From assembly GCA_028285305.1 (NCBI GenBank), contig JANQPV010000053.1, positions 1 to 64,000 on the forward strand: a DNA stretch of 64,000 nt. The letters are read 5' to 3'. Under the pieces are notes generated by a model. The model was not told the DNA's origin. It did not search any database and saw only the letters and a list, made by a program, of their open reading frames with translations. The translations under genes were made by a program, and so were the position numbers. Positions 1 to 64,000 of this stretch are shown here, one piece after another (position 1 is the first letter of the stretch; the number at the start of each line of letters is the position of its first letter). Origin of the DNA: Alphaproteobacteria bacterium. Lineage in GTDB: Bacteria > Pseudomonadota > Alphaproteobacteria > SMXP01.

Positions 1-23
1 TCCAGGTGAAGTGGAATCCGGTT

Positions 24-94
24 CACCGTCAGGAAACGCGCAAAACAAAGAATCTGGAGCCGTTTTGTGTTTCCGTCAAAACCAAAACGGCTCT
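24..94. repeat. Dispersed intergenic hairpin repeat, copy 1
   Basis: This stretch lies just downstream of the EAL gene on its 3' side. It shares the block GGAAACGCGCAA, then ACAAAGAATCTGGAGCCG, with the sequence at 59986-60056. An inverted repeat GAGCCGTTTTG (57-67) / CAAAACGGCTC (83-93) makes an 11-bp stem with a 15-nt loop. Both copies sit directly after the stop codon of a minus-strand signalling gene, so they may end transcription, although there is no clear T-tract. Similar repeats are common between genes in alphaproteobacteria; membership of a named family is not established here. Confidence 0.6.
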
Positions 95-138
95 AGTCGT
101 TTGCCGTTGCGTTCAACAAAGGCCGCCGAGGGGATCTG

Positions 139-3100
139 TTATTTCGCCCAGTAGTTAGCAATGAAGGCTTGAGCTTCCATGGCCTGCATTGGCCAACCAA
201 AAATGAAGCCTTGGGCGTGGGAACAGCCGAGTTCGTGCAGCTTTCTGCCGATGGCTTCATTCTCAACACCTTCCGCAACCACTTCGAGCCGCTTTTCTTG
301 AGCGTATTTGATCAGCTCTCGAATTTGTCCTTCGGCTTTTGGATCTGTCTCAACGGACTGGACAATACTTTGATCAACTTTCACGACATCGAACGGATAT
401 TTCTTAAGCCGCTCATAGTTCGAGTGGCCTGTGCCGAAGTCATCTATCACCAGCGAAACGCCTTCTGACTTGAGCTCGGACAGAATTCTTTGCGCCTCAG
501 CTTCATTGTCAATGAGGATCGTTTCGGGGAGTTCCAGCCGAAGCGTACCACCGGCCAATTTGACCGACTTCATGATCTCTTTGACATCGGAAATGAGCCC
601 GTCTCCAGCCAGCTGGCGGGAAGATATGTTCACATTTGCAAAGAGAGGGTCTTCAAGTTTGAAAAATTGCTGCCACTGCGAGAGCTGCAAGCTGGCCATC
701 GATAACGTGAACCGATTTAGACGCACCAGAAAGCCTGCCTTTTCGGCCAGTGGCAAAAACTCCTTGGGCTCCAATCTTCCTTTTTCAGGGTGGTTCCATC
801 GAAGCAACGCCTCAAATCCGGCGATGCGGCCGTGTTTGAGATTCATAATGGGTTGGTAGAACACTTCCATCTCAAAGCGCTGCAGCGCGGCTTTGAGATC
901 TCGTTCCAAATTGCTGGCTTCCTCCGAAACTTCCGGAGCCTCATCGGCTTGGGCGGGGGCTGTGGTTTGCGCGGGTTCGGGCGCCACTGCGGCGGCGGAA
1001 ACAGGAAGATACTCCTCCGCGTCCAAGATAAGTTCCTCGGCCCGGTGCCCCTCGCCTGTCCACAGCGACGCACCAACGGCTACTTCCGGCTCGGCTTCGA
1101 GGTCTTTGAGTTCGAGCGGGTGCTGGAGGATCTCCGATGCTTGGCGGGCTAAATCCGCAGACGTAATATCTTCAGGAACGGTCGTGAAAATCGCAAACCT
1201 GTCTTGCGACAATTGCCCCAGAACGTCATCGGGATCGGCGATGCTGCGCAAGCGCTCCGCGAAAGATGCCATCAGGTCTGCTTCCGCTACCTCTCCTGAG
1301 GCCGTGGAAAGCGTCCTCGACCTCTCGATGCTGACCGCTAACATCGCTGGGCGCAAATTCGTTCTCGCCAGTTCCTCTCGGTCCAGGTTTTCGAGGGCCG
1401 CGTCCACGTCGGCTTCGAATGCGGCGCGTCCAATATACCCCGGGAACTCTGCGTCGAACTCTGGCGCGTCGGACTGATCTTGGTCGGGAGCAATAGCAGT
1501 GTCGGAATACAGAGCGCCCACAGTCTCTTTGATCGCGTCGTTTTCCGACGGCTGGGGCAATTCTACTGGAGCGGGATCGGTTTCGCGGCGCGCCTCTATC
1601 TTAGTTTCTTCGCCTTTAGTCGGTTCTTCACCGCGCAATTGGATCTTCACTGGTCGCACGGACTTAGGTTGCGTGTCTTGGCCTGGCTCAGGTCCAGCCT
1701 CAACACCTGCCGTTGACGCTTCGTCGCCCGTCGTCTGTTCGGCCTCAGATCGCGCCGCAGCCAAAGGAAGTTCGTCAATGATGTCGTCTTCCTCTTCGGA
1801 ATGGGCCGACGGACCGCCATTCAATTTGGCGGGTGGTGTATCTTCCTGCCTGTCGGCCGCCACGCCCACGGGCTTGGGAAAAGCCATGTCCACTTCTGGC
1901 TCTTCCTTCTCTGCCGCGTCGACATCCTCGGACAGGTCCGTGAGTGTGCCGATAATCCGCGAGGGCTTGCCGCGCTCATTCGGAATGCACTCAGCCTTCA
2001 TTAATATCGGCCGGTAGTCGCCCTCCTCATGGAGCACGCGCCATTCCATCGCAAATTTAACTGCGCCAAGACGCATGTAAGATGTCAGCGCGTCCTGATA
2101 GGCCTGCCTTTCGTCCGGGTGGATTCGATCTTTCCAGTCCTGTTCCGACCTCAACGATCCAATCTTTTCGATGCCCAACATTTCATATGTATACGGAGAT
2201 AAATGGAGTTGGTCTCCGATTGTCGTCCAGTCCCAAAGCCCTTGTTTGGAAGCCGCAAGCGCCACTTCATAGCGATTTTCTTGTGGACCTTGATCAACGC
2301 CCGGGTCCGTTTCTGCTTCCGGTCCCTCCAACGCCGCAGGGGCGCTTAGTTTTTCGGGGACGCGGAAAGCGAAGCCGTGAAATGGACCTGCGGAGACTTG
2401 TGAAAAGATTGAAAATCCAATCCATATGAGTCCCAAAACCAATGCGGCGTAAAGAAAGAGCTCCACGTAAAAGTACGAACCGTAAGGCGAGAGGAGGTAG
2501 ACTGCGCCGCCCGCAATCGCACTGAACATCAGTACCCATCCTATGACACTGTGGCGTACCCCCGGAATGCCTTTGCGCCGCTGACGAATGACTGCGTAGA
2601 TAACGAACAGAGCTGCCGCCGCAACCACTAACCTCAGCAAGGCGAGATGGAACGGCGCAGCAAATAGGACATAAAGGCCGATCGGTACGAGGCACAACAG
2701 GAGGATGGTCAAGCCGCGCTTAACCCAACTGTCGACGGGATCGAACGTGACCATGCTCAAAACCAATCCAACGGCCGATGCCGCCAGCAGCAACTGAATG
2801 GCGCCGAACAGGAAGAGGTTGATGCCATCCCCCACCACCAAATAATGGGGAAGATAGCCAAATCCAAAGAGCAGATAGAGGACGCCGAGCGCGCTAAAGA
2901 TGCCTGTGTTGGCACAGTAACCGGCCTGAGTAATTACGAACAAAGCCAGGAGCAATGCCGTGGTAACCGCCAACAGACCAATCGCAAGGCCGTGCAGGAA
3001 TATTTTCATCTTTCCGTAGCGCTCGTAGGCACCCGGCTCCCACAAATGAAAAACAGCTCCTTTGGGGAGCCGACTGAATTCGAGCGCAATAGGGCTCCGG

Positions 3101-3642
3101 TCCGCGCCGACTGAAATTTTAAATGCCTGATCGCTTCGCAGGAGCGCCTTTATCTCCTCCGCAGGCCCCGACGCAATGTCCGTCGTTACAATCCGCTTAA
3201 TGATTAACGGGTCGCGGGCCGTGTTGAGAAATCCCAATCCTTGAGGAACGGGTTGATGCACAACCAATAGTCTCTCAAGGGGCTCACCAGAGGCACTTCC
3301 AATATCGAATTGGTACCAGAGTTCGAGGCCCAATCCACTAAAGACGTCTTCGGAGATGGTTGGCGTCTCGTCTGGCTTTTCCGAGGGCACAATCGCTTCG
3401 CCGGCGCCGGACGCATCGCCAACTTCCCCGGCCGCCTGTTGATCGGCAATCAGTTGTTCCTTGCGCTTGTCGATGACCGGAATCAGATAGTCTGAAATAT
3501 CAACAACGGCGGAATCCTCGTTTATCAAAAGCGTGCCGCGCGCTTGCGCAGAAACGGCGAGCACGTACGCTGTGAGTGTTAACAGCATACCGCAAACAAA
3601 ACCTGTGCGCAGCGATGGTAAACGTAATGTTCGAGTGATCAT
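139..3642 (-). CDS. Membrane-bound EAL-domain cyclic-di-GMP phosphodiesterase with 7TM sensor, PAS and degenerate GGDEF
   Basis: The 1167-aa protein starts at an ATG one codon inside an upstream GTG. It has an N-terminal signal/anchor, a periplasmic domain (about 40-205) resembling 7TMR-DISM extracellular domains, and about seven membrane helices (210-417). A PAS domain follows (about 458-573), then an acidic low-complexity linker (575-760), a GGDEF-like fold (about 775-925) and a C-terminal EAL domain (925-1165). The EAL domain keeps EALLRW, the Asn in NVNIS, DDFGTG, the Lys in VVKVDQ and EGVE, so it should hydrolyse c-di-GMP. The GGDEF signature is replaced by SQDRF, so cyclase activity is unlikely and the domain may be regulatory. 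The signal sensed is unknown. A PilZ protein at 20677 is a possible c-di-GMP reader in the same window. Confidence 0.88.
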   Translation of the reverse strand: MITRTLRLPSLRTGFVCGMLLTLTAYVLAVSAQARGTLLINEDSAVVDISDYLIPVIDKRKEQLIADQQAAGEVGDASGAGEAIVPSEKPDETPTISEDVFSGLGLELWYQFDIGSASGEPLERLLVVHQPVPQGLGFLNTARDPLIIKRIVTTDIASGPAEEIKALLRSDQAFKISVGADRSPIALEFSRLPKGAVFHLWEPGAYERYGKMKIFLHGLAIGLLAVTTALLLALFVITQAGYCANTGIFSALGVLYLLFGFGYLPHYLVVGDGINLFLFGAIQLLLAASAVGLVLSMVTFDPVDSWVKRGLTILLLCLVPIGLYVLFAAPFHLALLRLVVAAAALFVIYAVIRQRRKGIPGVRHSVIGWVLMFSAIAGGAVYLLSPYGSYFYVELFLYAALVLGLIWIGFSIFSQVSAGPFHGFAFRVPEKLSAPAALEGPEAETDPGVDQGPQENRYEVALAASKQGLWDWTTIGDQLHLSPYTYEMLGIEKIGSLRSEQDWKDRIHPDERQAYQDALTSYMRLGAVKFAMEWRVLHEEGDYRPILMKAECIPNERGKPSRIIGTLTDLSEDVDAAEKEEPEVDMAFPKPVGVAADRQEDTPPAKLNGGPSAHSEEEDDIIDELPLAAARSEAEQTTGDEASTAGVEAGPEPGQDTQPKSVRPVKIQLRGEEPTKGEETKIEARRETDPAPVELPQPSENDAIKETVGALYSDTAIAPDQDQSDAPEFDAEFPGYIGRAAFEADVDAALENLDREELARTNLRPAMLAVSIERSRTLSTASGEVAEADLMASFAERLRSIADPDDVLGQLSQDRFAIFTTVPEDITSADLARQASEILQHPLELKDLEAEPEVAVGASLWTGEGHRAEELILDAEEYLPVSAAAVAPEPAQTTAPAQADEAPEVSEEASNLERDLKAALQRFEMEVFYQPIMNLKHGRIAGFEALLRWNHPEKGRLEPKEFLPLAEKAGFLVRLNRFTLSMASLQLSQWQQFFKLEDPLFANVNISSRQLAGDGLISDVKEIMKSVKLAGGTLRLELPETILIDNEAEAQRILSELKSEGVSLVIDDFGTGHSNYERLKKYPFDVVKVDQSIVQSVETDPKAEGQIRELIKYAQEKRLEVVAEGVENEAIGRKLHELGCSHAQGFIFGWPMQAMEAQAFIANYWAK

Positions 3643-3777
3643 CACAATCCGCTTTTTGACTATCTACGGCGGAACCTAAGCAAGAGTCGTGCAAGGCTTA
3701 TCATGTCTTCGCCATTGAGCAAGAGGCCCTAACCTGTTGCGAGCGTTTACTTTAGTCGAAAACATTAATTCAACGGT

Positions 3778-4368
3778 TTAAATGTGCGCTGCTTCTTGTT
3801 CGAGAAGTGCATAGAGAACGTGATCTTGCCAAGTGCCGTTAATCTTTAGGTACTCTTTGGCGTACCCTTCTTCATTGAACCCCAATTGCGTGAGTAGAGC
3901 GCGGGACGCCGTGTTGTGAGGCAGACACGCTGCCTCGAGGCGGTGAAGAAGCAATTCGTTAAACACATAGGGAATCACTGTGCGCAGTGCCGACCTCGTG
4001 TAACCGCGCCGTTTGAAGGGTTCAGCCACCCAATAGCCGACTGAGCAAGATTGCGTCACGCCGCGCCGGACACCGCTGAGCGTTAAGCCTCCAACCAACT
4101 GGTCCGTCGCACCATCGAAGACAAAGAACGGGTATGCCAAGTCATCTTTGAGATCGCGCTCGTAGCGGCGGAGACGCCGCCGGAACGCGCTACGCGTGAG
4201 ATCGTCTTTCGGCCAAACCGGCTCCCAAGGCGTCAAAAACGCTCTGCTACGTTCACGCAGATCAGCCCACGTTTCAAAGTCGGCCATCGTCGGGTGGCGC
4301 AAATAAACACCTCCACCCGCCAATATGGTGGTACCTTCAAATCCCGGAATTGACTTCAAGAGTGCCAT
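3778..4368 (-). CDS. GNAT N-acetyltransferase, RimJ/RimL type
   Basis: The 196-aa protein has the RimJ/RimL layout: an N-terminal YLRHPTMADFETWADLR stretch, a central strand with VGGLTLSGV, the acetyl-CoA-binding segment GYWVAEPFKRRGYTRSALR (an RRGYxxxA-like P-loop), and a C-terminal LLTQLGFNEEGYAKEYL. This family N-acetylates ribosomal proteins or other N-termini; the substrate cannot be read from sequence. It lies 37 bp after thrC on the same strand and may be its last co-transcribed gene. In rhizobia an M16 peptidase usually sits between thrC and this GNAT; it is absent here. Confidence 0.85.
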   Translation of the reverse strand: MALLKSIPGFEGTTILAGGGVYLRHPTMADFETWADLRERSRAFLTPWEPVWPKDDLTRSAFRRRLRRYERDLKDDLAYPFFVFDGATDQLVGGLTLSGVRRGVTQSCSVGYWVAEPFKRRGYTRSALRTVIPYVFNELLLHRLEAACLPHNTASRALLTQLGFNEEGYAKEYLKINGTWQDHVLYALLEQEAAHI

Positions 4369-4405
4369 TCTGCGTCAATCGATGCGATCGTTCGCTTTTC
4401 CGCTG

Positions 4406-5803
4406 TTACTGTCTCACACGAGTGCGATTTTGCACAAATTCTTTTACGGCACTCAAGTCATTGGCCAAAACCGAAAAATGTTCCTTTTTTTCTAGAAGAC
4501 CCTCAAACTGAGGCGGTTGTTCCGGTTTACGTTTTGTCATCTGTTCAACGATTTCGGGAAACTTTGCTGGGGAAGCCGTGGACAAGACGATCATCGGCAC
4601 CGGTCCCGTCTGTATCTTTCCCGCAGCAGCGACCCCAACCGCCGTGTGCGGATCAATCAGACCACCAGACTCCCGGAACATCGTGGCGATGCACTCTGCC
4701 GTTTCTTGTTCGGATACGCGTTTCGCATCAAAGTGATTGCGGATATGGTCTTGGGCAACTGGGTCCAATGAGAACGATCCAGATTGCTTGAGGCCGCTCA
4801 TAGCCGCGTGGACGGCGTCCGCATCACGATTAAAGGCTTCAAACAAGAGACGTTCGAAATTGCTCGAAACTTGAATATCCATGCTGGGGCTGTGGGTGGG
4901 CACGACAGATTGAACTTCATACCGCCCCGTTTCCATTGTTCGAACCAGGATATCGTTCGTATTGGTGGCAATGACCAGCCGTTCGATCGGGAGCCCCATG
5001 CGTTTTGCGGCATAACCTGCAAAGATGTCACCGAAATTGCCGGTGGGTACGGCGAATGAAACACGCCGATCGGGCGCCCCGAGCGCGACTGCCGAGGTGA
5101 AGTAGTAAACAATTTGCGCCATCACCCTGGCCCAGTTGATTGAGTTTACTCCCGCCATGGAAATGCGCGTTCGAAACTCATTCTCCGCAAACATCGCTTT
5201 GACCAAAGACTGACAATCATCGAAGGTGCCTTCTATTGCGATGTTGTGGACATTTGGGTCCGAAACCGTTGTCATTTGACGCCGTTGGACTTCGGACGTT
5301 CTGTTGTGAGGATGCAGAACAAAAATATCGATGGCGTCTCGACCTTTCATTGCCTCGATGGCCGCAGATCCTGTATCCCCTGACGTGGCCGCAACCACGG
5401 TTATCCTTTTGTTGCTCCTTGTCAGGACATGGTCAAACAGCCGGGCCACAAGTTGGAGCGCGATATCCTTAAAGGCTAAGGTTGGCCCACGGAACAATTC
5501 CAGCAACCAGGTTTTCTCGTCGATTTGGCGAAGGGGTGTTACTGCGGCGTGCGTAAACGCATCATAGCTGGCAGAGATGATATCTTGTAAAACACTGCTG
5601 GGGACGGCATCGCCCAGATAGGGCCGGATGACGCGTTCTGCGACCACACCGTAAGAAGCTCCTTGGAAGTTGCGGATTTCTTCTATATTGAGCGTTGGCC
5701 ACTCAATCGGCGTGTATAATCCGCCGTCTTCGGCAAGCCCCTGCAACAGCACATCTTCGAAAGACAGTTCCGCAGCTTGTCCCCTCGTGCTGACGTAACG
5801 CAC
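4406..5803 (-). CDS. thrC: Threonine synthase
   Basis: ThrC converts O-phosphohomoserine to threonine using PLP. The 465-aa product has the usual family length. It shows the N-terminus RYVSTRG, the PLP-lysine motif in PTLAFKDIALQ, the phosphate loop TSGDTGSAAIEA and the C-terminal TASPAKFPEIV. I take the GTG at 5803 as the start because family members begin M-x-Y-V-S-T-R-G; a TTG lies one codon upstream and AAAGG is placed just before. It follows SURF1 by 15 bp at the end of the cytochrome oxidase cluster, an arrangement typical of alphaproteobacteria. Confidence 0.96.
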   Translation of the reverse strand: MRYVSTRGQAAELSFEDVLLQGLAEDGGLYTPIEWPTLNIEEIRNFQGASYGVVAERVIRPYLGDAVPSSVLQDIISASYDAFTHAAVTPLRQIDEKTWLLELFRGPTLAFKDIALQLVARLFDHVLTRSNKRITVVAATSGDTGSAAIEAMKGRDAIDIFVLHPHNRTSEVQRRQMTTVSDPNVHNIAIEGTFDDCQSLVKAMFAENEFRTRISMAGVNSINWARVMAQIVYYFTSAVALGAPDRRVSFAVPTGNFGDIFAGYAAKRMGLPIERLVIATNTNDILVRTMETGRYEVQSVVPTHSPSMDIQVSSNFERLLFEAFNRDADAVHAAMSGLKQSGSFSLDPVAQDHIRNHFDAKRVSEQETAECIATMFRESGGLIDPHTAVGVAAAGKIQTGPVPMIVLSTASPAKFPEIVEQMTKRKPEQPPQFEGLLEKKEHFSVLANDLSAVKEFVQNRTRVRQ

Positions 5804-5818
5804 CAATCCGACCTTTCG

Positions 5819-6532
5819 TTAAGTGCGGGAGCGAAAAACCAAACGGCCTTCGCTGACATGATACCCGACGTACACCGCCAATAAGGCAGCGGCTAGCCCA
5901 AACCAAGTGATAGCATATCCAAGATGATTGTTCGGCAAATTGACGTCAATCTCAATGGGTTCAAGTCCTGGGTCGGCGCGCTCCTGGTCGACCACGAAAT
6001 ACGGCGCTAGATTGGTAGAGCCCGTCCATTCGGCCAATTGCTCCAAAGACAAATAATACCACTCATTTTCTGCCGGATTGTTCTCAGGCAGGAAAAGTGC
6101 CCGCGGCTGGAACGGTTGCACCACGCCTTCGACGCGAGACTTGGCTATCTCATCGTCTGGTCTGCCTAGCCGTTCAGATTTTTTTTCCAATGGCAGAAAG
6201 CCTCGAGCGACAAGCAGTAATTGGCCGTTTTCCCGGCGCAGCTGTGAAAGGATATAATAGCCGGGCTTGCCCGCATTACGTCGATAGAAATGAACTTCCT
6301 TCCCCTCGAACTCACCTTCAACGACGATGCGCTGCCAATCCAACTCGCCCATTTTCGCGGAATGTTCCAGATCCCGTAAGGGTACGGGCGACTGACTCAA
6401 CCTCGCCTGGGTTGTCTCGATGAGGTCTTGTTTCCATCCCAGACGCTGAAGTTGCCAGTTTCCCAAAGCGATCAGGATCCCTAGACCGATGAGAGTGAAA
6501 AGTGTCGACCACGGATATGGCTTGAACGTCAC
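5819..6532 (-). CDS. SURF1 family cytochrome c oxidase assembly protein
   Basis: SURF1 proteins help insert heme a into CoxA. The sequence has the two-helix architecture. An N-terminal helix (LFTLIGLGILIALGNWQLQR) is followed by a periplasmic domain containing VEGEFEG and GYYILSQLRRENGQLLLVARGFLPL. A C-terminal helix contains NNHLGYAITWFGLAAALLAVY, with the family's NxHLxYAxxWF signature. A GTG at 6532 with GAGGA about 9 nt upstream gives 237 aa, a typical length. A longer reading from 6592 would overlap DUF983 and lacks support. It lies between DUF983 and thrC in the oxidase transcription unit. Confidence 0.9.
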   Translation of the reverse strand: MTFKPYPWSTLFTLIGLGILIALGNWQLQRLGWKQDLIETTQARLSQSPVPLRDLEHSAKMGELDWQRIVVEGEFEGKEVHFYRRNAGKPGYYILSQLRRENGQLLLVARGFLPLEKKSERLGRPDDEIAKSRVEGVVQPFQPRALFLPENNPAENEWYYLSLEQLAEWTGSTNLAPYFVVDQERADPGLEPIEIDVNLPNNHLGYAITWFGLAAALLAVYVGYHVSEGRLVFRSRT

Positions 6533-6563
6533 CGTAAAGATCCTCAAGAGGGCGTGCCCTCGA

Positions 6564-6965
6564 CTAACCTGAAAAATCAGTCGGCCGAGCATCCAGCCGA
6601 AACTGCAGACCGACCAATAGGGCCTTGATCAGTCTTAAGATTCCCAAGGTCATGATTAAGATCAGGGTCCCCCATACGAGTATCTGGACCCAAATCGGGG
6701 GATCGATCGAAAGCTCCAGCGCCACCATCCCGATCACAGCGAACAGGCTCACAAAAAACATAGCAAATACGGCGGGACCGTCGCCGGGATCCGCCTTTGT
6801 GAAGTCCTGACCACAAACACGGCATTCGGAAGCGACCTTCAGATACCCTTCAAAGAGCTTACCTTTGCCGCATATTGGGCAAGCCCCCAAGACACACGTT
6901 CTCCAGAGGCTTCCTTCTGCTTTCGAACGGTCGATCGGTTCGTTTTGCTCGCCGAAGGTGTTCAA
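6564..6965 (-). CDS. DUF983 family membrane protein
   Basis: The small protein carries the DUF983 signature. An N-terminal zinc-ribbon-like CPICGKGKLFEGYLKVASECRVCG (two CxxC pairs) is followed by DPGDGPAVFAMFFVSLF and two membrane helices ending in RFRLDARPTD-like residues. The family accompanies coxC and SURF1 in alphaproteobacteria, but its function is not established; a role in oxidase assembly is an inference from context. The start is uncertain. No ATG fits downstream of coxC, so I use TTG at 6965 (133 aa), about 16 nt after an AGGAGG that overlaps the coxC stop. Reading further upstream would run into coxC. Confidence 0.82.
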   Translation of the reverse strand: MNTFGEQNEPIDRSKAEGSLWRTCVLGACPICGKGKLFEGYLKVASECRVCGQDFTKADPGDGPAVFAMFFVSLFAVIGMVALELSIDPPIWVQILVWGTLILIMTLGILRLIKALLVGLQFRLDARPTDFSG

Positions 6966-6985
6966 CGCTCGTCCAGCCGCTCCTC

Positions 6986-7942
6986 CTAGTGGGCTCCAGG
7001 TGTTCCGGCGGCAAGGATGTAGATGCAAACGAACAAGAACAGCCAAACCACGTCGACAAAGTGCCAATACCACGCGGCCGCTTCAAAACCGAAGTGCTTT
7101 TGCGGCGTGAAATGACCGGCATGGGCCCGCGCCAAGCAAACGATCAAGAAGATTGTCCCAATTATGACGTGCACGCCATGAAATCCCGTCGCCATGAAGA
7201 ATGTCGACTTATAAATGTTGGCATCTGCTGCGATTCCGAGCGCGTTATCGCTCTCGGTAATGGTGAACAAGTCATCGCTGAGTATATGATAATACTCGTA
7301 ACCCTGGACCGCCGTGAAGAACAAACCCAAAATCACGGTCAGCCACAGCCCTTGCAAGAGGCCTTTCCGGTTGCCTTCTTGGAGCGCGTGATGTGCCCAC
7401 GTCACGGTCGTGCCGGACGTTAGCAGGATAAGGGTGTTCATAAGAGGCAGATGCCAAGGGTCCAAAGTGTAGACACCATCGGGAGGCCAGTGACCACCTG
7501 TCACCTCTTGCCTTTGATACTGACCAATGATGTCGCCGGCCGCTGTTTCCACGCCGCCCGGAAACAAAAACGCGCCGAAAAATGCCCAGAACCACGCGAC
7601 AAAGAACATGACCTCAGACGCGATGAAAAGAACCATCCCATAGCGCAGTCCAATCTGGACAACCGGTGTGTGGTCGCCTGCGTGAGACTCCTTGATGACG
7701 TCTCGCCACCAACCGGCCATCGTGTACAAGACCATCGCAAATCCGGCTAACATAACCCACGGCCCCTGGATGGTGAAAAAACCGAGCCCTAGGCCACCCG
7801 TGGGCTCACCTTCGGGGCCGGTGCCGGTGTGCATGTAACCAATGCCGCCGATGGCGAGGATGAATACAGCGATGGATCCAACCAGAGGCCAGGGGCTTGG
7901 GTTCACCAGATGATAGTCGTGCTTAACGGCTCCAGCAGCCAT
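6986..7942 (-). CDS. ctaE: Cytochrome c oxidase subunit III
   Basis: Subunit III of the aa3-type oxidase is a seven-helix membrane subunit that stabilises the catalytic core. The 318-aa sequence starts with the classic [14 protein letters not shown]. It contains [50 protein letters not shown] and ends with [20 protein letters not shown]. It is slightly longer than many homologs because of a glycine-rich insert near residues 35-60. The gene lies 83 bp downstream of ctaG; that gap holds an imperfect hairpin near 7952-7984. Confidence 0.97.
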
Positions 7943-8025
7943 ATTGATCGCTCCCTATTTCGCTGCAGGACATGGGCCTGCGAAATAAATCTTCTCCGCG
8001 CGCTCGCGCCCTTTTTAAACCGGTG

Positions 8026-8628
8026 TCACGGTCTCGATTGAGAAAACCCTGCAGAAGTCATCTTTTGGAGACTCTCTTCTGAAGGATCTAGCATCTTAAA
8101 AAAAGTATAAGACAGAGTAATGGTTTTGAGTTCGTCCAGGTACGGATCATCGGCGATGGCTGGGTCAATATAGTATGACACTGGCATGGTTACGCTCTCG
8201 CCTGGCATGAGCACTTGCTCCTGAAAACAAAAGCAATCCACCTTCACAAAATATGGGCCCGCTTCAAACGGGGTGACGTTGAACGTCGCGGTACCGACGA
8301 TAGGCCGACTCGTTGGGTTATGCGCTCTGTAAAATGCGAGGACTTGTTCGCCAACCTGAACGCGCTGTTGCGGGACTTCCGGCTCAAACTCCCATGGCAT
8401 GCCCGCGTTCAAGCTCGCATCGAAGCGCACGGCCATTTGTCGATCAATAGTCGTTTGCGAAACTTGCTCGCTGACCGAAGTCGTGCCCCCGTATCCTGTA
8501 ACACGGCAAAAAAGATCATAGAGCGGCACGGAAGCGTAAGCCAAGCCGATCATGCCGACCACGAGGCCGAGACACATCATAGCCAGCCGGGTGTTCTTTG
8601 AGTCAGTTGTTGGAGAAACCGTATCCAT
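8026..8628 (-). CDS. ctaG: Cytochrome c oxidase copper-insertion protein CtaG/Cox11
   Basis: CtaG delivers copper to the CuB site of CoxA. The 200-aa protein has one N-terminal membrane helix (residues about 14-36, followed by SVPLYDLFCRVTGYGGTT) and a periplasmic immunoglobulin-like domain. The copper-binding CFCFQEQ motif and the family signature MPVSYYIDP are both present. It sits between coxF and coxC in the conserved assembly order. Confidence 0.96.
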   Translation of the reverse strand: MDTVSPTTDSKNTRLAMMCLGLVVGMIGLAYASVPLYDLFCRVTGYGGTTSVSEQVSQTTIDRQMAVRFDASLNAGMPWEFEPEVPQQRVQVGEQVLAFYRAHNPTSRPIVGTATFNVTPFEAGPYFVKVDCFCFQEQVLMPGESVTMPVSYYIDPAIADDPYLDELKTITLSYTFFKMLDPSEESLQKMTSAGFSQSRP

Positions 8629-8664
8629 TTCCTTAGTCTCAGCGCTTTTTCATCCGTTTACCCA

Positions 8665-8889
8665 TCAAAAAGTCCGATCGGCGACATTCTCGCCTAAGCG
8701 AACGATGGTGACGATGAACACCAATGCTGCGAACCCCAACAAAGTCGCAGCGATCAAATAGTTGCGCATTTTGCGCGCTTTTTCCTGCTCGCGCGTTAAG
8801 ACAACCGTCTCGTTGTTCGTTTGCTGTTTCGTCTGCGGAGGCGCGGATCCGTCAGTCAATTCGCTCAACTGTGTGGTTTGAGACGACAC
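8665..8889 (-). CDS. Small single-span membrane protein of the oxidase cluster (CoxF-like)
   Basis: This 74-aa protein has a polar N-terminus, a basic EQEKARKMRNY segment and one membrane helix (LIAATLLGFAALVFIVTIVRLG). It lies 3 bp after ctaB and 36 bp before ctaG, where alphaproteobacteria often keep a small membrane protein called CoxF. The name rests on position and topology; the biochemical role is unknown. Confidence 0.8.
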   Translation of the reverse strand: MSSQTTQLSELTDGSAPPQTKQQTNNETVVLTREQEKARKMRNYLIAATLLGFAALVFIVTIVRLGENVADRTF

Positions 8890-8892
8890 CTT

Positions 8893-9873
8893 CTAGATCC
8901 CTCCAACCAACAACGAAGCGAACAACACGAAGAGGTATGTCAGCGAAAATTTGAACAAGAGCATGGCGGATTTGTTTGCCGCCCGCACTGCCGATGACGC
9001 TAAAGGATCGTTGACGCGTTCCAGATCATCACCGATTGCGCCTTTGCGAAGAAGGTCAACGGACAAGACCACAAAGACTGCGCCCAGAATCACTGCGACA
9101 CCGGCGTAAAAAAGAGACGCCATGCCCATCCACACAGGGAGCAAACTCGCGGCCACCAGCAAGACGCTGTAGACAACGATTTGTCTGCGGGTTGAATCGG
9201 AGCCCGCCACCACTGGCATCATCGGCAAGCCTGCCGCCCGATACTCCTTCGTTCGGCAGAGCGCCAGAGCCCAAAAATGAGGCGGTGTCCACAGGAAGAT
9301 TATCAAAAACAATGCCCACGGCGCCAGCTCAAGGGTTCCGGTCGCCGCCGTCCATCCAATCACGGGCGGAAATGCTCCGGCCGCGCCCCCAATCACGATG
9401 TTCTGCGCGGTGCGCGGTTTCAGCCAAACGGTATAGACCAGGGCGTAAAAGAGGATCGTTGCCGCCAGCAGAATGCCGGCCAGTAAATTGACCAGAAAGG
9501 TCATGGATACGACCGATCCGATGGAAAGCGCCACGCCCAAGGTCAGCGCCTCGTCTCTCGCTACGCGGCCCATGGGAAGTGGACGGATAGCCGTCCGTTT
9601 CATCACTGCATCCAAATCGGCTTCGTACCACATGTTCAAGGCTCCAGCCGCGCCGGCGCCAACCGCTAAGCAAAGGATGGCCGCAAAGCCGATAGCGGGG
9701 TGGATCTGGGTTGGAGCGACAATCATGCCCACAAAGCCCGTAAAGATGACAAGCGACATCACTCGGGGCTTCAAGAGAGCAAAGTAGTCGGCAGCAGTCG
9801 CCAGGCCCCATTGATCCGGCACGTCACCGGCTCGAGTGGCTCCACCCTCCGATTGTACAGTAACGTCTGTCAC
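8893..9873 (-). CDS. ctaB: Protoheme IX farnesyltransferase (heme O synthase)
   Basis: CtaB, a UbiA-family prenyltransferase, farnesylates heme B to heme O, the precursor of heme A in the oxidase. The 326-aa, multi-helix protein contains LKPRVMSLVIFTGFVG, the NMWYEADLDAVMKRT motif (first Asp-rich site), PLPMGRV, the GGAAGAFPPVIGW loop and the second site in YRAAGLPMMPVV. It is downstream of coxA by 49 bp and nearly touches coxF. Confidence 0.97.
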   Translation of the reverse strand: MTDVTVQSEGGATRAGDVPDQWGLATAADYFALLKPRVMSLVIFTGFVGMIVAPTQIHPAIGFAAILCLAVGAGAAGALNMWYEADLDAVMKRTAIRPLPMGRVARDEALTLGVALSIGSVVSMTFLVNLLAGILLAATILFYALVYTVWLKPRTAQNIVIGGAAGAFPPVIGWTAATGTLELAPWALFLIIFLWTPPHFWALALCRTKEYRAAGLPMMPVVAGSDSTRRQIVVYSVLLVAASLLPVWMGMASLFYAGVAVILGAVFVVLSVDLLRKGAIGDDLERVNDPLASSAVRAANKSAMLLFKFSLTYLFVLFASLLVGGI

Positions 9874-9922
9874 TTAGTCACCCATACTTGGTTTTGTGAA
9901 ACGATCGGCGCGCTGTGCTCCA

Positions 9923-11635
<1,713 letters not shown>

Positions 11636-11642
11636 TCAAAGC

Positions 11643-12539
11643 CTAGTTCACGGACAGCAGCGCCAGAGAGCCGCCCCCTCGAACCCCATCATCGTTCTTG
11701 TCGTCAGCGATCCCGAACTCCGCCTTCTGCTCGCTGACCCACTGTTGGTATTCAGCTTCGGAAACCACTCTTACCGCGATCGGCATGAAGGCATGTTTTA
11801 TCCCGCACAATTCTGAACACTGACCATAGAACATCCCTTCTTTGGTCGCCTTGAACCACGTTTCGTTGAGGCGACCGGGGACACCGTCCATTTTCACTCC
11901 GAACGCAGGAATTGCCCACGAATGAATGACATCCGCGGCCGTGATCTGCATGCGGATTGTTTTGTTTACAGGCACGACCACATCGAAGTCCGTGGCCAGC
12001 AGTCGTGGCTGCGGATCACCGAATGCATCTTCAGCGAGCTCATCCTCTTCGAGCATCACGGCTGTGAACTCTTCATCGCCGAATTCATCGGGATACGAAT
12101 ACCCCCAATACCACTGGTACCCGGTTGCCTTGATCGTCACATCCGCATCTTCGGGCACCTGCTCGATGTAGCGAAGCAAGTCGAATGAAAATAAGAAGGT
12201 AACCACCAAAATCAGCGCCGGAATGAAGGTCCAAACGACTTCCAACAAGGTGTTGTGGGAATTTGTCGAAGGGGTCGGATTTGCCCGTCTGTTGAAGCGA
12301 AAGATAACAATCAACAGCAGCAAAAGGACGAGTGCTGAGATTACCGTTATCAAGATCAATAGGCCGTCATGAAACCCATCAATGCGCTCCATCACCGGCG
12401 AAGCGGCTTCCTGGAACATTATCTGGCCGTCTCGAGGTTGCCCGGCGAGGGCTGCCGGGGCGAGCAGGATGGATAACAAGGTTGTGACAATCGCCGTGCG
12501 CCCAGACGAGAAAGTCAAATTTTTTAAGCTGTTTAGCAT
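11643..12539 (-). CDS. ctaC: Cytochrome c oxidase subunit II
   Basis: Subunit II accepts electrons from cytochrome c through its dinuclear CuA centre. It has a signal peptide ending near APAALAGQ, two membrane helices, the aromatic electron-entry patch GYQWYWGYSYPDEF, and the CuA ligands HSWAIPAFGVK, then GQCSELCGIKHAFM. I take ATG at 12539 (298 aa); an in-frame TTG at 12575 would add 12 residues. It is the first gene of the oxidase unit and is divergent from the TPR gene at 12764. Confidence 0.96.
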   Translation of the reverse strand: MLNSLKNLTFSSGRTAIVTTLLSILLAPAALAGQPRDGQIMFQEAASPVMERIDGFHDGLLILITVISALVLLLLLIVIFRFNRRANPTPSTNSHNTLLEVVWTFIPALILVVTFLFSFDLLRYIEQVPEDADVTIKATGYQWYWGYSYPDEFGDEEFTAVMLEEDELAEDAFGDPQPRLLATDFDVVVPVNKTIRMQITAADVIHSWAIPAFGVKMDGVPGRLNETWFKATKEGMFYGQCSELCGIKHAFMPIAVRVVSEAEYQQWVSEQKAEFGIADDKNDDGVRGGGSLALLSVN

Positions 12540-12763
12540 CGTAAAGACCACCAGAAATTTAGGGTGATTCTGCAATCGTGCCTGTTGGTACTCCCCGCCC
12601 TAAGGAAAATCAATGGACAGGTTGCCACACAAATCTGCGGGTTCTTGAGTGTTGTTCTCAATTGGCTTTGATCCCCAGCGCACATAGACAAGCGATCTTC
12701 AATTCAGGTAAGATTAAGCACGGGGGAGCAAGCTTTCTCGAGGACATGATGAGGAGGTCCGTG

Positions 12764-13351
12764 ATGATAAAGGCTCTATGGAAGTCCGCAGTGGGTATTG
12801 CGGCAGCGGGACTCTGTGCCGCAGGGATGACAGGCGCCGCCTCGGCCGCGGTGACGGTGTTCGGGAACACAGACGCCCGCGAGTGCTATTTCCAAACGTC
12901 TCTACCCTTTGGACAAAGCGAATCGACCGTTGATCTGTGCACGCGGGCCCTGAAGCATGGTGGCCTTAATCCCCGCGACAAGGCGGCAACGCTGGTCAAC
13001 CGCGGTATTGTTTACACAAACTTAGGAAAGCTCGACGACGCGCTTGCCGACTTTGAGGCCGCCTTGGGCATCAAGCCTTCGCTCGCCGAAGCGTATTTGA
13101 ACAGAGGCAATACATTCATCTTCAAACGGCAGTTTCAAGCGGCCGTTAAGGACTATGACCGAGCCCTCGAACTCGACACACGTCAAGCCTTTGCGGCATA
13201 TTACAATCGGGGCTTGGCCCATGAAGCCTTGCGGGATCTCGACTCAGCCTACGCTGACTTTCTCAAGGCCCAAGAACTGGCGCCTGAGTGGGAGCTCGTA
13301 AATGAGCGGATCAGAACGTATCAAGAAAAATACGTGAAGTCCGGCAACTGA
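12764..13351 (+). CDS. Exported tetratricopeptide-repeat protein
   Basis: The 195-aa protein begins with a signal peptide (MIKALWKSAVGIAAAGLCAA, cut near ASAAV). It then has three TPR units around NRGIVYTNLGKLDDALADFE, LNRGNTFIFKRQFQAAVKDY and NRGLAHEALRDLDSAYADFL. TPRs bind other proteins, and the partner is unknown. The start was chosen because AGGAGG at 12752-12757 stands 6 nt before ATG 12764; earlier in-frame starts lack a ribosome site. It is divergent from coxB and upstream of tldD. Confidence 0.85.
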   Translation: MIKALWKSAVGIAAAGLCAAGMTGAASAAVTVFGNTDARECYFQTSLPFGQSESTVDLCTRALKHGGLNPRDKAATLVNRGIVYTNLGKLDDALADFEAALGIKPSLAEAYLNRGNTFIFKRQFQAAVKDYDRALELDTRQAFAAYYNRGLAHEALRDLDSAYADFLKAQELAPEWELVNERIRTYQEKYVKSGN

Positions 13352-13486
13352 GCACATAAGTGAATTGGGTCGCCTGGGTGTCCTTTCCCTGGAAGGTGGC
13401 TGTGGTAGAACACAGTTCAATGTGCCTCGGCAATCATGCCGCACGCCTTAAAGCTGCGTGCGGCCATTAAAGATAAGGACAGCTTC

Positions 13487-14917
13487 ATGACGAATTCAGC
13501 CTCCGGCGACCTCTTCTTCACGCAAGCCGGACTCGATCGCCAGCGAATTGAAACGCTGGTGACCGACACCCTTGCCGAATGCGACGATGGGGAGCTCTAT
13601 TTGGAGTACTGCCAATCGGAAAGCCTGACCTTTGACGACGGGCGGCTCAAGAACGCCAGCTTCGATGTAAGTCAGGGCTTTGGACTTCGCGCGGTGGCAG
13701 ATGAAGCGTCTGGCTACGCGCACTCCTCGGACCTCTCGGAAGATGCCGTCAAGCGCGCTTCGGATGCCGTGCAGGCGGTCAAAAAGGGGTACTCGGGTAC
13801 GCTGGCGGATGGTCCCGCAAAGACAAATGTCAAACTGTATGCGGACGAGAACCCGTTGCAAGGCGTGGAGTTTGAGAAAAAGGTCAAGCTTCTCCAAGAC
13901 ATAGACGCGTATGCTCGCTCCAAAGATGAACGTGTCCGCCAAGTGTCCTGCTCCCTCGCCGGTGAATGGCAGGCGGTTGAGATCTTGCGTTCCGGCGGCG
14001 AGATCGTTCGCGATGTGCGGCCCCTCGTCCGGCTCAACGTTTCCGTGGTCGTCGGCGACGGGGACCGGCAGGAAACCGGTTCCGACGGCTCCGGTGGCCG
14101 GGCTGGCTATGCCACTTATCTGGACCCCGCTCACTGGCAAGCCTCAACCGACGAAGCACTGCGCCAGGCGCTGGTCAATTTGGAATCCGTGGATGCGCCT
14201 GCCGGAGAAATGACGGTGGTCTTGGGGCCGGGCTGGCCTGGCATCTTGCTGCACGAAGCGGTGGGCCATGGGCTGGAAGGCGATTTTAACCGCAAGAAAA
14301 CCTCTGCCTTTGCCGGTCTTTTGGGCGAACGGGTCGCCTCGCCCGGCGTCACCGTCGTGGATGATGGAACCATCCAAAATCGCCGCGGATCACTGTCCGT
14401 AGACGATGAAGGCACGCCCACAAGCAACACGGTTCTCATCGAGGACGGTATCCTGAAAGGCTATATGCAGGACCGGATGAATGCCCGGCTTATGGGCATG
14501 GCGCCCACAGGCAACGGGCGGCGCGAGTCCTATGCCTGTATCCCTATGCCGCGCATGACCAACACCTACATGATGGCGGGCAAGGACGACCCCGAGGAGA
14601 TCTTGAAGTCCTGCAAGAAGGGGCTCTACGCAGTGTCCTTCGGCGGGGGCCAAGTGGACATTACCAACGGCAAGTTCGTCTTTTCGTGTACGGAGGCTTA
14701 TCTTGTGGAAGACGGCAAGATCGGCGCGCCGGTCAAAGGCGCCACGCTGATCGGCAATGGACCGGATGTGCTCACCAAAGTCTCGCGGATCGGCAATGAT
14801 ATGAAGCTGGACCCGGGCATCGGCACCTGCGGCAAAGCCGGCCAAGGGGTGCCGGTGGGCGTCGGCCAACCCACACTCATGATTGATGGACTCACCGTCG
14901 GCGGAACGGCGGCGTAG
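13487..14917 (+). CDS. tldD: Metalloprotease TldD
   Basis: TldD, with TldE/PmbA, forms a heterodimeric metalloprotease that processes small peptides. The 476-aa length matches the family. The zinc-binding HEAVGHGLEGD motif (HExxxH, about residue 256), SVDDEGTPT, GYMQDRMNARLMG and the C-terminal GTCGKAGQGVPVGVGQPT are characteristic. I use ATG 13487, preceded by AAGGAC, rather than an upstream start. TldE is not in this window. Confidence 0.97.
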   Translation: MTNSASGDLFFTQAGLDRQRIETLVTDTLAECDDGELYLEYCQSESLTFDDGRLKNASFDVSQGFGLRAVADEASGYAHSSDLSEDAVKRASDAVQAVKKGYSGTLADGPAKTNVKLYADENPLQGVEFEKKVKLLQDIDAYARSKDERVRQVSCSLAGEWQAVEILRSGGEIVRDVRPLVRLNVSVVVGDGDRQETGSDGSGGRAGYATYLDPAHWQASTDEALRQALVNLESVDAPAGEMTVVLGPGWPGILLHEAVGHGLEGDFNRKKTSAFAGLLGERVASPGVTVVDDGTIQNRRGSLSVDDEGTPTSNTVLIEDGILKGYMQDRMNARLMGMAPTGNGRRESYACIPMPRMTNTYMMAGKDDPEEILKSCKKGLYAVSFGGGQVDITNGKFVFSCTEAYLVEDGKIGAPVKGATLIGNGPDVLTKVSRIGNDMKLDPGIGTCGKAGQGVPVGVGQPTLMIDGLTVGGTAA

Positions 14918-14928
14918 GCCGAGTTTCA

Positions 14929-15396
14929 ATGCAGCATGTCTTCTGGATGGTGCCCGATCTCTTGGCCGGGCGTCCCGGCCCTAATCTTCAGCCCTGGGAT
15001 GAACAAGCGCTATATAAGGGTGGGATCCGAGCCGTACTGTCCGTGAACAGCGGAGACGACGTGCGGGCCGAGCGGTTGCAAGACGCCGGAATTGACTATC
15101 GCTGTATTCCGCTGACGGCGGATGCCCCACCCCTGCCCGGCGACGATAAGATCTGTTTGAGCCGCCTTGAAGAGCAGTATGAGTTCGTGGGAAGCCATAC
15201 GAACCAAGGTAACGCGGCCCTTATCCATTGCCGCCATGGCAAGGATCGGACTGGCCTGTTCCTTGCCTACTACCTTCAGCGAACGGAGAACCTCAAGCCG
15301 CGTGAGGCGATCGCCCGCGTCAAGCAGGTGCGCCCCATCGCGCTTACCGCCATGGGCTGGGAGGACCTGGCGCTGGCGGTTCTCAAGAAGGTTTGA
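14929..15396 (+). CDS. Dual-specificity/tyrosine-type protein phosphatase-like protein
   Basis: The 155-aa protein has the cysteine phosphatase signature HCRHGKDRTG (CX5R, about residue 100) and an upstream acidic loop with PLTADAPPLPGDD. This fold removes phosphate from Tyr/Ser/Thr or from small molecules; the substrate is not known. It begins 11 bp after tldD, so the two are probably co-transcribed. Confidence 0.82.
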   Translation: MQHVFWMVPDLLAGRPGPNLQPWDEQALYKGGIRAVLSVNSGDDVRAERLQDAGIDYRCIPLTADAPPLPGDDKICLSRLEEQYEFVGSHTNQGNAALIHCRHGKDRTGLFLAYYLQRTENLKPREAIARVKQVRPIALTAMGWEDLALAVLKKV

Positions 15397-15604
15397 ACAC
15401 CGGCAGCGTGACAGCCAGCAGATCCGCGATTGCACCGGATTGGAAAGTCCGAGCGCCCCCCACAATTCCATCACATGCTTCGATCCTTCCAGTGTCCGGC
15501 TAAGACTGTTTCGCTTCAGGGGAGTTCGGGACTGTGTTAGGCACACGCGAACCGCCGGTCTCGCGCCTGTACTTCGCTTTACAAGAAGAAAAGGACAAGT
15601 ATGT

Positions 15605-16036
15605 ATGAAGATTATATATTCCGCGTCAGCCGTTTATGTCGCCATTGTAAGTCTTCTGTCGGGAATCGCTTACTTGACCCGTCCTGAGTTCATGCCTTAC
15701 CACGAAATTGCGCTGGGGGCGAAATGGGAGAATTTAAGCCCCTCTCACCAAACTTTGCATCTGGGCCTGATGCGCGTCGTCGGTGCATCTTTCCTGTGTA
15801 CGTTCATTGCAGTGACAATATTGGCTTGGAGGGATGTCCGGCTTGAAGAACGCTGGGCGGGAAGTTTGGCGGGCGTCCTCCCGCTCCTGCTGTTTTCGGT
15901 GAGTCTCTATGCAAATCTTCTTATAGCCTCCCAAACGGAAGCGGTACCGCCTTGGTACGGAACGGCATCCAGTGTCATTGCGGCAATGATCATGACAGGA
16001 ACTGCGCTTGTACGTCGACGGCAAGAGGTGCATTAA
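15605..16036 (+). CDS. Small integral membrane protein, function unknown
   Basis: The 143-aa product has four predicted helices (VYVAIVSLLSGIAYL, LGLMRVVGASFLCTFIAVTI, AGVLPLLLFSVSLYANLLIA and TASSVIAAMIMTGTALV). The loop after helix 1 carries MPYHEIALGAKWENLSP. ATG 15605 has AAGGA about 12 nt upstream. I do not recognise a named family. The preceding 208 bp after the phosphatase gene show no coding signal. Confidence 0.7.
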   Translation: MKIIYSASAVYVAIVSLLSGIAYLTRPEFMPYHEIALGAKWENLSPSHQTLHLGLMRVVGASFLCTFIAVTILAWRDVRLEERWAGSLAGVLPLLLFSVSLYANLLIASQTEAVPPWYGTASSVIAAMIMTGTALVRRRQEVH

Positions 16037-16107
16037 TGCACGAGAATGTTGATACGTGAAATAAATCGCTTAACTGGCCACGCGCTCAATAAAGCAGCAC
16101 AGGAGAA

Positions 16108-16776
16108 TTACCGAATACCCCTAAACGCGTTCTCCCCCCACACCTGCCGTACGCGGGCGTCGCGGCCGCAGCCCTTGCGATAGCCCTTATAGGCTTCGGC
16201 TTTGGTGATGTATCCAAAGCGCGAGAGAATACGGTCTTGGGACTTGTAGTAGTCCTGATGATAGGCGTCCGCAGCGTAGAAATCGCTCACCTCGCGGATC
16301 GGCGTGACGATGGGAACGCTGAGTTCGGCTTGGGCCGCCTCTTTTGAGGCTTGGGCCGCCTGGCGCTGCTCTTCATTCTGTACAAAGACGGCGGTGGTGT
16401 AACTCTCCCCCCGGTCACAAAACTGGCCGCCTGCATCGGTGGGGTCCACGGAACGCCAAAAGACATCGAGGAGCGTCTCGTAGCTGACCGTCGCGGGATC
16501 ATAGGTAACTTGGACAACCTCGAGATGGCCAGTCCCACCTCTCACGACTTGCTTGTAGGTGGGGTCAGCCACCTCCCCGCCGGCAAAGCCCGATATCGTT
16601 TCTTTAACGCCGGTGACCTTGTCAAAATCCGCTTCCACGCACCAAAAACACCCGCCGGCAAAGATCGCGGTCTCGAGTGTTTTGTCTTCTGTTTTGTCTT
16701 CCATTTTTTCTTCGGCCGAGGCCGGCGCGGCGCCGAAAAGCGTTGCCAGAAGAGCAAGTTGGGCGAAATACTTCAT
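16108..16776 (-). CDS. msrA: Peptide-methionine (S)-S-oxide reductase, exported
   Basis: MsrA repairs oxidised methionine. The [11 protein letters not shown] motif carries the catalytic cysteine (C43) and C46. [10 protein letters not shown]-like, [18 protein letters not shown] and [18 protein letters not shown] follow as in the family. A signal peptide ([20 protein letters not shown], cut near ASAEE) and a short charged repeat MEDKTEDKT precede the domain, so this MsrA should act in the periplasm. Resolving cysteines near the C-terminus include KGCGRD. Confidence 0.94.
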
Positions 16777-16948
16777 TAAGGGTCCTCACATCGCGACTGT
16801 CTATTCGCCATCGATATAACGTAGGACGGCTGACTGAAAAGTTAGCTTCACCCAGGTGTGAGAGAACGTGAAAACTGGACGTGGATTTGCATGCAGTTGG
16901 GCTGAGCGGCGACTTTAGAAGAATCGGCCTCTGCCGAGGTGGGGCGTC

Positions 16949-17407
16949 ATGAGTTTTGAGAGTGTGTTGAGTGAGTATTGGGGCATCGCGGGCGTCCTTG
17001 CGCTCTTTGTCCTTTGGTGGGTGATCCGGCCCATTTGGAATGCTCTGGCCCAAGGGTCGAAGATCCTCTTCAAGTATGCGAACAAGTTCGTCTTCGGGCC
17101 TCTTCTTCGTTTTCTTGCCTGGATTTTGCGGTTCCTTCTCAGATGGCTCTTCCGTCTCGCTCCTGTGGGAGTCGGACTCTGGGGATTTGCCGCCGCGCTC
17201 ACCGCCATTGTGGGCGATCCGATCACCGCGCTGCCGAACGCCATTCTCAACGGCTTCATTCTGGCTCTGGGGCTCGGCTTGTTTACGCCCATTGCGTGGA
17301 CTTATTACAAACGCCATAGCGGCAGCGGCTTCGTCTCCCTTTGGACGCCCGGCCGGCAATACGATCTTGATGCAGAACCGGACATGGACCTCTCTCTCGA
17401 CGCTTAA
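16949..17407 (+). CDS. Small membrane protein, function unknown
   Basis: The 152-aa protein has an N-terminal helix (GIAGVLALFVLWWVIRPIW), an amphipathic, aromatic and Arg-rich segment (LLRFLAWILRFLLRWLFRL), and two more helices around residues 72-115. It ends with an acidic tail, DLDAEPDMDLSLDA. No family is recognised. GAGGTGGGG lies directly before the ATG. Confidence 0.68.
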   Translation: MSFESVLSEYWGIAGVLALFVLWWVIRPIWNALAQGSKILFKYANKFVFGPLLRFLAWILRFLLRWLFRLAPVGVGLWGFAAALTAIVGDPITALPNAILNGFILALGLGLFTPIAWTYYKRHSGSGFVSLWTPGRQYDLDAEPDMDLSLDA

Positions 17408-17539
17408 GCGCAACGCTGATCCCCACAGAAAAAGGTTGCCTCGCCCTGCCCGGCTGACGAGACTGGCAAGCGCCTGCCCGGTCCATATACGGAAACCCAT
17501 GCGATAAGATCCCAGGGCGGCGACCAGGGGAACCGCCAC

Positions 17540-18805
17540 GTGACCTTTAAGTACCGGCACTATGTCTTGGGCCTTTTGACGCTCGTCTACATTTTCAACT
17601 TCGTCGACCGCCAAGTCGTCGTTATCTTGATTGAACCCATCAAAGAGGACTTGGGGCTGACGGACGGTCAGTTGGGGTTTTTGTCGGGGACCATTTTCGC
17701 CCTATTTTACACCGTCCTCGGTGTTCCCATTGCGCGGTTTGCCGATCAGGCTGTGCGCAAAGACATTGTCGCTGGCGCGCTGGCCTTCTGGAGCTTAATG
17801 ACAACTGTCTCGGGTTTCGCAACGGGCTTTTTTCATCTCGTTCTGGCGCGGATCGGCCTGGGGATTGGACAGGCGGGCTGCACGCCGCCCATTCATTCTC
17901 TGCTTGCTGACTACTTTCCGATGGAAAGCCGAACCAATGCGATCTCCATCTACAGCATGGGACCGCCGCTGGGGATATTGGTGGCCTTTGTGCTCGGCGG
18001 CTGGGTGGCGGAGGAATGGGGCTGGCGCATGGCCTTTATTGTGGCCGGTGTTCCCGGCCTTCTCCTTGCGATCGTCGTCTATTTCACCATCCGCGAGCCC
18101 GAGCGCGAAACCGCCAACAGCGATCAAGATACAAACGCCAGCGGCAGTCTTATGGACGTGCTCAAGTATCTCTGGTCCCTGCACGCCTGGCGTCACCTCA
18201 TGTTCGGCGCCGCTCTGGTGGGTCTCGCGGTCTACGGGACTCTCGGCACGTGGATGCCCAGCATCATGCGGCGCACCTTCGATATGCAAACAACGGAAAT
18301 CGGCATCATCCTGGGCCTGAACGGCGGCGTGACCGGGGCCATCGGTCTCTTGGGCGGGGGCCTCCTGACGACGTATTTGATGAAGCGGGACCCAAAATGG
18401 CTCTTGCTGACACCGGCCATCACATTGGCCGTTTCCGTTATCTTTTACGTCGGCGTTCTTGCCACTGAGAATTTCACCATCATGGTCTCGATGCTGATCA
18501 TATTTTCTCTTGTTTCCGGGTCGATTGGGGGGCCGCAGTTTTCCGCAGCCCAAACATTGGCGCCCGCCTCCATGCGCGCGGTGTCGTCCTCCATCCTGCT
18601 TGCAGCTGTGAACTTGATCGGCATCGGCATCGGACCGCTTGCGGTCGGCGCGCTCAGCGATGCGCTCGCCCCGCAATTTGGCGATGCGTCTCTACGTATT
18701 GCGCTGCTTTGCACGGCACCTTTGTTCTTCTGGGGCGCCTTTCACTTTTACCTCGCCTCCGGCTGGGTCCAAGACAATATGGACCGGGTGGCCAAGGTCG
18801 CCTAA
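17540..18805 (+). CDS. Major facilitator superfamily transporter (Spinster-like)
   Basis: The 421-aa, 12-helix carrier starts at a GTG with AGGGGAA 7 nt upstream. It has IFNFVDRQVVVILIEPIKED in helix 1, the loop 2-3 motif GVPIARFADQAVRKDIVAGAL and the glycine-rich GLGIGQAGCTPPIHSLLADYF, as in bacterial Spinster-type MFS proteins. Substrate is unknown; relatives are assigned to lipids, sugars or drugs on thin evidence. Confidence 0.87.
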   Translation: MTFKYRHYVLGLLTLVYIFNFVDRQVVVILIEPIKEDLGLTDGQLGFLSGTIFALFYTVLGVPIARFADQAVRKDIVAGALAFWSLMTTVSGFATGFFHLVLARIGLGIGQAGCTPPIHSLLADYFPMESRTNAISIYSMGPPLGILVAFVLGGWVAEEWGWRMAFIVAGVPGLLLAIVVYFTIREPERETANSDQDTNASGSLMDVLKYLWSLHAWRHLMFGAALVGLAVYGTLGTWMPSIMRRTFDMQTTEIGIILGLNGGVTGAIGLLGGGLLTTYLMKRDPKWLLLTPAITLAVSVIFYVGVLATENFTIMVSMLIIFSLVSGSIGGPQFSAAQTLAPASMRAVSSSILLAAVNLIGIGIGPLAVGALSDALAPQFGDASLRIALLCTAPLFFWGAFHFYLASGWVQDNMDRVAKVA

Positions 18806-18891
18806 GCCGCCGCGGTAACCATTCGACAACGCTTTTGACCCAGGATGGGACAGCCCGAGCCGGCACCATCCAGTCCCTCAAGGAAGAAGGC

Positions 18892-19818
18892 GTGACCCAG
18901 GTAACTGATACCAATTTTCTCTTTGAACACGAGCGGTTTTGGAAACCCTGCGCCTACTTCATGTTTTCAGAAGAGGAGAACGCGGTCATGTTCTCCTATC
19001 CGTTCGGCGACGAGCGGCATGAACTGGATATCAACAGTCTGCGCGCGCTTTTTCAGATCGAAGACGGATCATCCGATGACGCCGCCCTTCGCGCCGTGGA
19101 AAAGACCGGACCGCGCATCCATCGTATTTGGCCGGGATCATCGGTACCCAGCGATTTGGTTGACGGCACGTGCGTCTGGAAAGTCGAGCCGGACCATGTT
19201 CAGGCCACCCAAAACAAGATCATCGCCGCATTGGACTTCGCCCTGAAGAAAGTGGATGGGCGCTCGGTGGCCCCTATCGCCGATCACATCACCGGCGACA
19301 AAAGGTTCGAATTGGCCATGGAGTTGCGGCTTGAGAAACTTGGGTTCACGCCGTCAAAAATGATCACCGGCCAACACCAGTTTCAATTCTTTGTCGATGA
19401 ATTCGCTTACTTGGAGGCCTTGCGGGGCCACTTTTCCGACATTGTCTGGATTTTAGAGAAGCTCAACCAAGCCAGAGCCGCATACTCAAAAGATGCACGC
19501 ACGGTCGATTATGTGCAGCAGATCCAATCCCTCACTTCGCCGTCCCTGAGAGCGTTGAAGGATAAGTTCCGCGAAACGGACGCGATCCTTGCTGACATCT
19601 TAAAGGTGGTCACGGACTTCGATTCGATGATCAAAGAGGTTCGATTTTTGCGGACGGAGATCCGCACGCCCATTGTCTATTGGAATGAGATCGTGCGCAT
19701 GTGGACCGTGGACGATCTGCCGAAGAAGAAATCGGGCAAGGCCCTTGTTCGCAAGAGCTACGAGCGAGCACGGGATAGCTTCGAGAGCACGCGCACAGCC
19801 AATCGCGCCGGGGCATAA
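18892..19818 (+). CDS. Uncharacterised soluble protein, 308 aa
   Basis: I use GTG 18892, which has AAGGAAG 5 nt upstream. The product is soluble, with a mixed N-terminal half ([20 protein letters not shown], then a [12 protein letters not shown]-type acidic region). A mostly helical C-terminal half (about 160-290) is rich in Lys, Arg and Glu. No signal peptide, membrane helix or catalytic motif is visible, and I recognise no family. It lies between an MFS gene and the bolA/grxD pair on the same strand. Confidence 0.7.
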
Positions 19819-19891
19819 CCTCCAAGACTTGCGAACTTCATCCCGGGATCTTATTTCTGTCCCGAGTGCATGCCACCTTGGAGATGACCTG

Positions 19892-20125
19892 ATGCCCATG
19901 TTGTCGGAAGACATAAAGAAGCTCATTTTGGAGGCTTTGCCCGATGCCGAAGTGACCATCACAGACTTGGCCGGCGACGGGGACCATTACAAAGCAGAGG
20001 TGGTATCGGCTGAATTCATAGGAAAATCTCGGGTTCAGCAGCACCAGATGGTATATAAAGCATTAAAGGGAAATATGGGCGGTGCCCTGCATGCTTTGGC
20101 CCTTGAGACATCGCCGCCGTCCTAA
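19892..20125 (+). CDS. BolA family protein (IbaG/BolA-like)
   Basis: The 77-aa protein has the BolA core: [39 protein letters not shown] (the conserved KxRVxxHxxVY) and [18 protein letters not shown]. BolA proteins bind monothiol glutaredoxins through a shared [2Fe-2S] cluster. Its place 72 bp before grxD supports such a partnership. Confidence 0.92.
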
Positions 20126-20197
20126 CCGGTCCATTAGGGTTTTGGCCGGGAATACAAGTGTGAAATCTGGGGATTGATCCCGCAACGAGAGAGCGAA

Positions 20198-20554
20198 ATG
20201 ACTGAAACGACAGCCACTGAACCTGCGATTTTTTCCGAAATCCGTGAGGCCCTCAAAGAGCACGATGTGATGTTGTTCATGAAGGGTACGCCTGTCTTTC
20301 CACAATGCGGGTTTTCCAGTCAGGTCGTTCAAATTCTCTCTTATCTCGGGGTTCAGTTCGGCAGCGTCAATGTACTGGAAAGCGACGAAATCCGCCACGG
20401 GATTAAGGATTTCAGCGATTGGCCCACAATCCCCCAACTCTACGTTAAGGGTGAATTCGTGGGCGGATGCGATATCGTTCGCGAGATGTTCGAAGAAGGC
20501 GAGTTGCGGGACTTTCTGGCGGAAAAGGGAATCGAATTGGAATCTGCGGCGTAA
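20198..20554 (+). CDS. grxD: Monothiol glutaredoxin Grx4
   Basis: The 118-aa protein carries the CGFS active site in [14 protein letters not shown], the KGTP glutathione-binding stretch, [20 protein letters not shown] and a short C-terminal helix. Grx4-type proteins carry and transfer [2Fe-2S] clusters. It is paired with the BolA gene upstream, so the two likely form a heterocomplex. Confidence 0.96.
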
Positions 20555-20676
20555 TTGCAGATACCGCCTCCTCTCATTGAAGCGGCCATTTAATCCTTTT
20601 CTAAGTCCCTCTCATTAACCTTAACAGGCAAGCGCAAGTCGTTGCGCGTCCTTGTTATTCGAGGTTTGATGAGACT

Positions 20677-20985
20677 ATGGAAGATCTGCCCAATTCACTC
20701 GAAGGCCGCACGAAGTACATTTACGACAAGCTGGCCAGAGGCGAGCGCCCGAATTTGCGGCGAGAGGCTCGTAAGTCGGTCTACCAACCGTGCGAAGTGG
20801 TCGCGGACGGCCGACGCTTTAAGGGCATCATTAAGAACATTAGCGCCAGCGGCGCCATGGTCGCGGGGTTCGATCTCGACAATCAACGCACCCCGCAATT
20901 GAAGCTCAAGAGTTTTGCCGGCACCCCCCGGGATTTCGAAATCGTCTGGCGCAAGCCGGATCTCGTCGGTATTCGATTTCTCTAG
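20677..20985 (+). CDS. PilZ-domain cyclic-di-GMP binding protein
   Basis: The 102-aa protein is a single PilZ domain. It has the RxxxR element RREAR (about residues 28-32) and the NISASG element (N-x-S-x-x-G), the two parts that grip c-di-GMP. The sequence ends with FEIVWRKPDLVGIRFL, the usual last strand. It is a candidate effector of c-di-GMP, possibly coupled to the EAL phosphodiesterase at 139. A TTAACCTTAA stretch at about 20614-20623 precedes it, but its spacing does not match a CtrA box. Confidence 0.88.
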   Translation: MEDLPNSLEGRTKYIYDKLARGERPNLRREARKSVYQPCEVVADGRRFKGIIKNISASGAMVAGFDLDNQRTPQLKLKSFAGTPRDFEIVWRKPDLVGIRFL

Positions 20986-20989
20986 CAAC

Positions 20990-21007
20990 GATCTGTTTCC
21001 ACAGATC
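20990..21007 (+). terminator. Hairpin after the PilZ gene
   Basis: GATCTGT (20990-20996) and ACAGATC (21001-21007) form a 7-bp stem with a TTCC loop, five bases after the PilZ stop. There is no clear T-run, so this is a weak terminator candidate. Confidence 0.35.
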
Positions 21008-21179
21008 TGTCCTGCCGAAGGCAATATCAGGGCTGTCTCGCCTTGTCCGCGCCTGAATCCACCTGCAAGTTCGATTTGTTAACGATTTGTTTTACTCGGG
21101 CGAGTTTCATTTCGCTTCGGCGTCCGCTATGACTTCTGCGGGACTGGGGATCTCATTCTGTTGGGGGAAAAATCGCAAT

Positions 21180-22220
21180 ATGTTGCAATCCACACCTGCT
21201 GAAACCGAAAAGCTGCCGCCCGCTTCGGCTTGGATGCCGCTCCTTGCCAAATACCGCGAACCGCGTTTCTCGCGCAGCCTTGGCGAAATCGGAATCACTC
21301 TGGTTCCCTTTCTCTTGCTGTGGGGTGCTGCTTGGTGGGCCCTGTCCGTCAGTGTGTGGTTGTCGTTGGCCATCTGTATTCCGGCGGCTGGCTTCTTGGT
21401 GCGGTTGTTTGCGATCCAGCATGATTGCGGCCATGGGTCTTTGTTCAAGCAAAAGTGGCTCAACGATTGGACCGGACGCGCCTTGGGCATTCTTACCGTT
21501 ACGCCATACGATGTTTGGCGCAAAGCGCACGCCCTTCATCATGCCTCATCCGGCAACCTTGATAATCGGACCGTCGGCGCGATTCACACTTTGTCCGTCG
21601 CCGAATATAATGCCCTCTCCAAGTTCGATCGCTTAAAGTATCGTTTGTTCCGTAATCCGATTACTTTGTTTGTTGTCGGTCCGGCATTCGTGTTCTTGCT
21701 GCAGAACCGTTTACCCGTCGAGTTTTGGAAAGGGGGCTGGCGCTATTGGGTGAGCGCGATGGGCACGAATGCGGGCATTGCCGTGATCTCGGGTATTCTC
21801 ATCTTTGCCATGGGCCTCGGCCAATTCCTGATCGTCTACTTGACCATCACCATCGTCGCGGCAACCATTGGCGTTTGGCTCTTTTACGTTCAACATCAAT
21901 TCGAAGACACTCATTGGGCCAAGTCGGGGGAATGGCAACGGGACGACGCTGCGCTTTACGGCAGTTCCCATTACACACTTCCCGGCGCGCTGCGATGGAT
22001 TACTGCTAATATCGGTATCCACCACGTGCATCACTTGAACAGCCGGATTCCCTTTTACCGGCTTCCCCAGGTCTTGAAAGACCACCCGGTCCTAGAGAAT
22101 GTAAAGAAACTGAGTTTTTGGCAAAGCCTATCCTGCATCAATCTCCATCTCTGGGATGAGCAAAGTCAAAAGCTGGTGCCGTTCTCCCGGGCGCGGCAAT
22201 TTCGTCTGGCTACAAATTAA
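21180..22220 (+). CDS. Membrane fatty acid desaturase
   Basis: The 346-aa protein has the three histidine boxes of di-iron desaturases: HDCGHG, HALHH (HxxHH type) and HHVHH near the C-terminus (GIHHVHHLNSRIPFY). Membrane pairs flank the boxes. TPYDVWRKAHALHH and FYVQHQFEDTHW match delta-12/omega-type enzymes. It should introduce a double bond into membrane acyl chains; regioselectivity is not certain. I use ATG 21180; an earlier in-frame start at 21087 has poor-quality leader sequence. Its stop overlaps the convergent SDR gene by 11 bp. Confidence 0.88.
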   Translation: MLQSTPAETEKLPPASAWMPLLAKYREPRFSRSLGEIGITLVPFLLLWGAAWWALSVSVWLSLAICIPAAGFLVRLFAIQHDCGHGSLFKQKWLNDWTGRALGILTVTPYDVWRKAHALHHASSGNLDNRTVGAIHTLSVAEYNALSKFDRLKYRLFRNPITLFVVGPAFVFLLQNRLPVEFWKGGWRYWVSAMGTNAGIAVISGILIFAMGLGQFLIVYLTITIVAATIGVWLFYVQHQFEDTHWAKSGEWQRDDAALYGSSHYTLPGALRWITANIGIHHVHHLNSRIPFYRLPQVLKDHPVLENVKKLSFWQSLSCINLHLWDEQSQKLVPFSRARQFRLATN

Positions 22221-23025
22221 GCCCCTCGAATGATTGATCAATTCGGCTGAATCGACGTTCAACGAATTCGCGCGCTTCCTTGTGGGTTGGAATGTAAAGC
22301 TTGTTGGTTTTGATGGCATCGACCACGAGATCCGCCACGGGCTCGACCTGAATGACCCGGCCCGCCATATCCTCCCCGTTTCCAGGTGATGTCTCAACTG
22401 CGTTCGGTCCTCCGAACGCGTCGGGGCGGTTACGATCAGAGGCGTTGATGTTTGTTTCCACTCGCATCGGGCACAAAACCGAGGCGCCGATATTATGAGG
22501 CTTCAGGTCGCGCGCCAAGCATTCTGAGAGGGCGACCACGCCGTATTTTGTGACGCAATAGACGCCCAATCCTCGGTTCGGCACCAAGCCGGCGAACGAG
22601 GCCGTGCTGACAATGTGGCCGCCCTCGCCTTGTTCGATCATTCGGGGAACGAACGCCTCGACCCCGTGAATGGGTCCCCAGAGATTGACCCGCATGGACC
22701 ATTCCCAGTCGGCATGGGACATGTCCTGAATGGCGCCAAAGACAGCAACGCCGGCATTATTGAACAAGATGTGGCATTTGCCGAAATGGCCAAAGGCCTT
22801 GTCCGCGAATGCGGTCACTTGGCTCAAGTCGCTGACATCCGTCTGTATGCCGATGACATCGGCCCCTTCGGACGAAAGGTCCGCAACCGCCTGATCGAGG
22901 ACCGGCGCCTCGATATCCGCCAATACCAATTTGACGCCTTCCTTGGCCAAAGCCCGAGCCGTTGCCAACCCGATGCCGCTTGCCCCGCCGGTGATCGCCG
23001 CCACCTTGCCGTTGAGCTCTTCCAT
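22210..23025 (-). CDS. Short-chain dehydrogenase/reductase
   Basis: The 271-aa classical SDR has the NAD(P) motif TGGASGIGLATA, NNAGVAVFG, the catalytic Ser in VSTASFAG, and the YxxxK pair in YCVTKYGV. An acidic residue after the second strand (LADIE) suggests NAD preference. It begins at ATG 23025 with GAGGAGA 6 nt upstream. The substrate is unknown. Confidence 0.9.
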   Translation of the reverse strand: MEELNGKVAAITGGASGIGLATARALAKEGVKLVLADIEAPVLDQAVADLSSEGADVIGIQTDVSDLSQVTAFADKAFGHFGKCHILFNNAGVAVFGAIQDMSHADWEWSMRVNLWGPIHGVEAFVPRMIEQGEGGHIVSTASFAGLVPNRGLGVYCVTKYGVVALSECLARDLKPHNIGASVLCPMRVETNINASDRNRPDAFGGPNAVETSPGNGEDMAGRVIQVEPVADLVVDAIKTNKLYIPTHKEAREFVERRFSRIDQSFEGLNL

Positions 23026-23174
23026 GTCTGTCTCCTCTTCTCCGTGTTTTTGCGCAGGGATCCATCTGCGCGCTGATAGTCCAAACGTAGTCAGCCAGGG
23101 CGAGACGCGCAAATACCAAGATGGCCAAGCATTACCTCGGCCTCAGTGTTTAGAGAGATTTGTATATGAGCTCG

Positions 23175-23678
23175 TTACGAAATTCCGTAGCCGGTCCACA
23201 AGCTCGGGAATTGGCGCAGAATGTTGACGAAGATGTCCAAATTGCTCTTCAAGTTTCCGAACGCCAGTCCGTGGTCGGCAACCAGGTACCGCTGCAACAT
23301 CACCACGTTCGGGTCTTCACGATCCCGCATAACGTTTATGAAGGAATAGCGGTGGTCGATTTCGTTGATCTTCCAGAAGCTGGCCTGATCAACATAGAAC
23401 GAGGCAAAGACTTCGAGGCCGAAGCAGCCGGACCCTTCGCACGCGAGCGGCATCATATAGAAATAAAGACCGTCTGATGCCTGAGCGAGAACATATTCGT
23501 CGCCCTCTTTGGTCTTCTGGATTTTGCCGATCATCTCAAGATCGGACAAAGCAGACATGAGATCAGAAACGTCAAAATCCTTGAGCAAACGAGAGTCATC
23601 CGCTCGTGCGCCTGTGCTCGCAAATGTTGCCATCGCGAGAACAACAATACCGGCTAACAGTGACTGAATGGCTTTCAT
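23175..23678 (-). CDS. Exported YbjN-domain-like protein
   Basis: The 167-aa protein starts at ATG 23678 (GGAG upstream) and has a signal peptide ending near TGARAD. The rest looks like a YbjN/type III chaperone fold: DVSDLMSALSDLEMIGKI, then strands with YVLAQASDGLYFYMMPLACEG, FASFYVDQASFWKINEID and a final LKSNLDIFVNILRQF helix. The family assignment is a judgement from pattern. A perfect TTAA-N7-TTAA element lies 51-65 bp upstream of the start, so CtrA control is possible. Confidence 0.7.
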   Translation of the reverse strand: MKAIQSLLAGIVVLAMATFASTGARADDSRLLKDFDVSDLMSALSDLEMIGKIQKTKEGDEYVLAQASDGLYFYMMPLACEGSGCFGLEVFASFYVDQASFWKINEIDHRYSFINVMRDREDPNVVMLQRYLVADHGLAFGNLKSNLDIFVNILRQFPSLWTGYGIS

Positions 23679-23728
23679 GACACTCTCCACCCACAACCTC
23701 CGTTAACCAAGTATAGAAAAACTGAAAC

Positions 23729-23743
23729 TTAACGCAAGCTTAA
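23729..23743 (-). promoter_or_regulatory. CtrA-type box (TTAA-N7-TTAA)
   Basis: TTAACGCAAGCTTAA matches the alphaproteobacterial CtrA consensus exactly. It lies 51-65 bp before the ATG of the YbjN-like gene, a plausible promoter position. A further TTAACC lies at 23703-23708. Binding is inferred from the motif only. Confidence 0.55.
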
Positions 23744-23868
23744 AACAACTTATTCGGGTTACAGATTCTGTGAACGAAAGGCCAGTTAAGAATGCGAGCC
23801 CTGAAACAAAGCCCAACGAACAGAAAAGCCCAGTTATCCAGGTTTCTACACGCGTTCCGGCTACCGCG

Positions 23869-24486
23869 TTACGCCGAGTAGAATTCGACCACCAGATTCG
23901 GTTCCATGTGGCACGGATAAGGAACATCGGCCAGAAGCGGAATTCGCGTCAAACGTGCTGACATTTTCCGGTGGTCAACTTCCACATAATCAGGCACATC
24001 CCGTTCCGGACTTTCGATGGCTTCCAGAACCAGGGCCATTTGGCGAGCTTTGGAGCGCAGTTCTACCACATCGCCTTCCCGCAGCCGATAGCTCGGGATG
24101 TTGGTCCGTACCCCATTCACACTGACATGGCCATGATTGACGAACTGCCTGGCCGCGAAAATCGTCGGCACGAATTTGGCGCGGTACACCACTGCATCAA
24201 GGCGCCGCTCTAGCAATCCAATCAAGTTCTCGCTGGTGTTTCCCTTGCGGCGAACGGCTTCGTCATAGATGCGACGAAATTGTTTCTCAGTGATGTCGCC
24301 GTAATAGCCCTTCAACTTTTGCTTTGCCATCAACTGCAGACCAAAATCCGAGAGCTTGCCTTTGCGGCGCTGGCCATGCTGACCGGGGGCATAATCCCGC
24401 TTGTTAAAGGGACTTTTGGGGCGGCCCCAGATGTTTTCGCCCATACGGCGGTCGAGCTTGTATTTGGTCGTGTGTCGTTTGGACAT
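23869..24486 (-). CDS. rpsD: 30S ribosomal protein S4
   Basis: The 205-aa protein starts [21 protein letters not shown]. It has the S4 domain with [35 protein letters not shown] and ends [17 protein letters not shown]. The usual S4 C-terminus is [16 protein letters not shown], matched here. S4 nucleates 30S assembly. It stands alone from a ribosomal operon, as is common in alphaproteobacteria. Confidence 0.98.
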
Positions 24487-24606
24487 CAATATTTCCGGTC
24501 AAGTGGGAATGTCTTCAGCGGCGTGGGACTTCATCACACCACGCGAGAAAGCGCGGACTATACGAATCAGCGGCCGATTGTCAAACGCCGAGTAGGCTTT
24601 CCGAAC

Positions 24607-25341
24607 TCATTTTCTGGGTGGGCGTCCTTTGGACAGAGCTTTGATTATCCCCCGCAGTGTTCGAACGTCTTGCAGCGTTAGCGGCATGCGTTGGAAGATA
24701 TTGCGAATGTTGCGGGTCATCAGTTCCGTTTTCTCCGGAGGATAAAAGAAGCCCGCCTGGTGGAGTTCTTCTTCCAAGTGCCCAAACAGACCCATCATAT
24801 CGTCCGTCGTCGCGACTGGCTCTTTATCTTCTTGGTCCAAGGATGAGCGCGCGCCGCGCGCGGAGACGAACCATTCATAGGCAATGAGAATGACAGCCTG
24901 AGCGAGGTTCAGCGACCCGAAAGATGGGTTGACGGGCACGTGGATAATCGAGTGGGCAAGGACAACCGCATCATTGTCGAGACCGGAGCGTTCCGCGCCG
25001 AAAATGACGCCGCATTTTTTCCCTTTGTCCGAATCCGTACGCAGCGCAACCGCTGCTTCTCGAGGGCTCGCCACCGGCTTCGACATCTCGCGCGAGCGGG
25101 CGGTCGTGGCAAAGACAAGGTGCAAATCCGCGATCCCTGCTTCAACGGAATCGAACACCTTCGCGTCGGAAAGTACCTCCGTTGCGCCGGCCGCCATGGC
25201 CTCTGCCGCCGGATTGGGCCAGCCATCGCGCGGGGCGACCAACCGCAGTTCCGTGAGACCGAAGTTGAGCATTGCCCGGGCGCACGCCCCAATGTTTTCG
25301 CCCAGTTGAGGCTTGACCAGGATAATTGCCGGTTTCGTCAT
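24607..25341 (-). CDS. trmJ: tRNA (cytidine/uridine-2'-O-)-methyltransferase, TrmJ-like
   Basis: The 244-aa SPOUT enzyme contains VKPQLGENIGACARAMLNFG, then LRLVAPRDGWPNPAAEAMAAGA and FGAERSGLDNDAV, then HVPVNPSFGSLNLAQAV (the family's knot motifs). TrmJ 2'-O-methylates position 32 of tRNA. It is divergent from icd across 191 bp. Gene order with rpsD is common in alphaproteobacteria. Confidence 0.92.
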   Translation of the reverse strand: MTKPAIILVKPQLGENIGACARAMLNFGLTELRLVAPRDGWPNPAAEAMAAGATEVLSDAKVFDSVEAGIADLHLVFATTARSREMSKPVASPREAAVALRTDSDKGKKCGVIFGAERSGLDNDAVVLAHSIIHVPVNPSFGSLNLAQAVILIAYEWFVSARGARSSLDQEDKEPVATTDDMMGLFGHLEEELHQAGFFYPPEKTELMTRNIRNIFQRMPLTLQDVRTLRGIIKALSKGRPPRK

Positions 25342-25532
25342 TGAAGCGGTCCTGTTGCTCCATTGATCGCGGGTGTCATTTTCAAAGCGCGCTATCCTCC
25401 CCTCCTAAGCCATTGTGTATCTTGAAAAACCGATGCTATACGACCGGCATATTTCGGCCCGTCCTAAGACGGGCGTGCGCATATTCTCAAACTTTTTCTG
25501 CGCCTTAACTCTAAGTCGGGAGACACAGCATT

Positions 25533-26747
25533 ATGAGCAAAATCAAAGTAGCAAATCCGGTCGTGGAACTCGACGGCGATGAAATGACTCGCATCATCTG
25601 GGACTTCATCAAGTCCAAACTGATTTTGCCTTATCTGGACGTAGACCTGCATTATTACGATCTGGGCATCGAATACCGGGACAAGACAGACGACAAAGTC
25701 ACCGTGGACGCAGCCGAGGCGATCAAGGAACACGGTGTGGGCGTAAAATGCGCGACCATCACTCCAGACGAGGATCGTGTCGAGGAGTTTGGCCTCAAGC
25801 AAATGTGGCGCTCCCCAAACGGGACCATTCGAAACATTTTGGGCGGCGTGGTCTTCCGTGAACCAATCATTTGTCAAAATGTGCCGCGGCTGGTCCCTGG
25901 CTGGACGGAGAGCATTGTCATCGGCCGTCATGCATTCGGGGACCAATACCGGGCAACCGACTTCGTTGTGCCGGGTAAAGGCAAGCTCACCGTGAAATGG
26001 GAAGCGGAAGACGGATCGGACACAATCGAACGGGAGGTCTTTGATTTCCCGGGCGGCGGCGTCTCGATGACCATGTACAATCTTGATTCCGCTATCGGTG
26101 ACTTCGCTCGCGCCAGCATGAACTTTGCGCTCGATCGCGGTTGGCCGCTCTATATGTCGACCAAAAACACGATCATGAAAGCCTATGATGGGCGTTTCAA
26201 AGATCTGTTCCAAGAGATTTTCGAAAAGGAATTCAAGGACAAATTCGACGCCAAAAACATCACCTACGAACATCGCCTGATTGATGATATGGTGGCAGCC
26301 GCCCTGAAATGGTCAGGTGGCTTCGTCTGGGCGTGTAAGAACTATGACGGCGACGTCCAGTCGGATACGGTTGCCCAAGGCTTTGGCTCGCTGGGCCTTA
26401 TGACCAGCGTGTTGATGTCGCCGGACGGGCGGACGGTTGAAGCGGAAGCAGCCCACGGAACAGTGACGCGCCATTACCGAAACCACCAAAAAGGTGAAGA
26501 AACCTCTACCAACTCCATCGCCTCGATTTTTGCTTGGACGCGGGGCCTTGCGCATCGCGGTAAGCTTGACGAAAACCAGGCGCTTATTGACTTTGCGCAG
26601 ACGCTGGAACGCGTCTGTATCGAGACTGTTGAATCCGGCTTCATGACGAAGGACTTGGCACTGCTTGTCGGAGAAAAACAATCGTGGCTCTCCACAACCG
26701 GGTTCCTCGACAAAGTCGACGAAAACTTGCAGAAGGCGATGGGATAA
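25533..26747 (+). CDS. icd: NADP-dependent isocitrate dehydrogenase, dimeric eukaryote-like type
   Basis: Icd oxidises isocitrate to 2-oxoglutarate in the TCA cycle, giving NADPH. The 404-aa protein starts [21 protein letters not shown]. It contains [23 protein letters not shown]-type substrate residues, [16 protein letters not shown], the NADP segment [17 protein letters not shown], and [10 protein letters not shown]. This type II enzyme is typical of alphaproteobacteria and differs from E. coli Icd. Confidence 0.98.
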
Positions 26748-26786
26748 CCACCCTGCGCCGAATAGCCAATTGAGAAAGGGGCGGAC

Positions 26787-27596
26787 ATGAAGGCGCATCA
26801 GCTCTTTGCGGTTTTGACGGTCTGCCTCTTCTTGGCCGGGTGTTTTGATCTCAACCAAACTCTAACGGTCAACGAAGATCGCACCCTTCGATATAAGGGC
26901 GAACTGGCCGTTCCAACTTTACTCACTCGCATGACCGAAGCGCAGTCGGGGGAAGCCTTTTCTTGCGAGAAGGACTTTTCACTCGTAACCAATACCGGTG
27001 CGAACGTTGAGGTCAAAGAAGCCGAACGGGGCGGCAACAAGAATTGTTTGTTTATCCTTGAAACCGCGCTTCAAGACGAGATTGAAATCGGGCTGAAGGC
27101 GGCGGGTGAAGAGGATACCGAGCCCCTTATGGTCCTGCGCAAGATCGACGGGGGCAGATACCGCGTCACTTCGGATTTCACCTCTCTCGGTGCTTATGCT
27201 GATGATAGCGAGATTGGACAGGCCTATGGTGCCGCCGCGAAAACGGTCATGGAAACACTTTTCGATGACCGGGCTGTCCGGTGGGTGATCACCGCGCCAA
27301 AGGTGCTGAACAGCAACGGAGACATCAGCCAAGACCGAACGTCCGTTTCCTGGGAGGCCCCTCTTTCCGAGCTAATAGACACGGACGAAAACATGGCATT
27401 TGTTGCAGAAATTCAAGTGCCCCAATCGGTATTCGGCCGAGTGCGAAGCTTTTTCTCCGGCATTGGAGGTGTGTTTGGGGGCACGCCATCGGAAGAGGAA
27501 AGCGAACAAGAGCCGGACGCCGCGCCCGGAGCAGACACGCGCCTCGCGCCGAACGAAAAGAACTCCGAAAGTCTGCTCAGCGAGCCGGGCAACTGA
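26787..27596 (+). CDS. Putative lipoprotein
   Basis: The 269-aa protein has a lipobox LFLAGC (Cys19), so it should be lipidated. The body contains FDLNQTLTVNEDRTLRYKGE and a beta-rich region ending in DENMAFVAEIQVPQS. An acidic low-complexity tail (EEESEQEPDAAPGADT) follows. I do not recognise a named family. It follows icd by 39 bp on the same strand. Confidence 0.75.
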   Translation: MKAHQLFAVLTVCLFLAGCFDLNQTLTVNEDRTLRYKGELAVPTLLTRMTEAQSGEAFSCEKDFSLVTNTGANVEVKEAERGGNKNCLFILETALQDEIEIGLKAAGEEDTEPLMVLRKIDGGRYRVTSDFTSLGAYADDSEIGQAYGAAAKTVMETLFDDRAVRWVITAPKVLNSNGDISQDRTSVSWEAPLSELIDTDENMAFVAEIQVPQSVFGRVRSFFSGIGGVFGGTPSEEESEQEPDAAPGADTRLAPNEKNSESLLSEPGN

Positions 27597-27671
27597 CAGC
27601 TGGTCATCTTGAACTCTGATGGGCTTCGAAGGCGTTCTAGACAACCAAGGGCCCTAAATTGGTAACGCCAT

Positions 27672-27773
27672 CGTCATTGCAAGCGCCTCTCTGGGCGCGC
27701 GGCAACCCAGAATTTAGACTGAGCAAACATGTCCCGCCGGATCGCGTCGTCGCAATAGCTCCTCGTGATGACG
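27672..27773. repeat. Palindromic CGTCAT-type dispersed repeat, copy 1
   Basis: The 237-bp gap between the lipoprotein gene and alaS holds an inverted-repeat element. CGTCATTGCAAG (27672-27683) pairs imperfectly with CTCGTGATGACG (27762-27773). Inner parts CGCGGCAACCCA and GGATCGCG echo the same family as the element at 36332-36538. Such repeats are widespread in alphaproteobacterial genomes. It lies between convergent genes and may act as a terminator. Confidence 0.55.
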
Positions 27774-27833
27774 AATTTGGTTCTGCTTCATCAATCGATC
27801 TAAGAGAATGGAACCGTTTATCCGCAGCGCAAG

Positions 27834-30488
27834 CTAAGCGACTTGCTCCAGCGCCTCTGCGATCTTTCCTAACGCTTGGTCCGCATCCGCGCCATTGGGG
27901 CCGCCCGCTTGGGCCATGTCGGGGCGGCCGCCCCCGCCTTTGCCGCCCAGGGCTGCGGCACCGACTTTGACCAGCTCGACAGCGTTTACTTTGTCGACCA
28001 AGTCTGCGGTGACGCCCACAGCGAGGGAGGCACGACCCTCGTTCACTGCGACGAAGGCCACGACGCCCGTGCCCAGCTTTTTCTTGCCGTCATCAATCAG
28101 TCCACGCAGGTCTTTGGGCGAGACACCGTCCAACTGTGAGGCGATGAATTTGACCCCATTGACGGTTTGTACCGCATCGGCCGTCTCCTGGGCTTGTCCG
28201 CCCCCCAGCGCGAGCTGCTTTTTCAAGTCAGCGACTTCGCGCTCGAATTTCTTGCGCTCCTCCAGCAATTGGGCAACACGCGCCGGCACTTCTGTATTGT
28301 TTGTCTTCAGAACGGCCGCCGTCTGCTGGAGGAGACCGAGTTGTTCATCGAGATGCCGGCGCGCCCCGTGGCCGGTCAACGCTTCGATCCGGCGCACGCC
28401 CGACGCCACCGCGCTTTCGCTGACAATCTTGAAGAGACCGATGTCGCCGACCCGGCGGACATGGGTACCCCCACACAGTTCCACCGAATAGGGCCTGTCT
28501 CCTTCTTCCGTGCCCATCGTCAGCACACGCACTTCGTCCCCATACTTTTCGCCAAAGAGCGCAAGTGCTCCCGCCGCGACCGCGTCCTCGGGCGACATGA
28601 CACGTGTGGACACGTCTTCGTTTTGCCGAATGATTAAGTTCACTTGATCTTCGATCGCGGCGATTTCTTCCGCACTGACCGCTTTGGGGTGCGAAAAGTC
28701 AAAGCGCAGCCGGTCGCCGGACACCATGGAGCCCTTTTGCGTTACATGATCGCCCAAGACACTGCGCAGCGCCGCGTGCAAGAGATGGGTCGCGGAGTGA
28801 TTCGAGCGGATCGACGTGCGGCGTTCGCGATCGATTTCGAGGTCCGCCACAGTGCCAAGTGCTAAAGTGCCCTGGCGCAAGCGCCCCATATGGACGTGAA
28901 TATCGCCTAGTTTTTTCTGGGTGTCCTCGACCACGAAGTAGCCGCCTTCAAAGGAAATCAGTCCCACATCCCCCACCTGTCCGCCTGATTCCCCATAGAA
29001 TGGCGTCTGGTTGAAGACCAGGGCGGCCTCCTGATCGTCGGCGATTTCCTGAACGGGTTTGCCGTCTGCCACAATCGCCAAAAGCTGACCTTGGGATCGG
29101 TCCTGGCTATACCCTAAGAAGTCGGTGGGCCCATGTTCCTCGCGTATTGCAAACCAGACTTCGTCCGTGGCCGCTTCGCCCGATCCGCTCCAGGCCGCAC
29201 GGGCCTCTTGCTTCTGCCGGGCCATCGCCTGCTCGAACCCGTCAGTGTCTACACTGATATTCTTTTCTCTGAGAGCATCTTGAGTGAGATCGAGGGGAAA
29301 ACCATAGGTATCGTAAAGCTTAAACGCCGTTTCTCCGGACAGTTCGTCACCTTCGCCTAAACTTTGGGTGGCGTCGTCCAAGAGGCTTAGGCCGCGGCCC
29401 AGCATTTTCTGGAAGCGGTCCTCTTCCAGTTTGAGCGTTTCGGTAATGAGGGACTGGGCCCGGATGAGTTCTGGGAAGGCACCGCCCATCTCCGCAACCA
29501 ATGTGGGCACCAACTGCCACAGGACTGGGTCGTCCGTACCCAACATATGGGCGTGACGCATCGCACGGCGCATGATGCGCCGGAGTACATAACCCCGCCC
29601 CTCATTCGAGGGCAATACGCCATCCGCGATCAGGAACCCGGTCGCCCGCATGTGATCGGCAATGACACGGTAATGGGGCTGATTCTCACCTTCATCGCGG
29701 GCGCCGATGTGCTCCACGCCCGCCCCGATCAGCTTCTTGAAGAGGTCCGTCTCATAGTTGTCGTGCGTGCCCTGTAAGACCGCAGCTATGCGCTCAAGTC
29801 CCATACCTGTATCGATCGAGGGCTTGGGCAGATCAACGCGCTCGTCTTTTGTGACTTGATCGTATTGCATGAACACCAGATTCCAGATCTCAACAAAGCG
29901 GTCCCCATCTTCGTCCGCTGAGCCCGGCGGGCCGCCAGGGATATGGTCGCCATGGTCGAAAAAAATCTCCGAGCATGGACCGCAAGGACCCGTCTCTCCC
30001 ATCGACCAGAAATTATCGGATGTTGGGATACGGATAATTTTTTCGTCGGAGAAGCCCGATATCTTTTTCCACAGGTCATGAGCTTCATCGTCTTCGGCGA
30101 AGACTGTGACGACAAGGCGCCCAGGATCTATCGCGTAGTCTTTGGTGATCAATTCCCACGCCAAAGCGATGGCGCGCTCTTTGAAATAGTCACCAAAAGA
30201 AAAGTTTCCGAGCATCTCAAAGAACGTGTGGTGGCGCGCCGTGTAGCCCACATTGTCGAGGTCATTGTGTTTGCCGCCGGCGCGCACACATTTTTGCGAC
30301 GAGGTGGCGCGCACATAGTCCCGCTTTTCGGCGCCAGTGAACACATTCTTGAAGGGAACCATGCCCGCATTGGTGAAAAGCAAAGTGGGATCGTTCTGAG
30401 GCACCAACGGGCTTGACGGCACAATCTCGTGGTCGTTCCGCTCAAAGAACGACAAAAAAGCGGTCCTGATATCATTCAGACCTGTCAT
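27834..30488 (-). CDS. alaS: Alanyl-tRNA synthetase
   Basis: The 884-aa length is standard. The class II core has [17 protein letters not shown] (motif 2 area), [14 protein letters not shown] and [13 protein letters not shown] (motif 3). The editing domain carries [12 protein letters not shown] and the zinc-site [15 protein letters not shown]-terminal Gly-rich segment [16 protein letters not shown] matches the family's C-Ala domain. It is tandem with recA (upstream on the same strand, 509 bp away). Confidence 0.98.
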
Positions 30489-30517
30489 ACACTACCTGCT
30501 CTCATTCAATCCGTATT

Positions 30518-30549
30518 GCTGCCTGTCCGTCGTGCTGCCTATCCGTCGT
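30518..30549. repeat. Short imperfect tandem repeat upstream of alaS
   Basis: Two adjacent 16-bp units (GCTGCCTGTCCGTCGT and GCTGCCTATCCGTCGT) differ by one base, about 30 bp upstream of the alaS ATG. The role is unknown; chance duplication is possible. Confidence 0.5.
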
Positions 30550-30708
30550 ACCTGGCCGCAGTACCGGGCGTTTTGCGAGTCTCTTTGCCAGCGCGTGTCA
30601 GTCAAGGCGGCTTGGCCCGACACCTGCGACTCACCCAATGAAAATTAAGGTGAGTGCATCAGTTGCTCAAGTGTTTGCTCGAAAACCGTGATGGAACACA
30701 ACAAAAAA

Positions 30709-30734
30709 AGGCACTGGGCGTCCGCCCAGTGCCA
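30709..30734 (-). terminator. Strong intrinsic terminator downstream of recA
   Basis: GGCACTGGGCG (30710-30720) and CGCCCAGTGCC (30723-30733) form a near-perfect stem. An A7 run at 30703-30709 on the plus strand gives the U-tract for minus-strand transcripts. The hairpin is 265 nt past the recA stop, leaving a long untranslated stretch before it. Confidence 0.85.
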
Positions 30735-30997
30735 GTCGGGTGATGCATGTGCGGGTCGCACCAAACTCTTCTCGATTGGATCTTCCTCTCTGGGATCTCC
30801 GCGAATGCTGCCCTGTTTCACATCAGCGCCTGATTGCTCATTACGAACCAAACCTGCTCAAGCGACGTTGGCTTGGCCAGTGCGAACCCAAGCATGCTCT
30901 GCAAATGTGGGCCGAACCCTGGATATCTAGACACGCGGGATCACAGGGTTTCATAAAAAGTCAGACGTAAGGACTTATGGACCGATGTGAGCCTGCC
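30735..30997 (-). ncRNA. Possible structured RNA or long 3' untranslated region of recA
   Basis: The 263 nt between the recA stop and the strong terminator carry no convincing protein. Read on the minus strand they show several possible hairpins. One pairs AACCCTG with CAGGGTT around 30917-30949, and another is GTGCG-ACC-CGCAC near 30750-30762. A small RNA with its own terminator, perhaps of the 6S class in size, is one option; a recA 3' UTR is another. I see no diagnostic 6S sequence, so the class is open. Confidence 0.25.
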
Positions 30998-32089
30998 TTA
31001 TCCTACGACATCCATTTCGGGCGCGTCTTCGCCTTCAGCGTCGGGCCCGGTGATCATATCCTCAGCAATCAAGCCGGCGTTCTGACGGATCGCGCGCTCG
31101 ATAGTATCAGCCATATCGGGGTTTTCCCGAAGGAAGGTCTTGGCATTCTCGCGGCCTTGACCAATACGCTGACTGTCATAGGAATACCAGGAGCCTGCTT
31201 TCTCAACGACCCCCGCTTTCACGCCTAAATCAATAAGCTCGCCGGTTTTGGAGATGCCCTCACCGTACATGATGTCAAATTCTACGACCTTGAACGGCGG
31301 TGCGACTTTGTTTTTGACGACCTTGACCCGGGTTTGATTGCCGATGACTTCGTCCTTGTCCTTGATGGCGCCAATCCGGCGAATGTCGAGGCGTACGGAC
31401 GAATAAAACTTCAGCGCGTTCCCGCCGGTCGTCGTTTCGGGGCTGCCGAACATGACGCCGATCTTCATGCGGATCTGGTTGATAAAGATAACCAAGCAAT
31501 TTGACTTCGAAATGGAAGCGGTCAACTTGCGCAACGCTTGGCTCATGAGCCGGGCCTGGAGACCCGGCAAGCTGTCGCCCATTTCGCCTTCGAGTTCGGC
31601 CCGCGGGGTGAGAGCGGCAACTGAATCGATGACCAAAATGTCCACGGCGCCCGAGCGGACCAATGTGTCCGCAATCTCGAGGGCTTGCTCGCCCGTGTCG
31701 GGCTGTGAAATCAAAAGCTCTTCCAAGTCCACACCGAGCTTTGCGGCATAGGCAGGGTCAAGAGCATGTTCGGCATCGATGAAGGCAGCAACACCGCCTT
31801 TCTTCTGAGCTTCAGCAACCGCGTGCAATGTGAGTGTGGTTTTGCCCGAGGATTCCGGACCGTATACTTCAACAATTCGCCCCTTGGGCAGACCGCCGAG
31901 CCCGAGGGCAATATCAAGAGACAAGGACCCGGTGGAAATCGCCTCGATCTCAACCACGCCATCGGTGTCTCCAAGGCGCATGACCGAGCCCTTGCCAAAT
32001 GCACGGTCGATTTGACTGAGCGCTGCATCGAGCGCCTTTTTCTTATCCATTTCGCTTAACTCGTGAAGTCGGACGACATTTTCGATCAT
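30998..32089 (-). CDS. recA: Recombinase RecA
   Basis: RecA forms the filament for homologous recombination and triggers LexA self-cleavage. The 363-aa protein has [19 protein letters not shown], Walker [33 protein letters not shown] and the L2 segment [31 protein letters not shown] 32089 has AAGGAA 8 nt upstream. A SOS box lies about 120 bp upstream of the start. Confidence 0.99.
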
Positions 32090-32208
32090 GAGAATCGTTC
32101 CTTAGTTATTCCATAGGGCCGAAAGCGTTTCAATGACCCTTGTGTACCACTTTTGTTCTTTTTTGTGAAGAGAGGTAACCCTTTGAAATAACTTGCAAAA
32201 CGAAAAAA

Positions 32209-32223
32209 GTTCTTCTTATGTTC
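32209..32223 (-). promoter_or_regulatory. Alphaproteobacterial SOS (LexA) box upstream of recA
   Basis: GTTC-TTCTTAT-GTTC on the plus strand matches GTTC-N7-GTTC, the LexA target in alphaproteobacteria. It lies 120 bp upstream of recA and 47 bp past the stop of the TetR gene, so recA is the likely target. Binding is inferred from the motif; lexA is not in the window. Confidence 0.7.
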
Positions 32224-32269
32224 CAATGCCTATAGTGGCCTCTTCCGCCTATTTTGCGACTTTGGGCAC

Positions 32270-32860
32270 CTAGACGCCAAGAATCGCCTGAACCAGGCGG
32301 CGGACACCCTCTTCCATCTCGCCGTTCGTGGCCGCATGGTTCGCCACGCCTAGGGTTGCGTAAAACAAAAGCGAGGCCGTCTCATGGGGATGCCACGCGC
32401 CCAAAGCCTCGGTTTCCAGGAGTTCGGCCAAATTTTTCACGATTTGCTGATCAGCCTCGGCAAAAGCCTTCTTCGCCAATTGATTCTTTGCGGCAAAGAG
32501 CTCGTCCGCTTGAGCGGACGCACGAACGGTTTCGAAAATGTAGCGGTGCTTGGCCTGTAGAGCCGCGATCACGCGCTTAACGGGAGAGGCCTCAGCGTGG
32601 AGCTCCGCGCGAAAACCCTCGACCATTTCCTGCGCCATGGCCTCGGCAACGCTTTTGAAGATGTTCTCTTTGTCGGGGAAATACGCGTACAGCGTGGCTT
32701 TTGCGATGGAGGCTTCTTTGGCAATCCCCTCCATCGTCGCGGCACGAAAGCCTTCGCGCAGCATCAAACTCCGGGCCGCCTCCAAAATTCGGCGCCGCCG
32801 AACCGCCGCTATTTTGCTGTCTTCTTTCAATCGTCTCCACTCCCGCACCAAATATAGCAC
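32270..32860 (-). CDS. TetR/AcrR family transcriptional regulator
   Basis: The 196-aa protein has the N-terminal helix-turn-helix RRRRILEAARSLMLREGF, then ATMEGIAKEASIAKATLYAYFPDKENIF, the TetR signature. The C-terminal domain is ligand-binding and helical. The ORF begins at a GTG (32860); a TTG at 32830 following GGAG is an alternative. It is divergent from the royal-jelly-family gene, with palindromic DNA between them, and may control both. Confidence 0.9.
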   Translation of the reverse strand: MLYLVREWRRLKEDSKIAAVRRRRILEAARSLMLREGFRAATMEGIAKEASIAKATLYAYFPDKENIFKSVAEAMAQEMVEGFRAELHAEASPVKRVIAALQAKHRYIFETVRASAQADELFAAKNQLAKKAFAEADQQIVKNLAELLETEALGAWHPHETASLLFYATLGVANHAATNGEMEEGVRRLVQAILGV

Positions 32861-32877
32861 GAAATACCTAATTGTAC

Positions 32878-32911
32878 GAATTGAACGTTCTTGTTATTAT
32901 TCGTTCAATTC
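32878..32911. promoter_or_regulatory. Palindromic operator between TetR gene and royal-jelly-family gene
   Basis: GAATTGAACG (32878-32887) is the exact inverse of CGTTCAATTC (32902-32911), with 14 nt between. The left arm also runs into a GAACGTTC palindrome. The site falls in the divergent gap and would overlap both promoters, as expected of a TetR operator. Confidence 0.6.
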
Positions 32912-32938
32912 ATAAAGAGCGAGAAAATGGAGGAAACT

Positions 32939-34066
32939 ATGAAGTGGCTGCTGCGCCTCGCCTTGGCCTTGGGTCTTCTGGCCGGATTGCTGGTTTTGAC
33001 GATTTGGCTCAATTTCGGCGGCGGAGAACCCTATGTGGATCTCTCCAGCGATCCTCAGTTTCCCGCGGGCACTCTTGAAATCGCGGTGGTGTCCGACCGG
33101 CCGATCGGGAACGCGGCGGTCTCGTCGGACGGCCGGATCTTTTTCACGATCCATCCCGAATCGCAGCCGGTCGCGCCAACGCTTTATGAGTGGGTCGAAG
33201 GCGAAATGGTCCCCTACCCTCAAGATCAAGGGAACCTCTTTGAAACTCCGCTGGGGCTGGCCATCGACCTCCAGAACCGGCTTTGGGTCATCGACCCAGG
33301 CAATCATGGGACGGGCTCACCGCGTCTCGTGGCGTTCGATTTGTCCACAAACCAAGTGGCTCACGAGCATCGCTTTGATTCGGACATCGCGCCGATTGGC
33401 TCCTTTTTGCAAGATCTCCAGGTGAGCCCCGACGGCAAAACCGTTTACATTGCCGATGTGGGGTTTTGGGCCAAGCGCCCCGCCCTGATTGTCTACGATG
33501 TGACGGAGATGTCTGCACGGCGGCTGCTCAATCGACACGAAAGCGTCTTTCCGCAAAACCTTTTGATCCGCAATCAAATCAAAGACATGTCGTTCTTTGG
33601 CGGCATCCTTGAGATGAAGACCGGCATCGACGGCCTGGCACTGAGCCGTGACGGGGCATGGCTCTACTACGCGGCCATGAACCACGACACCCTGTATCGC
33701 ATTCGGACGCGGGATCTCTTAGATGTCGATTTGGACGGGCCGGAGCTCGCCTCTCGAATTGAGGCCGTGGGGACGAAGCCGCTGAGCGACGGTCTGTCGA
33801 TCGATGACGACGGCAACGTGTTTATCACCGATGTAGAGAACCAAGGCATTGCAATGTCTTCGCCGGGTGGTGACCTTACAACTCTTATCAAAGACGAGCG
33901 GGTGCGCTGGGCCGATGGGCTGAGTTTTGGGCCGGACGGATGGCTGTACCTGGCGGATAGCGCTATCCCGCATCTCGTTCTTCAGGGCCCGGAACATATC
34001 GCCGCTCAGGCGCCCTACTATATTTGGCGCTTCAAGCCAGGGACCGTGGGAGCGCCGGGCCAGTGA
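32939..34066 (+). CDS. Major royal jelly protein/SMP-30-like beta-propeller protein
   Basis: The 375-aa protein starts at ATG 32939 with GGAGGA 4 nt upstream. An N-terminal membrane helix or signal (LRLALALGLLAGLLVLTIWL) is followed by a six-bladed propeller. Sequence marks include GNAAVSSDGRIFFTIHPE, LGLAIDLQNRLWVIDPGNHG, DGLALSRDGAWLYYAAMNHD and SDGLSIDDDGNVFITDVENQG, typical of bacterial MRJP relatives. The activity is unknown; the family includes lactonase-like and dopachrome-related annotations. It is probably anchored facing the periplasm. Confidence 0.8.
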   Translation: MKWLLRLALALGLLAGLLVLTIWLNFGGGEPYVDLSSDPQFPAGTLEIAVVSDRPIGNAAVSSDGRIFFTIHPESQPVAPTLYEWVEGEMVPYPQDQGNLFETPLGLAIDLQNRLWVIDPGNHGTGSPRLVAFDLSTNQVAHEHRFDSDIAPIGSFLQDLQVSPDGKTVYIADVGFWAKRPALIVYDVTEMSARRLLNRHESVFPQNLLIRNQIKDMSFFGGILEMKTGIDGLALSRDGAWLYYAAMNHDTLYRIRTRDLLDVDLDGPELASRIEAVGTKPLSDGLSIDDDGNVFITDVENQGIAMSSPGGDLTTLIKDERVRWADGLSFGPDGWLYLADSAIPHLVLQGPEHIAAQAPYYIWRFKPGTVGAPGQ

Positions 34067-34147
34067 TCACGCGGTGTTGATTTACCGCTAAAGGCTCGAG
34101 AATCCTTGCTGTCGGTCTTGCCTTTGATTAAAACGAGAACAACAATC

Positions 34148-34681
34148 ATGGGGAAAGTGGCTCGTATGCCAGATGAAAGTCCGGACCGGATCGAGATCCC
34201 TTATCGTCGGGGCGCGTGGTGGGACGGCGTTTTTTTAAGTGTCGTCTTGTGTGCGGGGGCCGCTGTGTTCCTCTTTATGTTGATCTATGGTTGGGTCAAC
34301 GGCGATCCGAGGGCCAATTGGGCAAATACCCTGTTCATCGCGGGTTTCGCGGTCTTGAACGCCGGTTTCGCCTTCAACTTTGTGCGCTCTACCCTGAACA
34401 TCAGACAACGCATAAAACGCGGTGTGCCGGCTCTAACGATTGGTCCGGATGGGTTCCGCTCGGATGAGGAAACGAAAGGCGTGATCGTTCCTTGGTCTTC
34501 CATCAATCGAGCCTATATTAAGAGGATCCGGCGCAACGCAATTCTAAGAATTAATCTTGAAACGGGATCTGCGCCGCCCATCCCGAAGAAGACCGTATCG
34601 TTTGCCCTCCATCAACTCAATGCGAGTGAGAACGACATTGTAGGGCAATTGTCCCGATACTGCAGAATAACTGAAGACTGA
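34148..34681 (+). CDS. Membrane protein with PH-like C-terminal part, function unknown
   Basis: The 177-aa product has two N-terminal helices (GVFLSVVLCAGAAVFLFMLI and LFIAGFAVLNAGFAFNFV). A soluble C-terminal domain follows: PALTIGPDGFRSDEE, IVPWSSINRAYIKRIRRNAI. The pattern (two helices then beta-rich IxIGPDGF) resembles STM3941-like or PH-like membrane proteins; this is a weak match. An alternative ATG is at 34169. Confidence 0.65.
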   Translation: MGKVARMPDESPDRIEIPYRRGAWWDGVFLSVVLCAGAAVFLFMLIYGWVNGDPRANWANTLFIAGFAVLNAGFAFNFVRSTLNIRQRIKRGVPALTIGPDGFRSDEETKGVIVPWSSINRAYIKRIRRNAILRINLETGSAPPIPKKTVSFALHQLNASENDIVGQLSRYCRITED

Positions 34682-34731
34682 GAAGGAGTCGTGAAAGATC
34701 AGATGCGCCGGCCGGTCCAGGGAGTCCTCAG

Positions 34732-35550
34732 ATGAAGATTGGTCTTTTGCATCCCGGCGCCATGGGCCAATCCATCGGCTTGGCGCTGCTTGAGAACGGC
34801 CATGAGGTCTATTGGACAAGCTCTGGCCGCAGCCCGGAGACCGCCAAGCGCGCCGAACACTTCAAAGACGCGGTCGGATTGGACACTCTGTGCGAAACGG
34901 TGGACGGGCTTGTTTCCATCTGTCCGCCGGAGCATGCCTTGTCTGTTGCCGAGGAGGTCGCGAACCTCAAGTTCAAGGGCACCTTTGTTGATGCGAACGC
35001 GGTTTCTCCCACAACGGCTCAAAGCGTTCGCAGCCTTATTGGCGCGAACTATGTCGACGGCGGGGTCATTGGACCGCCCGCGCACAATGCCGGAACAACA
35101 AGACTTTATTTATCTGGAGACGGAGCAAAGGACGTTGCTCATTGGTTCACAAACGGGCCGTTGGACGCGCGCGTCCTTGAAGGCAGTCCCTTTTCGGCAT
35201 CGACCCTGAAGATGTGCTTTGCCGCCTGGACAAAAGGCAGCGCGGCCTTGCTTCTCAACGTGCGTGCGCTAGCTGAGGCCACCGGAGTCGCCGATGACTT
35301 GTTGGCCGAATGGGAGATCTCGCAGCCCGGTCTGGCCGATCGTGCCGAGCTCTCCGCGCTCGTGACCGCGCCCAAGGCCTGGCGGTTCGTGGCGGAGATG
35401 GAGGAGATCGCGTCGACTTTCTTAGAGGCCGGATTAACAAGTGCGTTTCATGACGGTGCCGCGGACGTCTATACCCGTTTAGCGGCGTTCAAAGACGCCT
35501 CAGACGTGCAAGCGGTGGACGTCTTTTGCGAACTCATAGAGAACGAATAG
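34732..35550 (+). CDS. NAD(P)-binding dehydrogenase with DUF1932 domain
   Basis: The 272-aa protein has a Rossmann N-terminus (KIGLLHPGAMGQSIGLALLENGHEV) like 6-phosphogluconate or hydroxyisobutyrate dehydrogenases. VDANAVSPTTAQSV and DGGVIGPP follow, and then the C-terminal DUF1932 all-helical part (STLKMCFAAWTKGSAALLLN). The Lys in this part is at the usual catalytic site. The substrate is not known. It is probably co-transcribed with the histidine phosphatase, 13 bp downstream. Confidence 0.85.
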   Translation: MKIGLLHPGAMGQSIGLALLENGHEVYWTSSGRSPETAKRAEHFKDAVGLDTLCETVDGLVSICPPEHALSVAEEVANLKFKGTFVDANAVSPTTAQSVRSLIGANYVDGGVIGPPAHNAGTTRLYLSGDGAKDVAHWFTNGPLDARVLEGSPFSASTLKMCFAAWTKGSAALLLNVRALAEATGVADDLLAEWEISQPGLADRAELSALVTAPKAWRFVAEMEEIASTFLEAGLTSAFHDGAADVYTRLAAFKDASDVQAVDVFCELIENE

Positions 35551-35563
35551 AGGAGCACGCCCT

Positions 35564-36295
35564 TTGTCTTTCGGCCTCGAACTTCCTTTTGACCATCTGC
35601 GCCGGCGGCGCATTTACCTTATGCGGCACGGGGAAGCCGACTATTTCGATGAAACCACCGGGCGCCGCAGGCCCGACCCGCGCATTGTTCCGCTTACGGC
35701 TAATGGCCGCAATGAAGCTGCGGAGATGTCGTCCTTGCTGCGTGAGGCCACATTTGACCGGGCCATTTGTTCCGGCCTGCCCCGCACCCGGCAAACGGCC
35801 GAAATCGTCTTGGAGCCCAGGACACTCGACCTTGAGATCATTGGGGACTTGGAGGAAATTCGCGGGGGTACTTTGGAACAACGGGAAAGCATGGACAACG
35901 CCGACTATGCCTACACGATGTTCCAAGCCCATGAGCCCGGCGCGGCTTGGGCCTTGGGGGAAAAGTTCGCCGACTTTGAGGCGCGCATCTTGCCCGCCTT
36001 TCACGATATTCTTTCCGCGCGTGATTGGGGAACGCTTCTCCTTGTCCTACATGGCGCGGTCAATCGCTGTATTCTCAATTCGCTCTTAGGGACAGGCCTG
36101 AAAGGGTACGGCTTCTTCGAGCAGGACTCGTGCTGTCTGAACGTGATCGATTTGGATGTGGATCCGAATACGATGACCACGGAGCGTGTCGTTTTCCGAG
36201 GCATCAATATCGTTCCTAAAAACCAAGCGCGGGCGGATAAGCCTTATGTCTCAGTTGAGCGTTTGGCGCTGGGGCAGACGGACGGGGTGAAGTGA
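35564..36295 (+). CDS. Histidine phosphatase family protein
   Basis: The 243-aa protein has the RHG catalytic motif in IYLMRHGEADYF, the second Arg in FDRAICSGLPRTRQTAE, and the later His in LLVLHGAVNR. It belongs to the phosphoglycerate-mutase-like superfamily; substrates range from small molecules to proteins. It starts at TTG 35564 with AGGAG 8 nt upstream. Confidence 0.87.
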   Translation: MSFGLELPFDHLRRRRIYLMRHGEADYFDETTGRRRPDPRIVPLTANGRNEAAEMSSLLREATFDRAICSGLPRTRQTAEIVLEPRTLDLEIIGDLEEIRGGTLEQRESMDNADYAYTMFQAHEPGAAWALGEKFADFEARILPAFHDILSARDWGTLLLVLHGAVNRCILNSLLGTGLKGYGFFEQDSCCLNVIDLDVDPNTMTTERVVFRGINIVPKNQARADKPYVSVERLALGQTDGVK

Positions 36296-36331
36296 GCGCC
36301 CCTTTATTGGCCGTAAGAAAGTTAAGCTCTT

Positions 36332-36538
36332 CGTCATCGCGAGCCGCCCCCCGCTTTCGCGGCCGTAAACTCTTGCGGCGCGGCGATCCAACTGCGCCGC
36401 ATTGAACCATCCGTATGCATTCAATCGGCTTGTGCGGTGCCTCGACCACTGTCGCTCCCTTTGTCGTTGATTCGAAAAATTGAGTCATGACGCCCCTGGA
36501 CTGCCGCGTCGCGCATATGTGCGCTCCTCGCAGTGACG
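36332..36538. repeat. Palindromic CGTCAT-type dispersed repeat, copy 2
   Basis: The 318-bp gap after the histidine phosphatase gene contains this long element. CGTCATCGCGAG (36332-36343) pairs with CTCGCAGTGACG (36527-36538), and inner CGCGGCGATCCA (36379-36390) pairs with TGGACTGCCGCG (36498-36509). These outer and inner pairs are the hallmark of a repeat widespread in alphaproteobacteria. No gene is visible in the gap. Confidence 0.65.
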
Positions 36539-36613
36539 GCAAAAAAGTTTGAAGTGGTGGATAACCCCCTAAGGGAAGCTGCGCTTCACCAATGAACTTT
36601 GCGCCTCCTCCCC

Positions 36614-37504
36614 TCAGTAGATTGCAACAATTCTATCATTAATCCGCCCGAAGGACGGTATTGGCCCACTCGTGCGCCCCTCAAAAAACGCTTCCATATC
36701 CAGAAGATCCCGGCGAACATACACAATTAAATTCGTATCAGGATTATGGGATCCGTATATTTTGATGTCGGGACCTGTGGTGGAAATCAACTTCCGAACA
36801 GATGCCAGATAGTCGTCTATGTCGGATGAATATATCATCGGCCCTCGGGCTGCCACAAAACTGTAGATGAAATCACCGGCAAACAATTGCTGCCGCTCGG
36901 CATCCAGGATCATTATAGAATCCGCGCTGTGTCCCGGCGTGTACACGATCTTCAGAATGCGTCCGCCGAGATCGATCTCTGCGCCGTCCTCCACACTCTC
37001 TGCAGACCTGGACGGTCCGCTTAGGCTACCCTCTTTGACGGCCATTCTATGGGCGGCCGAATCTCTTGGCTCGACAAAGTCAATTTGAGTCTTCGCCAGC
37101 ACGACGTTTTCAAACTTTCCGTGATTACCGATGTGATCATAGTGCGTGTGCGAACACAACACGACGAGTGGAAAGGCCGTCAGCGCGTCGACCACCGGCT
37201 TGATGTCGCGAACACCCGACCCAGAGTCGAACAACAAAGCCCGGTCGTTTCCAAGCAAAATGAAGTTTGTATTCTGTTGCCAATATCGCGGTTCACCGAT
37301 GGCAATCGTCTCAGAGTCGATATAGGAGACGGTAAAGTAATCATCGTACCACTCATTTCCCGCATCTAGCACGATATCCTCGTGGCTCTTGAGCTTGGTC
37401 GTCGCCTGACTCACAAGCGCAAAGGAAAGCAAATCATCCATGTTCGCCATCACAAGACCGGCGAGACCCAGGATAACGATCAACGATATTGCGAGTTTCT
37501 TCAT
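36614..37504 (-). CDS. MBL-fold metallo-hydrolase, exported or anchored
   Basis: The 296-aa protein has an N-terminal signal or anchor (KLAISLIVILGLAGLVMANM) and a metallo-beta-lactamase fold. The HTHYDHIGNH motif (HxHxDH) and later GHSADSIMILD carry metal ligands. The reaction is unknown. The gene lies 7 bp after the dienelactone hydrolase gene, the last of a GMC-DLH-MBL unit. Confidence 0.83.
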   Translation of the reverse strand: MKKLAISLIVILGLAGLVMANMDDLLSFALVSQATTKLKSHEDIVLDAGNEWYDDYFTVSYIDSETIAIGEPRYWQQNTNFILLGNDRALLFDSGSGVRDIKPVVDALTAFPLVVLCSHTHYDHIGNHGKFENVVLAKTQIDFVEPRDSAAHRMAVKEGSLSGPSRSAESVEDGAEIDLGGRILKIVYTPGHSADSIMILDAERQQLFAGDFIYSFVAARGPMIYSSDIDDYLASVRKLISTTGPDIKIYGSHNPDTNLIVYVRRDLLDMEAFFEGRTSGPIPSFGRINDRIVAIY

Positions 37505-37511
37505 CGTTCTC

Positions 37512-38219
37512 TCAACCGAAACATTCCTTCAGAAACGCGCCCAGCGCCGCCCATGCGCGGGTTGCGGAGCGTTCATTGTACGCAATGCCGTTTTCCGGAT
37601 CGCTGAGGCCTTCAGCCATAAAGGCGTGCATGGTGTGGCCGTAAGCGATGAGGTGCCAGTCCGCCTTTGCCTCTGAAAACTCTTTGGCGAGCGCGACCAC
37701 ATCTTCCGGCGGCGCAAGAGGATCGTCCCAGCCGTGATAGACGGCCACCTTGCAATGGATCTGGGCGGGCGGCGGGCCAGGCGGCGGCGTGAAGACGCCG
37801 TGAAAACTCGCCACTCCACAGAGCGGCAAGTTGAGGCGCGCACTATCCAGCACGCACAAACCGCCGAAGCAAAACCCGATAGCAGCGATCTTCTGTTCGT
37901 CCACAGAGGGTAGAGCCGCGACAGCGCCGAAAGCAGCTTTCAGGCGGGCCGCCAGAAGAGCCCGGTCCTCCATAAAGGGTTGCATGAGCGCTTGGCATTC
38001 TTCGGGCGTCGTACCGCTCTTGCCTTTGCCGTAAATATCAACGGCAACCGCGTTGTATCCCCATGGTACGATGCGGCGCGCCACCGCGAGCAGCCCGTCG
38101 CTCATTCCCTCCCATCCGTGGTGGACCATGACCGTGGGGCGAGATTGATCGCCTTGGGCGACCAAAATGGATTCAAACTCCGCGTCACTAACGGTATAAG
38201 AGACAGGCGTTTCGGGCAT
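37512..38219 (-). CDS. Dienelactone hydrolase family protein
   Basis: The 235-aa alpha/beta hydrolase has the cysteine nucleophile motif GFCFGG, the catalytic Asp in GWDDPLAPPED and the His in GHTMHAF. The family opens dienelactones and related esters. It lies 24 bp downstream of the GMC oxidoreductase gene. Confidence 0.88.
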   Translation of the reverse strand: MPETPVSYTVSDAEFESILVAQGDQSRPTVMVHHGWEGMSDGLLAVARRIVPWGYNAVAVDIYGKGKSGTTPEECQALMQPFMEDRALLAARLKAAFGAVAALPSVDEQKIAAIGFCFGGLCVLDSARLNLPLCGVASFHGVFTPPPGPPPAQIHCKVAVYHGWDDPLAPPEDVVALAKEFSEAKADWHLIAYGHTMHAFMAEGLSDPENGIAYNERSATRAWAALGAFLKECFG

Positions 38220-38243
38220 ATCGCGTTCTCCTCATTCAGGATT

Positions 38244-39836
38244 TCAACTCGCTTCCGCGAGGATCAGGTCCGAGCCCTTTTCCCCAATCATCATGGCGGC
38301 GGCATTGGTGTTCCCACTGATGACTTGGGGCATGACGGAGGCGTCGACCACGCGCAATCCGCCCATCCCCTTTACCTTCAAATCAGGCGAGACCACAGCG
38401 GAGGGGTCCGTTCCCATCTTGCACGTCCCCACAGGATGATAGGTTGGGATCGCATAGGAGCGAACGCAATCCTCCCACTCGTCTTGCGTTTGTGGCTTCT
38501 CCTTAGGGATGATCGTTCCCGTTGTGATGGGGCCGAGAACATCTCCCTCGCACAAGCGCAGCATGAACTTGGTTCCGGCGATCAGGGTTTGCACATCGTA
38601 GTCGTCATTTAACATATTGGCTTGTATCGCGGGTGGCGTTCGCGGACAGGAATCGGACAATCTTAACGTGCCTCTACTTCGCGAGCGGTTCACGTTCGCT
38701 TGGATCGCATAACTGCTTTCCTTCAGCATACCGATTGAGTTATCATCAGCGATCACGCCGCAAGGGGCGAAGTGAAGCTGAATATCGGGATGGGTCAGCG
38801 CCGGGTCGGTCTTGATGAACGACAGCGCCTGGAAGATGACCGTGCTCAACATGCCCCGACCGTGAGCGAGCCAGTCATAGCCATGACGCAGCAGGTCGAG
38901 GGGGCCCATTTGGGTGTTATAGGATTTCTCCGTTGTTCTTGCCTGGACCATCAGCGCCGGGTGTTCATGGAGATTGTCGCCTACGGGGAGATCTTGCCTT
39001 ACCTCAATGCCGTGACTCTTTAGATGCTCCGCCGGGCCCACTCCCGACAACATCAAGATCTGAGGCGAATTAATAGACCCCCCAGCCAAAATGACTTCGC
39101 GTCCCGCTCGGACGGTCTCAGATGCGTTGTCGCTCTCGAGCTGCACGCCCACCGCCTTACTTCCTTCGAATACCACTCGGCTTACCAGACAATTGGTGCG
39201 GACGGTTAAATTCGGACGGCGGCGGGCAGGCTGCAAATAGGCTTGAGCGCTCGAATAGCGCACTCGTCCGGAATTGGTTAGCGAAAGCAAACAGGCGCCT
39301 TCTTGGTCGGCGCCGTTGTAGTGGGGATTGTGGGGGACACCTGCGGCGATATTTGCTTGTACAAACTTGTGTGACAGCGGATGGGCGCCGTTGGTCGGCC
39401 GTATACGGACATAACCATCGTGACCGTAGATGTCTTCTTCGAACTCGTGAAGCTCGATCCGCCGAAACAAGGGTTCTAGATCGTCAAATGCCCAGCCGGT
39501 ATTGCCGAGCTGCGCCCAATGATTGTAGTCGTCCCGGTCACCGCGTACATAGATCATTCCATTGATCGCGCTGGACCCACCAAGCACCTTGCCTCGCGGC
39601 CAATAGTCTTTGCGGTTCTTGCGGGTAGGATCAGACAGTGTCCGGTAGTTCCAATCATATTTCGGATTGCGCAGTCCGAGAAACGTTCCCATGATCGGAA
39701 TGCGCATCAGCGGGTTTGCCCCGCTGCCGCCAGCTTCTAATAGCAACACCTTATGGCGGCCGCTGGCGCTAAGGCGATTGGCGAGCACGCAGCCGGCGCT
39801 GCCGGCGCCGACGATAATGTAATCCCAAGCGACCAT
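38244..39836 (-). CDS. GMC-family FAD-dependent oxidoreductase (choline dehydrogenase-like)
   Basis: The 530-aa protein has the FAD motif IVGAGSAGCVLANRLS, the GMC signature GGSSAINGMIYVRGDRDDYN, GGSINSPQILMLSGVGPA and the C-terminal HPVGTCKMG plus SGNTNAAAMM with the catalytic His and Asn. GMC enzymes oxidise alcohols; whether choline is the substrate is not clear since no betaine genes are nearby. It leads the minus-strand unit with the DLH and MBL genes. Confidence 0.88.
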   Translation of the reverse strand: MVAWDYIIVGAGSAGCVLANRLSASGRHKVLLLEAGGSGANPLMRIPIMGTFLGLRNPKYDWNYRTLSDPTRKNRKDYWPRGKVLGGSSAINGMIYVRGDRDDYNHWAQLGNTGWAFDDLEPLFRRIELHEFEEDIYGHDGYVRIRPTNGAHPLSHKFVQANIAAGVPHNPHYNGADQEGACLLSLTNSGRVRYSSAQAYLQPARRRPNLTVRTNCLVSRVVFEGSKAVGVQLESDNASETVRAGREVILAGGSINSPQILMLSGVGPAEHLKSHGIEVRQDLPVGDNLHEHPALMVQARTTEKSYNTQMGPLDLLRHGYDWLAHGRGMLSTVIFQALSFIKTDPALTHPDIQLHFAPCGVIADDNSIGMLKESSYAIQANVNRSRSRGTLRLSDSCPRTPPAIQANMLNDDYDVQTLIAGTKFMLRLCEGDVLGPITTGTIIPKEKPQTQDEWEDCVRSYAIPTYHPVGTCKMGTDPSAVVSPDLKVKGMGGLRVVDASVMPQVISGNTNAAAMMIGEKGSDLILAEAS

Positions 39837-39999
39837 GGCAGGATGCTAGCCGATTGTTGCTCAGGAAAGCAAAGGACTACTTGGAGTGCCGACCTGTCTT
39901 CGCGCTTGCACCGCTTCTTAAAAGAGGATCACAACTCCGTCTGCGCACGGCGGGACTTGCTTTTGGGCATCTGTGGACGAGACTCAGATTTGGGACCGG

Positions 40000-40656
40000 C
40001 TACCCCGGTATCATCTCCGCCATCGCCTCCAGAGCTTGGAACGAGTCGCCCATGGCCGCCTGGAACTTGGGGCGGGACGCGATGTTGGTGTAATAGGCCT
40101 CCACATTCTTTAGGTCCTTGTTGATCTGCAAGACAGACCCGAAAAGAACACCGTACATCAGAACAAAATCAGCGGCCGTTAGTTCGCCCAGCACGAACCC
40201 GCCTTTGTCTTTCGTCGTTGCGAGTTGGTCATCCAGCACCTTGAGACACTTTCCAAACTTTTCCCGGCCCTCTGCGGCAACGGCGGGAACGCGTTCGGCT
40301 TCAGGTTTCATAATCTCGTGTTCGATGACCATGTCCGCCGGCAACAGCAACGTGGCCTCGCCCCAATGCATCCATTGGCGCATCTTGGCGCGCGCTTGAG
40401 CATCTTCCGGAACGAATTTGCCCTGACCTTGGGTCTCCAAAATGTACTCGATGATGGCGGTGGATTCGAGCAGCACGAAGTCTCCATCGACCAAAACCGG
40501 CAACCTTCCTTCCGGGCTTAGTTTGCGGAACTCGGGCTGAGCGCGCTCATCGGACATGAAGTCCATCTCGCGCAATTCAAAGGGATCGCCAAGCTCTTCC
40601 AAAAGCCAGCGCACGCGCGTCGAACGGGTCAAAGGGGCATGGAATAATGTCAGCAT
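40000..40656 (-). CDS. Glutathione S-transferase
   Basis: The 218-aa protein has an N-terminal thioredoxin-like domain (LTLFHAPLTRSTRVRWLLEE, with the cis-Pro/Glu-Ser site GRLPVLVDGDFVLLESTAI) and an all-helical C-terminal domain (GGFVLGELTAADFVLMYGVLF). It should conjugate glutathione or isomerise electrophiles. It is divergent from a TetR gene across 76 bp that contain palindromes. Confidence 0.92.
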   Translation of the reverse strand: MLTLFHAPLTRSTRVRWLLEELGDPFELREMDFMSDERAQPEFRKLSPEGRLPVLVDGDFVLLESTAIIEYILETQGQGKFVPEDAQARAKMRQWMHWGEATLLLPADMVIEHEIMKPEAERVPAVAAEGREKFGKCLKVLDDQLATTKDKGGFVLGELTAADFVLMYGVLFGSVLQINKDLKNVEAYYTNIASRPKFQAAMGDSFQALEAMAEMIPG

Positions 40657-40676
40657 TTCTGTTACCTCTTGGCTTT

Positions 40677-40712
40677 AACATACTAATGTTATCTAACATA
40701 CCATCGGTATGT
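40677..40712. promoter_or_regulatory. Palindromic operator region between GST and TetR genes
   Basis: Two inverted repeats lie side by side: AACAT-ACTA-ATGTT (40677-40690) and ACATACC-ATC-GGTATGT (40696-40712). They share the ACAT half. The position in a 76-bp divergent gap suggests operators for the adjacent TetR regulator. Confidence 0.6.
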
Positions 40713-40732
40713 GAGCAATCGAAACCGCGCAT

Positions 40733-41332
40733 ATGAGCCCTGAAAAAACGGAAAACAAAACCCGACGTGACGAAAACGCCGAAGCGACCCGCACTGCCCT
40801 CCTCCGCGCCGCGCAAGATTTGTTTTCGAAAAACAGCTTCCACGGCACGTCCGTCGATGAAATCTGCCGCCAGGCAAGGGTTACAAAAGGCGCCCTCTAT
40901 CATCATTTCCGGAACAAGGATGAGATCTTTGCCGGCGTCGTGGAAAAACTGGAAACGGACCTGATCAACGAGATTGCAAATGATCCGGGATCAGATCCTT
41001 GGGAACAGTTGAAAAGAGGCATTGATCATTTTCTCGATCGGTGCATGGACCCGACCTACCGCCGGATCGTTCTCAGCGATGCGCCGGGCGTTCTCGGCCG
41101 CCGGCAGCTGGCTGAAATTGGAGAGCGCACCGCCGAAGGGCTGGTGAGGACGCTCCTTGCGCACATGATGGAGAACAAGCTGATCGCGAAGCAGCCCATC
41201 GACGTCGTCACTCGCCTCCTCCTCAGCGTGCTTATCGAAGCTGGTTTCTTGATCGGCGACAGCTCCAATCCGCAGAAGACCAAAAAGGATGTACAGAAAT
41301 CGATAGAGAGGTTTCTTGAGAGCCTAAAATGA
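40733..41332 (+). CDS. TetR/AcrR family transcriptional regulator
   Basis: The 199-aa protein has the HTH region TRTALLRAAQDLFSKNSF, SVDEICRQARVTKGALYHHFRNKDEIF. The C-terminus is helical with a ligand pocket. It is divergent from a GST gene, with palindromes between, so it probably represses that gene and itself in response to a small molecule. Confidence 0.93.
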   Translation: MSPEKTENKTRRDENAEATRTALLRAAQDLFSKNSFHGTSVDEICRQARVTKGALYHHFRNKDEIFAGVVEKLETDLINEIANDPGSDPWEQLKRGIDHFLDRCMDPTYRRIVLSDAPGVLGRRQLAEIGERTAEGLVRTLLAHMMENKLIAKQPIDVVTRLLLSVLIEAGFLIGDSSNPQKTKKDVQKSIERFLESLK

Positions 41333-41348
41333 CTTTCGTGAAACGGAA

Positions 41349-41496
41349 GTCATCCCGGAGACCGAAAATGTCTGGATCTTCGATCCGGATACATTTTCGA
41401 GGCATCCGGGATCTGGCTCAACACACTATGAGCTTGTTGAACTGGATCCCGTGTCTGCAAAGCGGCACCAACATGCCGCATCGCGCACGGGATGAC
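41349..41496. repeat. Nested-hairpin GTCATCCCG repeat between convergent genes
   Basis: Terminal inverted repeats GTCATCCCG (41349-41357) and CGGGATGAC (41488-41496) are exact. Inside are a stem CGAAAATGT / ACATTTTCG (41363-41399), with CTGGATC / GATCCGG nested inside it, and further hairpins around GGGATCTGGCTCAAC / GTTGAACTGGATCCC and GCGGCA / TGCCGC. It lies between the stops of the TetR and EamA genes, so a two-way terminator role is possible. Confidence 0.65.
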
Positions 41497-41527
41497 AGCG
41501 GACATCTGTCAGACCACAGGACCCCTG

Positions 41528-42454
41528 TCACATGCTCTGGGGCTTCGGTTTCATCTGCCCCCTCGCCCGCTCGCGCCAGGCAATCACGAGACCCGCCGCA
41601 ACGACGATCGACGAGCCGAGAATGACGACCGGCAGCGGCGTTTCGCCGAAGAACAGAAAGCCAATAATTGTTGCCCAAACGATGGCCACATAGTCGAACG
41701 GGGCCAAGAGCGAAGGTTCCGCATATCGGTAGCTGAAGGTCATGGCCTGTTGGGCAACGCCTCCGAGCACGCCAATGACCACCAGATAAAAGGCCTCCTC
41801 CGCGTTTGGCATCTTGAAGTCAAAGAGCATGGTGAGGCCCGACGCGATGGAACAAAAGAGGGCGAAATAAAAGACAATCGACTCCGACGTTTCGGTCTCG
41901 CTCATTTGGCGGATGAAGACGACAACAAATGCGGCAAGGAACGCCCCCATCAGACCGAAAACGACGCCGTAACTGAGACCACCAGAAATCAGACCGCGGA
42001 TGCCGCCGTGAGGCTCGATGATCAGCAGTACACCGACCAAACCCACGGCGACGGCGCCCCATCTAAAGACGCCGACGTGTTCTTTAAGAATAACCGCCGC
42101 CAAAACCACCGCAAAGATCGGCATGAGAAAGCCGATTGCCGTGGCATCCACCAACGGTACCAGCGCAATCGACGTGAAGTACCCAAACATGGCGGCCGTT
42201 CCCAACAAAGAGCGGCGTACATGCAGCCAAGGCCGCATTGTCACCACCATCTTCCGAACGCCGTCAGCTGTAATGGCCGCCATGATGAAGATTGGGATGA
42301 AGGCGAAGATGGACCGTGCAAAAACGATTTCGCCCGTTGGAAAATCCGCGACCAATTTGATGAAGGCATTCATAACGGAAAAGGCGAGCACGGCCGTCAA
42401 CTTCAGGCCGATACCGAGAAAGACTGTGCGCGTGGCGAGCGTTGAAGCGGACAT
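41528..42454 (-). CDS. EamA/DMT family exporter
   Basis: The 308-aa protein has ten helices in two EamA repeats. Sequence marks include SVMNAFIKLVADFPTGEIVFARSIFAF, DATAIGFLMPIFAVVLAAVIL, GVLGGVAQQAMTFSYRYAEPS and FDYVAIVWATIIGFLFFGE. I use ATG 42454; an alternative at 42508 adds 18 residues. Substrates of this family are often metabolites such as amino acids. Confidence 0.86.
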   Translation of the reverse strand: MSASTLATRTVFLGIGLKLTAVLAFSVMNAFIKLVADFPTGEIVFARSIFAFIPIFIMAAITADGVRKMVVTMRPWLHVRRSLLGTAAMFGYFTSIALVPLVDATAIGFLMPIFAVVLAAVILKEHVGVFRWGAVAVGLVGVLLIIEPHGGIRGLISGGLSYGVVFGLMGAFLAAFVVVFIRQMSETETSESIVFYFALFCSIASGLTMLFDFKMPNAEEAFYLVVIGVLGGVAQQAMTFSYRYAEPSLLAPFDYVAIVWATIIGFLFFGETPLPVVILGSSIVVAAGLVIAWRERARGQMKPKPQSM

Positions 42455-42557
42455 GGTGGTGCAATCACTCAGAAGGGCTTCACCCGGCAGAATGGCGGGA
42501 CCGGCCAAAAAGGGCCACAGTTACCTGACGTTTAGGGTCGCTGTCTATGATCCCCCG

Positions 42558-42884
42558 ATGGCAGCAAAAAAAAGCACCAAAACCCGCCGCTTCTGGCCCA
42601 TCATTGCGCAAGCCTCCCTTGTGGGGCCTGTGCTCATCATGATCTTAGCGGCGCTCAATATGAGCGTTGACGTCTCGCTTGGTTTTGCTCTGGTGATGCT
42701 CGGATTGGCCACAGCCGTCGTGATCGCGTTTCGATCCATTCGAACTTACGTCTGTCCCGTTTGCGAAACCGTGGTACGCCCGCCGCGCGGATGGTGGCGC
42801 CGGGCGCCGGGAAAGAAAGTCATGCTCGATTGCCCAGGATGCGGGCTCAAGTGGGACGCCAGCTATTCAGCTACACCAGACTGA
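42558..42884 (+). CDS. Small membrane protein with two CxxC pairs
   Basis: The 108-aa protein has two helices (IIAQASLVGPVLIMILAALN and LGFALVMLGLATAVVIAF) followed by a zinc-ribbon-like tail with CPVCETVVRPPRGWW and CPGCGLKWD. The ribbon suggests metal binding. No family name is recognised. Its stop is 3 bp from the convergent gene's stop. Confidence 0.65.
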   Translation: MAAKKSTKTRRFWPIIAQASLVGPVLIMILAALNMSVDVSLGFALVMLGLATAVVIAFRSIRTYVCPVCETVVRPPRGWWRRAPGKKVMLDCPGCGLKWDASYSATPD

Positions 42885-42887
42885 CCG

Positions 42888-43370
42888 TTATTCGATGGCG
42901 CACAAATACTCATCGCCGGACTTCGTGATCGCCTTTTCACAGAGTGCCCCCGTGAGAGCGCTTACGCGCGCTTGGAGATCTTCATTCCAACTGGCAAGCT
43001 TGCTTGGCGACGGCTCGTCCTTGCCCGGCACCTTATTCATCCATCTCGGGCGATAGGGCTTCTCGCACAAGTCTTCGCCAACCAGGTTTAGGGCGCACGC
43101 ATCGGCTTGGAGGGCGTTGAAGGCCAAGGCGTTCTGGTAGATCGAATAGTGCAGCGCCTTGGGCGAGTCGTACTCGTCAGCATAGGGATTGACTAATTCT
43201 TCAGAGCTGTCCGTCAATATTCTGAGCGCCGTTTCGCCCTGGCCCACCATGACGCCGACCCGCCCCACAGAGATATGCAGGTCAAAAAGGTCTTCGGCTT
43301 GGGCAGAGACGGCCAGCATCCCGCTGATGAAAGCCACCCAAATCCAAGACTTTGGTGCCCCCTGCTTCAT
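42888..43370 (-). CDS. Exported protein, function unknown
   Basis: The 160-aa protein has a signal peptide (WVAFISGMLAVSAQAED, cut after AQA). The mature part has four cysteines (DACALN, EDLCEK, ALCEK, YLCAIE) that could form two disulfides, and no known domain. It is next to the amino-sugar pair on the same strand, 6 bp after the aminotransferase stop, so they may be co-transcribed. Confidence 0.68.
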   Translation of the reverse strand: MKQGAPKSWIWVAFISGMLAVSAQAEDLFDLHISVGRVGVMVGQGETALRILTDSSEELVNPYADEYDSPKALHYSIYQNALAFNALQADACALNLVGEDLCEKPYRPRWMNKVPGKDEPSPSKLASWNEDLQARVSALTGALCEKAITKSGDEYLCAIE

Positions 43371-43376
43371 TCTCGA

Positions 43377-44606
43377 TTATCCAACCAGCTCCCGCACGGA
43401 CTGCGCAACGTAGAGCACCTGATCGTCACTCATGTAGGGATGGATCGGCAAAGAAATAATCCGCTCAGACAGCTTTTCGGCGACGGGAAGACCATTGCTG
43501 GGCGCGAACGCCTTGAAGGCTTCCATCGTGTGCAAAGCTTGCTGATAGTAGATTGCTGTTGGCACGCTCTTGTCTTGCAGTGCGGCCCGCACACCGTCCC
43601 GATCGTCCAGAGTGATGGAATAGTAGCCCCAGCCATGATCGCAATTCTCAGGGCGCGCCGGTAAGGCCATCACTTCGCCCAGGATCTCATCATAGACAGC
43701 GGCGATTTCGGCGCGGCGCTTGAGCTCTTGGTCAAAAATGCTGAGCTTGCTGAGCAAAACGGCGGCCTGGATCGTGTCAAGACGGCCGTTGGTCCCTATG
43801 CGGACGGATTCTCTTCGCGCCTCGTCGGTACCATGCCAACGGATAGACCGCCAGACATCGCCTTCTTCTTTGGAGCGGGTAAAAATGGCCCCGCCGTCGC
43901 CGTAGCAGCCAAGGGATTTCGCGGGGAAAAAGCTCGTGGCCGTCATGTCTGCAATATTGCCGACAAAGCGGCCGTCCTGACGTCCACCGAACGCCTGAGC
44001 ACCGTCCGCCAATATCCGCAAGTCATGTGCGTCCGCAACTTTTCGGATCGCTGCATAATCCGCCGGCAGACCGAACAGGTCGACGGGAACAACCATCTTT
44101 GGAGTGAGCTCGCCTTTGAGCGCCACCGCTTCGACCTTGATCTCAAGATCAGCGGCATCCATGTTGAACGTGTCCTCATACACATCAACAAAGACCGGCG
44201 TTGCGCCCACCATCAGAACCGCGCTTGCCGTTGCGTTGTAGGTGAAAGCTGGAATAAAGACGGCATCGCCCTGACCGACGCTGGCGCCCATCATGGCGAT
44301 TTCGAGGGCTTCGGTGCCGTTGCCGCACAGGACCACATCTTCCGCCCCCGTCCATTGAGACAAGGCTTTCTCTAGCTTTCCAATTTCCGGGCCATTGATG
44401 TACGCGCCGTGATCCAAAACGTCCTTGATGCGGCGTTCAACATCATCACGAATCAATGCTTGCTGAGCTTTAAGATCAACGAAATTAATGGGCTCAATGT
44501 CGCTGCGGTCGATCCGTGTGCTCCCGCTTGCCGTACCGGAGTCCGGTGTTGATGTGGTGTGTGGGTTTGATTGCAACATGGATACCCCCGCGCAAACATT
44601 AGTCAT
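43377..44606 (-). CDS. DegT/DnrJ/EryC1/StrS aminotransferase, possibly for UDP-amino-sugar synthesis
   Basis: This 409-aa PLP enzyme aminates keto-sugars. PINFVDLKAQQALIRDDVE, VVLCGNGTEALEIAMM, VFIPAFTYNATASAVL and the PLP-lysine motif FFPAKSLGCYGDGGA are typical. It overlaps the oxidoreductase gene by 8 bp. Such a pair makes 3-amino UDP-GlcNAc derivatives: either GnnB-like (lipid A diaminoglucose) or WbpE-like (O-antigen). Which one cannot be settled here. ATG 44579 is an alternative start. Confidence 0.85.
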   Translation of the reverse strand: MTNVCAGVSMLQSNPHTTSTPDSGTASGSTRIDRSDIEPINFVDLKAQQALIRDDVERRIKDVLDHGAYINGPEIGKLEKALSQWTGAEDVVLCGNGTEALEIAMMGASVGQGDAVFIPAFTYNATASAVLMVGATPVFVDVYEDTFNMDAADLEIKVEAVALKGELTPKMVVPVDLFGLPADYAAIRKVADAHDLRILADGAQAFGGRQDGRFVGNIADMTATSFFPAKSLGCYGDGGAIFTRSKEEGDVWRSIRWHGTDEARRESVRIGTNGRLDTIQAAVLLSKLSIFDQELKRRAEIAAVYDEILGEVMALPARPENCDHGWGYYSITLDDRDGVRAALQDKSVPTAIYYQQALHTMEAFKAFAPSNGLPVAEKLSERIISLPIHPYMSDDQVLYVAQSVRELVG

Positions 44607-45609
44607 AAGTTAGGCTTTCAGTAATTTGAAGGGCCGTAGCCAAAGCTCGCCGGCCGCATTGGCCCGTCACATGCGGTTCGTCCCCATTGCGAACCGATTC
44701 GACAAAAAGGCCAATGCCATATCCAAGCGGGTCCTTCATAATGATATTTTGGCCGCTTTCATCCGTAAACGGAGAGACCAATTTTTCCCGGGTCGTGTTT
44801 TTGAGCTCTCGATTGACGAAATCGACCTCAATGACGCCATCATCGTATTCGATATGCATGTCTCGGAGTTTTTCCTCATGGATGCGGCTGGCGGAGAGCT
44901 CCACAACACAGCCATCCTCCATTGTCAGTCGCGCGCACACTTCATCTGGATGATCCGTATGGGTTTGCTGTGCGCGCGCTTCAACGTGCGCCACGCTCGA
45001 TGGGTTGATCTGGTGCAACAAGTCGAGGTCATGAATCATCAAGTCGAAGATCACGCTCACGTCCGTCGCGCGGCCCATGAAAGGTCCCAAACGGCGCGCC
45101 ATGAGCCGGCGCGGCGACTTCTTGCGGCCCAAAATCCCGAACTCGCGGAACACATAGCGTTCTTGATGGCCGACCTGGAGCACGAGATTGTTTTCGTCCG
45201 CCAGGTGGATCAGCGCATCCGCATGGTCCAAATCGAGAGCGATCGGCTTTTCGACCAGGACGTGGAGGCCGCGCTCTAAACATGTTCGAGCGACCTCATA
45301 GTGGCTGCTCGCGGGCGTCGTGATGCTGACCGCATCAACTGAACTCAGCATCTCATCAAGGGTGTCGAAGGCTCGGCTCTTATGGGACTGAGCGATTCGG
45401 GCGCCCCGTTCCCGAGCTGCATCATAGACGCCGGCGAGCACCGCGTTTTCCTGATCCATATACTTTTGAGCGTGGAGACCACCAAAGAAACCGCATCCCA
45501 CGACGCCGATGCGCACCGGTTCGATGCCGACACCTATATTTTGTCTTTCCAAGGTTGCTTTAGTGACGTTAGTCGATGCACCGATCAATGGCGCTTGTGT
45601 AGAAGCCAC
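44599..45609 (-). CDS. Gfo/Idh/MocA family oxidoreductase, possibly sugar-nucleotide 3-dehydrogenase
   Basis: The 336-aa protein has an N-terminal NAD fold (IGVVGCGFFGGLHAQKYMD) and the EKP motif in VEKPIALD. Its C-terminal part contains VSVIFDLMIHDLDLLHQI and SASRIHEEKLRDMHIEYDDG. Relatives oxidise UDP-GlcNAc (GnnA) or UDP-GlcNAcA (WbpB/WlbA) at C3 for the adjacent aminotransferase. It starts at GTG 45609 with GGGGA upstream. No acyltransferase or other pathway gene is nearby. Confidence 0.85.
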   Translation of the reverse strand: MASTQAPLIGASTNVTKATLERQNIGVGIEPVRIGVVGCGFFGGLHAQKYMDQENAVLAGVYDAARERGARIAQSHKSRAFDTLDEMLSSVDAVSITTPASSHYEVARTCLERGLHVLVEKPIALDLDHADALIHLADENNLVLQVGHQERYVFREFGILGRKKSPRRLMARRLGPFMGRATDVSVIFDLMIHDLDLLHQINPSSVAHVEARAQQTHTDHPDEVCARLTMEDGCVVELSASRIHEEKLRDMHIEYDDGVIEVDFVNRELKNTTREKLVSPFTDESGQNIIMKDPLGYGIGLFVESVRNGDEPHVTGQCGRRALATALQITESLTYD

Positions 45610-45897
45610 GTGTTCATTCCCCGCATGAAAGGCCCTGCCGCTGTGCGTAATGCCCCCACCTGTTCCGATTCGCCCTTTGATGTCTCACCGCTTGGTGTCG
45701 CACCGAATGACGTCAATCGGGTACTTGACCGGCGCCCCTGGTGCGGACGCCCTTATTGTTATAGGCCTTAAACAGCATTATTTGCGGGCTGGCCTCAACC
45801 GTCATTTTCTCAATATTTGTTGTCAAATGTTTCATCGCTGAACACCCGCGAGTAAGTCTCTGAAAAACAAGATAAAATGCCAGGAGTTTAAACGCCC

Positions 45898-46923
45898 ATG
45901 TCAAACCGCATCAGCCGCGAAATCCGCCTCAAACAGCGCCCGACAGGTCTGCCCGCCGCAGAACATTTCGAGCTGGCCGAAACTGAGCTGCCGGCACCTA
46001 AGAGCGGGGAAGTTCTCGTTCGCAACATCTGGATGACGGTCGATCCCTATATGCGGGGCCGGATGCGGGATGTGGAGAGCTATGTTCCTCCTTTTCAGAT
46101 CGGCGAGCCGCTGCAAGGGGGCGCGATCGGGCAAGTGGTTGAAAGCGAATCCGATACGCTCGCCGTCGGAGATTATGTGAACAGCATGCTTGGCTGGCGC
46201 GAAGGGTTCGTCTCATCGCCTGAAGGTCTAACGAAAGTGGACCCCGCTCTTGCGCCTGTTCAAACTTTTCTCGGGACCCTTGGTATGCCGGGCATTACCG
46301 CCTATTTCGGCCTGCTTGATATTGGCGAACCAAAGGAAGGTGAGACTGTGTTTGTCTCCGCCGCCGCGGGTGCGGTGGGCGCAATCGTTTGCCAGATTGC
46401 CAAACTCAAGGGGTGCCGGGTCGTGGGAACAGCCGGCTCCGATGCCAAAGTAGACTGGCTTGTTCAAAGCGCGGGCGCAGATGCGGCGATCAACTACAAA
46501 ACCTGCGGGAATCTCACGGAGGCGCTTCGGGAGGCTTGCCCACAGGGCATTGATGTCTACTTTGAAAATGTCGGAGGAGATCATCTCGAGGCGGCGCTCA
46601 TGCTGATGAATCCAAGGGGGCGCATCTCTGTGTGCGGAATGATCAGTCAGTACAATGCAGAACAGATGCCCGCCGGTCCCACCAACTTTATCCAGGTCAT
46701 CCCCAAGAGGTTGCGGATCGAAGGATTCATTGTCTCTGACTATTTGGACCGTGTGGGCGAGTTCTATCAAGATATGGGAAAATGGATTGGCGAAGGTAAA
46801 ATCAAGTGGGAGGAGACGATCCACGAAGGTATTGAGAACGCTCCAAACGCCTTCATCAACCTGTTCTCCGGGGAGAACATGGGCAAGATGCTCGTCAAGG
46901 TTGGACCAGATCCGGCGATCTAA
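45898..46923 (+). CDS. Zinc-free medium-chain NADP-dependent oxidoreductase
   Basis: The 341-aa protein is of the curcumin/2-alkenal reductase type: NIWMTVDPYMRGRM, YFGLLDIGEPKEGETVFVSAAAGAVGAIVCQIAKLKGCRVVG and DVYFENVGGDHLEAALMLMNP. No zinc-binding cysteines are present. It should reduce double bonds of enones. Its start has CAGGAG 10 nt upstream. Its stop overlaps the convergent GNAT by 4 bp. Confidence 0.92.
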   Translation: MSNRISREIRLKQRPTGLPAAEHFELAETELPAPKSGEVLVRNIWMTVDPYMRGRMRDVESYVPPFQIGEPLQGGAIGQVVESESDTLAVGDYVNSMLGWREGFVSSPEGLTKVDPALAPVQTFLGTLGMPGITAYFGLLDIGEPKEGETVFVSAAAGAVGAIVCQIAKLKGCRVVGTAGSDAKVDWLVQSAGADAAINYKTCGNLTEALREACPQGIDVYFENVGGDHLEAALMLMNPRGRISVCGMISQYNAEQMPAGPTNFIQVIPKRLRIEGFIVSDYLDRVGEFYQDMGKWIGEGKIKWEETIHEGIENAPNAFINLFSGENMGKMLVKVGPDPAI

Positions 46924-47564
46924 CCGTTTCGGCCCTTGGATGGCTGCGGTGGGCGGATCATCGGTGTGATGACCGGCACATTTCTACAGCGAATTTCGTC
47001 CTGTGCTTCGAAGCCGTGGCGCTCGTAGAATGTGAGGTTTTGTGGGTTGGAGGATTCGAGGTATGCGGGGAGTTGCGCCTCATCAACGATCGACAGCGTC
47101 CATTTCATCAGCACAGACCCTATACCTGACCCCTGCGCACTCGGCTCCACGCCGAGATAGGATAAGTACCAGTGATCGAAGGCTGGACGCACTTCATCCA
47201 TTTGGTGGAACACTTCGGTCAAAGCGTCTTGCCGGTGCTGGGGTACCGTTGCGGAGATCAACTGTTTTCGGGCATTCGGCTCACACCGCTCGCCCGGCGG
47301 GGACCAGATCGCCACCGACCTGAGATCCGAAGAGGCATATGCCGTATTTAGATCAAATGATGTCCGGCAACAATATCGCAAGAACTTCATGAAACCGACC
47401 AGATAGGTGTGCGGATCAGGAAAGGCGTAGCGGAACAGTGGATCCGCCGAAAACGCCAGGACCAAACACTCGATCGCGGCGCTGCGATGTGCTTGGGTGA
47501 GAGTCTGTATGTCTTGTACCGGCGCCTCTTTGGTTCGGCGCCCAAGATCGACCAGAGCGGCCAT
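46920..47564 (-). CDS. GNAT family N-acetyltransferase
   Basis: The 214-aa protein has the GNAT core YLSYLGVEPSAQGSGIGSVLM (Q/RxxGxG/A acetyl-CoA loop) and YLESSNPQNLTFYERHGFEA. Its start has AAGGAGG 7 nt upstream. The substrate is unknown. The upstream 336 bp contain palindromes described separately. Confidence 0.85.
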   Translation of the reverse strand: MAALVDLGRRTKEAPVQDIQTLTQAHRSAAIECLVLAFSADPLFRYAFPDPHTYLVGFMKFLRYCCRTSFDLNTAYASSDLRSVAIWSPPGERCEPNARKQLISATVPQHRQDALTEVFHQMDEVRPAFDHWYLSYLGVEPSAQGSGIGSVLMKWTLSIVDEAQLPAYLESSNPQNLTFYERHGFEAQDEIRCRNVPVITPMIRPPQPSKGRNG

Positions 47565-47714
47565 AAATATCGCCCTCCTTTAGCAATCTCGTCGCTTCCG
47601 ATTTTGAGGCACGATTGCTAATATATCCGAAACGCACCAACGCTTTCCGCGCAAAACCACTCACTTCGAAGTACGACTTCGCCTGGTGATGAGCGGGTGT
47701 CGGAACCTGTCCCA

Positions 47715-47833
47715 ATTTGAGACATAACCTGTTGAGATGCAGCCCCTTGAGACATTTCTCCGTTCACGTGTGCGGAATAGCCTGTCCGCCGACTGAACTC
47801 TCGGACAGCGACGCCCTTTATACTGTCAGTATA
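47715..47833. promoter_or_regulatory. Palindrome-rich region upstream of the GNAT gene
   Basis: The 336-bp gap between aroG and the GNAT gene has no convincing gene. Around 47714-47731 it holds TGTCCCAATTTGAGACA, a near-perfect palindrome whose TTGAGACAT half recurs at about 47748. CTGTCCG / CGGACAG arms lie at 47782-47788 and 47802-47808, and a perfect 15-nt palindrome TATACTGTCAGTATA at 47819-47833. These look like operator sites; the regulator is unknown. Confidence 0.45.
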
Positions 47834-47900
47834 GCACAAAAGAGGGCGGAATGTAGGCCGAACCTTGAAGTTCGCGAGACCAGTTTATGGTTAACGCGGA

Positions 47901-49277
47901 TTATCCGTCCGCCGCAACTTTGCCCGCTTCGGCGCGCTCCTCATTGATTCCTTCAGCGAGAAGAAAAGCCAGCTCCAAAGCCTGCGTCGCATTGAGGCGC
48001 GGATCGCAATGTGTGTGGTACCGGGAAGACAAGTCGTCTTCGGTAATCGCTTGCGCCCCACCTAAACACTCGGTGACGTTTTGCCCTGTCATCTCGATAT
48101 GGATGCCACCGGCATAGGTCCCTTCCGCTTGGTGGACAGCAAAGACCTGTTGGACCTCGCTCAGTATACGGTCAAAAGGCCGAGTCTTATAGCCTGACCC
48201 CGCTTTGAGGGTATTGCCATGCATCGGATCGCATGACCAAACGACGGCCCGGCCCTCCGACTCCACTTTGCGGATCAATGCGGGGAGGTAGTCAGCGACC
48301 TTATCGGCGCCGAACCGTGTGATAAGGGTAAGCCGGCCCGGCTCGTTCTGTGGGCTGAGGACGTCAATAAGCCGGATCAACTCGTCGGGATCGAGAGACG
48401 GGCCACACTTAATTCCGATCGGGTTTTCAACGCCTCTCAGAAACTCGACATGGGCCTCATCTGGGTGCCGCGTCCGGTCTCCAATCCAAAGCATATGGGC
48501 CGAGGTGTCGTACCATTTGCCGGTTGTCGAATCGATCCGCGTCATGGCTTGCTCGTATCCAAGCAGCAGGGCTTCGTGACTTGTGAACAATTCAGTCGTG
48601 CTTAGTTGCGGAGCCGATGCCGGATCGATCCCGCAGGCCCGCATGAAGTCAAGGGCTTCGGAAATCCGATGCGCCACATCTTTGTAGCGCTCAGCCTCCG
48701 GACTATCCGCCACGAAGCCCATCGTCCACTGATGGACATAGTCAAGGGCCGCGTAGCCTCCCGTGGCAAAGGCGCGGAGCAGATTGAGGGTCGCCGCCGC
48801 CTGACTGTATGCTTGCAGCAATCGCTCCGGATCGGGAACCCGCGCCGATTCCTCGAATTCAATTCCGTTGATGATGTCGCCGCGATAGCTGGGAAGCTCA
48901 ATCTCATTCAGAGATTCCATCGGCGCGGAACGGGGCTTGGCGAATTGGCCGGCAATGCGCCCCACTTTCACAATGGGGACTTTTGCGCCGAACGTGAGAA
49001 CTACAGCCATCTGCAGCAATACGCGAAACGTATCGCGAATATTGTCCGGGCTGAACTCGGCAAAACTCTCGGCGCAATCACCTCCTTGCAGAAGAAATGC
49101 GCGCCCCTCGGTTACGTCGGCCAAATGCTTGCGCAAATTCCGGGCCTCACCTGCAAACACCAGCGGCGGATAGCCGGAGAGCTGATCTTCGACCTTCTCA
49201 AGCGCTTGCTTATCCGGATACTCGGGCACTTGTTGGATGGGTTTTGCGCGCCAGCTGGTATTCGTCCACGTGTTCAT
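47901..49277 (-). CDS. aroG: Class II 3-deoxy-7-phosphoheptulonate (DAHP) synthase
   Basis: This enzyme catalyses the first step of the shikimate pathway, joining PEP and erythrose-4-phosphate. The 458-aa class II (plant-like) protein has [14 protein letters not shown] at the N-terminus, [14 protein letters not shown] with the metal Cys, [48 protein letters not shown] and [18 protein letters not shown]. These are unlike the class I AroG/F/H of E. coli; here the gene symbol denotes the class II enzyme. Confidence 0.97.
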
Positions 49278-49395
49278 AGCTATTCATATCGTTATCGAGA
49301 GAGATCGCTGCAACCAATTTGCGGCGATCTGAGGAATTACGAAAAAAAACGAGCGACGTCCAGTCACCGGCGCGCGCGAAATTCGGCCCCAACGC

Positions 49396-49445
49396 AAAAA
49401 AGGCTTCGCTGGTTCCTCGGAGAGGAAACAGCGAAGCCAGTTTTT
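49396..49445. terminator. Bidirectional intrinsic terminator
   Basis: GGCTTCGCTG (49402-49411) pairs with CAGCGAAGCC (49429-49438), with an inner TTCCTC / GAGGAA stem and a GGA loop. A-run at 49396-49401 and T-run at 49441-49445 give U-tracts in both directions. It ends the lipoprotein transcript at 49480 on the minus strand. Confidence 0.9.
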
Positions 49446-49479
49446 CTCAATTAATTTGGCAGTGTGTCTAAGAAGACGC

Positions 49480-49788
49480 TTATTTCACGCCGCTCGAAGT
49501 TTGGCAGGCCTGAGCCAGCAGATCCCGTCTGGACGCTTCATCAGCAGCTCCGTCGCAGGAATCGAGTGTTTTGCTATAGGAGATATTGGTATCTCCACCG
49601 TCAGTCGTTGCTGTGCAACCTTCCGTTGCCTCACACAATTGGGTGCACGCTTCGACATCGCCCGTGCTGGACGAAATCGTCGTCGAGAAACTGTAGTCCT
49701 TGACGCAATCTTCTTTGTGCGCGCATCCGGCGAGCAAGAGCATTGCGGCAGGAATAAGTGACAATTTAATGATGTTTCGACCCCACAT
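49480..49788 (-). CDS. Small cysteine-rich lipoprotein
   Basis: The 102-aa protein has a lipobox LLAGC (Cys22). Six further cysteines follow (EDCVKD, EACTQLC, GCTAT, DSCDG, QACQ), enough for three disulfides in the periplasm. A strong AAGGAGG stands before its ATG, and the transcript ends at the terminator 35 bp downstream, so it is likely a separate, well-translated gene. No family is recognised. Confidence 0.75.
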   Translation of the reverse strand: MWGRNIIKLSLIPAAMLLLAGCAHKEDCVKDYSFSTTISSSTGDVEACTQLCEATEGCTATTDGGDTNISYSKTLDSCDGAADEASRRDLLAQACQTSSGVK

Positions 49789-49982
49789 GGTTCCCTCCTT
49801 GATCCATTACATCGGTGTTGCGATCTGTGGTTCTCGCAACTTTCAAAATCGCACGCATGGCCACCAATGCCTAACCGTGTCAATTTTGTGTCGAGAGTTA
49901 ACCGCAATTATAGAATGAGGTCAATCTGAAGAACTGCGTACGCTCGACGAAGGCCGTTATAAATCTTGTCACACCGCCCTTC

Positions 49983-51404
49983 CTAAGAGGCTGCGTGCGC
50001 CGTTCTTTCGGATCCACCCGGACGTTCGGCGACAGAGAATTCGCGCATCGTGACCAACTCCTCCGCGGCGGTGGGGTGCACCGCAATGACTTCATCGAAT
50101 TGCGCTTTGGTCGCGCCCATTTTGAGAGCAATGCCGACGGCCTGAATGAGTTCGCCCGAGTCCGGTCCAAGGAGGTGGACCCCCAAGACTTTGTCCGTGT
50201 CCGCATCGACAACCAGCTTCATGAGCGTCTTTTCGTCTCTTCCGGATAATGTATGTTTCATGGGACGAAACGTACTCTTGTAGATGTGGACGTTCGGAAA
50301 CTTTTCTACGGCTTCGGCTTCTGTCAATCCGGCCGTGCCAATTTCGGGCTGACTGAACACTGCCGTTGGGATGCAAGTGTGATCGACCGCGGTCGGATTA
50401 TTATTGAAGACTGTTTCGGCAAATGCCGCCCCTTCCCGGATCGCCACAGGCGTGAGCGCTGCACGATCAGTGACATCGCCGACGGCGTAGATGTTCGGAA
50501 CCGAAGTCTGCGAGAACTTGTCGACTTTGATGGCGCCTTTTTCATCCAACTCAACGCCCGACGAAACCAATCCCATCCCAGGCGTTTTGGGATCCCGGCC
50601 AATGGCAAACATCACCAGGTCGACCTCAATCACTCGGCCATCGGTGAGGGAGACGTCGTAAAAAGGCTCGCCTGACGGTCCTGGTTTTTGCTCGATGTTT
50701 GTCATCACGTTTTGGGTCACAACTTTTACGCCCTTCTTCTCCATCTCTATATGGAGTGTACGGCGTAAATCATCATCGAAGCCGCGGAGTATCTCTTCCC
50801 TGCGGTAGAGGAGAGTCGTATCCACGCCCAGTCCGTTGAATATGCAGGCAAACTCGACCGCAATGTAACCGCCGCCAGCTATCAAAATCCGGTTCGGCAG
50901 CCGCTCCAAATGAAAGGCTTCGTTGGAGGTGATTGTGTGCTCCACGCCTGGAAGCGTGTCGTCCTTGTTCGGCCATGCTCCAACAGCGATTAAAATCTTG
51001 TCCGCGGTAATGTCGCGATTTTCGTTTACCAGATGGACCGTGTGCGCATCTTTCAAGACTGCGCGATCCTGATAGATCTCGACATTATTGTTCTTTAGGA
51101 TATTGATGTAGACGTTGTTTAGGCGATCGATCTCTCGATCTTTATTGGCGATGAGCGTTGGCCAAGAAAAGCTGGCTTCTCCCGACGTCCAGCCGAAGCC
51201 CGCGGCATCCTCAAACTCTTCGCTGAATTTGCTTGCGTAAACAAAGAGCTTCTTGGGCACACAGCCTCTGATCACGCATGTCCCGCCGTACCGATATTCC
51301 TCGGCAATGCCGACCTTGGCACCGAATTGGGCGGCCATACGGCTGGCGCGTACACCGCCGGACCCACCGCCAATTGTGAACAAGTCGTAGTCGTAAGTTG
51401 CCAT
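49983..51404 (-). CDS. gor: Glutathione-disulfide reductase
   Basis: Gor keeps glutathione reduced using NADPH. The 473-aa protein has the FAD motif LFTIGGGSGGVRASRMAAQ and the redox-active pair in GGTCVIRGCVPKKLF. AGGGYIAVEFACIFNGLG is the NADP domain, and HTLSGRDEKTLMKLV with HPTAAEELVTM belongs to the dimer interface. ATG 51404 has AGGAA 6 nt upstream. It is the last gene of the glmU-glmS-unknown-rpiA-gor run. Confidence 0.96.
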   Translation of the reverse strand: MATYDYDLFTIGGGSGGVRASRMAAQFGAKVGIAEEYRYGGTCVIRGCVPKKLFVYASKFSEEFEDAAGFGWTSGEASFSWPTLIANKDREIDRLNNVYINILKNNNVEIYQDRAVLKDAHTVHLVNENRDITADKILIAVGAWPNKDDTLPGVEHTITSNEAFHLERLPNRILIAGGGYIAVEFACIFNGLGVDTTLLYRREEILRGFDDDLRRTLHIEMEKKGVKVVTQNVMTNIEQKPGPSGEPFYDVSLTDGRVIEVDLVMFAIGRDPKTPGMGLVSSGVELDEKGAIKVDKFSQTSVPNIYAVGDVTDRAALTPVAIREGAAFAETVFNNNPTAVDHTCIPTAVFSQPEIGTAGLTEAEAVEKFPNVHIYKSTFRPMKHTLSGRDEKTLMKLVVDADTDKVLGVHLLGPDSGELIQAVGIALKMGATKAQFDEVIAVHPTAAEELVTMREFSVAERPGGSERTAHAAS

Positions 51405-51453
51405 GTGATTTCCTAACGTGAGCCGTCGCTTCCACCAAACTTGAGCGGAAGAT

Positions 51454-52158
51454 TTAGTCCATGCGAGACAATAATTCAGTAGAATTGTCGTGACCAACGA
51501 TCACATCTGTCGCGAGCTTTAGAAAAAGGCCGTGCTCCACGACGCCCGGCACACGTTCAATTTGCGCTGCGAGCTGCCCGGGTTGCGGGATCGCAGCACA
51601 GGCGCAATCAGCGATATAGTGACCACCGTCGGTTATGAAGAGTTCGCCCGCGGCTGATTTTCTGAGTGAAACTTCGACCACTTTCCCAGTTGCCCCCTCA
51701 CAAATCTCCGCGAGTTGCCTCACCATCCTCAGCGCAGCGAACTGAACAATCTCGACAGGCAGAGGAAAGGCACCCAGTTGGGGGACCAGTTTTCCTTCGT
51801 CCACAATGACCACCATGCGGGCCGACCCGTGGGCGACGATCTTTTCGCGCAACAGGGCCCCACCTCCCCCTTTGATGAGTCTGAGGTCGCGATCCACTTC
51901 GTCGGCGCCATCGACCGTTACATCGATCCGTTCAACATCATCTATGGAAACCAGAGGGATGTTACATTCTCTTGCGAGCGATTCCGTTGCAAGCGAAGTA
52001 GCCACACCGTGCACTGATAAACCTGAGGACACATGTTTTCCCAAAGCCTTGACAAAATGATCGGCTGTTGAGCCTGTCCCCAATCCGACAACCATGCCGT
52101 CGTTCACGAAATCAAGAGCTCGATGCGCGGCTGCCTGCTTTTGTTCATCAACAGTCAT
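51454..52158 (-). CDS. rpiA: Ribose-5-phosphate isomerase A
   Basis: RpiA interconverts ribose-5- and ribulose-5-phosphate. The 234-aa protein shows MVVGLGTGSTADHFVKAL, VDGADEVDRDLRLIKGGGGALLREKIVA, and VIVDEGKLVPQLGAFPLPVE, all family motifs with the catalytic Asp and Glu. It overlaps the upstream unknown gene by 4 bp, suggesting translational coupling. Confidence 0.97.
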   Translation of the reverse strand: MTVDEQKQAAAHRALDFVNDGMVVGLGTGSTADHFVKALGKHVSSGLSVHGVATSLATESLARECNIPLVSIDDVERIDVTVDGADEVDRDLRLIKGGGGALLREKIVAHGSARMVVIVDEGKLVPQLGAFPLPVEIVQFAALRMVRQLAEICEGATGKVVEVSLRKSAAGELFITDGGHYIADCACAAIPQPGQLAAQIERVPGVVEHGLFLKLATDVIVGHDNSTELLSRMD

Positions 52159-53504
52159 AATCGATTGTCAACTTGGTGTTCAGAGGGAACGGACTTTTGG
52201 GTGTCCCGGCGCCGCGTACCAATGAGAGCCGAAAGGCTCTCATGTAATGATGATGCATAGTAACTCGGATCCGCCATGTCCAGCCCCATGCGAATGCGTG
52301 TTCCGCTATAGACCGTATGCCCACGGCCCAATCCCTCAAACACTCCCGATAATGGAGTTGTCCGATCCGCATCATATTTTCTGACCTGTTGCCCCTCTTT
52401 GTCATGAACATAGAGGTAGTTTTGGACGTCCATCTCATTGAAGATCTTCTTGAGGTATAAGCTTCGCACCAAGCGCGCTTCGAATTCTTCTACCGTCTTG
52501 AAGGTTTGCTTATCCCTAAGCGTAAGTGTCCGCCGGACAAAATCCGTAGACACCCGAACGCCTTTTGACGACTTGGTGTTCTGTAACTGTATGGTGGCCG
52601 ACAACTCACCCGTTTTGACCAGATTGCTGATCTCCGCCTCAATTCTCTCGCGGAACGACGGAGCCTCCACTTTCCACGCGATTGGATCAAATTCAGCATC
52701 GCGCATATTGATTACCGTCAGTAAGCGCATTAGCGAATACCAGTTTCTTACACATGATTGGACGCGCACCCGAAATTCGGGATCGGACCGGTTCAGTTTG
52801 AATTCCTGCACCAACCAGCGCCAGTCATCTCCCATGGTATGGGTTTGGGCAAAAAAATCCGCCGTCTGCTTGTCCTTTCCGTCAATAACGCCCGAAACCA
52901 TGGTCACGTAGGCGGTAAGCGATCGGACATATTGTTCAATCAGCCAGCGTTCGCGCGGAGATGACAACTTGACTAGGGCATCAAGCGCGATCTCATAAGT
53001 ATTCATCCAGGTCAGAGTGCCGACCCGATTCGCATACGTCTTGTGTTGATCCACCACATCGCGCAAAAATGCATGATCTGGAACTGTAGGGCCAAGGGTA
53101 GCTACATTGGAAAAGGTGTGGGCCGCGGCCGCAGCAATGTGATTCTGAAGCTCGCGGATCTCCCGGTCTCGGTCTTGGCCAATGGGTTCGCGGCGGATTT
53201 GAATAAGGAGGTCGCTGGCCTCGGCAAATCCGGGTAATCGCACATAGCCATCGAACGGACCACGAAGCTGCGGGCTTTCGCTGAGGAACGTCGCGTTGCT
53301 CGCGACGGTTGCTTTGGCGCTATTTCCCTTCATCTGGAAATAGTCTACGAACGCGCGCAGGAAAGGTTCGCTCGCAAGTAGTGTGCCCAGCAAAGAGCCC
53401 ATCAAACCTTTTTCCGGTTGATCTGGGTCGAAACTGGTCGGGGCAAGCTGAGGCCAATCGCCTTCGGCCTTGCCAGGAGGGCTTTCTAGAAACTGATAAA
53501 CCAT
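52155..53504 (-). CDS. Uncharacterised 449-aa protein translationally coupled to rpiA
   Basis: The product has no signal peptide or clear membrane helix. It is rich in alpha-helix, with acidic and basic patches. Marks include YFQMKGNSAKATVASNATF, ELQNHIAAAAAHTFSNVATL, a middle helical part with QTADFFAQTHTMGDDWRWLV, and NYLYVHDKEGQQVRKYDADR. I recognise no family. It ends in a 4-bp overlap with rpiA and follows glmS by 67 bp, so it belongs to the glmU-glmS-rpiA-gor unit. Confidence 0.75.
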   Translation of the reverse strand: MVYQFLESPPGKAEGDWPQLAPTSFDPDQPEKGLMGSLLGTLLASEPFLRAFVDYFQMKGNSAKATVASNATFLSESPQLRGPFDGYVRLPGFAEASDLLIQIRREPIGQDRDREIRELQNHIAAAAAHTFSNVATLGPTVPDHAFLRDVVDQHKTYANRVGTLTWMNTYEIALDALVKLSSPRERWLIEQYVRSLTAYVTMVSGVIDGKDKQTADFFAQTHTMGDDWRWLVQEFKLNRSDPEFRVRVQSCVRNWYSLMRLLTVINMRDAEFDPIAWKVEAPSFRERIEAEISNLVKTGELSATIQLQNTKSSKGVRVSTDFVRRTLTLRDKQTFKTVEEFEARLVRSLYLKKIFNEMDVQNYLYVHDKEGQQVRKYDADRTTPLSGVFEGLGRGHTVYSGTRIRMGLDMADPSYYASSLHESLSALIGTRRRDTQKSVPSEHQVDNRL

Positions 53505-53571
53505 GGCCGCGTTTAAAAGACTGTCTTGAAAGACTAGCGGGCGCTGTGCACTGTTGCAAGAAATGCTCTGG

Positions 53572-55395
53572 CTATTCGACAGTCACAGATTTGGCCAGAT
53601 TTCGCGGCTGATCCACATCCGTGCCTTTAGCCACTGCTGTGTGGTAGGCCAGAAGCTGGACCGGTAAAGAATAAAGAATTGGCGCAACAAATGGATCTGT
53701 ATACGGCACTTCGATCGTTGCCCAGACGCCGTCGCTCGCGAGCTCGAGACCTTTCGGATCTGAAATCAGGACGACCTTTCCACCCCGCGCGATTACTTCT
53801 TGCATGTTCGACACCGTCTTTTCAAACATTGCGTCGTAGGGCGCGATCACAATGACGGGCACGCTCTCGTCGATGAGCGCGATGGGTCCATGCTTGAGTT
53901 CCCCCGCAGCATATCCTTCTGCGTGTATATACGAAATCTCTTTGAGCTTAAGGGCGCCTTCAAGGGCGATCGGATAGTGGGCGCCGCGTCCGAGATAAAG
54001 CACATCCGAGGCGCGAGCCAGATCATGGGCGAGTGTTGCTATTTTTGCTTCTTCCCGCAAAAGCTCCGCCGTTAGCCGCGGCAACTCCATCAGTGAGCGA
54101 ATGAGACGAATCTCACCATCCCGGCTGATTTTCTTACGTGCCTTGCCCGTTGCGAGAGCCAAGCATGCAAGTACGGTCAGTTGACATGTAAAGGCCTTTG
54201 TTGAAGCCACGCCGATTTCGGGCCCGGCGTGGGTTGGAAACAGAAAGTCGGATTCGCGTGCGATGGAGGACTCCTGCACGTTGACCACCGAGGCAATGTG
54301 CTGGCCCTGATCGCGGCAATATCGCAGTGCCGCGAGGGTGTCGGCCGTCTCGCCGGATTGGGAAACGAAGACCGATAATCCGCCGTCCGGCATGGCCGCT
54401 TCACGATACCGAAATTCGGATGCGATGTCGGTCTCTACACTGATCCGCGCCAATTGTTCGAACCAATATTTGGCAACGGCGGTTGCGTAGTGGGCCGTCC
54501 CACAGGCGACCAAAGTCATTTTCGGCAGCGTAGCCAATTCGAATGGCAAGTCAGGCAAGACAACAGATTGCTTCAGCGGATTGATATACGCGCCCAATGT
54601 ATGGCCAATCACTTCCGGCTGTTCGAATATCTCTTTCGCCATGAAGTGCTTGTGGTCGCCCTTGTCAACAAGAGCGGCGGCAATAGAAGCGATGCGCTCT
54701 TCGCGGTTGACGATGTTGCCGCGCGCGTCCCGGATGACGGCAGATTCCCGTGTGATTTCGGCCCAATCGCCATCTTCCAGATAGGTGATTCGGTTGGTCA
54801 TGGGCGCCAACGCGAAGGCATCCGAACCGATAAACATCTCGCCATCGCCTGTGCCCACGGCAAGCGGGGACCCCTGGCGCGCAGCGATCATCAAGTCTTC
54901 TTCGTCTTTGAACAGAATGCCAATGGCAAACGCGCCCTCTAGCCGCTTGATGGCGGCCGCAGAAGCTTCGGCCGGAGACAGCCCCGTTTCAAGGTTCTGC
55001 GATACCAAATGGGCTATGATCTCGGAATCAGTTTCTGTACTGAATTGGCGCCCTGATTCACTGAGTTCGTCACGAAGTTCGCGGAAATTCTCGATAATGC
55101 CATTGTGAACAATGGCCACTTTGTCTGTGGTGTGAGGGTGGGCATTCATTTCCGTAGGCGCGCCATGGGTCGCCCAACGGGTGTGTCCTATTCCCGTGCA
55201 GCCTTCGAGTGGCTGTTCGGAGAGCGCCTTGGCCAGGTTGTCGAGCTTACCCTCACTTCGCCGGCGGCTGATTTCGCCCTCAGTGAGGGTCGCAATGCCC
55301 GCCGAATCATATCCTCGATACTCCAGCCGCTTTAGAGACTCAAGGATGGTGCCGGCGACCGGTTCTTTTCCCAGAATTCCAACTATCCCGCACAT
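53572..55395 (-). CDS. glmS: Glutamine-fructose-6-phosphate aminotransferase (isomerising)
   Basis: GlmS makes glucosamine-6-phosphate, the first step to UDP-GlcNAc. The 607-aa protein has the N-terminal nucleophile Cys2 in CGIVGILG, the amidotransferase motif GIGHTRWATHG, and two SIS domains (VSQSGETADTL; YLGRGAHYPIALEGALKLKE). It ends NLAKSVTVE. It is 8 bp downstream of glmU. No glmS ribozyme is expected or seen. Confidence 0.98.
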   Translation of the reverse strand: MCGIVGILGKEPVAGTILESLKRLEYRGYDSAGIATLTEGEISRRRSEGKLDNLAKALSEQPLEGCTGIGHTRWATHGAPTEMNAHPHTTDKVAIVHNGIIENFRELRDELSESGRQFSTETDSEIIAHLVSQNLETGLSPAEASAAAIKRLEGAFAIGILFKDEEDLMIAARQGSPLAVGTGDGEMFIGSDAFALAPMTNRITYLEDGDWAEITRESAVIRDARGNIVNREERIASIAAALVDKGDHKHFMAKEIFEQPEVIGHTLGAYINPLKQSVVLPDLPFELATLPKMTLVACGTAHYATAVAKYWFEQLARISVETDIASEFRYREAAMPDGGLSVFVSQSGETADTLAALRYCRDQGQHIASVVNVQESSIARESDFLFPTHAGPEIGVASTKAFTCQLTVLACLALATGKARKKISRDGEIRLIRSLMELPRLTAELLREEAKIATLAHDLARASDVLYLGRGAHYPIALEGALKLKEISYIHAEGYAAGELKHGPIALIDESVPVIVIAPYDAMFEKTVSNMQEVIARGGKVVLISDPKGLELASDGVWATIEVPYTDPFVAPILYSLPVQLLAYHTAVAKGTDVDQPRNLAKSVTVE

Positions 55396-55403
55396 GTTCT
55401 TAC

Positions 55404-56786
55404 CTAGTTCGACGAACTATCCTTCTTTGCTTTCTGGCGCTCTTTCCTATCACGAAAGCGCGCCGCCCATCCTTCTCGCTTGGCTTGCTGGTTTCGTTCA
55501 AAAGCCAGTGCATCCTGTTCGACATCCTTGGTAATGACGCTACCCGAGCCGATATAGGCGCCATCCGCAATCGACACGGGAGCGACCAGCGAACTGTTGC
55601 TGCCAATAAAAGCGCCGCGCCCAATTCGTGTCTCGTATTTGTCGTAGCCGTCGTAATTGCACGTGATCGTCCCAGCGCCAATGTTCGCTGAAGCACCGAT
55701 AAAGGCGTCTCCAATGTATGTGAGGTGATTGATCTTGGCGCCCTCCTCCACGACAGCCTTCTTGATCTCGACAAAGTTGCCGACTTTGGCTTTGTCTCCA
55801 ATCCGAGCCCCCGGCCTCAGCCGGGCAAAAGGTCCGATGGAAGCATGATCGCTTACGTGTGCGCCTTCGATATGGCTGAACGGATGTATGGTCACGTGGT
55901 TACCGATCACCGCGCCAGGACCAAAGACAACGTTTTGTCCGATGGCAACGTCGCTCCCTATTTCAGTGTCATAGCTAAAATAAACCGTGGACGGATCAAG
56001 GAGAGTCGCGCCGGCCTCCATGGCGTCTCGACGGCGGCGGTCTTGAAAAATGCGTTCTGCTTTGGCCAATCCCACTTTGGAATCAACGCCCAAGACTTCG
56101 TCCTCTTCGCAAACAACAACCACCGCATTGCGTTCCTCGGACCGGCCGATCGCGACGATGTCGGTGAGGTAGTATTCCCCTTTGGCGTTGTCGTTGGACA
56201 CTTTCGACAGGAGATCGAACAACACCTGAGTGTCCGCCAAGATGACCCCCGAATTGCATAGCCGGACAGCGAGCTGCTCCGGTGTGGCCTCTTTGGCCTC
56301 GACAATCGCGGTTAGGGTCCCTTCATTGTCAACGATCAGGCGCCCATATCTTCCTGGATCTTCCGCTTCGAATCCAAGGACGACGATGTCTGCGCCAGCG
56401 CGCCGGGCTTCGCTCATACGCTGAAGGGTGTGCGGTTGAATGAGCGGCGTGTCCGCGTAAAGAATGATCACCTCACCGCGGAAATCTTGCATCTGGTCTT
56501 TGGCAGCCAGAACGGCGTGGGCCGTCCCGAGGGGGGGATCTTGAACGGCCAATTGGATATCGGGTCGAAACGCCCGCGCCGCCGCTTCGACGCGTTCAGA
56601 ATCGGCACCGACAACGGCCGCGCACTTCTCAACACTCATGCGGCCCACCAAAGACAGTGCGTGGTGCAGCATGGGCCGCCCGCCCACGGGTTGAAGGACT
56701 TTGGGCAGCTGCGACTTCATGCGGGTGCCCTTGCCTGCGGCGAGGATGATGGCGGCAAGATTCTGTCGTGATTCAGGCGACGTCAT
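55404..56786 (-). CDS. glmU: Bifunctional UDP-GlcNAc pyrophosphorylase / glucosamine-1-P acetyltransferase
   Basis: GlmU makes UDP-GlcNAc, the precursor of peptidoglycan and lipid A. The 460-aa protein has the nucleotide motif IILAAGKGTRMKSQLPKVL and a linker, then a left-handed beta-helix acetyltransferase (GPGAVIGNHVTIHPFSHIEG, IKKAVVEEGAKINHLTYIGD, TITCNYDGYDKYETRIG). ATG 56786 is preferred over an upstream start at 56849. Confidence 0.97.
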   Translation of the reverse strand: MTSPESRQNLAAIILAAGKGTRMKSQLPKVLQPVGGRPMLHHALSLVGRMSVEKCAAVVGADSERVEAAARAFRPDIQLAVQDPPLGTAHAVLAAKDQMQDFRGEVIILYADTPLIQPHTLQRMSEARRAGADIVVLGFEAEDPGRYGRLIVDNEGTLTAIVEAKEATPEQLAVRLCNSGVILADTQVLFDLLSKVSNDNAKGEYYLTDIVAIGRSEERNAVVVVCEEDEVLGVDSKVGLAKAERIFQDRRRRDAMEAGATLLDPSTVYFSYDTEIGSDVAIGQNVVFGPGAVIGNHVTIHPFSHIEGAHVSDHASIGPFARLRPGARIGDKAKVGNFVEIKKAVVEEGAKINHLTYIGDAFIGASANIGAGTITCNYDGYDKYETRIGRGAFIGSNSSLVAPVSIADGAYIGSGSVITKDVEQDALAFERNQQAKREGWAARFRDRKERQKAKKDSSSN

Positions 56787-56899
56787 AAGCGAGCATTTGA
56801 CCTTTGAGTCTGAGACATTTAGCGCACGATGACCCAGCTCATAAATCAAGTTTTGTTTCGATTTTTGAGGATCGCTTAGTAATCCTTAGAGGCGGTTAA

Positions 56900-56924
56900 C
56901 CCCTGTACACATCCCCTGTACACA
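56900..56924. repeat. 13-bp tandem repeat upstream of glmU
   Basis: CCCCTGTACACA occurs at 56900-56911 and 56913-56924, each with the TGTACA palindrome. The repeats lie about 115 bp upstream of the glmU start. They could be operator sites or sequence drift. Confidence 0.5.
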
Positions 56925-57009
56925 ACGGGAGCACATCGAAGGCTAAGCCTCCTGTTCCGGTCATGTGCAACGCCTTCACCTTGCCCAGCACACGGGCGTT
57001 CGCCTTTGA

Positions 57010-57906
57010 CTAGTCGTCGCTACCTTCGTCCGCGCCGCTCGGTACGCTCGGCACATAGCCTTCGATTTCCCCAGGGCCGAACACGGTCGGATAATCGCTG
57101 CTTGCAGGCGCGGCGTAGTCGCCGCTCGCACCGTCTGAAGCACCTTCAGACCCGAAGGAGTCGAGCGAGGAATAGGCAACGCCGTGGGGGCTCATGAACG
57201 CATGATGAGAATTGGGACCGCTATAGACCTCATCACGATGGCGGAAGCCAAAACGTGTCACTTCGAGTTCACCTTCATCCTCAATGAGCACCAAAGCCTT
57301 GTATGTTCTTTGCACGATCGGCTTGCCCTCGGCATTGTAGAGAGGCTTTCCCGTCCTTTTGTTGAGCTTAAGGGTCCGGCCTTTGCCCATGCCTTCGATC
57401 ATCGTGAACAATTGTCGGGCGTTTGCCAATCGCAACCGCGTGCAGCCGGCCGAAGCGCGCTGACCCAGCTTGAAATAGTTGTATTCTTCCGTGCCATGAA
57501 TGGCATATCCCCCATTGTAATCCCAATACATGGCGTACAACATGGGGCCATCCCAGGCGCGGGAATAGGCGTCTTGGTTCAGGAAATCGATTTTATAGAA
57601 CCCGGTCGGCGTCTTGCGCGTGCTCAGGCGGCCCTTAATGTCCCGCTCCGGCGTTTCCGCGCCTGTCGATGCATGCCAGCGGCCCACAAACTCGATCTCA
57701 CCGGTGCTGGCGTGGTAACGATGAATACGCAGGCGTTGTGCATTCAAAGACGAGCCCGCGCTGGACTTATCGATCTGGATGATGATCTCATACCCGTGAT
57801 AGGGATGTTCCAGGAGTTCTTTGACACTCGGCCCGCTGGATGCGAACGCCGCGCCTCCCGTGAGCCATGCAACACTCAAGATGATAGCGGAAAGAACAGA
57901 TCTCAT
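57010..57906 (-). CDS. L,D-transpeptidase (YkuD) domain protein, exported, copy 1
   Basis: The 298-aa protein has a signal peptide (ILSVAWLTGGAAFASS). Its catalytic region carries AIHGTEEYNYFKLG followed by SAGCTRLRLANA. The His and Cys match the YkuD catalytic residues HGT...SxGCxR. L,D-transpeptidases make 3-3 crosslinks or attach proteins to peptidoglycan. A glycine- and serine-rich tail ends at SGADEGSDD. The close paralog at 59118 shares HPY.G...II.IDK, SLNAQRLR and ISTGAET-like blocks. Confidence 0.9.
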   Translation of the reverse strand: MRSVLSAIILSVAWLTGGAAFASSGPSVKELLEHPYHGYEIIIQIDKSSAGSSLNAQRLRIHRYHASTGEIEFVGRWHASTGAETPERDIKGRLSTRKTPTGFYKIDFLNQDAYSRAWDGPMLYAMYWDYNGGYAIHGTEEYNYFKLGQRASAGCTRLRLANARQLFTMIEGMGKGRTLKLNKRTGKPLYNAEGKPIVQRTYKALVLIEDEGELEVTRFGFRHRDEVYSGPNSHHAFMSPHGVAYSSLDSFGSEGASDGASGDYAAPASSDYPTVFGPGEIEGYVPSVPSGADEGSDD

Positions 57907-58038
57907 TTTCTTTTTTGGATATCCCTGATCTTAATGCCCCGACACGGCGCCCCACCCGATCCGTTTAAGCGAACCGCGCATTTTAAGTTAAGCCTGATAT
58001 TTGGCGATAAAGTGAATAAATGCAAATGTAATTGTGTC

Positions 58039-58053
58039 TTAATCAACCCTTAG
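58039..58053. promoter_or_regulatory. Near-match to a CtrA box upstream of copy 1 of the L,D-transpeptidase
   Basis: TTAATCAACCCTTAG matches TTAA-N7-TTAA at seven of eight fixed positions (TTAG for the second TTAA). It lies about 133 bp upstream of the copy 1 start. It is much weaker than the perfect box before copy 2 and could be chance. Confidence 0.25.
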
Positions 58054-58190
58054 TGATGGGATTCCGCTACATAGATCTGCATCGCTACAATGTTTGGCAA
58101 AGATGCAATACGTGTACCCAAGCTGCCTGTCGAAACCCAAACCTTGATCGCGCTTCCCGTCTTTCCCACCTGAGAAACCAACACCTCCAT
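58050..58190 (-). CDS. Possible 46-aa small protein
   Basis: The 380-bp gap between copy 1 of the L,D-transpeptidase and gph holds one small minus-strand reading frame (start ATG 58190). It begins MEVLVSQVGKTGSAIKVWVS and ends VAMQIYVAESHH. Its composition looks protein-like, but there is no clear ribosome site and no known family. Chance is possible. The rest of the gap shows nothing. Confidence 0.3.
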   Translation of the reverse strand: MEVLVSQVGKTGSAIKVWVSTGSLGTRIASLPNIVAMQIYVAESHH

Positions 58191-58286
58191 ATTGAGCGCT
58201 TTTGATTAAAGTTCGATGTATTGCCAAGGCGGGTTTGCCGGTGCACAAACCGACGTTAACCTTAATTCAAGTCCGAGCCGAGCCGC

Positions 58287-58964
58287 ATGGAAGACGAATA
58301 TTGCGTTATCTTTGATTTGGACGGAACGCTGGTGGACACGGCACCCGACCTCCACCGGGCCCTGACTTTCGTATTGGAACGCGAGAACATTGCCGTACCA
58401 GACTTGGAAACTGTGCGGCCCTTCGTCGGCCATGGCGCCCGCCATCTTATTGCGCAATCTTTTAAGCACGAGCAAATAGAGATCTCCGATGCCGCGTTGG
58501 ATGGACTGACGGAAGACTTCGTCGATCATTACGCGCGCAATATTGCTGTGGACAGCATGCTCTTCCCAGGTCTACGGGGCTGCTTGGAGCAGCTCAGCCG
58601 GATGGGAACAAGACTAGGTGTGTGCACGAACAAACGTACACATCTGGCTCAACTTCTTTTGGAACAAATGGAGTTGGATTCGTTCTTTTCGGTTGTGCTG
58701 GGCGGAGACGCCTTGGATGTGCGCAAACCGCATCCGTTCCATCTCCTCGAAACGATTCGCCGCGTCAAGAGCTCCCCTCACCAGGCTGTGTTGATTGGAG
58801 ACAGCACGACCGACGCAGAGGCTGCGCGCAATGCTAATGTGCCATTCATCGCAGTCTCATTCGGTTATTGCGATGTAGCGCTCTCTGCCTTGGGGGCGAC
58901 GGCGATCATCGACCAATTTGGGGACCTCATTCCCGCCTTAGAACAGATCTTCGGGGGAAAATAG
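58287..58964 (+). CDS. gph: HAD-family phosphoglycolate phosphatase
   Basis: The 225-aa HAD enzyme has the nucleophile motif VIFDLDGTLVDTAPDLH (Asp pair), the Thr/Asn motif in LGVCTNKRTHL, and GDSTTDAEAARNANVP, as in Gph. It removes 2-phosphoglycolate from DNA repair or oxygenase action. The exact substrate is family-based. It stands between the two L,D-transpeptidase genes. Confidence 0.9.
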   Translation: MEDEYCVIFDLDGTLVDTAPDLHRALTFVLERENIAVPDLETVRPFVGHGARHLIAQSFKHEQIEISDAALDGLTEDFVDHYARNIAVDSMLFPGLRGCLEQLSRMGTRLGVCTNKRTHLAQLLLEQMELDSFFSVVLGGDALDVRKPHPFHLLETIRRVKSSPHQAVLIGDSTTDAEAARNANVPFIAVSFGYCDVALSALGATAIIDQFGDLIPALEQIFGGK

Positions 58965-59043
58965 CGTGTGCGCTTCCCCTGATGCACTGCCTTTTGAGTG
59001 CTGCGAATTGGCCACAGTTGTTGCAGATGGCCTCTTTTTAGCC

Positions 59044-59058
59044 TTAACCAAAGGTTAA
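59044..59058 (+). promoter_or_regulatory. CtrA box upstream of L,D-transpeptidase copy 2
   Basis: TTAACCAAAGGTTAA is an exact TTAA-N7-TTAA CtrA site and is itself a palindrome (TTAACC-AAA-GGTTAA). It ends 59 bp before the start codon, where an activator or repressor could act. Regulation by CtrA is inferred from the motif. Confidence 0.6.
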
Positions 59059-59117
59059 TTTCGATTGATCGGGTTAGCGAATAGGGTAAGAGTCCGTTCC
59101 ATCGAGGTCGGCAATCC

Positions 59118-59894
59118 ATGATGTATATGAAGAGAAAAATCGCGATATGGGCGCTCGCCTTTCTTTCACTTGGCGTGACCCAAGTGATCGCAGGCCCCAG
59201 CAAGAGCGAACTGAGGGCTCTGAAAGAACATCCTTATTTCGGTCATAACATCATTATTATGATTGATAAGGCGAAACAGGGCACGTCTCTCAACGCGCAG
59301 CGGCTTCGCGTGTACTCTTATGATCCCGAAGAACAAGAACTGACGTTTGTCGCCCGCTGGCGAATCTCGACCGGAGCAGAAACCCCGAAGGCAAACGCTC
59401 ACGGGAACGTCCGGCCACGAACCACCTTAAAGGGATATTACCGACCGCAAGTCCTCGATCCCGACGCCTATTCTCATTCCTGGGACGGTCCGATGATTTA
59501 TTCTCTGTTCTATGACCATCCCAGATACGCCATCCACGGCACAGAAAGTTACAACTACTTCAAACTCGGCCGCCGCGCGTCGGGCGGATGCACCCGGTTG
59601 ACAGCAATGAACGCGCGCAAGCTGTTTTCTATGGTAGACGAACTCGGTAAGGGCTGGACCCTACAGTTCAACAGACACACCGGGCGACCCCTACGGACTG
59701 AATCAGGCGGCTATGTGACCGCTTGGGGCTATCGGGCCCTCGTCGTTATCGAAGAGGATGGCACACAAGAACCCACGCATACGGGCTTTATGAATAGGGA
59801 TGTTGTATACGCGACAGCCGATTCTGGCGCCAGTCATGTAACGGTCCCGCCGCAATGGACACCGCCCATTACTGTCTCTCAGCTTGAGAACTAG
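59118..59894 (+). CDS. L,D-transpeptidase (YkuD) domain protein, exported, copy 2
   Basis: The 258-aa protein has a signal peptide (IAIWALAFLSLGVTQVIAG) and the catalytic residues in YAIHGTESYNYFKLG and SGGCTRLTAMNA. It is clearly paralogous to the protein at 57010, on the opposite strand with gph between, and lacks that protein's C-terminal Gly/Ser tail. It probably works on peptidoglycan in the periplasm. The CtrA box suggests cell-cycle timing. The start could be ATG 59118 or an ATG 3 or 9 bp later. Confidence 0.9.
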   Translation: MMYMKRKIAIWALAFLSLGVTQVIAGPSKSELRALKEHPYFGHNIIIMIDKAKQGTSLNAQRLRVYSYDPEEQELTFVARWRISTGAETPKANAHGNVRPRTTLKGYYRPQVLDPDAYSHSWDGPMIYSLFYDHPRYAIHGTESYNYFKLGRRASGGCTRLTAMNARKLFSMVDELGKGWTLQFNRHTGRPLRTESGGYVTAWGYRALVVIEEDGTQEPTHTGFMNRDVVYATADSGASHVTVPPQWTPPITVSQLEN

Positions 59895-59921
59895 ATCGTT
59901 TCCAGGTGTGAGCTTGAGAAA

Positions 59922-59942
59922 CGATTGATCGAGGATCAATCG
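59922..59942. repeat. Perfect palindrome and short direct repeats after copy 2
   Basis: CGATTGATC-GAG-GATCAATCG (59922-59942) is a perfect 9-bp inverted repeat. The 10-mer AGCTTGAGAA occurs at 59881-59890 (inside the gene end) and at 59911-59920. The stem may serve as a terminator for the transpeptidase gene, without a clear T-run. Confidence 0.5.
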
Positions 59943-59985
59943 ACCAAGTGAGCGGAAGCGTTCGGCGCGAATGCGCCTAACCGCC

Positions 59986-60056
59986 GTCGGGAAACGCGCA
60001 AGACAAAGAATCTGGAGCCGGCTTGTGTTTTGGTCAAAAGAGCCCAAACGGCTCGT
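59986..60056. repeat. Dispersed intergenic hairpin repeat, copy 2
   Basis: The gap between the two convergent genes ends with this block, which matches the element at 24-94 (GGAAACGCGCAA, ACAAAGAATCTGGAGCCG, TTGTGTTT, CGGCTC). Stem arms GAGCCG (60015-60020) and CGGCTC (60049-60054) are shorter and less perfect than in copy 1. It starts 17 nt past the histidine kinase stop. Confidence 0.6.
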
Positions 60057-60070
60057 GATGCTGGCCGCCT

Positions 60071-62449
60071 CTAGCTCCCTTGCAACGCTTTTGGGCCCGG
60101 ATCCGGGGTGCCTAAGGTCGCTCTCGCGTGCGCGCTCTCTTGGCCCTGATGCTTCTGCGCCTTGATGGGCACACCCAAATAACCGCTCACTTTCTCCAAC
60201 ATTACATTTAGATCGATGGGTTTCGCGATATAGTCATCCAAACCGGCGGCTAAGTACTTTTCGCGATCTCCTTCCATTGCGTCTGCGGTCATTGCAATTA
60301 TGTTCACGCTGTCGCCCAGCTCTGAGATATTCCGTATGCGCTTGGTTGCTTCGACACCATTCATGTTGGGCATTTGGATATCCATTAGAATAAGATCGTA
60401 AGGGAACGCATTCGCCGCAGCCACTGCTTCGATCCCATCGTGGGCGACATCAATCAGTACATCAATATTCGACAGTGCGACCAAAATAAGCTGCTGGTTG
60501 ACGACATTGTCTTCCACCAGAAGAACTCTTTTCTTTCTGGTTTTTTCGGCTTCAAGCGTCCCGTCTCCCGGCGCGTGCAGACTTTGCGACGTGAAAAGCT
60601 GTTCGTCGGCCTCCGAAGTCGTTTGCGCTTCGGACCTGCTTAAGGCAGTTACGAGCGCTTCTTTTATGACTTGCTCGCGGATTGGTTTCGCCGCGCGCGC
60701 CACGAATCCCCACTCCTTCGCTTGACCGTCGCCAACTAGATCCGTGGACGACGACAATATCAGGGGCAAGTTGCGGTCTGAAGTCCGCAGCCTATTTGCC
60801 AACTCAACACCGTCCACGTCCGGCATCATATGATCAATAATGACCGCGTCAAAGGGGCTACGTAACTTGTTCGCTTGATCAATGGAGATGAGGGCCGTAT
60901 TGGCATCAGGAACCGCGATCACGTCGATCCCCAGCCCTTCCAACATTAATGTGAAAACCCGCCGGTTCAACTCCACATCGTCGACGACCAAAACGCGCCG
61001 GCCTTGGAGTTCAACGACTACGTTGGATGAGGTTTCGTCTTCGCTGGCCGCGCTTGTGATTTTGAATGGGATTGAAAGCCAAAACGTGCTTCCTTCCTGT
61101 GGCTGGCTCTCCACTCCGATTTCGCCGCCCATGGCCGCCGCTAACTCCTTGCAAATTGCCAACCCAAGACCGGTTCCGCCGTACTTCCTCGTCGTCGTGC
61201 CGTCCCCTTGTGTGAAGCGGTCAAACAAATGCGCCAGCTTGTCCTCGGGTATCCCGATTCCTGTGTCCACAACTTTAAAACGCACACGAACGGTATCTTT
61301 TATGGGCGACGTTTCGTGATCTTCCGGCGTCACGATAACCGCAATCGAACCAGTTTCGGTAAACTTTACGGCGTTGCCCACCAAATTCATGAGCATTTGG
61401 CGCATCCGGCCGCTGTCCCCTATCAGATGTGGAGGAACGGCAGCGTCCACATGCATCGCAAGATCCAAGTGTTGAGCTTGTGCGCGGGGACGTTGGAGCG
61501 AAAGGACACTTTCAACAACGGAACGCACCGAAAACTTTTCAGACTCCAATTCTAACGCCCCGGCTTCAATCTTCGAGATATCGAGAATGTCATTTATGAT
61601 TGTGAGTAGGTTCTCACCACTCTCTCTGATGGTGCTGACATACTCCTTTTGCGCATTATCGAGTCTGGTGTCGCTCAGCAAACTGGCAAATCCCATAATC
61701 CCATTCATTGGTGTACGGATTTCATGGCTCATCGTGGCCAGGAATGCGGACTTTGCCTGAGATGCCGTTTCGGCACGATCCTTCGCTTCCTCATAGTTTT
61801 TGGCCAATTCTTCATAAGACAGTTGCAAATGTAGTCCGTCCCTGAACCTTCTGGACGCCCGCCAACCAAACATGATGATCAAAGCCGTGAATGTTGGTGA
61901 CGAAAGTGCCAAGATGTTGGGTAAAGTTCCCGTCGCCGAAAGGTATTTGAGCTCGGCCATAAGGGAAATCGCGATCAGTGTGGCACACAGAACCGGAAAG
62001 CAAGAGGAAACGCAGAAAAATACGATTACGAGTGCCCCTAGAGTGATGGTTACCAAGAGCGCTTGCACGACCAAATTGTCGTCCAACCAGAACACCCACA
62101 CGGCGCTGCCCCAAATCAACCCCACAACGGTCCAAATGACCGATTGGATCGCCAACCAATGCGACGGGGCCAAGCGATCGGGACGCTGCCGATACATTGC
62201 ACGAACAAGAAGAGCAGTCAGTGCATGAATGATGATGGCGGATAACCAGATTGCCGTGGGCAGCGTACGCTGAGTATCAATCTCGGGGAATAGTCCGTTG
62301 AAGGCGAGAGAATAGAAAATACCGAAGGGAACGCTGGAGAGGTAAAATAGCGAGAATGCATCTCCGAAAACAGATTCGGTGAGCTGGTGATTAATCCGCT
62401 CTGCCCATTTGTCTTGCGGCAATTCGATCGCCTTTTCGTTCCTTGTCAT
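60071..62449 (-). CDS. Membrane hybrid sensor histidine kinase with two receiver domains
   Basis: The 792-aa kinase has a multi-helix N-terminal sensor (about 30-200), a coiled segment and a HisKA domain with His242 in [12 protein letters not shown]. The HATPase region has NAVKF (N), DTGIGIP (G1) and [11 protein letters not shown] (G2). Two receivers follow: residues about 485-605 with Asp539 in [12 protein letters not shown], and 640-760 with Asp690 in [12 protein letters not shown]; a Lys follows in each. There is no Hpt domain, so phosphate must pass to a separate Hpt protein. The signal is unknown, and the sensor is not a named domain. Confidence 0.94.
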
Positions 62450-62546
62450 CAGCTCTTGGCTCGTCGATCTGAGTTCTACCTGCGAGTACCATTTAAGCGC
62501 ATTTCCTTGGAGGGGTACCTAACGCACACAGAGCGAAATCGTCGCC

Positions 62547-63899
62547 CTATCGCTCGGTAAATGCGCTGGAGAATCCTCTTGTTATGGGTTTCATCAAGTA
62601 CTCGAACACGGACTTGCGGCCTGTCTTGATGTTTGCCTGTACCACCATTCCCGGCAGAAGCTGGTTCCGGCCCTCCTGACCGCCGACAAAAGGACGTGTG
62701 GGCTTTATCAGCGCTAAGTAATAGAACTCTCCCTGTTCACCTTGAAATGTCGTGGCACTCAACCTCACAAGTTTCCCGGGCAAACTTCCGTATCTGGAGT
62801 AGTCAAATGTGCTGACTCTCAAGTCCACGTCTTGACCTGGATTAATGTGGCCTATGTCTTTGGGATCCACTCTCGCTTCGACCAGCAGACTCCCTGAATA
62901 GGGAACAATCTCCATTATGGGATCCCCGGATCGGATCACACTGTTCACTGCCGTGACCGCCATGTGCTGAATTATCCCGGCGGCAGGGGCCAGAACATCG
63001 CGGCGTTCTGCGCGATCGACAAATACTTTTATGGATTCCTCGAGTTCGGCGGCTTCGGTGGACAATTCGCTGATGCGTGTGAGTGCTTCCGTTTGCCGTG
63101 TTGTGTGAAGCTCCGACAAGCGCTGGCGAACCTCTTCGATCGCCGCCCAAGTTCTTTCTTTGAGGTCGCGTGATTCTTTCAGATCCGCACGAGTGGTTTC
63201 CAACTCTCTCTCGACCCCCAACAGCGTGCGCCGGGTTCCCAGGCCCTTGGCGTTCAACTGGCGTTGCAGCTTTTCCTCTTCAGCCAAAAGACCAACTTGC
63301 TTTTGGAGCGAGACTATTTTGTTGTCGAGCCGTCTTTGTTCGGCCAACTGTTGTTCCAGCTGGGACTTCAAGATGCCGCGCTGTATCTCGAAATTTTGTT
63401 TTTGTGTGCGGAACAGTGTGGACTGATCATCGCGTATAGAGATGAACTTTCCTTCCACCTGAATGAACATAGGTTCCCGGTCTTCAGCGACCGCGCGGTG
63501 GCGTTCCAGCTCGAGTTGAATCGCAGTCGAGCGTGTGCGCATTTGAGCCAGTTCGGCGTTTGCTTCGGTCGGAGACAGGCGAAGCAGCTTCTGCCCTTTG
63601 ACAACAATGTCGCCTTCTTTCACGAGGATCTCAGAGACTATTCCTCCCTCAAGATGCTGGACGACCATCGTATCGCCCTCAGGGATCACTCTCCCCTGAG
63701 CGGATGCGGTCTCGTCGACCCTTGTGATCATCGCCCAGATGAATGTCATTACGATCATACCAGACAGCAAGAAGACCAGCCCCGTCAGCAGCGCCGGAGG
63801 TTCAGTTTCTTCAAGTTCAATAACACGGATGAGCTGGTGCGACTGCACGGCGTGCCCGGACAGCAGCGATTTCAGCTCTTGTAGTTTCTTCTTCAACAT
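62547..63899 (-). CDS. HlyD-family membrane fusion protein of a type I secretion system
   Basis: The 450-aa protein has one N-terminal helix (GLVFLLSGMIVMTFIWAM). Its barrel-sandwich part has VIPEGDTMVVQHLEGGIVS and VSEILVKEGDIVVKGQKL. A long coiled coil lies around residues 105-290. The C-terminus LLPGMVVQANIKTGRKSVFEYLMKPI is typical of HlyD partners of T1SS ABC transporters. It should bridge the inner membrane and a TolC-like channel. Confidence 0.93.
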   Translation of the reverse strand: MLKKKLQELKSLLSGHAVQSHQLIRVIELEETEPPALLTGLVFLLSGMIVMTFIWAMITRVDETASAQGRVIPEGDTMVVQHLEGGIVSEILVKEGDIVVKGQKLLRLSPTEANAELAQMRTRSTAIQLELERHRAVAEDREPMFIQVEGKFISIRDDQSTLFRTQKQNFEIQRGILKSQLEQQLAEQRRLDNKIVSLQKQVGLLAEEEKLQRQLNAKGLGTRRTLLGVERELETTRADLKESRDLKERTWAAIEEVRQRLSELHTTRQTEALTRISELSTEAAELEESIKVFVDRAERRDVLAPAAGIIQHMAVTAVNSVIRSGDPIMEIVPYSGSLLVEARVDPKDIGHINPGQDVDLRVSTFDYSRYGSLPGKLVRLSATTFQGEQGEFYYLALIKPTRPFVGGQEGRNQLLPGMVVQANIKTGRKSVFEYLMKPITRGFSSAFTER

Positions 63900-63928
63900 T
63901 GTTTCGAACTTACGCCCACCCGTTGCGC

Positions 63929-64000
63929 TTACGCCGCCTGATTTGCCTGTTTCGCCCGTCCAAAGATGAGTTTCAATGCGTCCTCGGGATTGCCTTCGAA
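63929..64000 (-). CDS. C-terminal end of a gene continuing beyond the window
   Basis: The minus strand reads 23 codons without a stop, ending FEGNPEDALKLIFGRAKQA then NQAA and a stop 29 bp before the HlyD start. The position before a HlyD gene suggests the T1SS ABC transporter, but the visible tail carries no diagnostic motif. Confidence 0.4.
   Translation of the reverse strand, partial: FEGNPEDALKLIFGRAKQANQAA

What the first reader, a model, noticed from the sequence alone, without database searches (positions are those of the whole stretch)
59044..59058. Perfect palindromic CtrA box in front of an L,D-transpeptidase-domain gene
TTAA-N7-TTAA is seen directly, about 60 bp upstream of the start. 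CtrA is the cell-cycle master regulator in alphaproteobacteria. Linking an L,D-transpeptidase-type wall enzyme to CtrA would tie peptidoglycan remodelling to the cell cycle. The link is inferred.
Basis: partly seen in the sequence, partly recalled or inferred. Interest (0 to 1): 0.55.

Follow-up and report, generated by a model that had tools for sequence, protein, structure and literature searches.

The report
Probable CtrA site before wall-crosslinking gene
A short DNA sequence that the bacterial cell-cycle regulator CtrA probably recognises sits in the promoter of a cell-wall crosslinking enzyme gene; it looks genuine in this one genome, is not seen before distant relatives of the gene, and adds a new case to a link already proposed elsewhere.

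Summary
The box is real: TTAACCAAAGGTTAA at 59044-59058, 59 bp before an L,D-transpeptidase gene (LDT2, 59118-59894 +), in a 153-bp intergenic gap. The genome encodes CtrA (NCBIfam NF045991, 427.7 bits, cut-off 350) and a ChpT-type phosphotransferase. TTAA-N7-TTAA occurs 43 times genome-wide, against 17.7 per spacing for the ten other spacings from N3 to N13. Of the 43 N7 sites 30 lie just upstream of a predicted start, against 14 of 36 sampled other-spacing sites. This site ranks 3rd of 43 in a leave-one-out matrix. CtrA binding is therefore likely. Conservation did not help: no same-genus genome turned up, four same-family genomes lack the gene, and 0 of 39 distant homologs has the box near its start. 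A divergent paralog (LDT1, 57010-57906 -) has two overlapping degenerate N7 boxes. CtrA motifs before LDT genes were already proposed for Agrobacterium (PMC11527210). Verdict: a credible new CtrA target of a known kind; the timing of wall remodelling remains inferred.

The parts
59044..59058 (.). TTAA-N7-TTAA box, perfect palindrome TTAACC-AAA-GGTTAA; candidate CtrA site
   Evidence: rank 3 of 43 genome N7 sites in a leave-one-out matrix; local shuffle frequency 0.0016
59118..59894 (+). LDT2: secreted-type YkuD-domain L,D-transpeptidase, 258 aa; His140 and Cys158 invariant among 19 aligned sequences
   Evidence: model mean pLDDT 77.3 matches YkuD-fold L,D-transpeptidases, best 4a1i E 3.1e-6; signal peptide read by eye
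57010..57906 (-). LDT1: paralog of LDT2, 298 aa, 50% identity over 228 alignment columns
58028..58053 (.). Upstream of LDT1: two overlapping one-mismatch N7 boxes (CTAA-N7-TTAA-N7-TTAC on the - strand) at -147 and -136 from the LDT1 start
   Evidence: three one-mismatch N7 sites in the 380-bp LDT1-gph gap, mean 0.35 in shuffles, frequency 0.008
58287..58964 (+). gph-like HAD phosphatase between the two LDT genes
   Evidence: best NCBIfam phosphoglycolate phosphatase models, 181.4 and 175 bits, below their cut-offs of 225 and 180
59010..59039 (+). Possible terminator of gph: GGCCA / TGGCC stem with a 13-base loop, then TCTTTTT; would give LDT2 its own promoter
   Evidence: read; the stretch 58995-59045 folds at -15.8 kcal/mol, z -1.53, not exceptional; not listed by the terminator scan, which allows loops of 3-8 only
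59082..59087 (+). Speculative -10 (TAGGGT); would put the box centre near -43
   Evidence: read by eye; the sigma-70 scan found no promoter here

Best explanation
The box is a genuine CtrA operator of the LDT2 promoter. Phosphorylated CtrA would bind TTAA-N7-TTAA directly upstream of the LDT2 core promoter and activate it, so that a periplasmic L,D-transpeptidase is made in the part of the cell cycle when CtrA is active. Shown here: the box, its promoter position, the presence of ctrA and a chpT-like gene, the genome-wide excess and promoter bias of the N7 spacing, and the enzyme family. Inferred: binding, activation rather than repression, timing, and 3-3 crosslinking or protein tethering as the enzyme's reaction.
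For: ctrA at NF045991 427.7 bits against a cut-off of 350, receiver domain matching the PDB entry named CtrA (4qpj, 1e-65); HPTransfase family hit, whose only control genome of 14 to ring is Caulobacter. N7 43 against a mean of 17.7 for other spacings; N7 excess also significant in 6 of 7 other genomes, in the seventh (G004) only 1.1-fold. In G005 (same class) an exact N7 box lies 42 bp upstream of the ctrA match, as expected of CtrA autoregulation. 30 of 43 N7 sites promoter-proximal against 14 of 36 sampled other-spacing sites (Fisher 0.007). TTAAC-N5-GTTAA form, which this site has: 10 of 43 N7 against 1 of 36 (Fisher 0.0096). Rank 3 of 43. Other N7 sites precede a FliO-like gene with a flgB-like gene on the other side, a TolQ/MotA/ExbB gene, a comM-like gene and a DUF2336 gene (the flgB-like name is by eye, Pfam gave no hit). 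ChIP-seq in Hyphomonas gives TTAA-N7-TTAAC (PMC7200025, passages).
Against: No homolog outside this genome has the box near its start: 0 of 39 with at most one mismatch. No ortholog was found in the four same-family genomes to test. The C after the second TTAA, part of the Hyphomonas consensus, is absent on both strands (TTAAT / TTAAG). From promoter-proximal counts, roughly a quarter of such sites (6.9 expected of 30) would be chance (arithmetic). The reversed-pattern control AATT-N7-AATT is more frequent than N7 (72 against 43), so only the spacing comparison speaks for enrichment. No exact N7 site precedes ctrA itself in this genome, only one-mismatch sites. The two other YkuD genes of the genome have none. 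No sigma-70 match was found at this promoter.
Confidence: 0.72

Rival explanations
1. Chance match: an AT-rich intergenic stretch that happens to spell TTAA-N7-TTAA, with no CtrA binding.
For: About 17.7 sites per spacing occur genome-wide at other spacings, and 14 of 36 sampled are promoter-proximal anyway. The box is not shared by homologs.
Against: N7 is 2.4-fold over other spacings and promoter-biased; the TTAAC-N5-GTTAA form is 10 of 43 against 1 of 36; rank 3 of 43.
Confidence: 0.15
2. Operator of another dimeric regulator that reads the inverted repeat TTAACC-N3-GGTTAA. Named candidates: LdtR (MarR family, activates ldtP in Liberibacter and Sinorhizobium) and CenR (OmpR family, activates a putative L,D-transpeptidase gene in Rhodobacter).
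For: The box is a perfect 6-3-6 palindrome, whereas CtrA needs only TTAA-N7-TTAA. LdtR and CenR do regulate LDT genes (PMC3999280 and PMC9275681, passages).
Against: LdtR's footprinted 18-mer matches at most 10 of 18 bases in the gph-LDT2 gap and 11 of 18 in the LDT1-gph gap, both strands, the median of shuffles. CenR's TGA-N8-TGA is absent from both gaps on either strand. 26 perfect 6-3-6 repeats in the window show the palindrome alone is not informative. Regulators without a known site were not tested.
Confidence: 0.1
3. RNA hairpin or weak terminator of the upstream gph transcript.
For: 59038-59058 folds as an 8-pair hairpin (UUAGCCUU / AAGGUUAA), -6.5 kcal/mol, z -2.98.
Against: AU-rich and weak, no long T run after it, and a better stem followed by TCTTTTT lies just upstream at 59010-59039.
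Confidence: 0.03

Closest known systems
CtrA-motif-bearing LDT genes of Agrobacterium tumefaciens (PMC11527210, passages read)
   Same: In silico CtrA motifs upstream of YkuD L,D-transpeptidase genes, 9 named; the suggestion that their expression matters when cell-cycle regulation is perturbed; also unproven by binding.
   Different: That paper's legend to S11 Fig calls the sites atypical (N not 7, or atypical TTAACCAT); here the spacing is the canonical N7 and the box is a perfect palindrome. LDT2 belongs to a pair not found in this organism's family relatives.
CtrA regulon of Hyphomonas neptunium by ChIP-seq (PMC7200025, passages)
   Same: Consensus TTAA-N7-TTAAC; mostly intergenic sites (211 of 222).
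   Different: The trailing C is missing here; no ChIP data for this organism.
CtrA regulon of Brucella abortus (review PMC10787603, passages)
   Same: CtrA directly binds promoters of peptidoglycan-metabolism and envelope genes.
   Different: No LDT target was named in the passages read.
LdtR-ldtP of Liberibacter and Sinorhizobium (PMC3999280, passages)
   Same: A dedicated regulator upstream of an alphaproteobacterial L,D-transpeptidase gene.
   Different: MarR-type regulator with a different binding sequence, no better than chance here.

Membership tests
CtrA binding site | TTAA-N7-TTAA core | tested here: met
   exact match at 59044-59058
CtrA binding site | TTAA-N7-TTAAC extension seen in Hyphomonas ChIP-seq | tested here: not met
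   T follows on +, G on -; consensus from PMC7200025
CtrA binding site | organism encodes CtrA and its phosphorelay | tested here: met
   ctrA, HPTransfase family, which I recall as ChpT; cckA not searched
CtrA binding site | promoter position | tested here: met
   intergenic, 59 bp before the ATG; no mapped transcription start
CtrA binding site | motif class over-represented in the genome | tested here: met
   N7 43 against mean 17.7 at other spacings
CtrA binding site | conserved upstream of orthologs | tested here: inconclusive
   no orthologs found in the four same-family genomes; 0 of 39 distant homologs
CtrA binding site | bound and regulated by CtrA in vivo | not testable with these tools
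   needs ChIP, footprint or expression data
YkuD L,D-transpeptidase | YkuD domain over the curated cut-off | tested here: met
   37.8 bits, cut-off 23.4
YkuD L,D-transpeptidase | catalytic His and Cys | tested here: met
   H140 and C158 invariant in 19 aligned sequences; their catalytic role is recalled and agrees with the His/Cys pair named in PMC10864386 passages
YkuD L,D-transpeptidase | fold | tested here: met
   model pLDDT 77.3; the matches with E up to 0.001 that are listed are YkuD or L,D-transpeptidase entries; TM-scores are modest, 0.38 by query and 0.57 by target for the first hit
YkuD L,D-transpeptidase | crosslinking activity | not testable with these tools
   needs muropeptide analysis

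The most novel reading that the evidence does not exclude
Both members of an LDT pair absent from the family relatives searched, set around gph next to glmU-glmS, are CtrA targets, so that this alphaproteobacterium stages L,D-crosslinking, and perhaps wall-precursor supply, by the CtrA cycle with dedicated enzymes rather than by stress-type regulators (LdtR, CenR) known for other LDT genes.
Probability: 0.25. Interest if true: 0.45.

Novelty: new member of a known kind. Interest (0 to 1): 0.27.

Why it matters
If true, CtrA control of L,D-transpeptidases would extend beyond the Agrobacterium motif prediction to another alphaproteobacterial lineage, with a canonical site that can be tested directly. 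It would make LD crosslinking a cell-cycle-timed rather than only a stress-induced activity in a second lineage.

Tried and rejected
Conservation through close relatives: the relatives search (60 genomes) and the class search (385 genomes) listed no same-genus genome and no match in the four same-family genomes. The glmU loci of these show gph beside glmU in three (G001, G002, G003) without an LDT in the loci held, and in two of those (L150, L152) a different 194-aa ORF in the gap; the fourth (G004) was split over contigs. I also fetched longer stretches (L155-L159) and did not analyse them, so the far side of gph in relatives was not looked at beyond the whole-genome searches.

Homolog upstream scan: my first passes read eight loci (L043, L045, L046, L047, L048, L051, L052, L053) on the wrong strand, because loci from the genome search keep contig orientation; one search corrects the N7 result. 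One search's k-mer table is therefore partly contaminated and I rely (27 of the 28 oriented loci, L067 left out) for the half-site observation. The same slip made the minus-strand ORFs meaningless; only L008 (ctrA, plus strand) is used from it. A one-mismatch N7 site in the G008 homolog (L037, position 946) lies inside its reading frame, downstream of the possible starts, and is not counted as upstream.

A shared GTTAACC half-site in homolog promoters looked at first like conservation of the box. In those promoters it is part of TTAACC-N17/18-GGGACA, which the window lacks, so I do not count it as conservation. Class-wide the exact pattern GTTAAC-N18-GGGACA occurs in 17 of 385 genomes, no more than its reversed control by eye; that exact pattern misses variants such as the N17 form in G008.

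LdtR and CenR sites: CenR repeat absent, LdtR 18-mer at chance level. Terminator reading: weak. LDTGo-type (1,3-crosslinking) membership: considered from PMC10864386 passages; LDT2 has no proline-rich N-terminal belt by eye; not pursued.

Controls' limits: the other-spacing set is 36 sites taken from the first places listed, not a random sample of all 177; gene starts there come from a simple codon-usage finder I wrote.

Full report
What is there. It lies in a 153-bp gap between the end of a gph-like HAD phosphatase gene (58287-58964 +) and the ATG (59118) of a 258-aa YkuD-domain protein, here LDT2. A second YkuD gene, LDT1 (57010-57906 -), 50% identical over 228 alignment columns, stands on the other side of gph, followed by glmU and glmS on the same strand (names recalled from the translations; they align at 56-64% and 60-79% to loci of five relatives). 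LDT2 is a plausible secreted enzyme: signal-like N-terminus by eye, His140 and Cys158 invariant in 19 aligned sequences, and a predicted model (pLDDT 77.3) whose best solved matches are L,D-transpeptidases (best 4a1i, E 3.1e-6).

Is CtrA there? Yes. One gene of the genome passes the CtrA equivalog model (427.7 bits, cut-off 350), and its receiver matches the PDB entry named CtrA, 4qpj (1e-65). The HPTransfase family, which I recall as the ChpT family and whose only control genome of 14 to ring is Caulobacter, has one hit. CckA was not searched.

Is the box more than chance? Genome-wide TTAA-N7-TTAA occurs 43 times; spacings N3-N13 together give 220, so the ten other spacings average 17.7 (Poisson 2.6e-7). 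The same N7 excess is significant in 6 of 7 other genomes; in the seventh, G004, it is only 1.1-fold. In G005 one such box lies 42 bp upstream of the ctrA match. The reversed-pattern control AATT-N7-AATT is more frequent than N7 itself (72 against 43), so the spacing comparison, not the raw count, carries the argument. With a simple gene finder, 37 of 43 N7 sites are intergenic and 30 of 43 lie within 250 bp upstream of a start; for 36 sampled sites of other spacing these are 23 and 14. The TTAAC-N5-GTTAA form occurs in 10 of 43 N7 sites and 1 of 36 others. The box under study has that form and ranks 3rd of 43 in a leave-one-out matrix. Ten genes next to N7 sites, out of 39 listed and chosen by me, were scanned in Pfam: FliO, MotA/TolQ/ExbB, DUF2336, Mg-chelatase (comM-like), outer-membrane efflux, MlaE and a porin were named; three had no hit, among them the flgB-like gene named by eye. 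Flagellar and envelope genes are what CtrA regulons contain in other alphaproteobacteria (recalled, and for envelope genes PMC10787603 passages). Locally, an exact N7 box appears in 0.16% of shuffles of the gap.

Does conservation support it? Not so far. No same-genus genome was listed. Four same-family genomes lack the gene at the thresholds used (completeness 77-92%); three of them keep gph next to glmU, without an LDT between. Of 39 homologs (17 of them aligned, 27-36% identical to LDT2) from other genomes, most titled or classed as Alphaproteobacteria but some only as Proteobacteria or Oligoflexia, none has an N7 box with at most one mismatch near the start; starts are uncertain and one upstream region (L067) was short. 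So the box is either new with this gene pair or too labile to follow over this distance.

The paralog. The LDT1-gph gap holds three one-mismatch N7 sites (shuffle mean 0.35, frequency 0.008). Two of them overlap at 11-bp pitch upstream of LDT1. This is suggestive of a second, weaker CtrA site but does not stand alone. The genome's other two YkuD genes show none.

How it probably works. CtrA~P would bind the box and activate LDT2. A -10 of TAGGGT at 59082-59087 would put the box centre near -43, an activator position; this is by eye, and the sigma-70 scan found nothing there. A stem with TCTTTTT at 59010-59039 may end the gph transcript and leave LDT2 with its own promoter. Repression by CtrA is not excluded.

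Against what is known. CtrA motifs upstream of nine Agrobacterium LDT genes were proposed in silico in 2024 (PMC11527210, passages). ChIP-seq in Hyphomonas gives TTAA-N7-TTAAC (PMC7200025, passages) and in Brucella shows CtrA at peptidoglycan-metabolism genes (review PMC10787603, passages). In Caulobacter two LDTs (LdtD, LdtX) make the 3-3 crosslinks; the passages read there do not link them to CtrA (PMC6373972). LDT genes elsewhere answer to LdtR (PMC3999280, passages) and CenR (PMC9275681, passages); CenR's repeat is absent here and LdtR's site is no better than shuffles. In the searches made I saw no experimental CtrA-LDT link, but only listings and the passages named were read. The finding is thus a good new example of a proposed kind, not a new kind.

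Noticed in passing
L065-L092 upstream of the LDT homologs (e.g. L080 about -78, L085 about -77, L078 about -71 from the first start): Promoters of distant LDT homologs share a composite element TTAAC(C)-N17/18-GGGACA, in several followed by eye by a -10-like TAnnnT: the regular expression hits 13 of 27 loci, and GTTAAC lies upstream of 14 of 23 LDT genes against 1 of 70 other genes in the same loci. The exact form is not enriched class-wide and is absent from the window's genome. The homologs are related, so counts are not independent.
   Followed up: partly
window 23729-23743: Second exact N7 box (TTAACGCAAGCTTAA), 32 bp upstream of a 173-aa secreted-type protein on the - strand; rank 26 of 43.
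   Followed up: no
window 57010-59894: The LDT pair is not found in four same-family genomes; in two of them the glmU-gph gap holds a different 194-aa ORF instead.
   Followed up: partly
window 60071-62449 (-): Hybrid histidine kinase with two receiver-domain matches next to LDT2.
   Followed up: no
window 59090-59094 and 58060-58064: One GANTC (CcrM-type, recalled) site in each of the two intergenic regions, the first near the guessed LDT2 start of transcription; 148 in the window, so not unusual.
   Followed up: no
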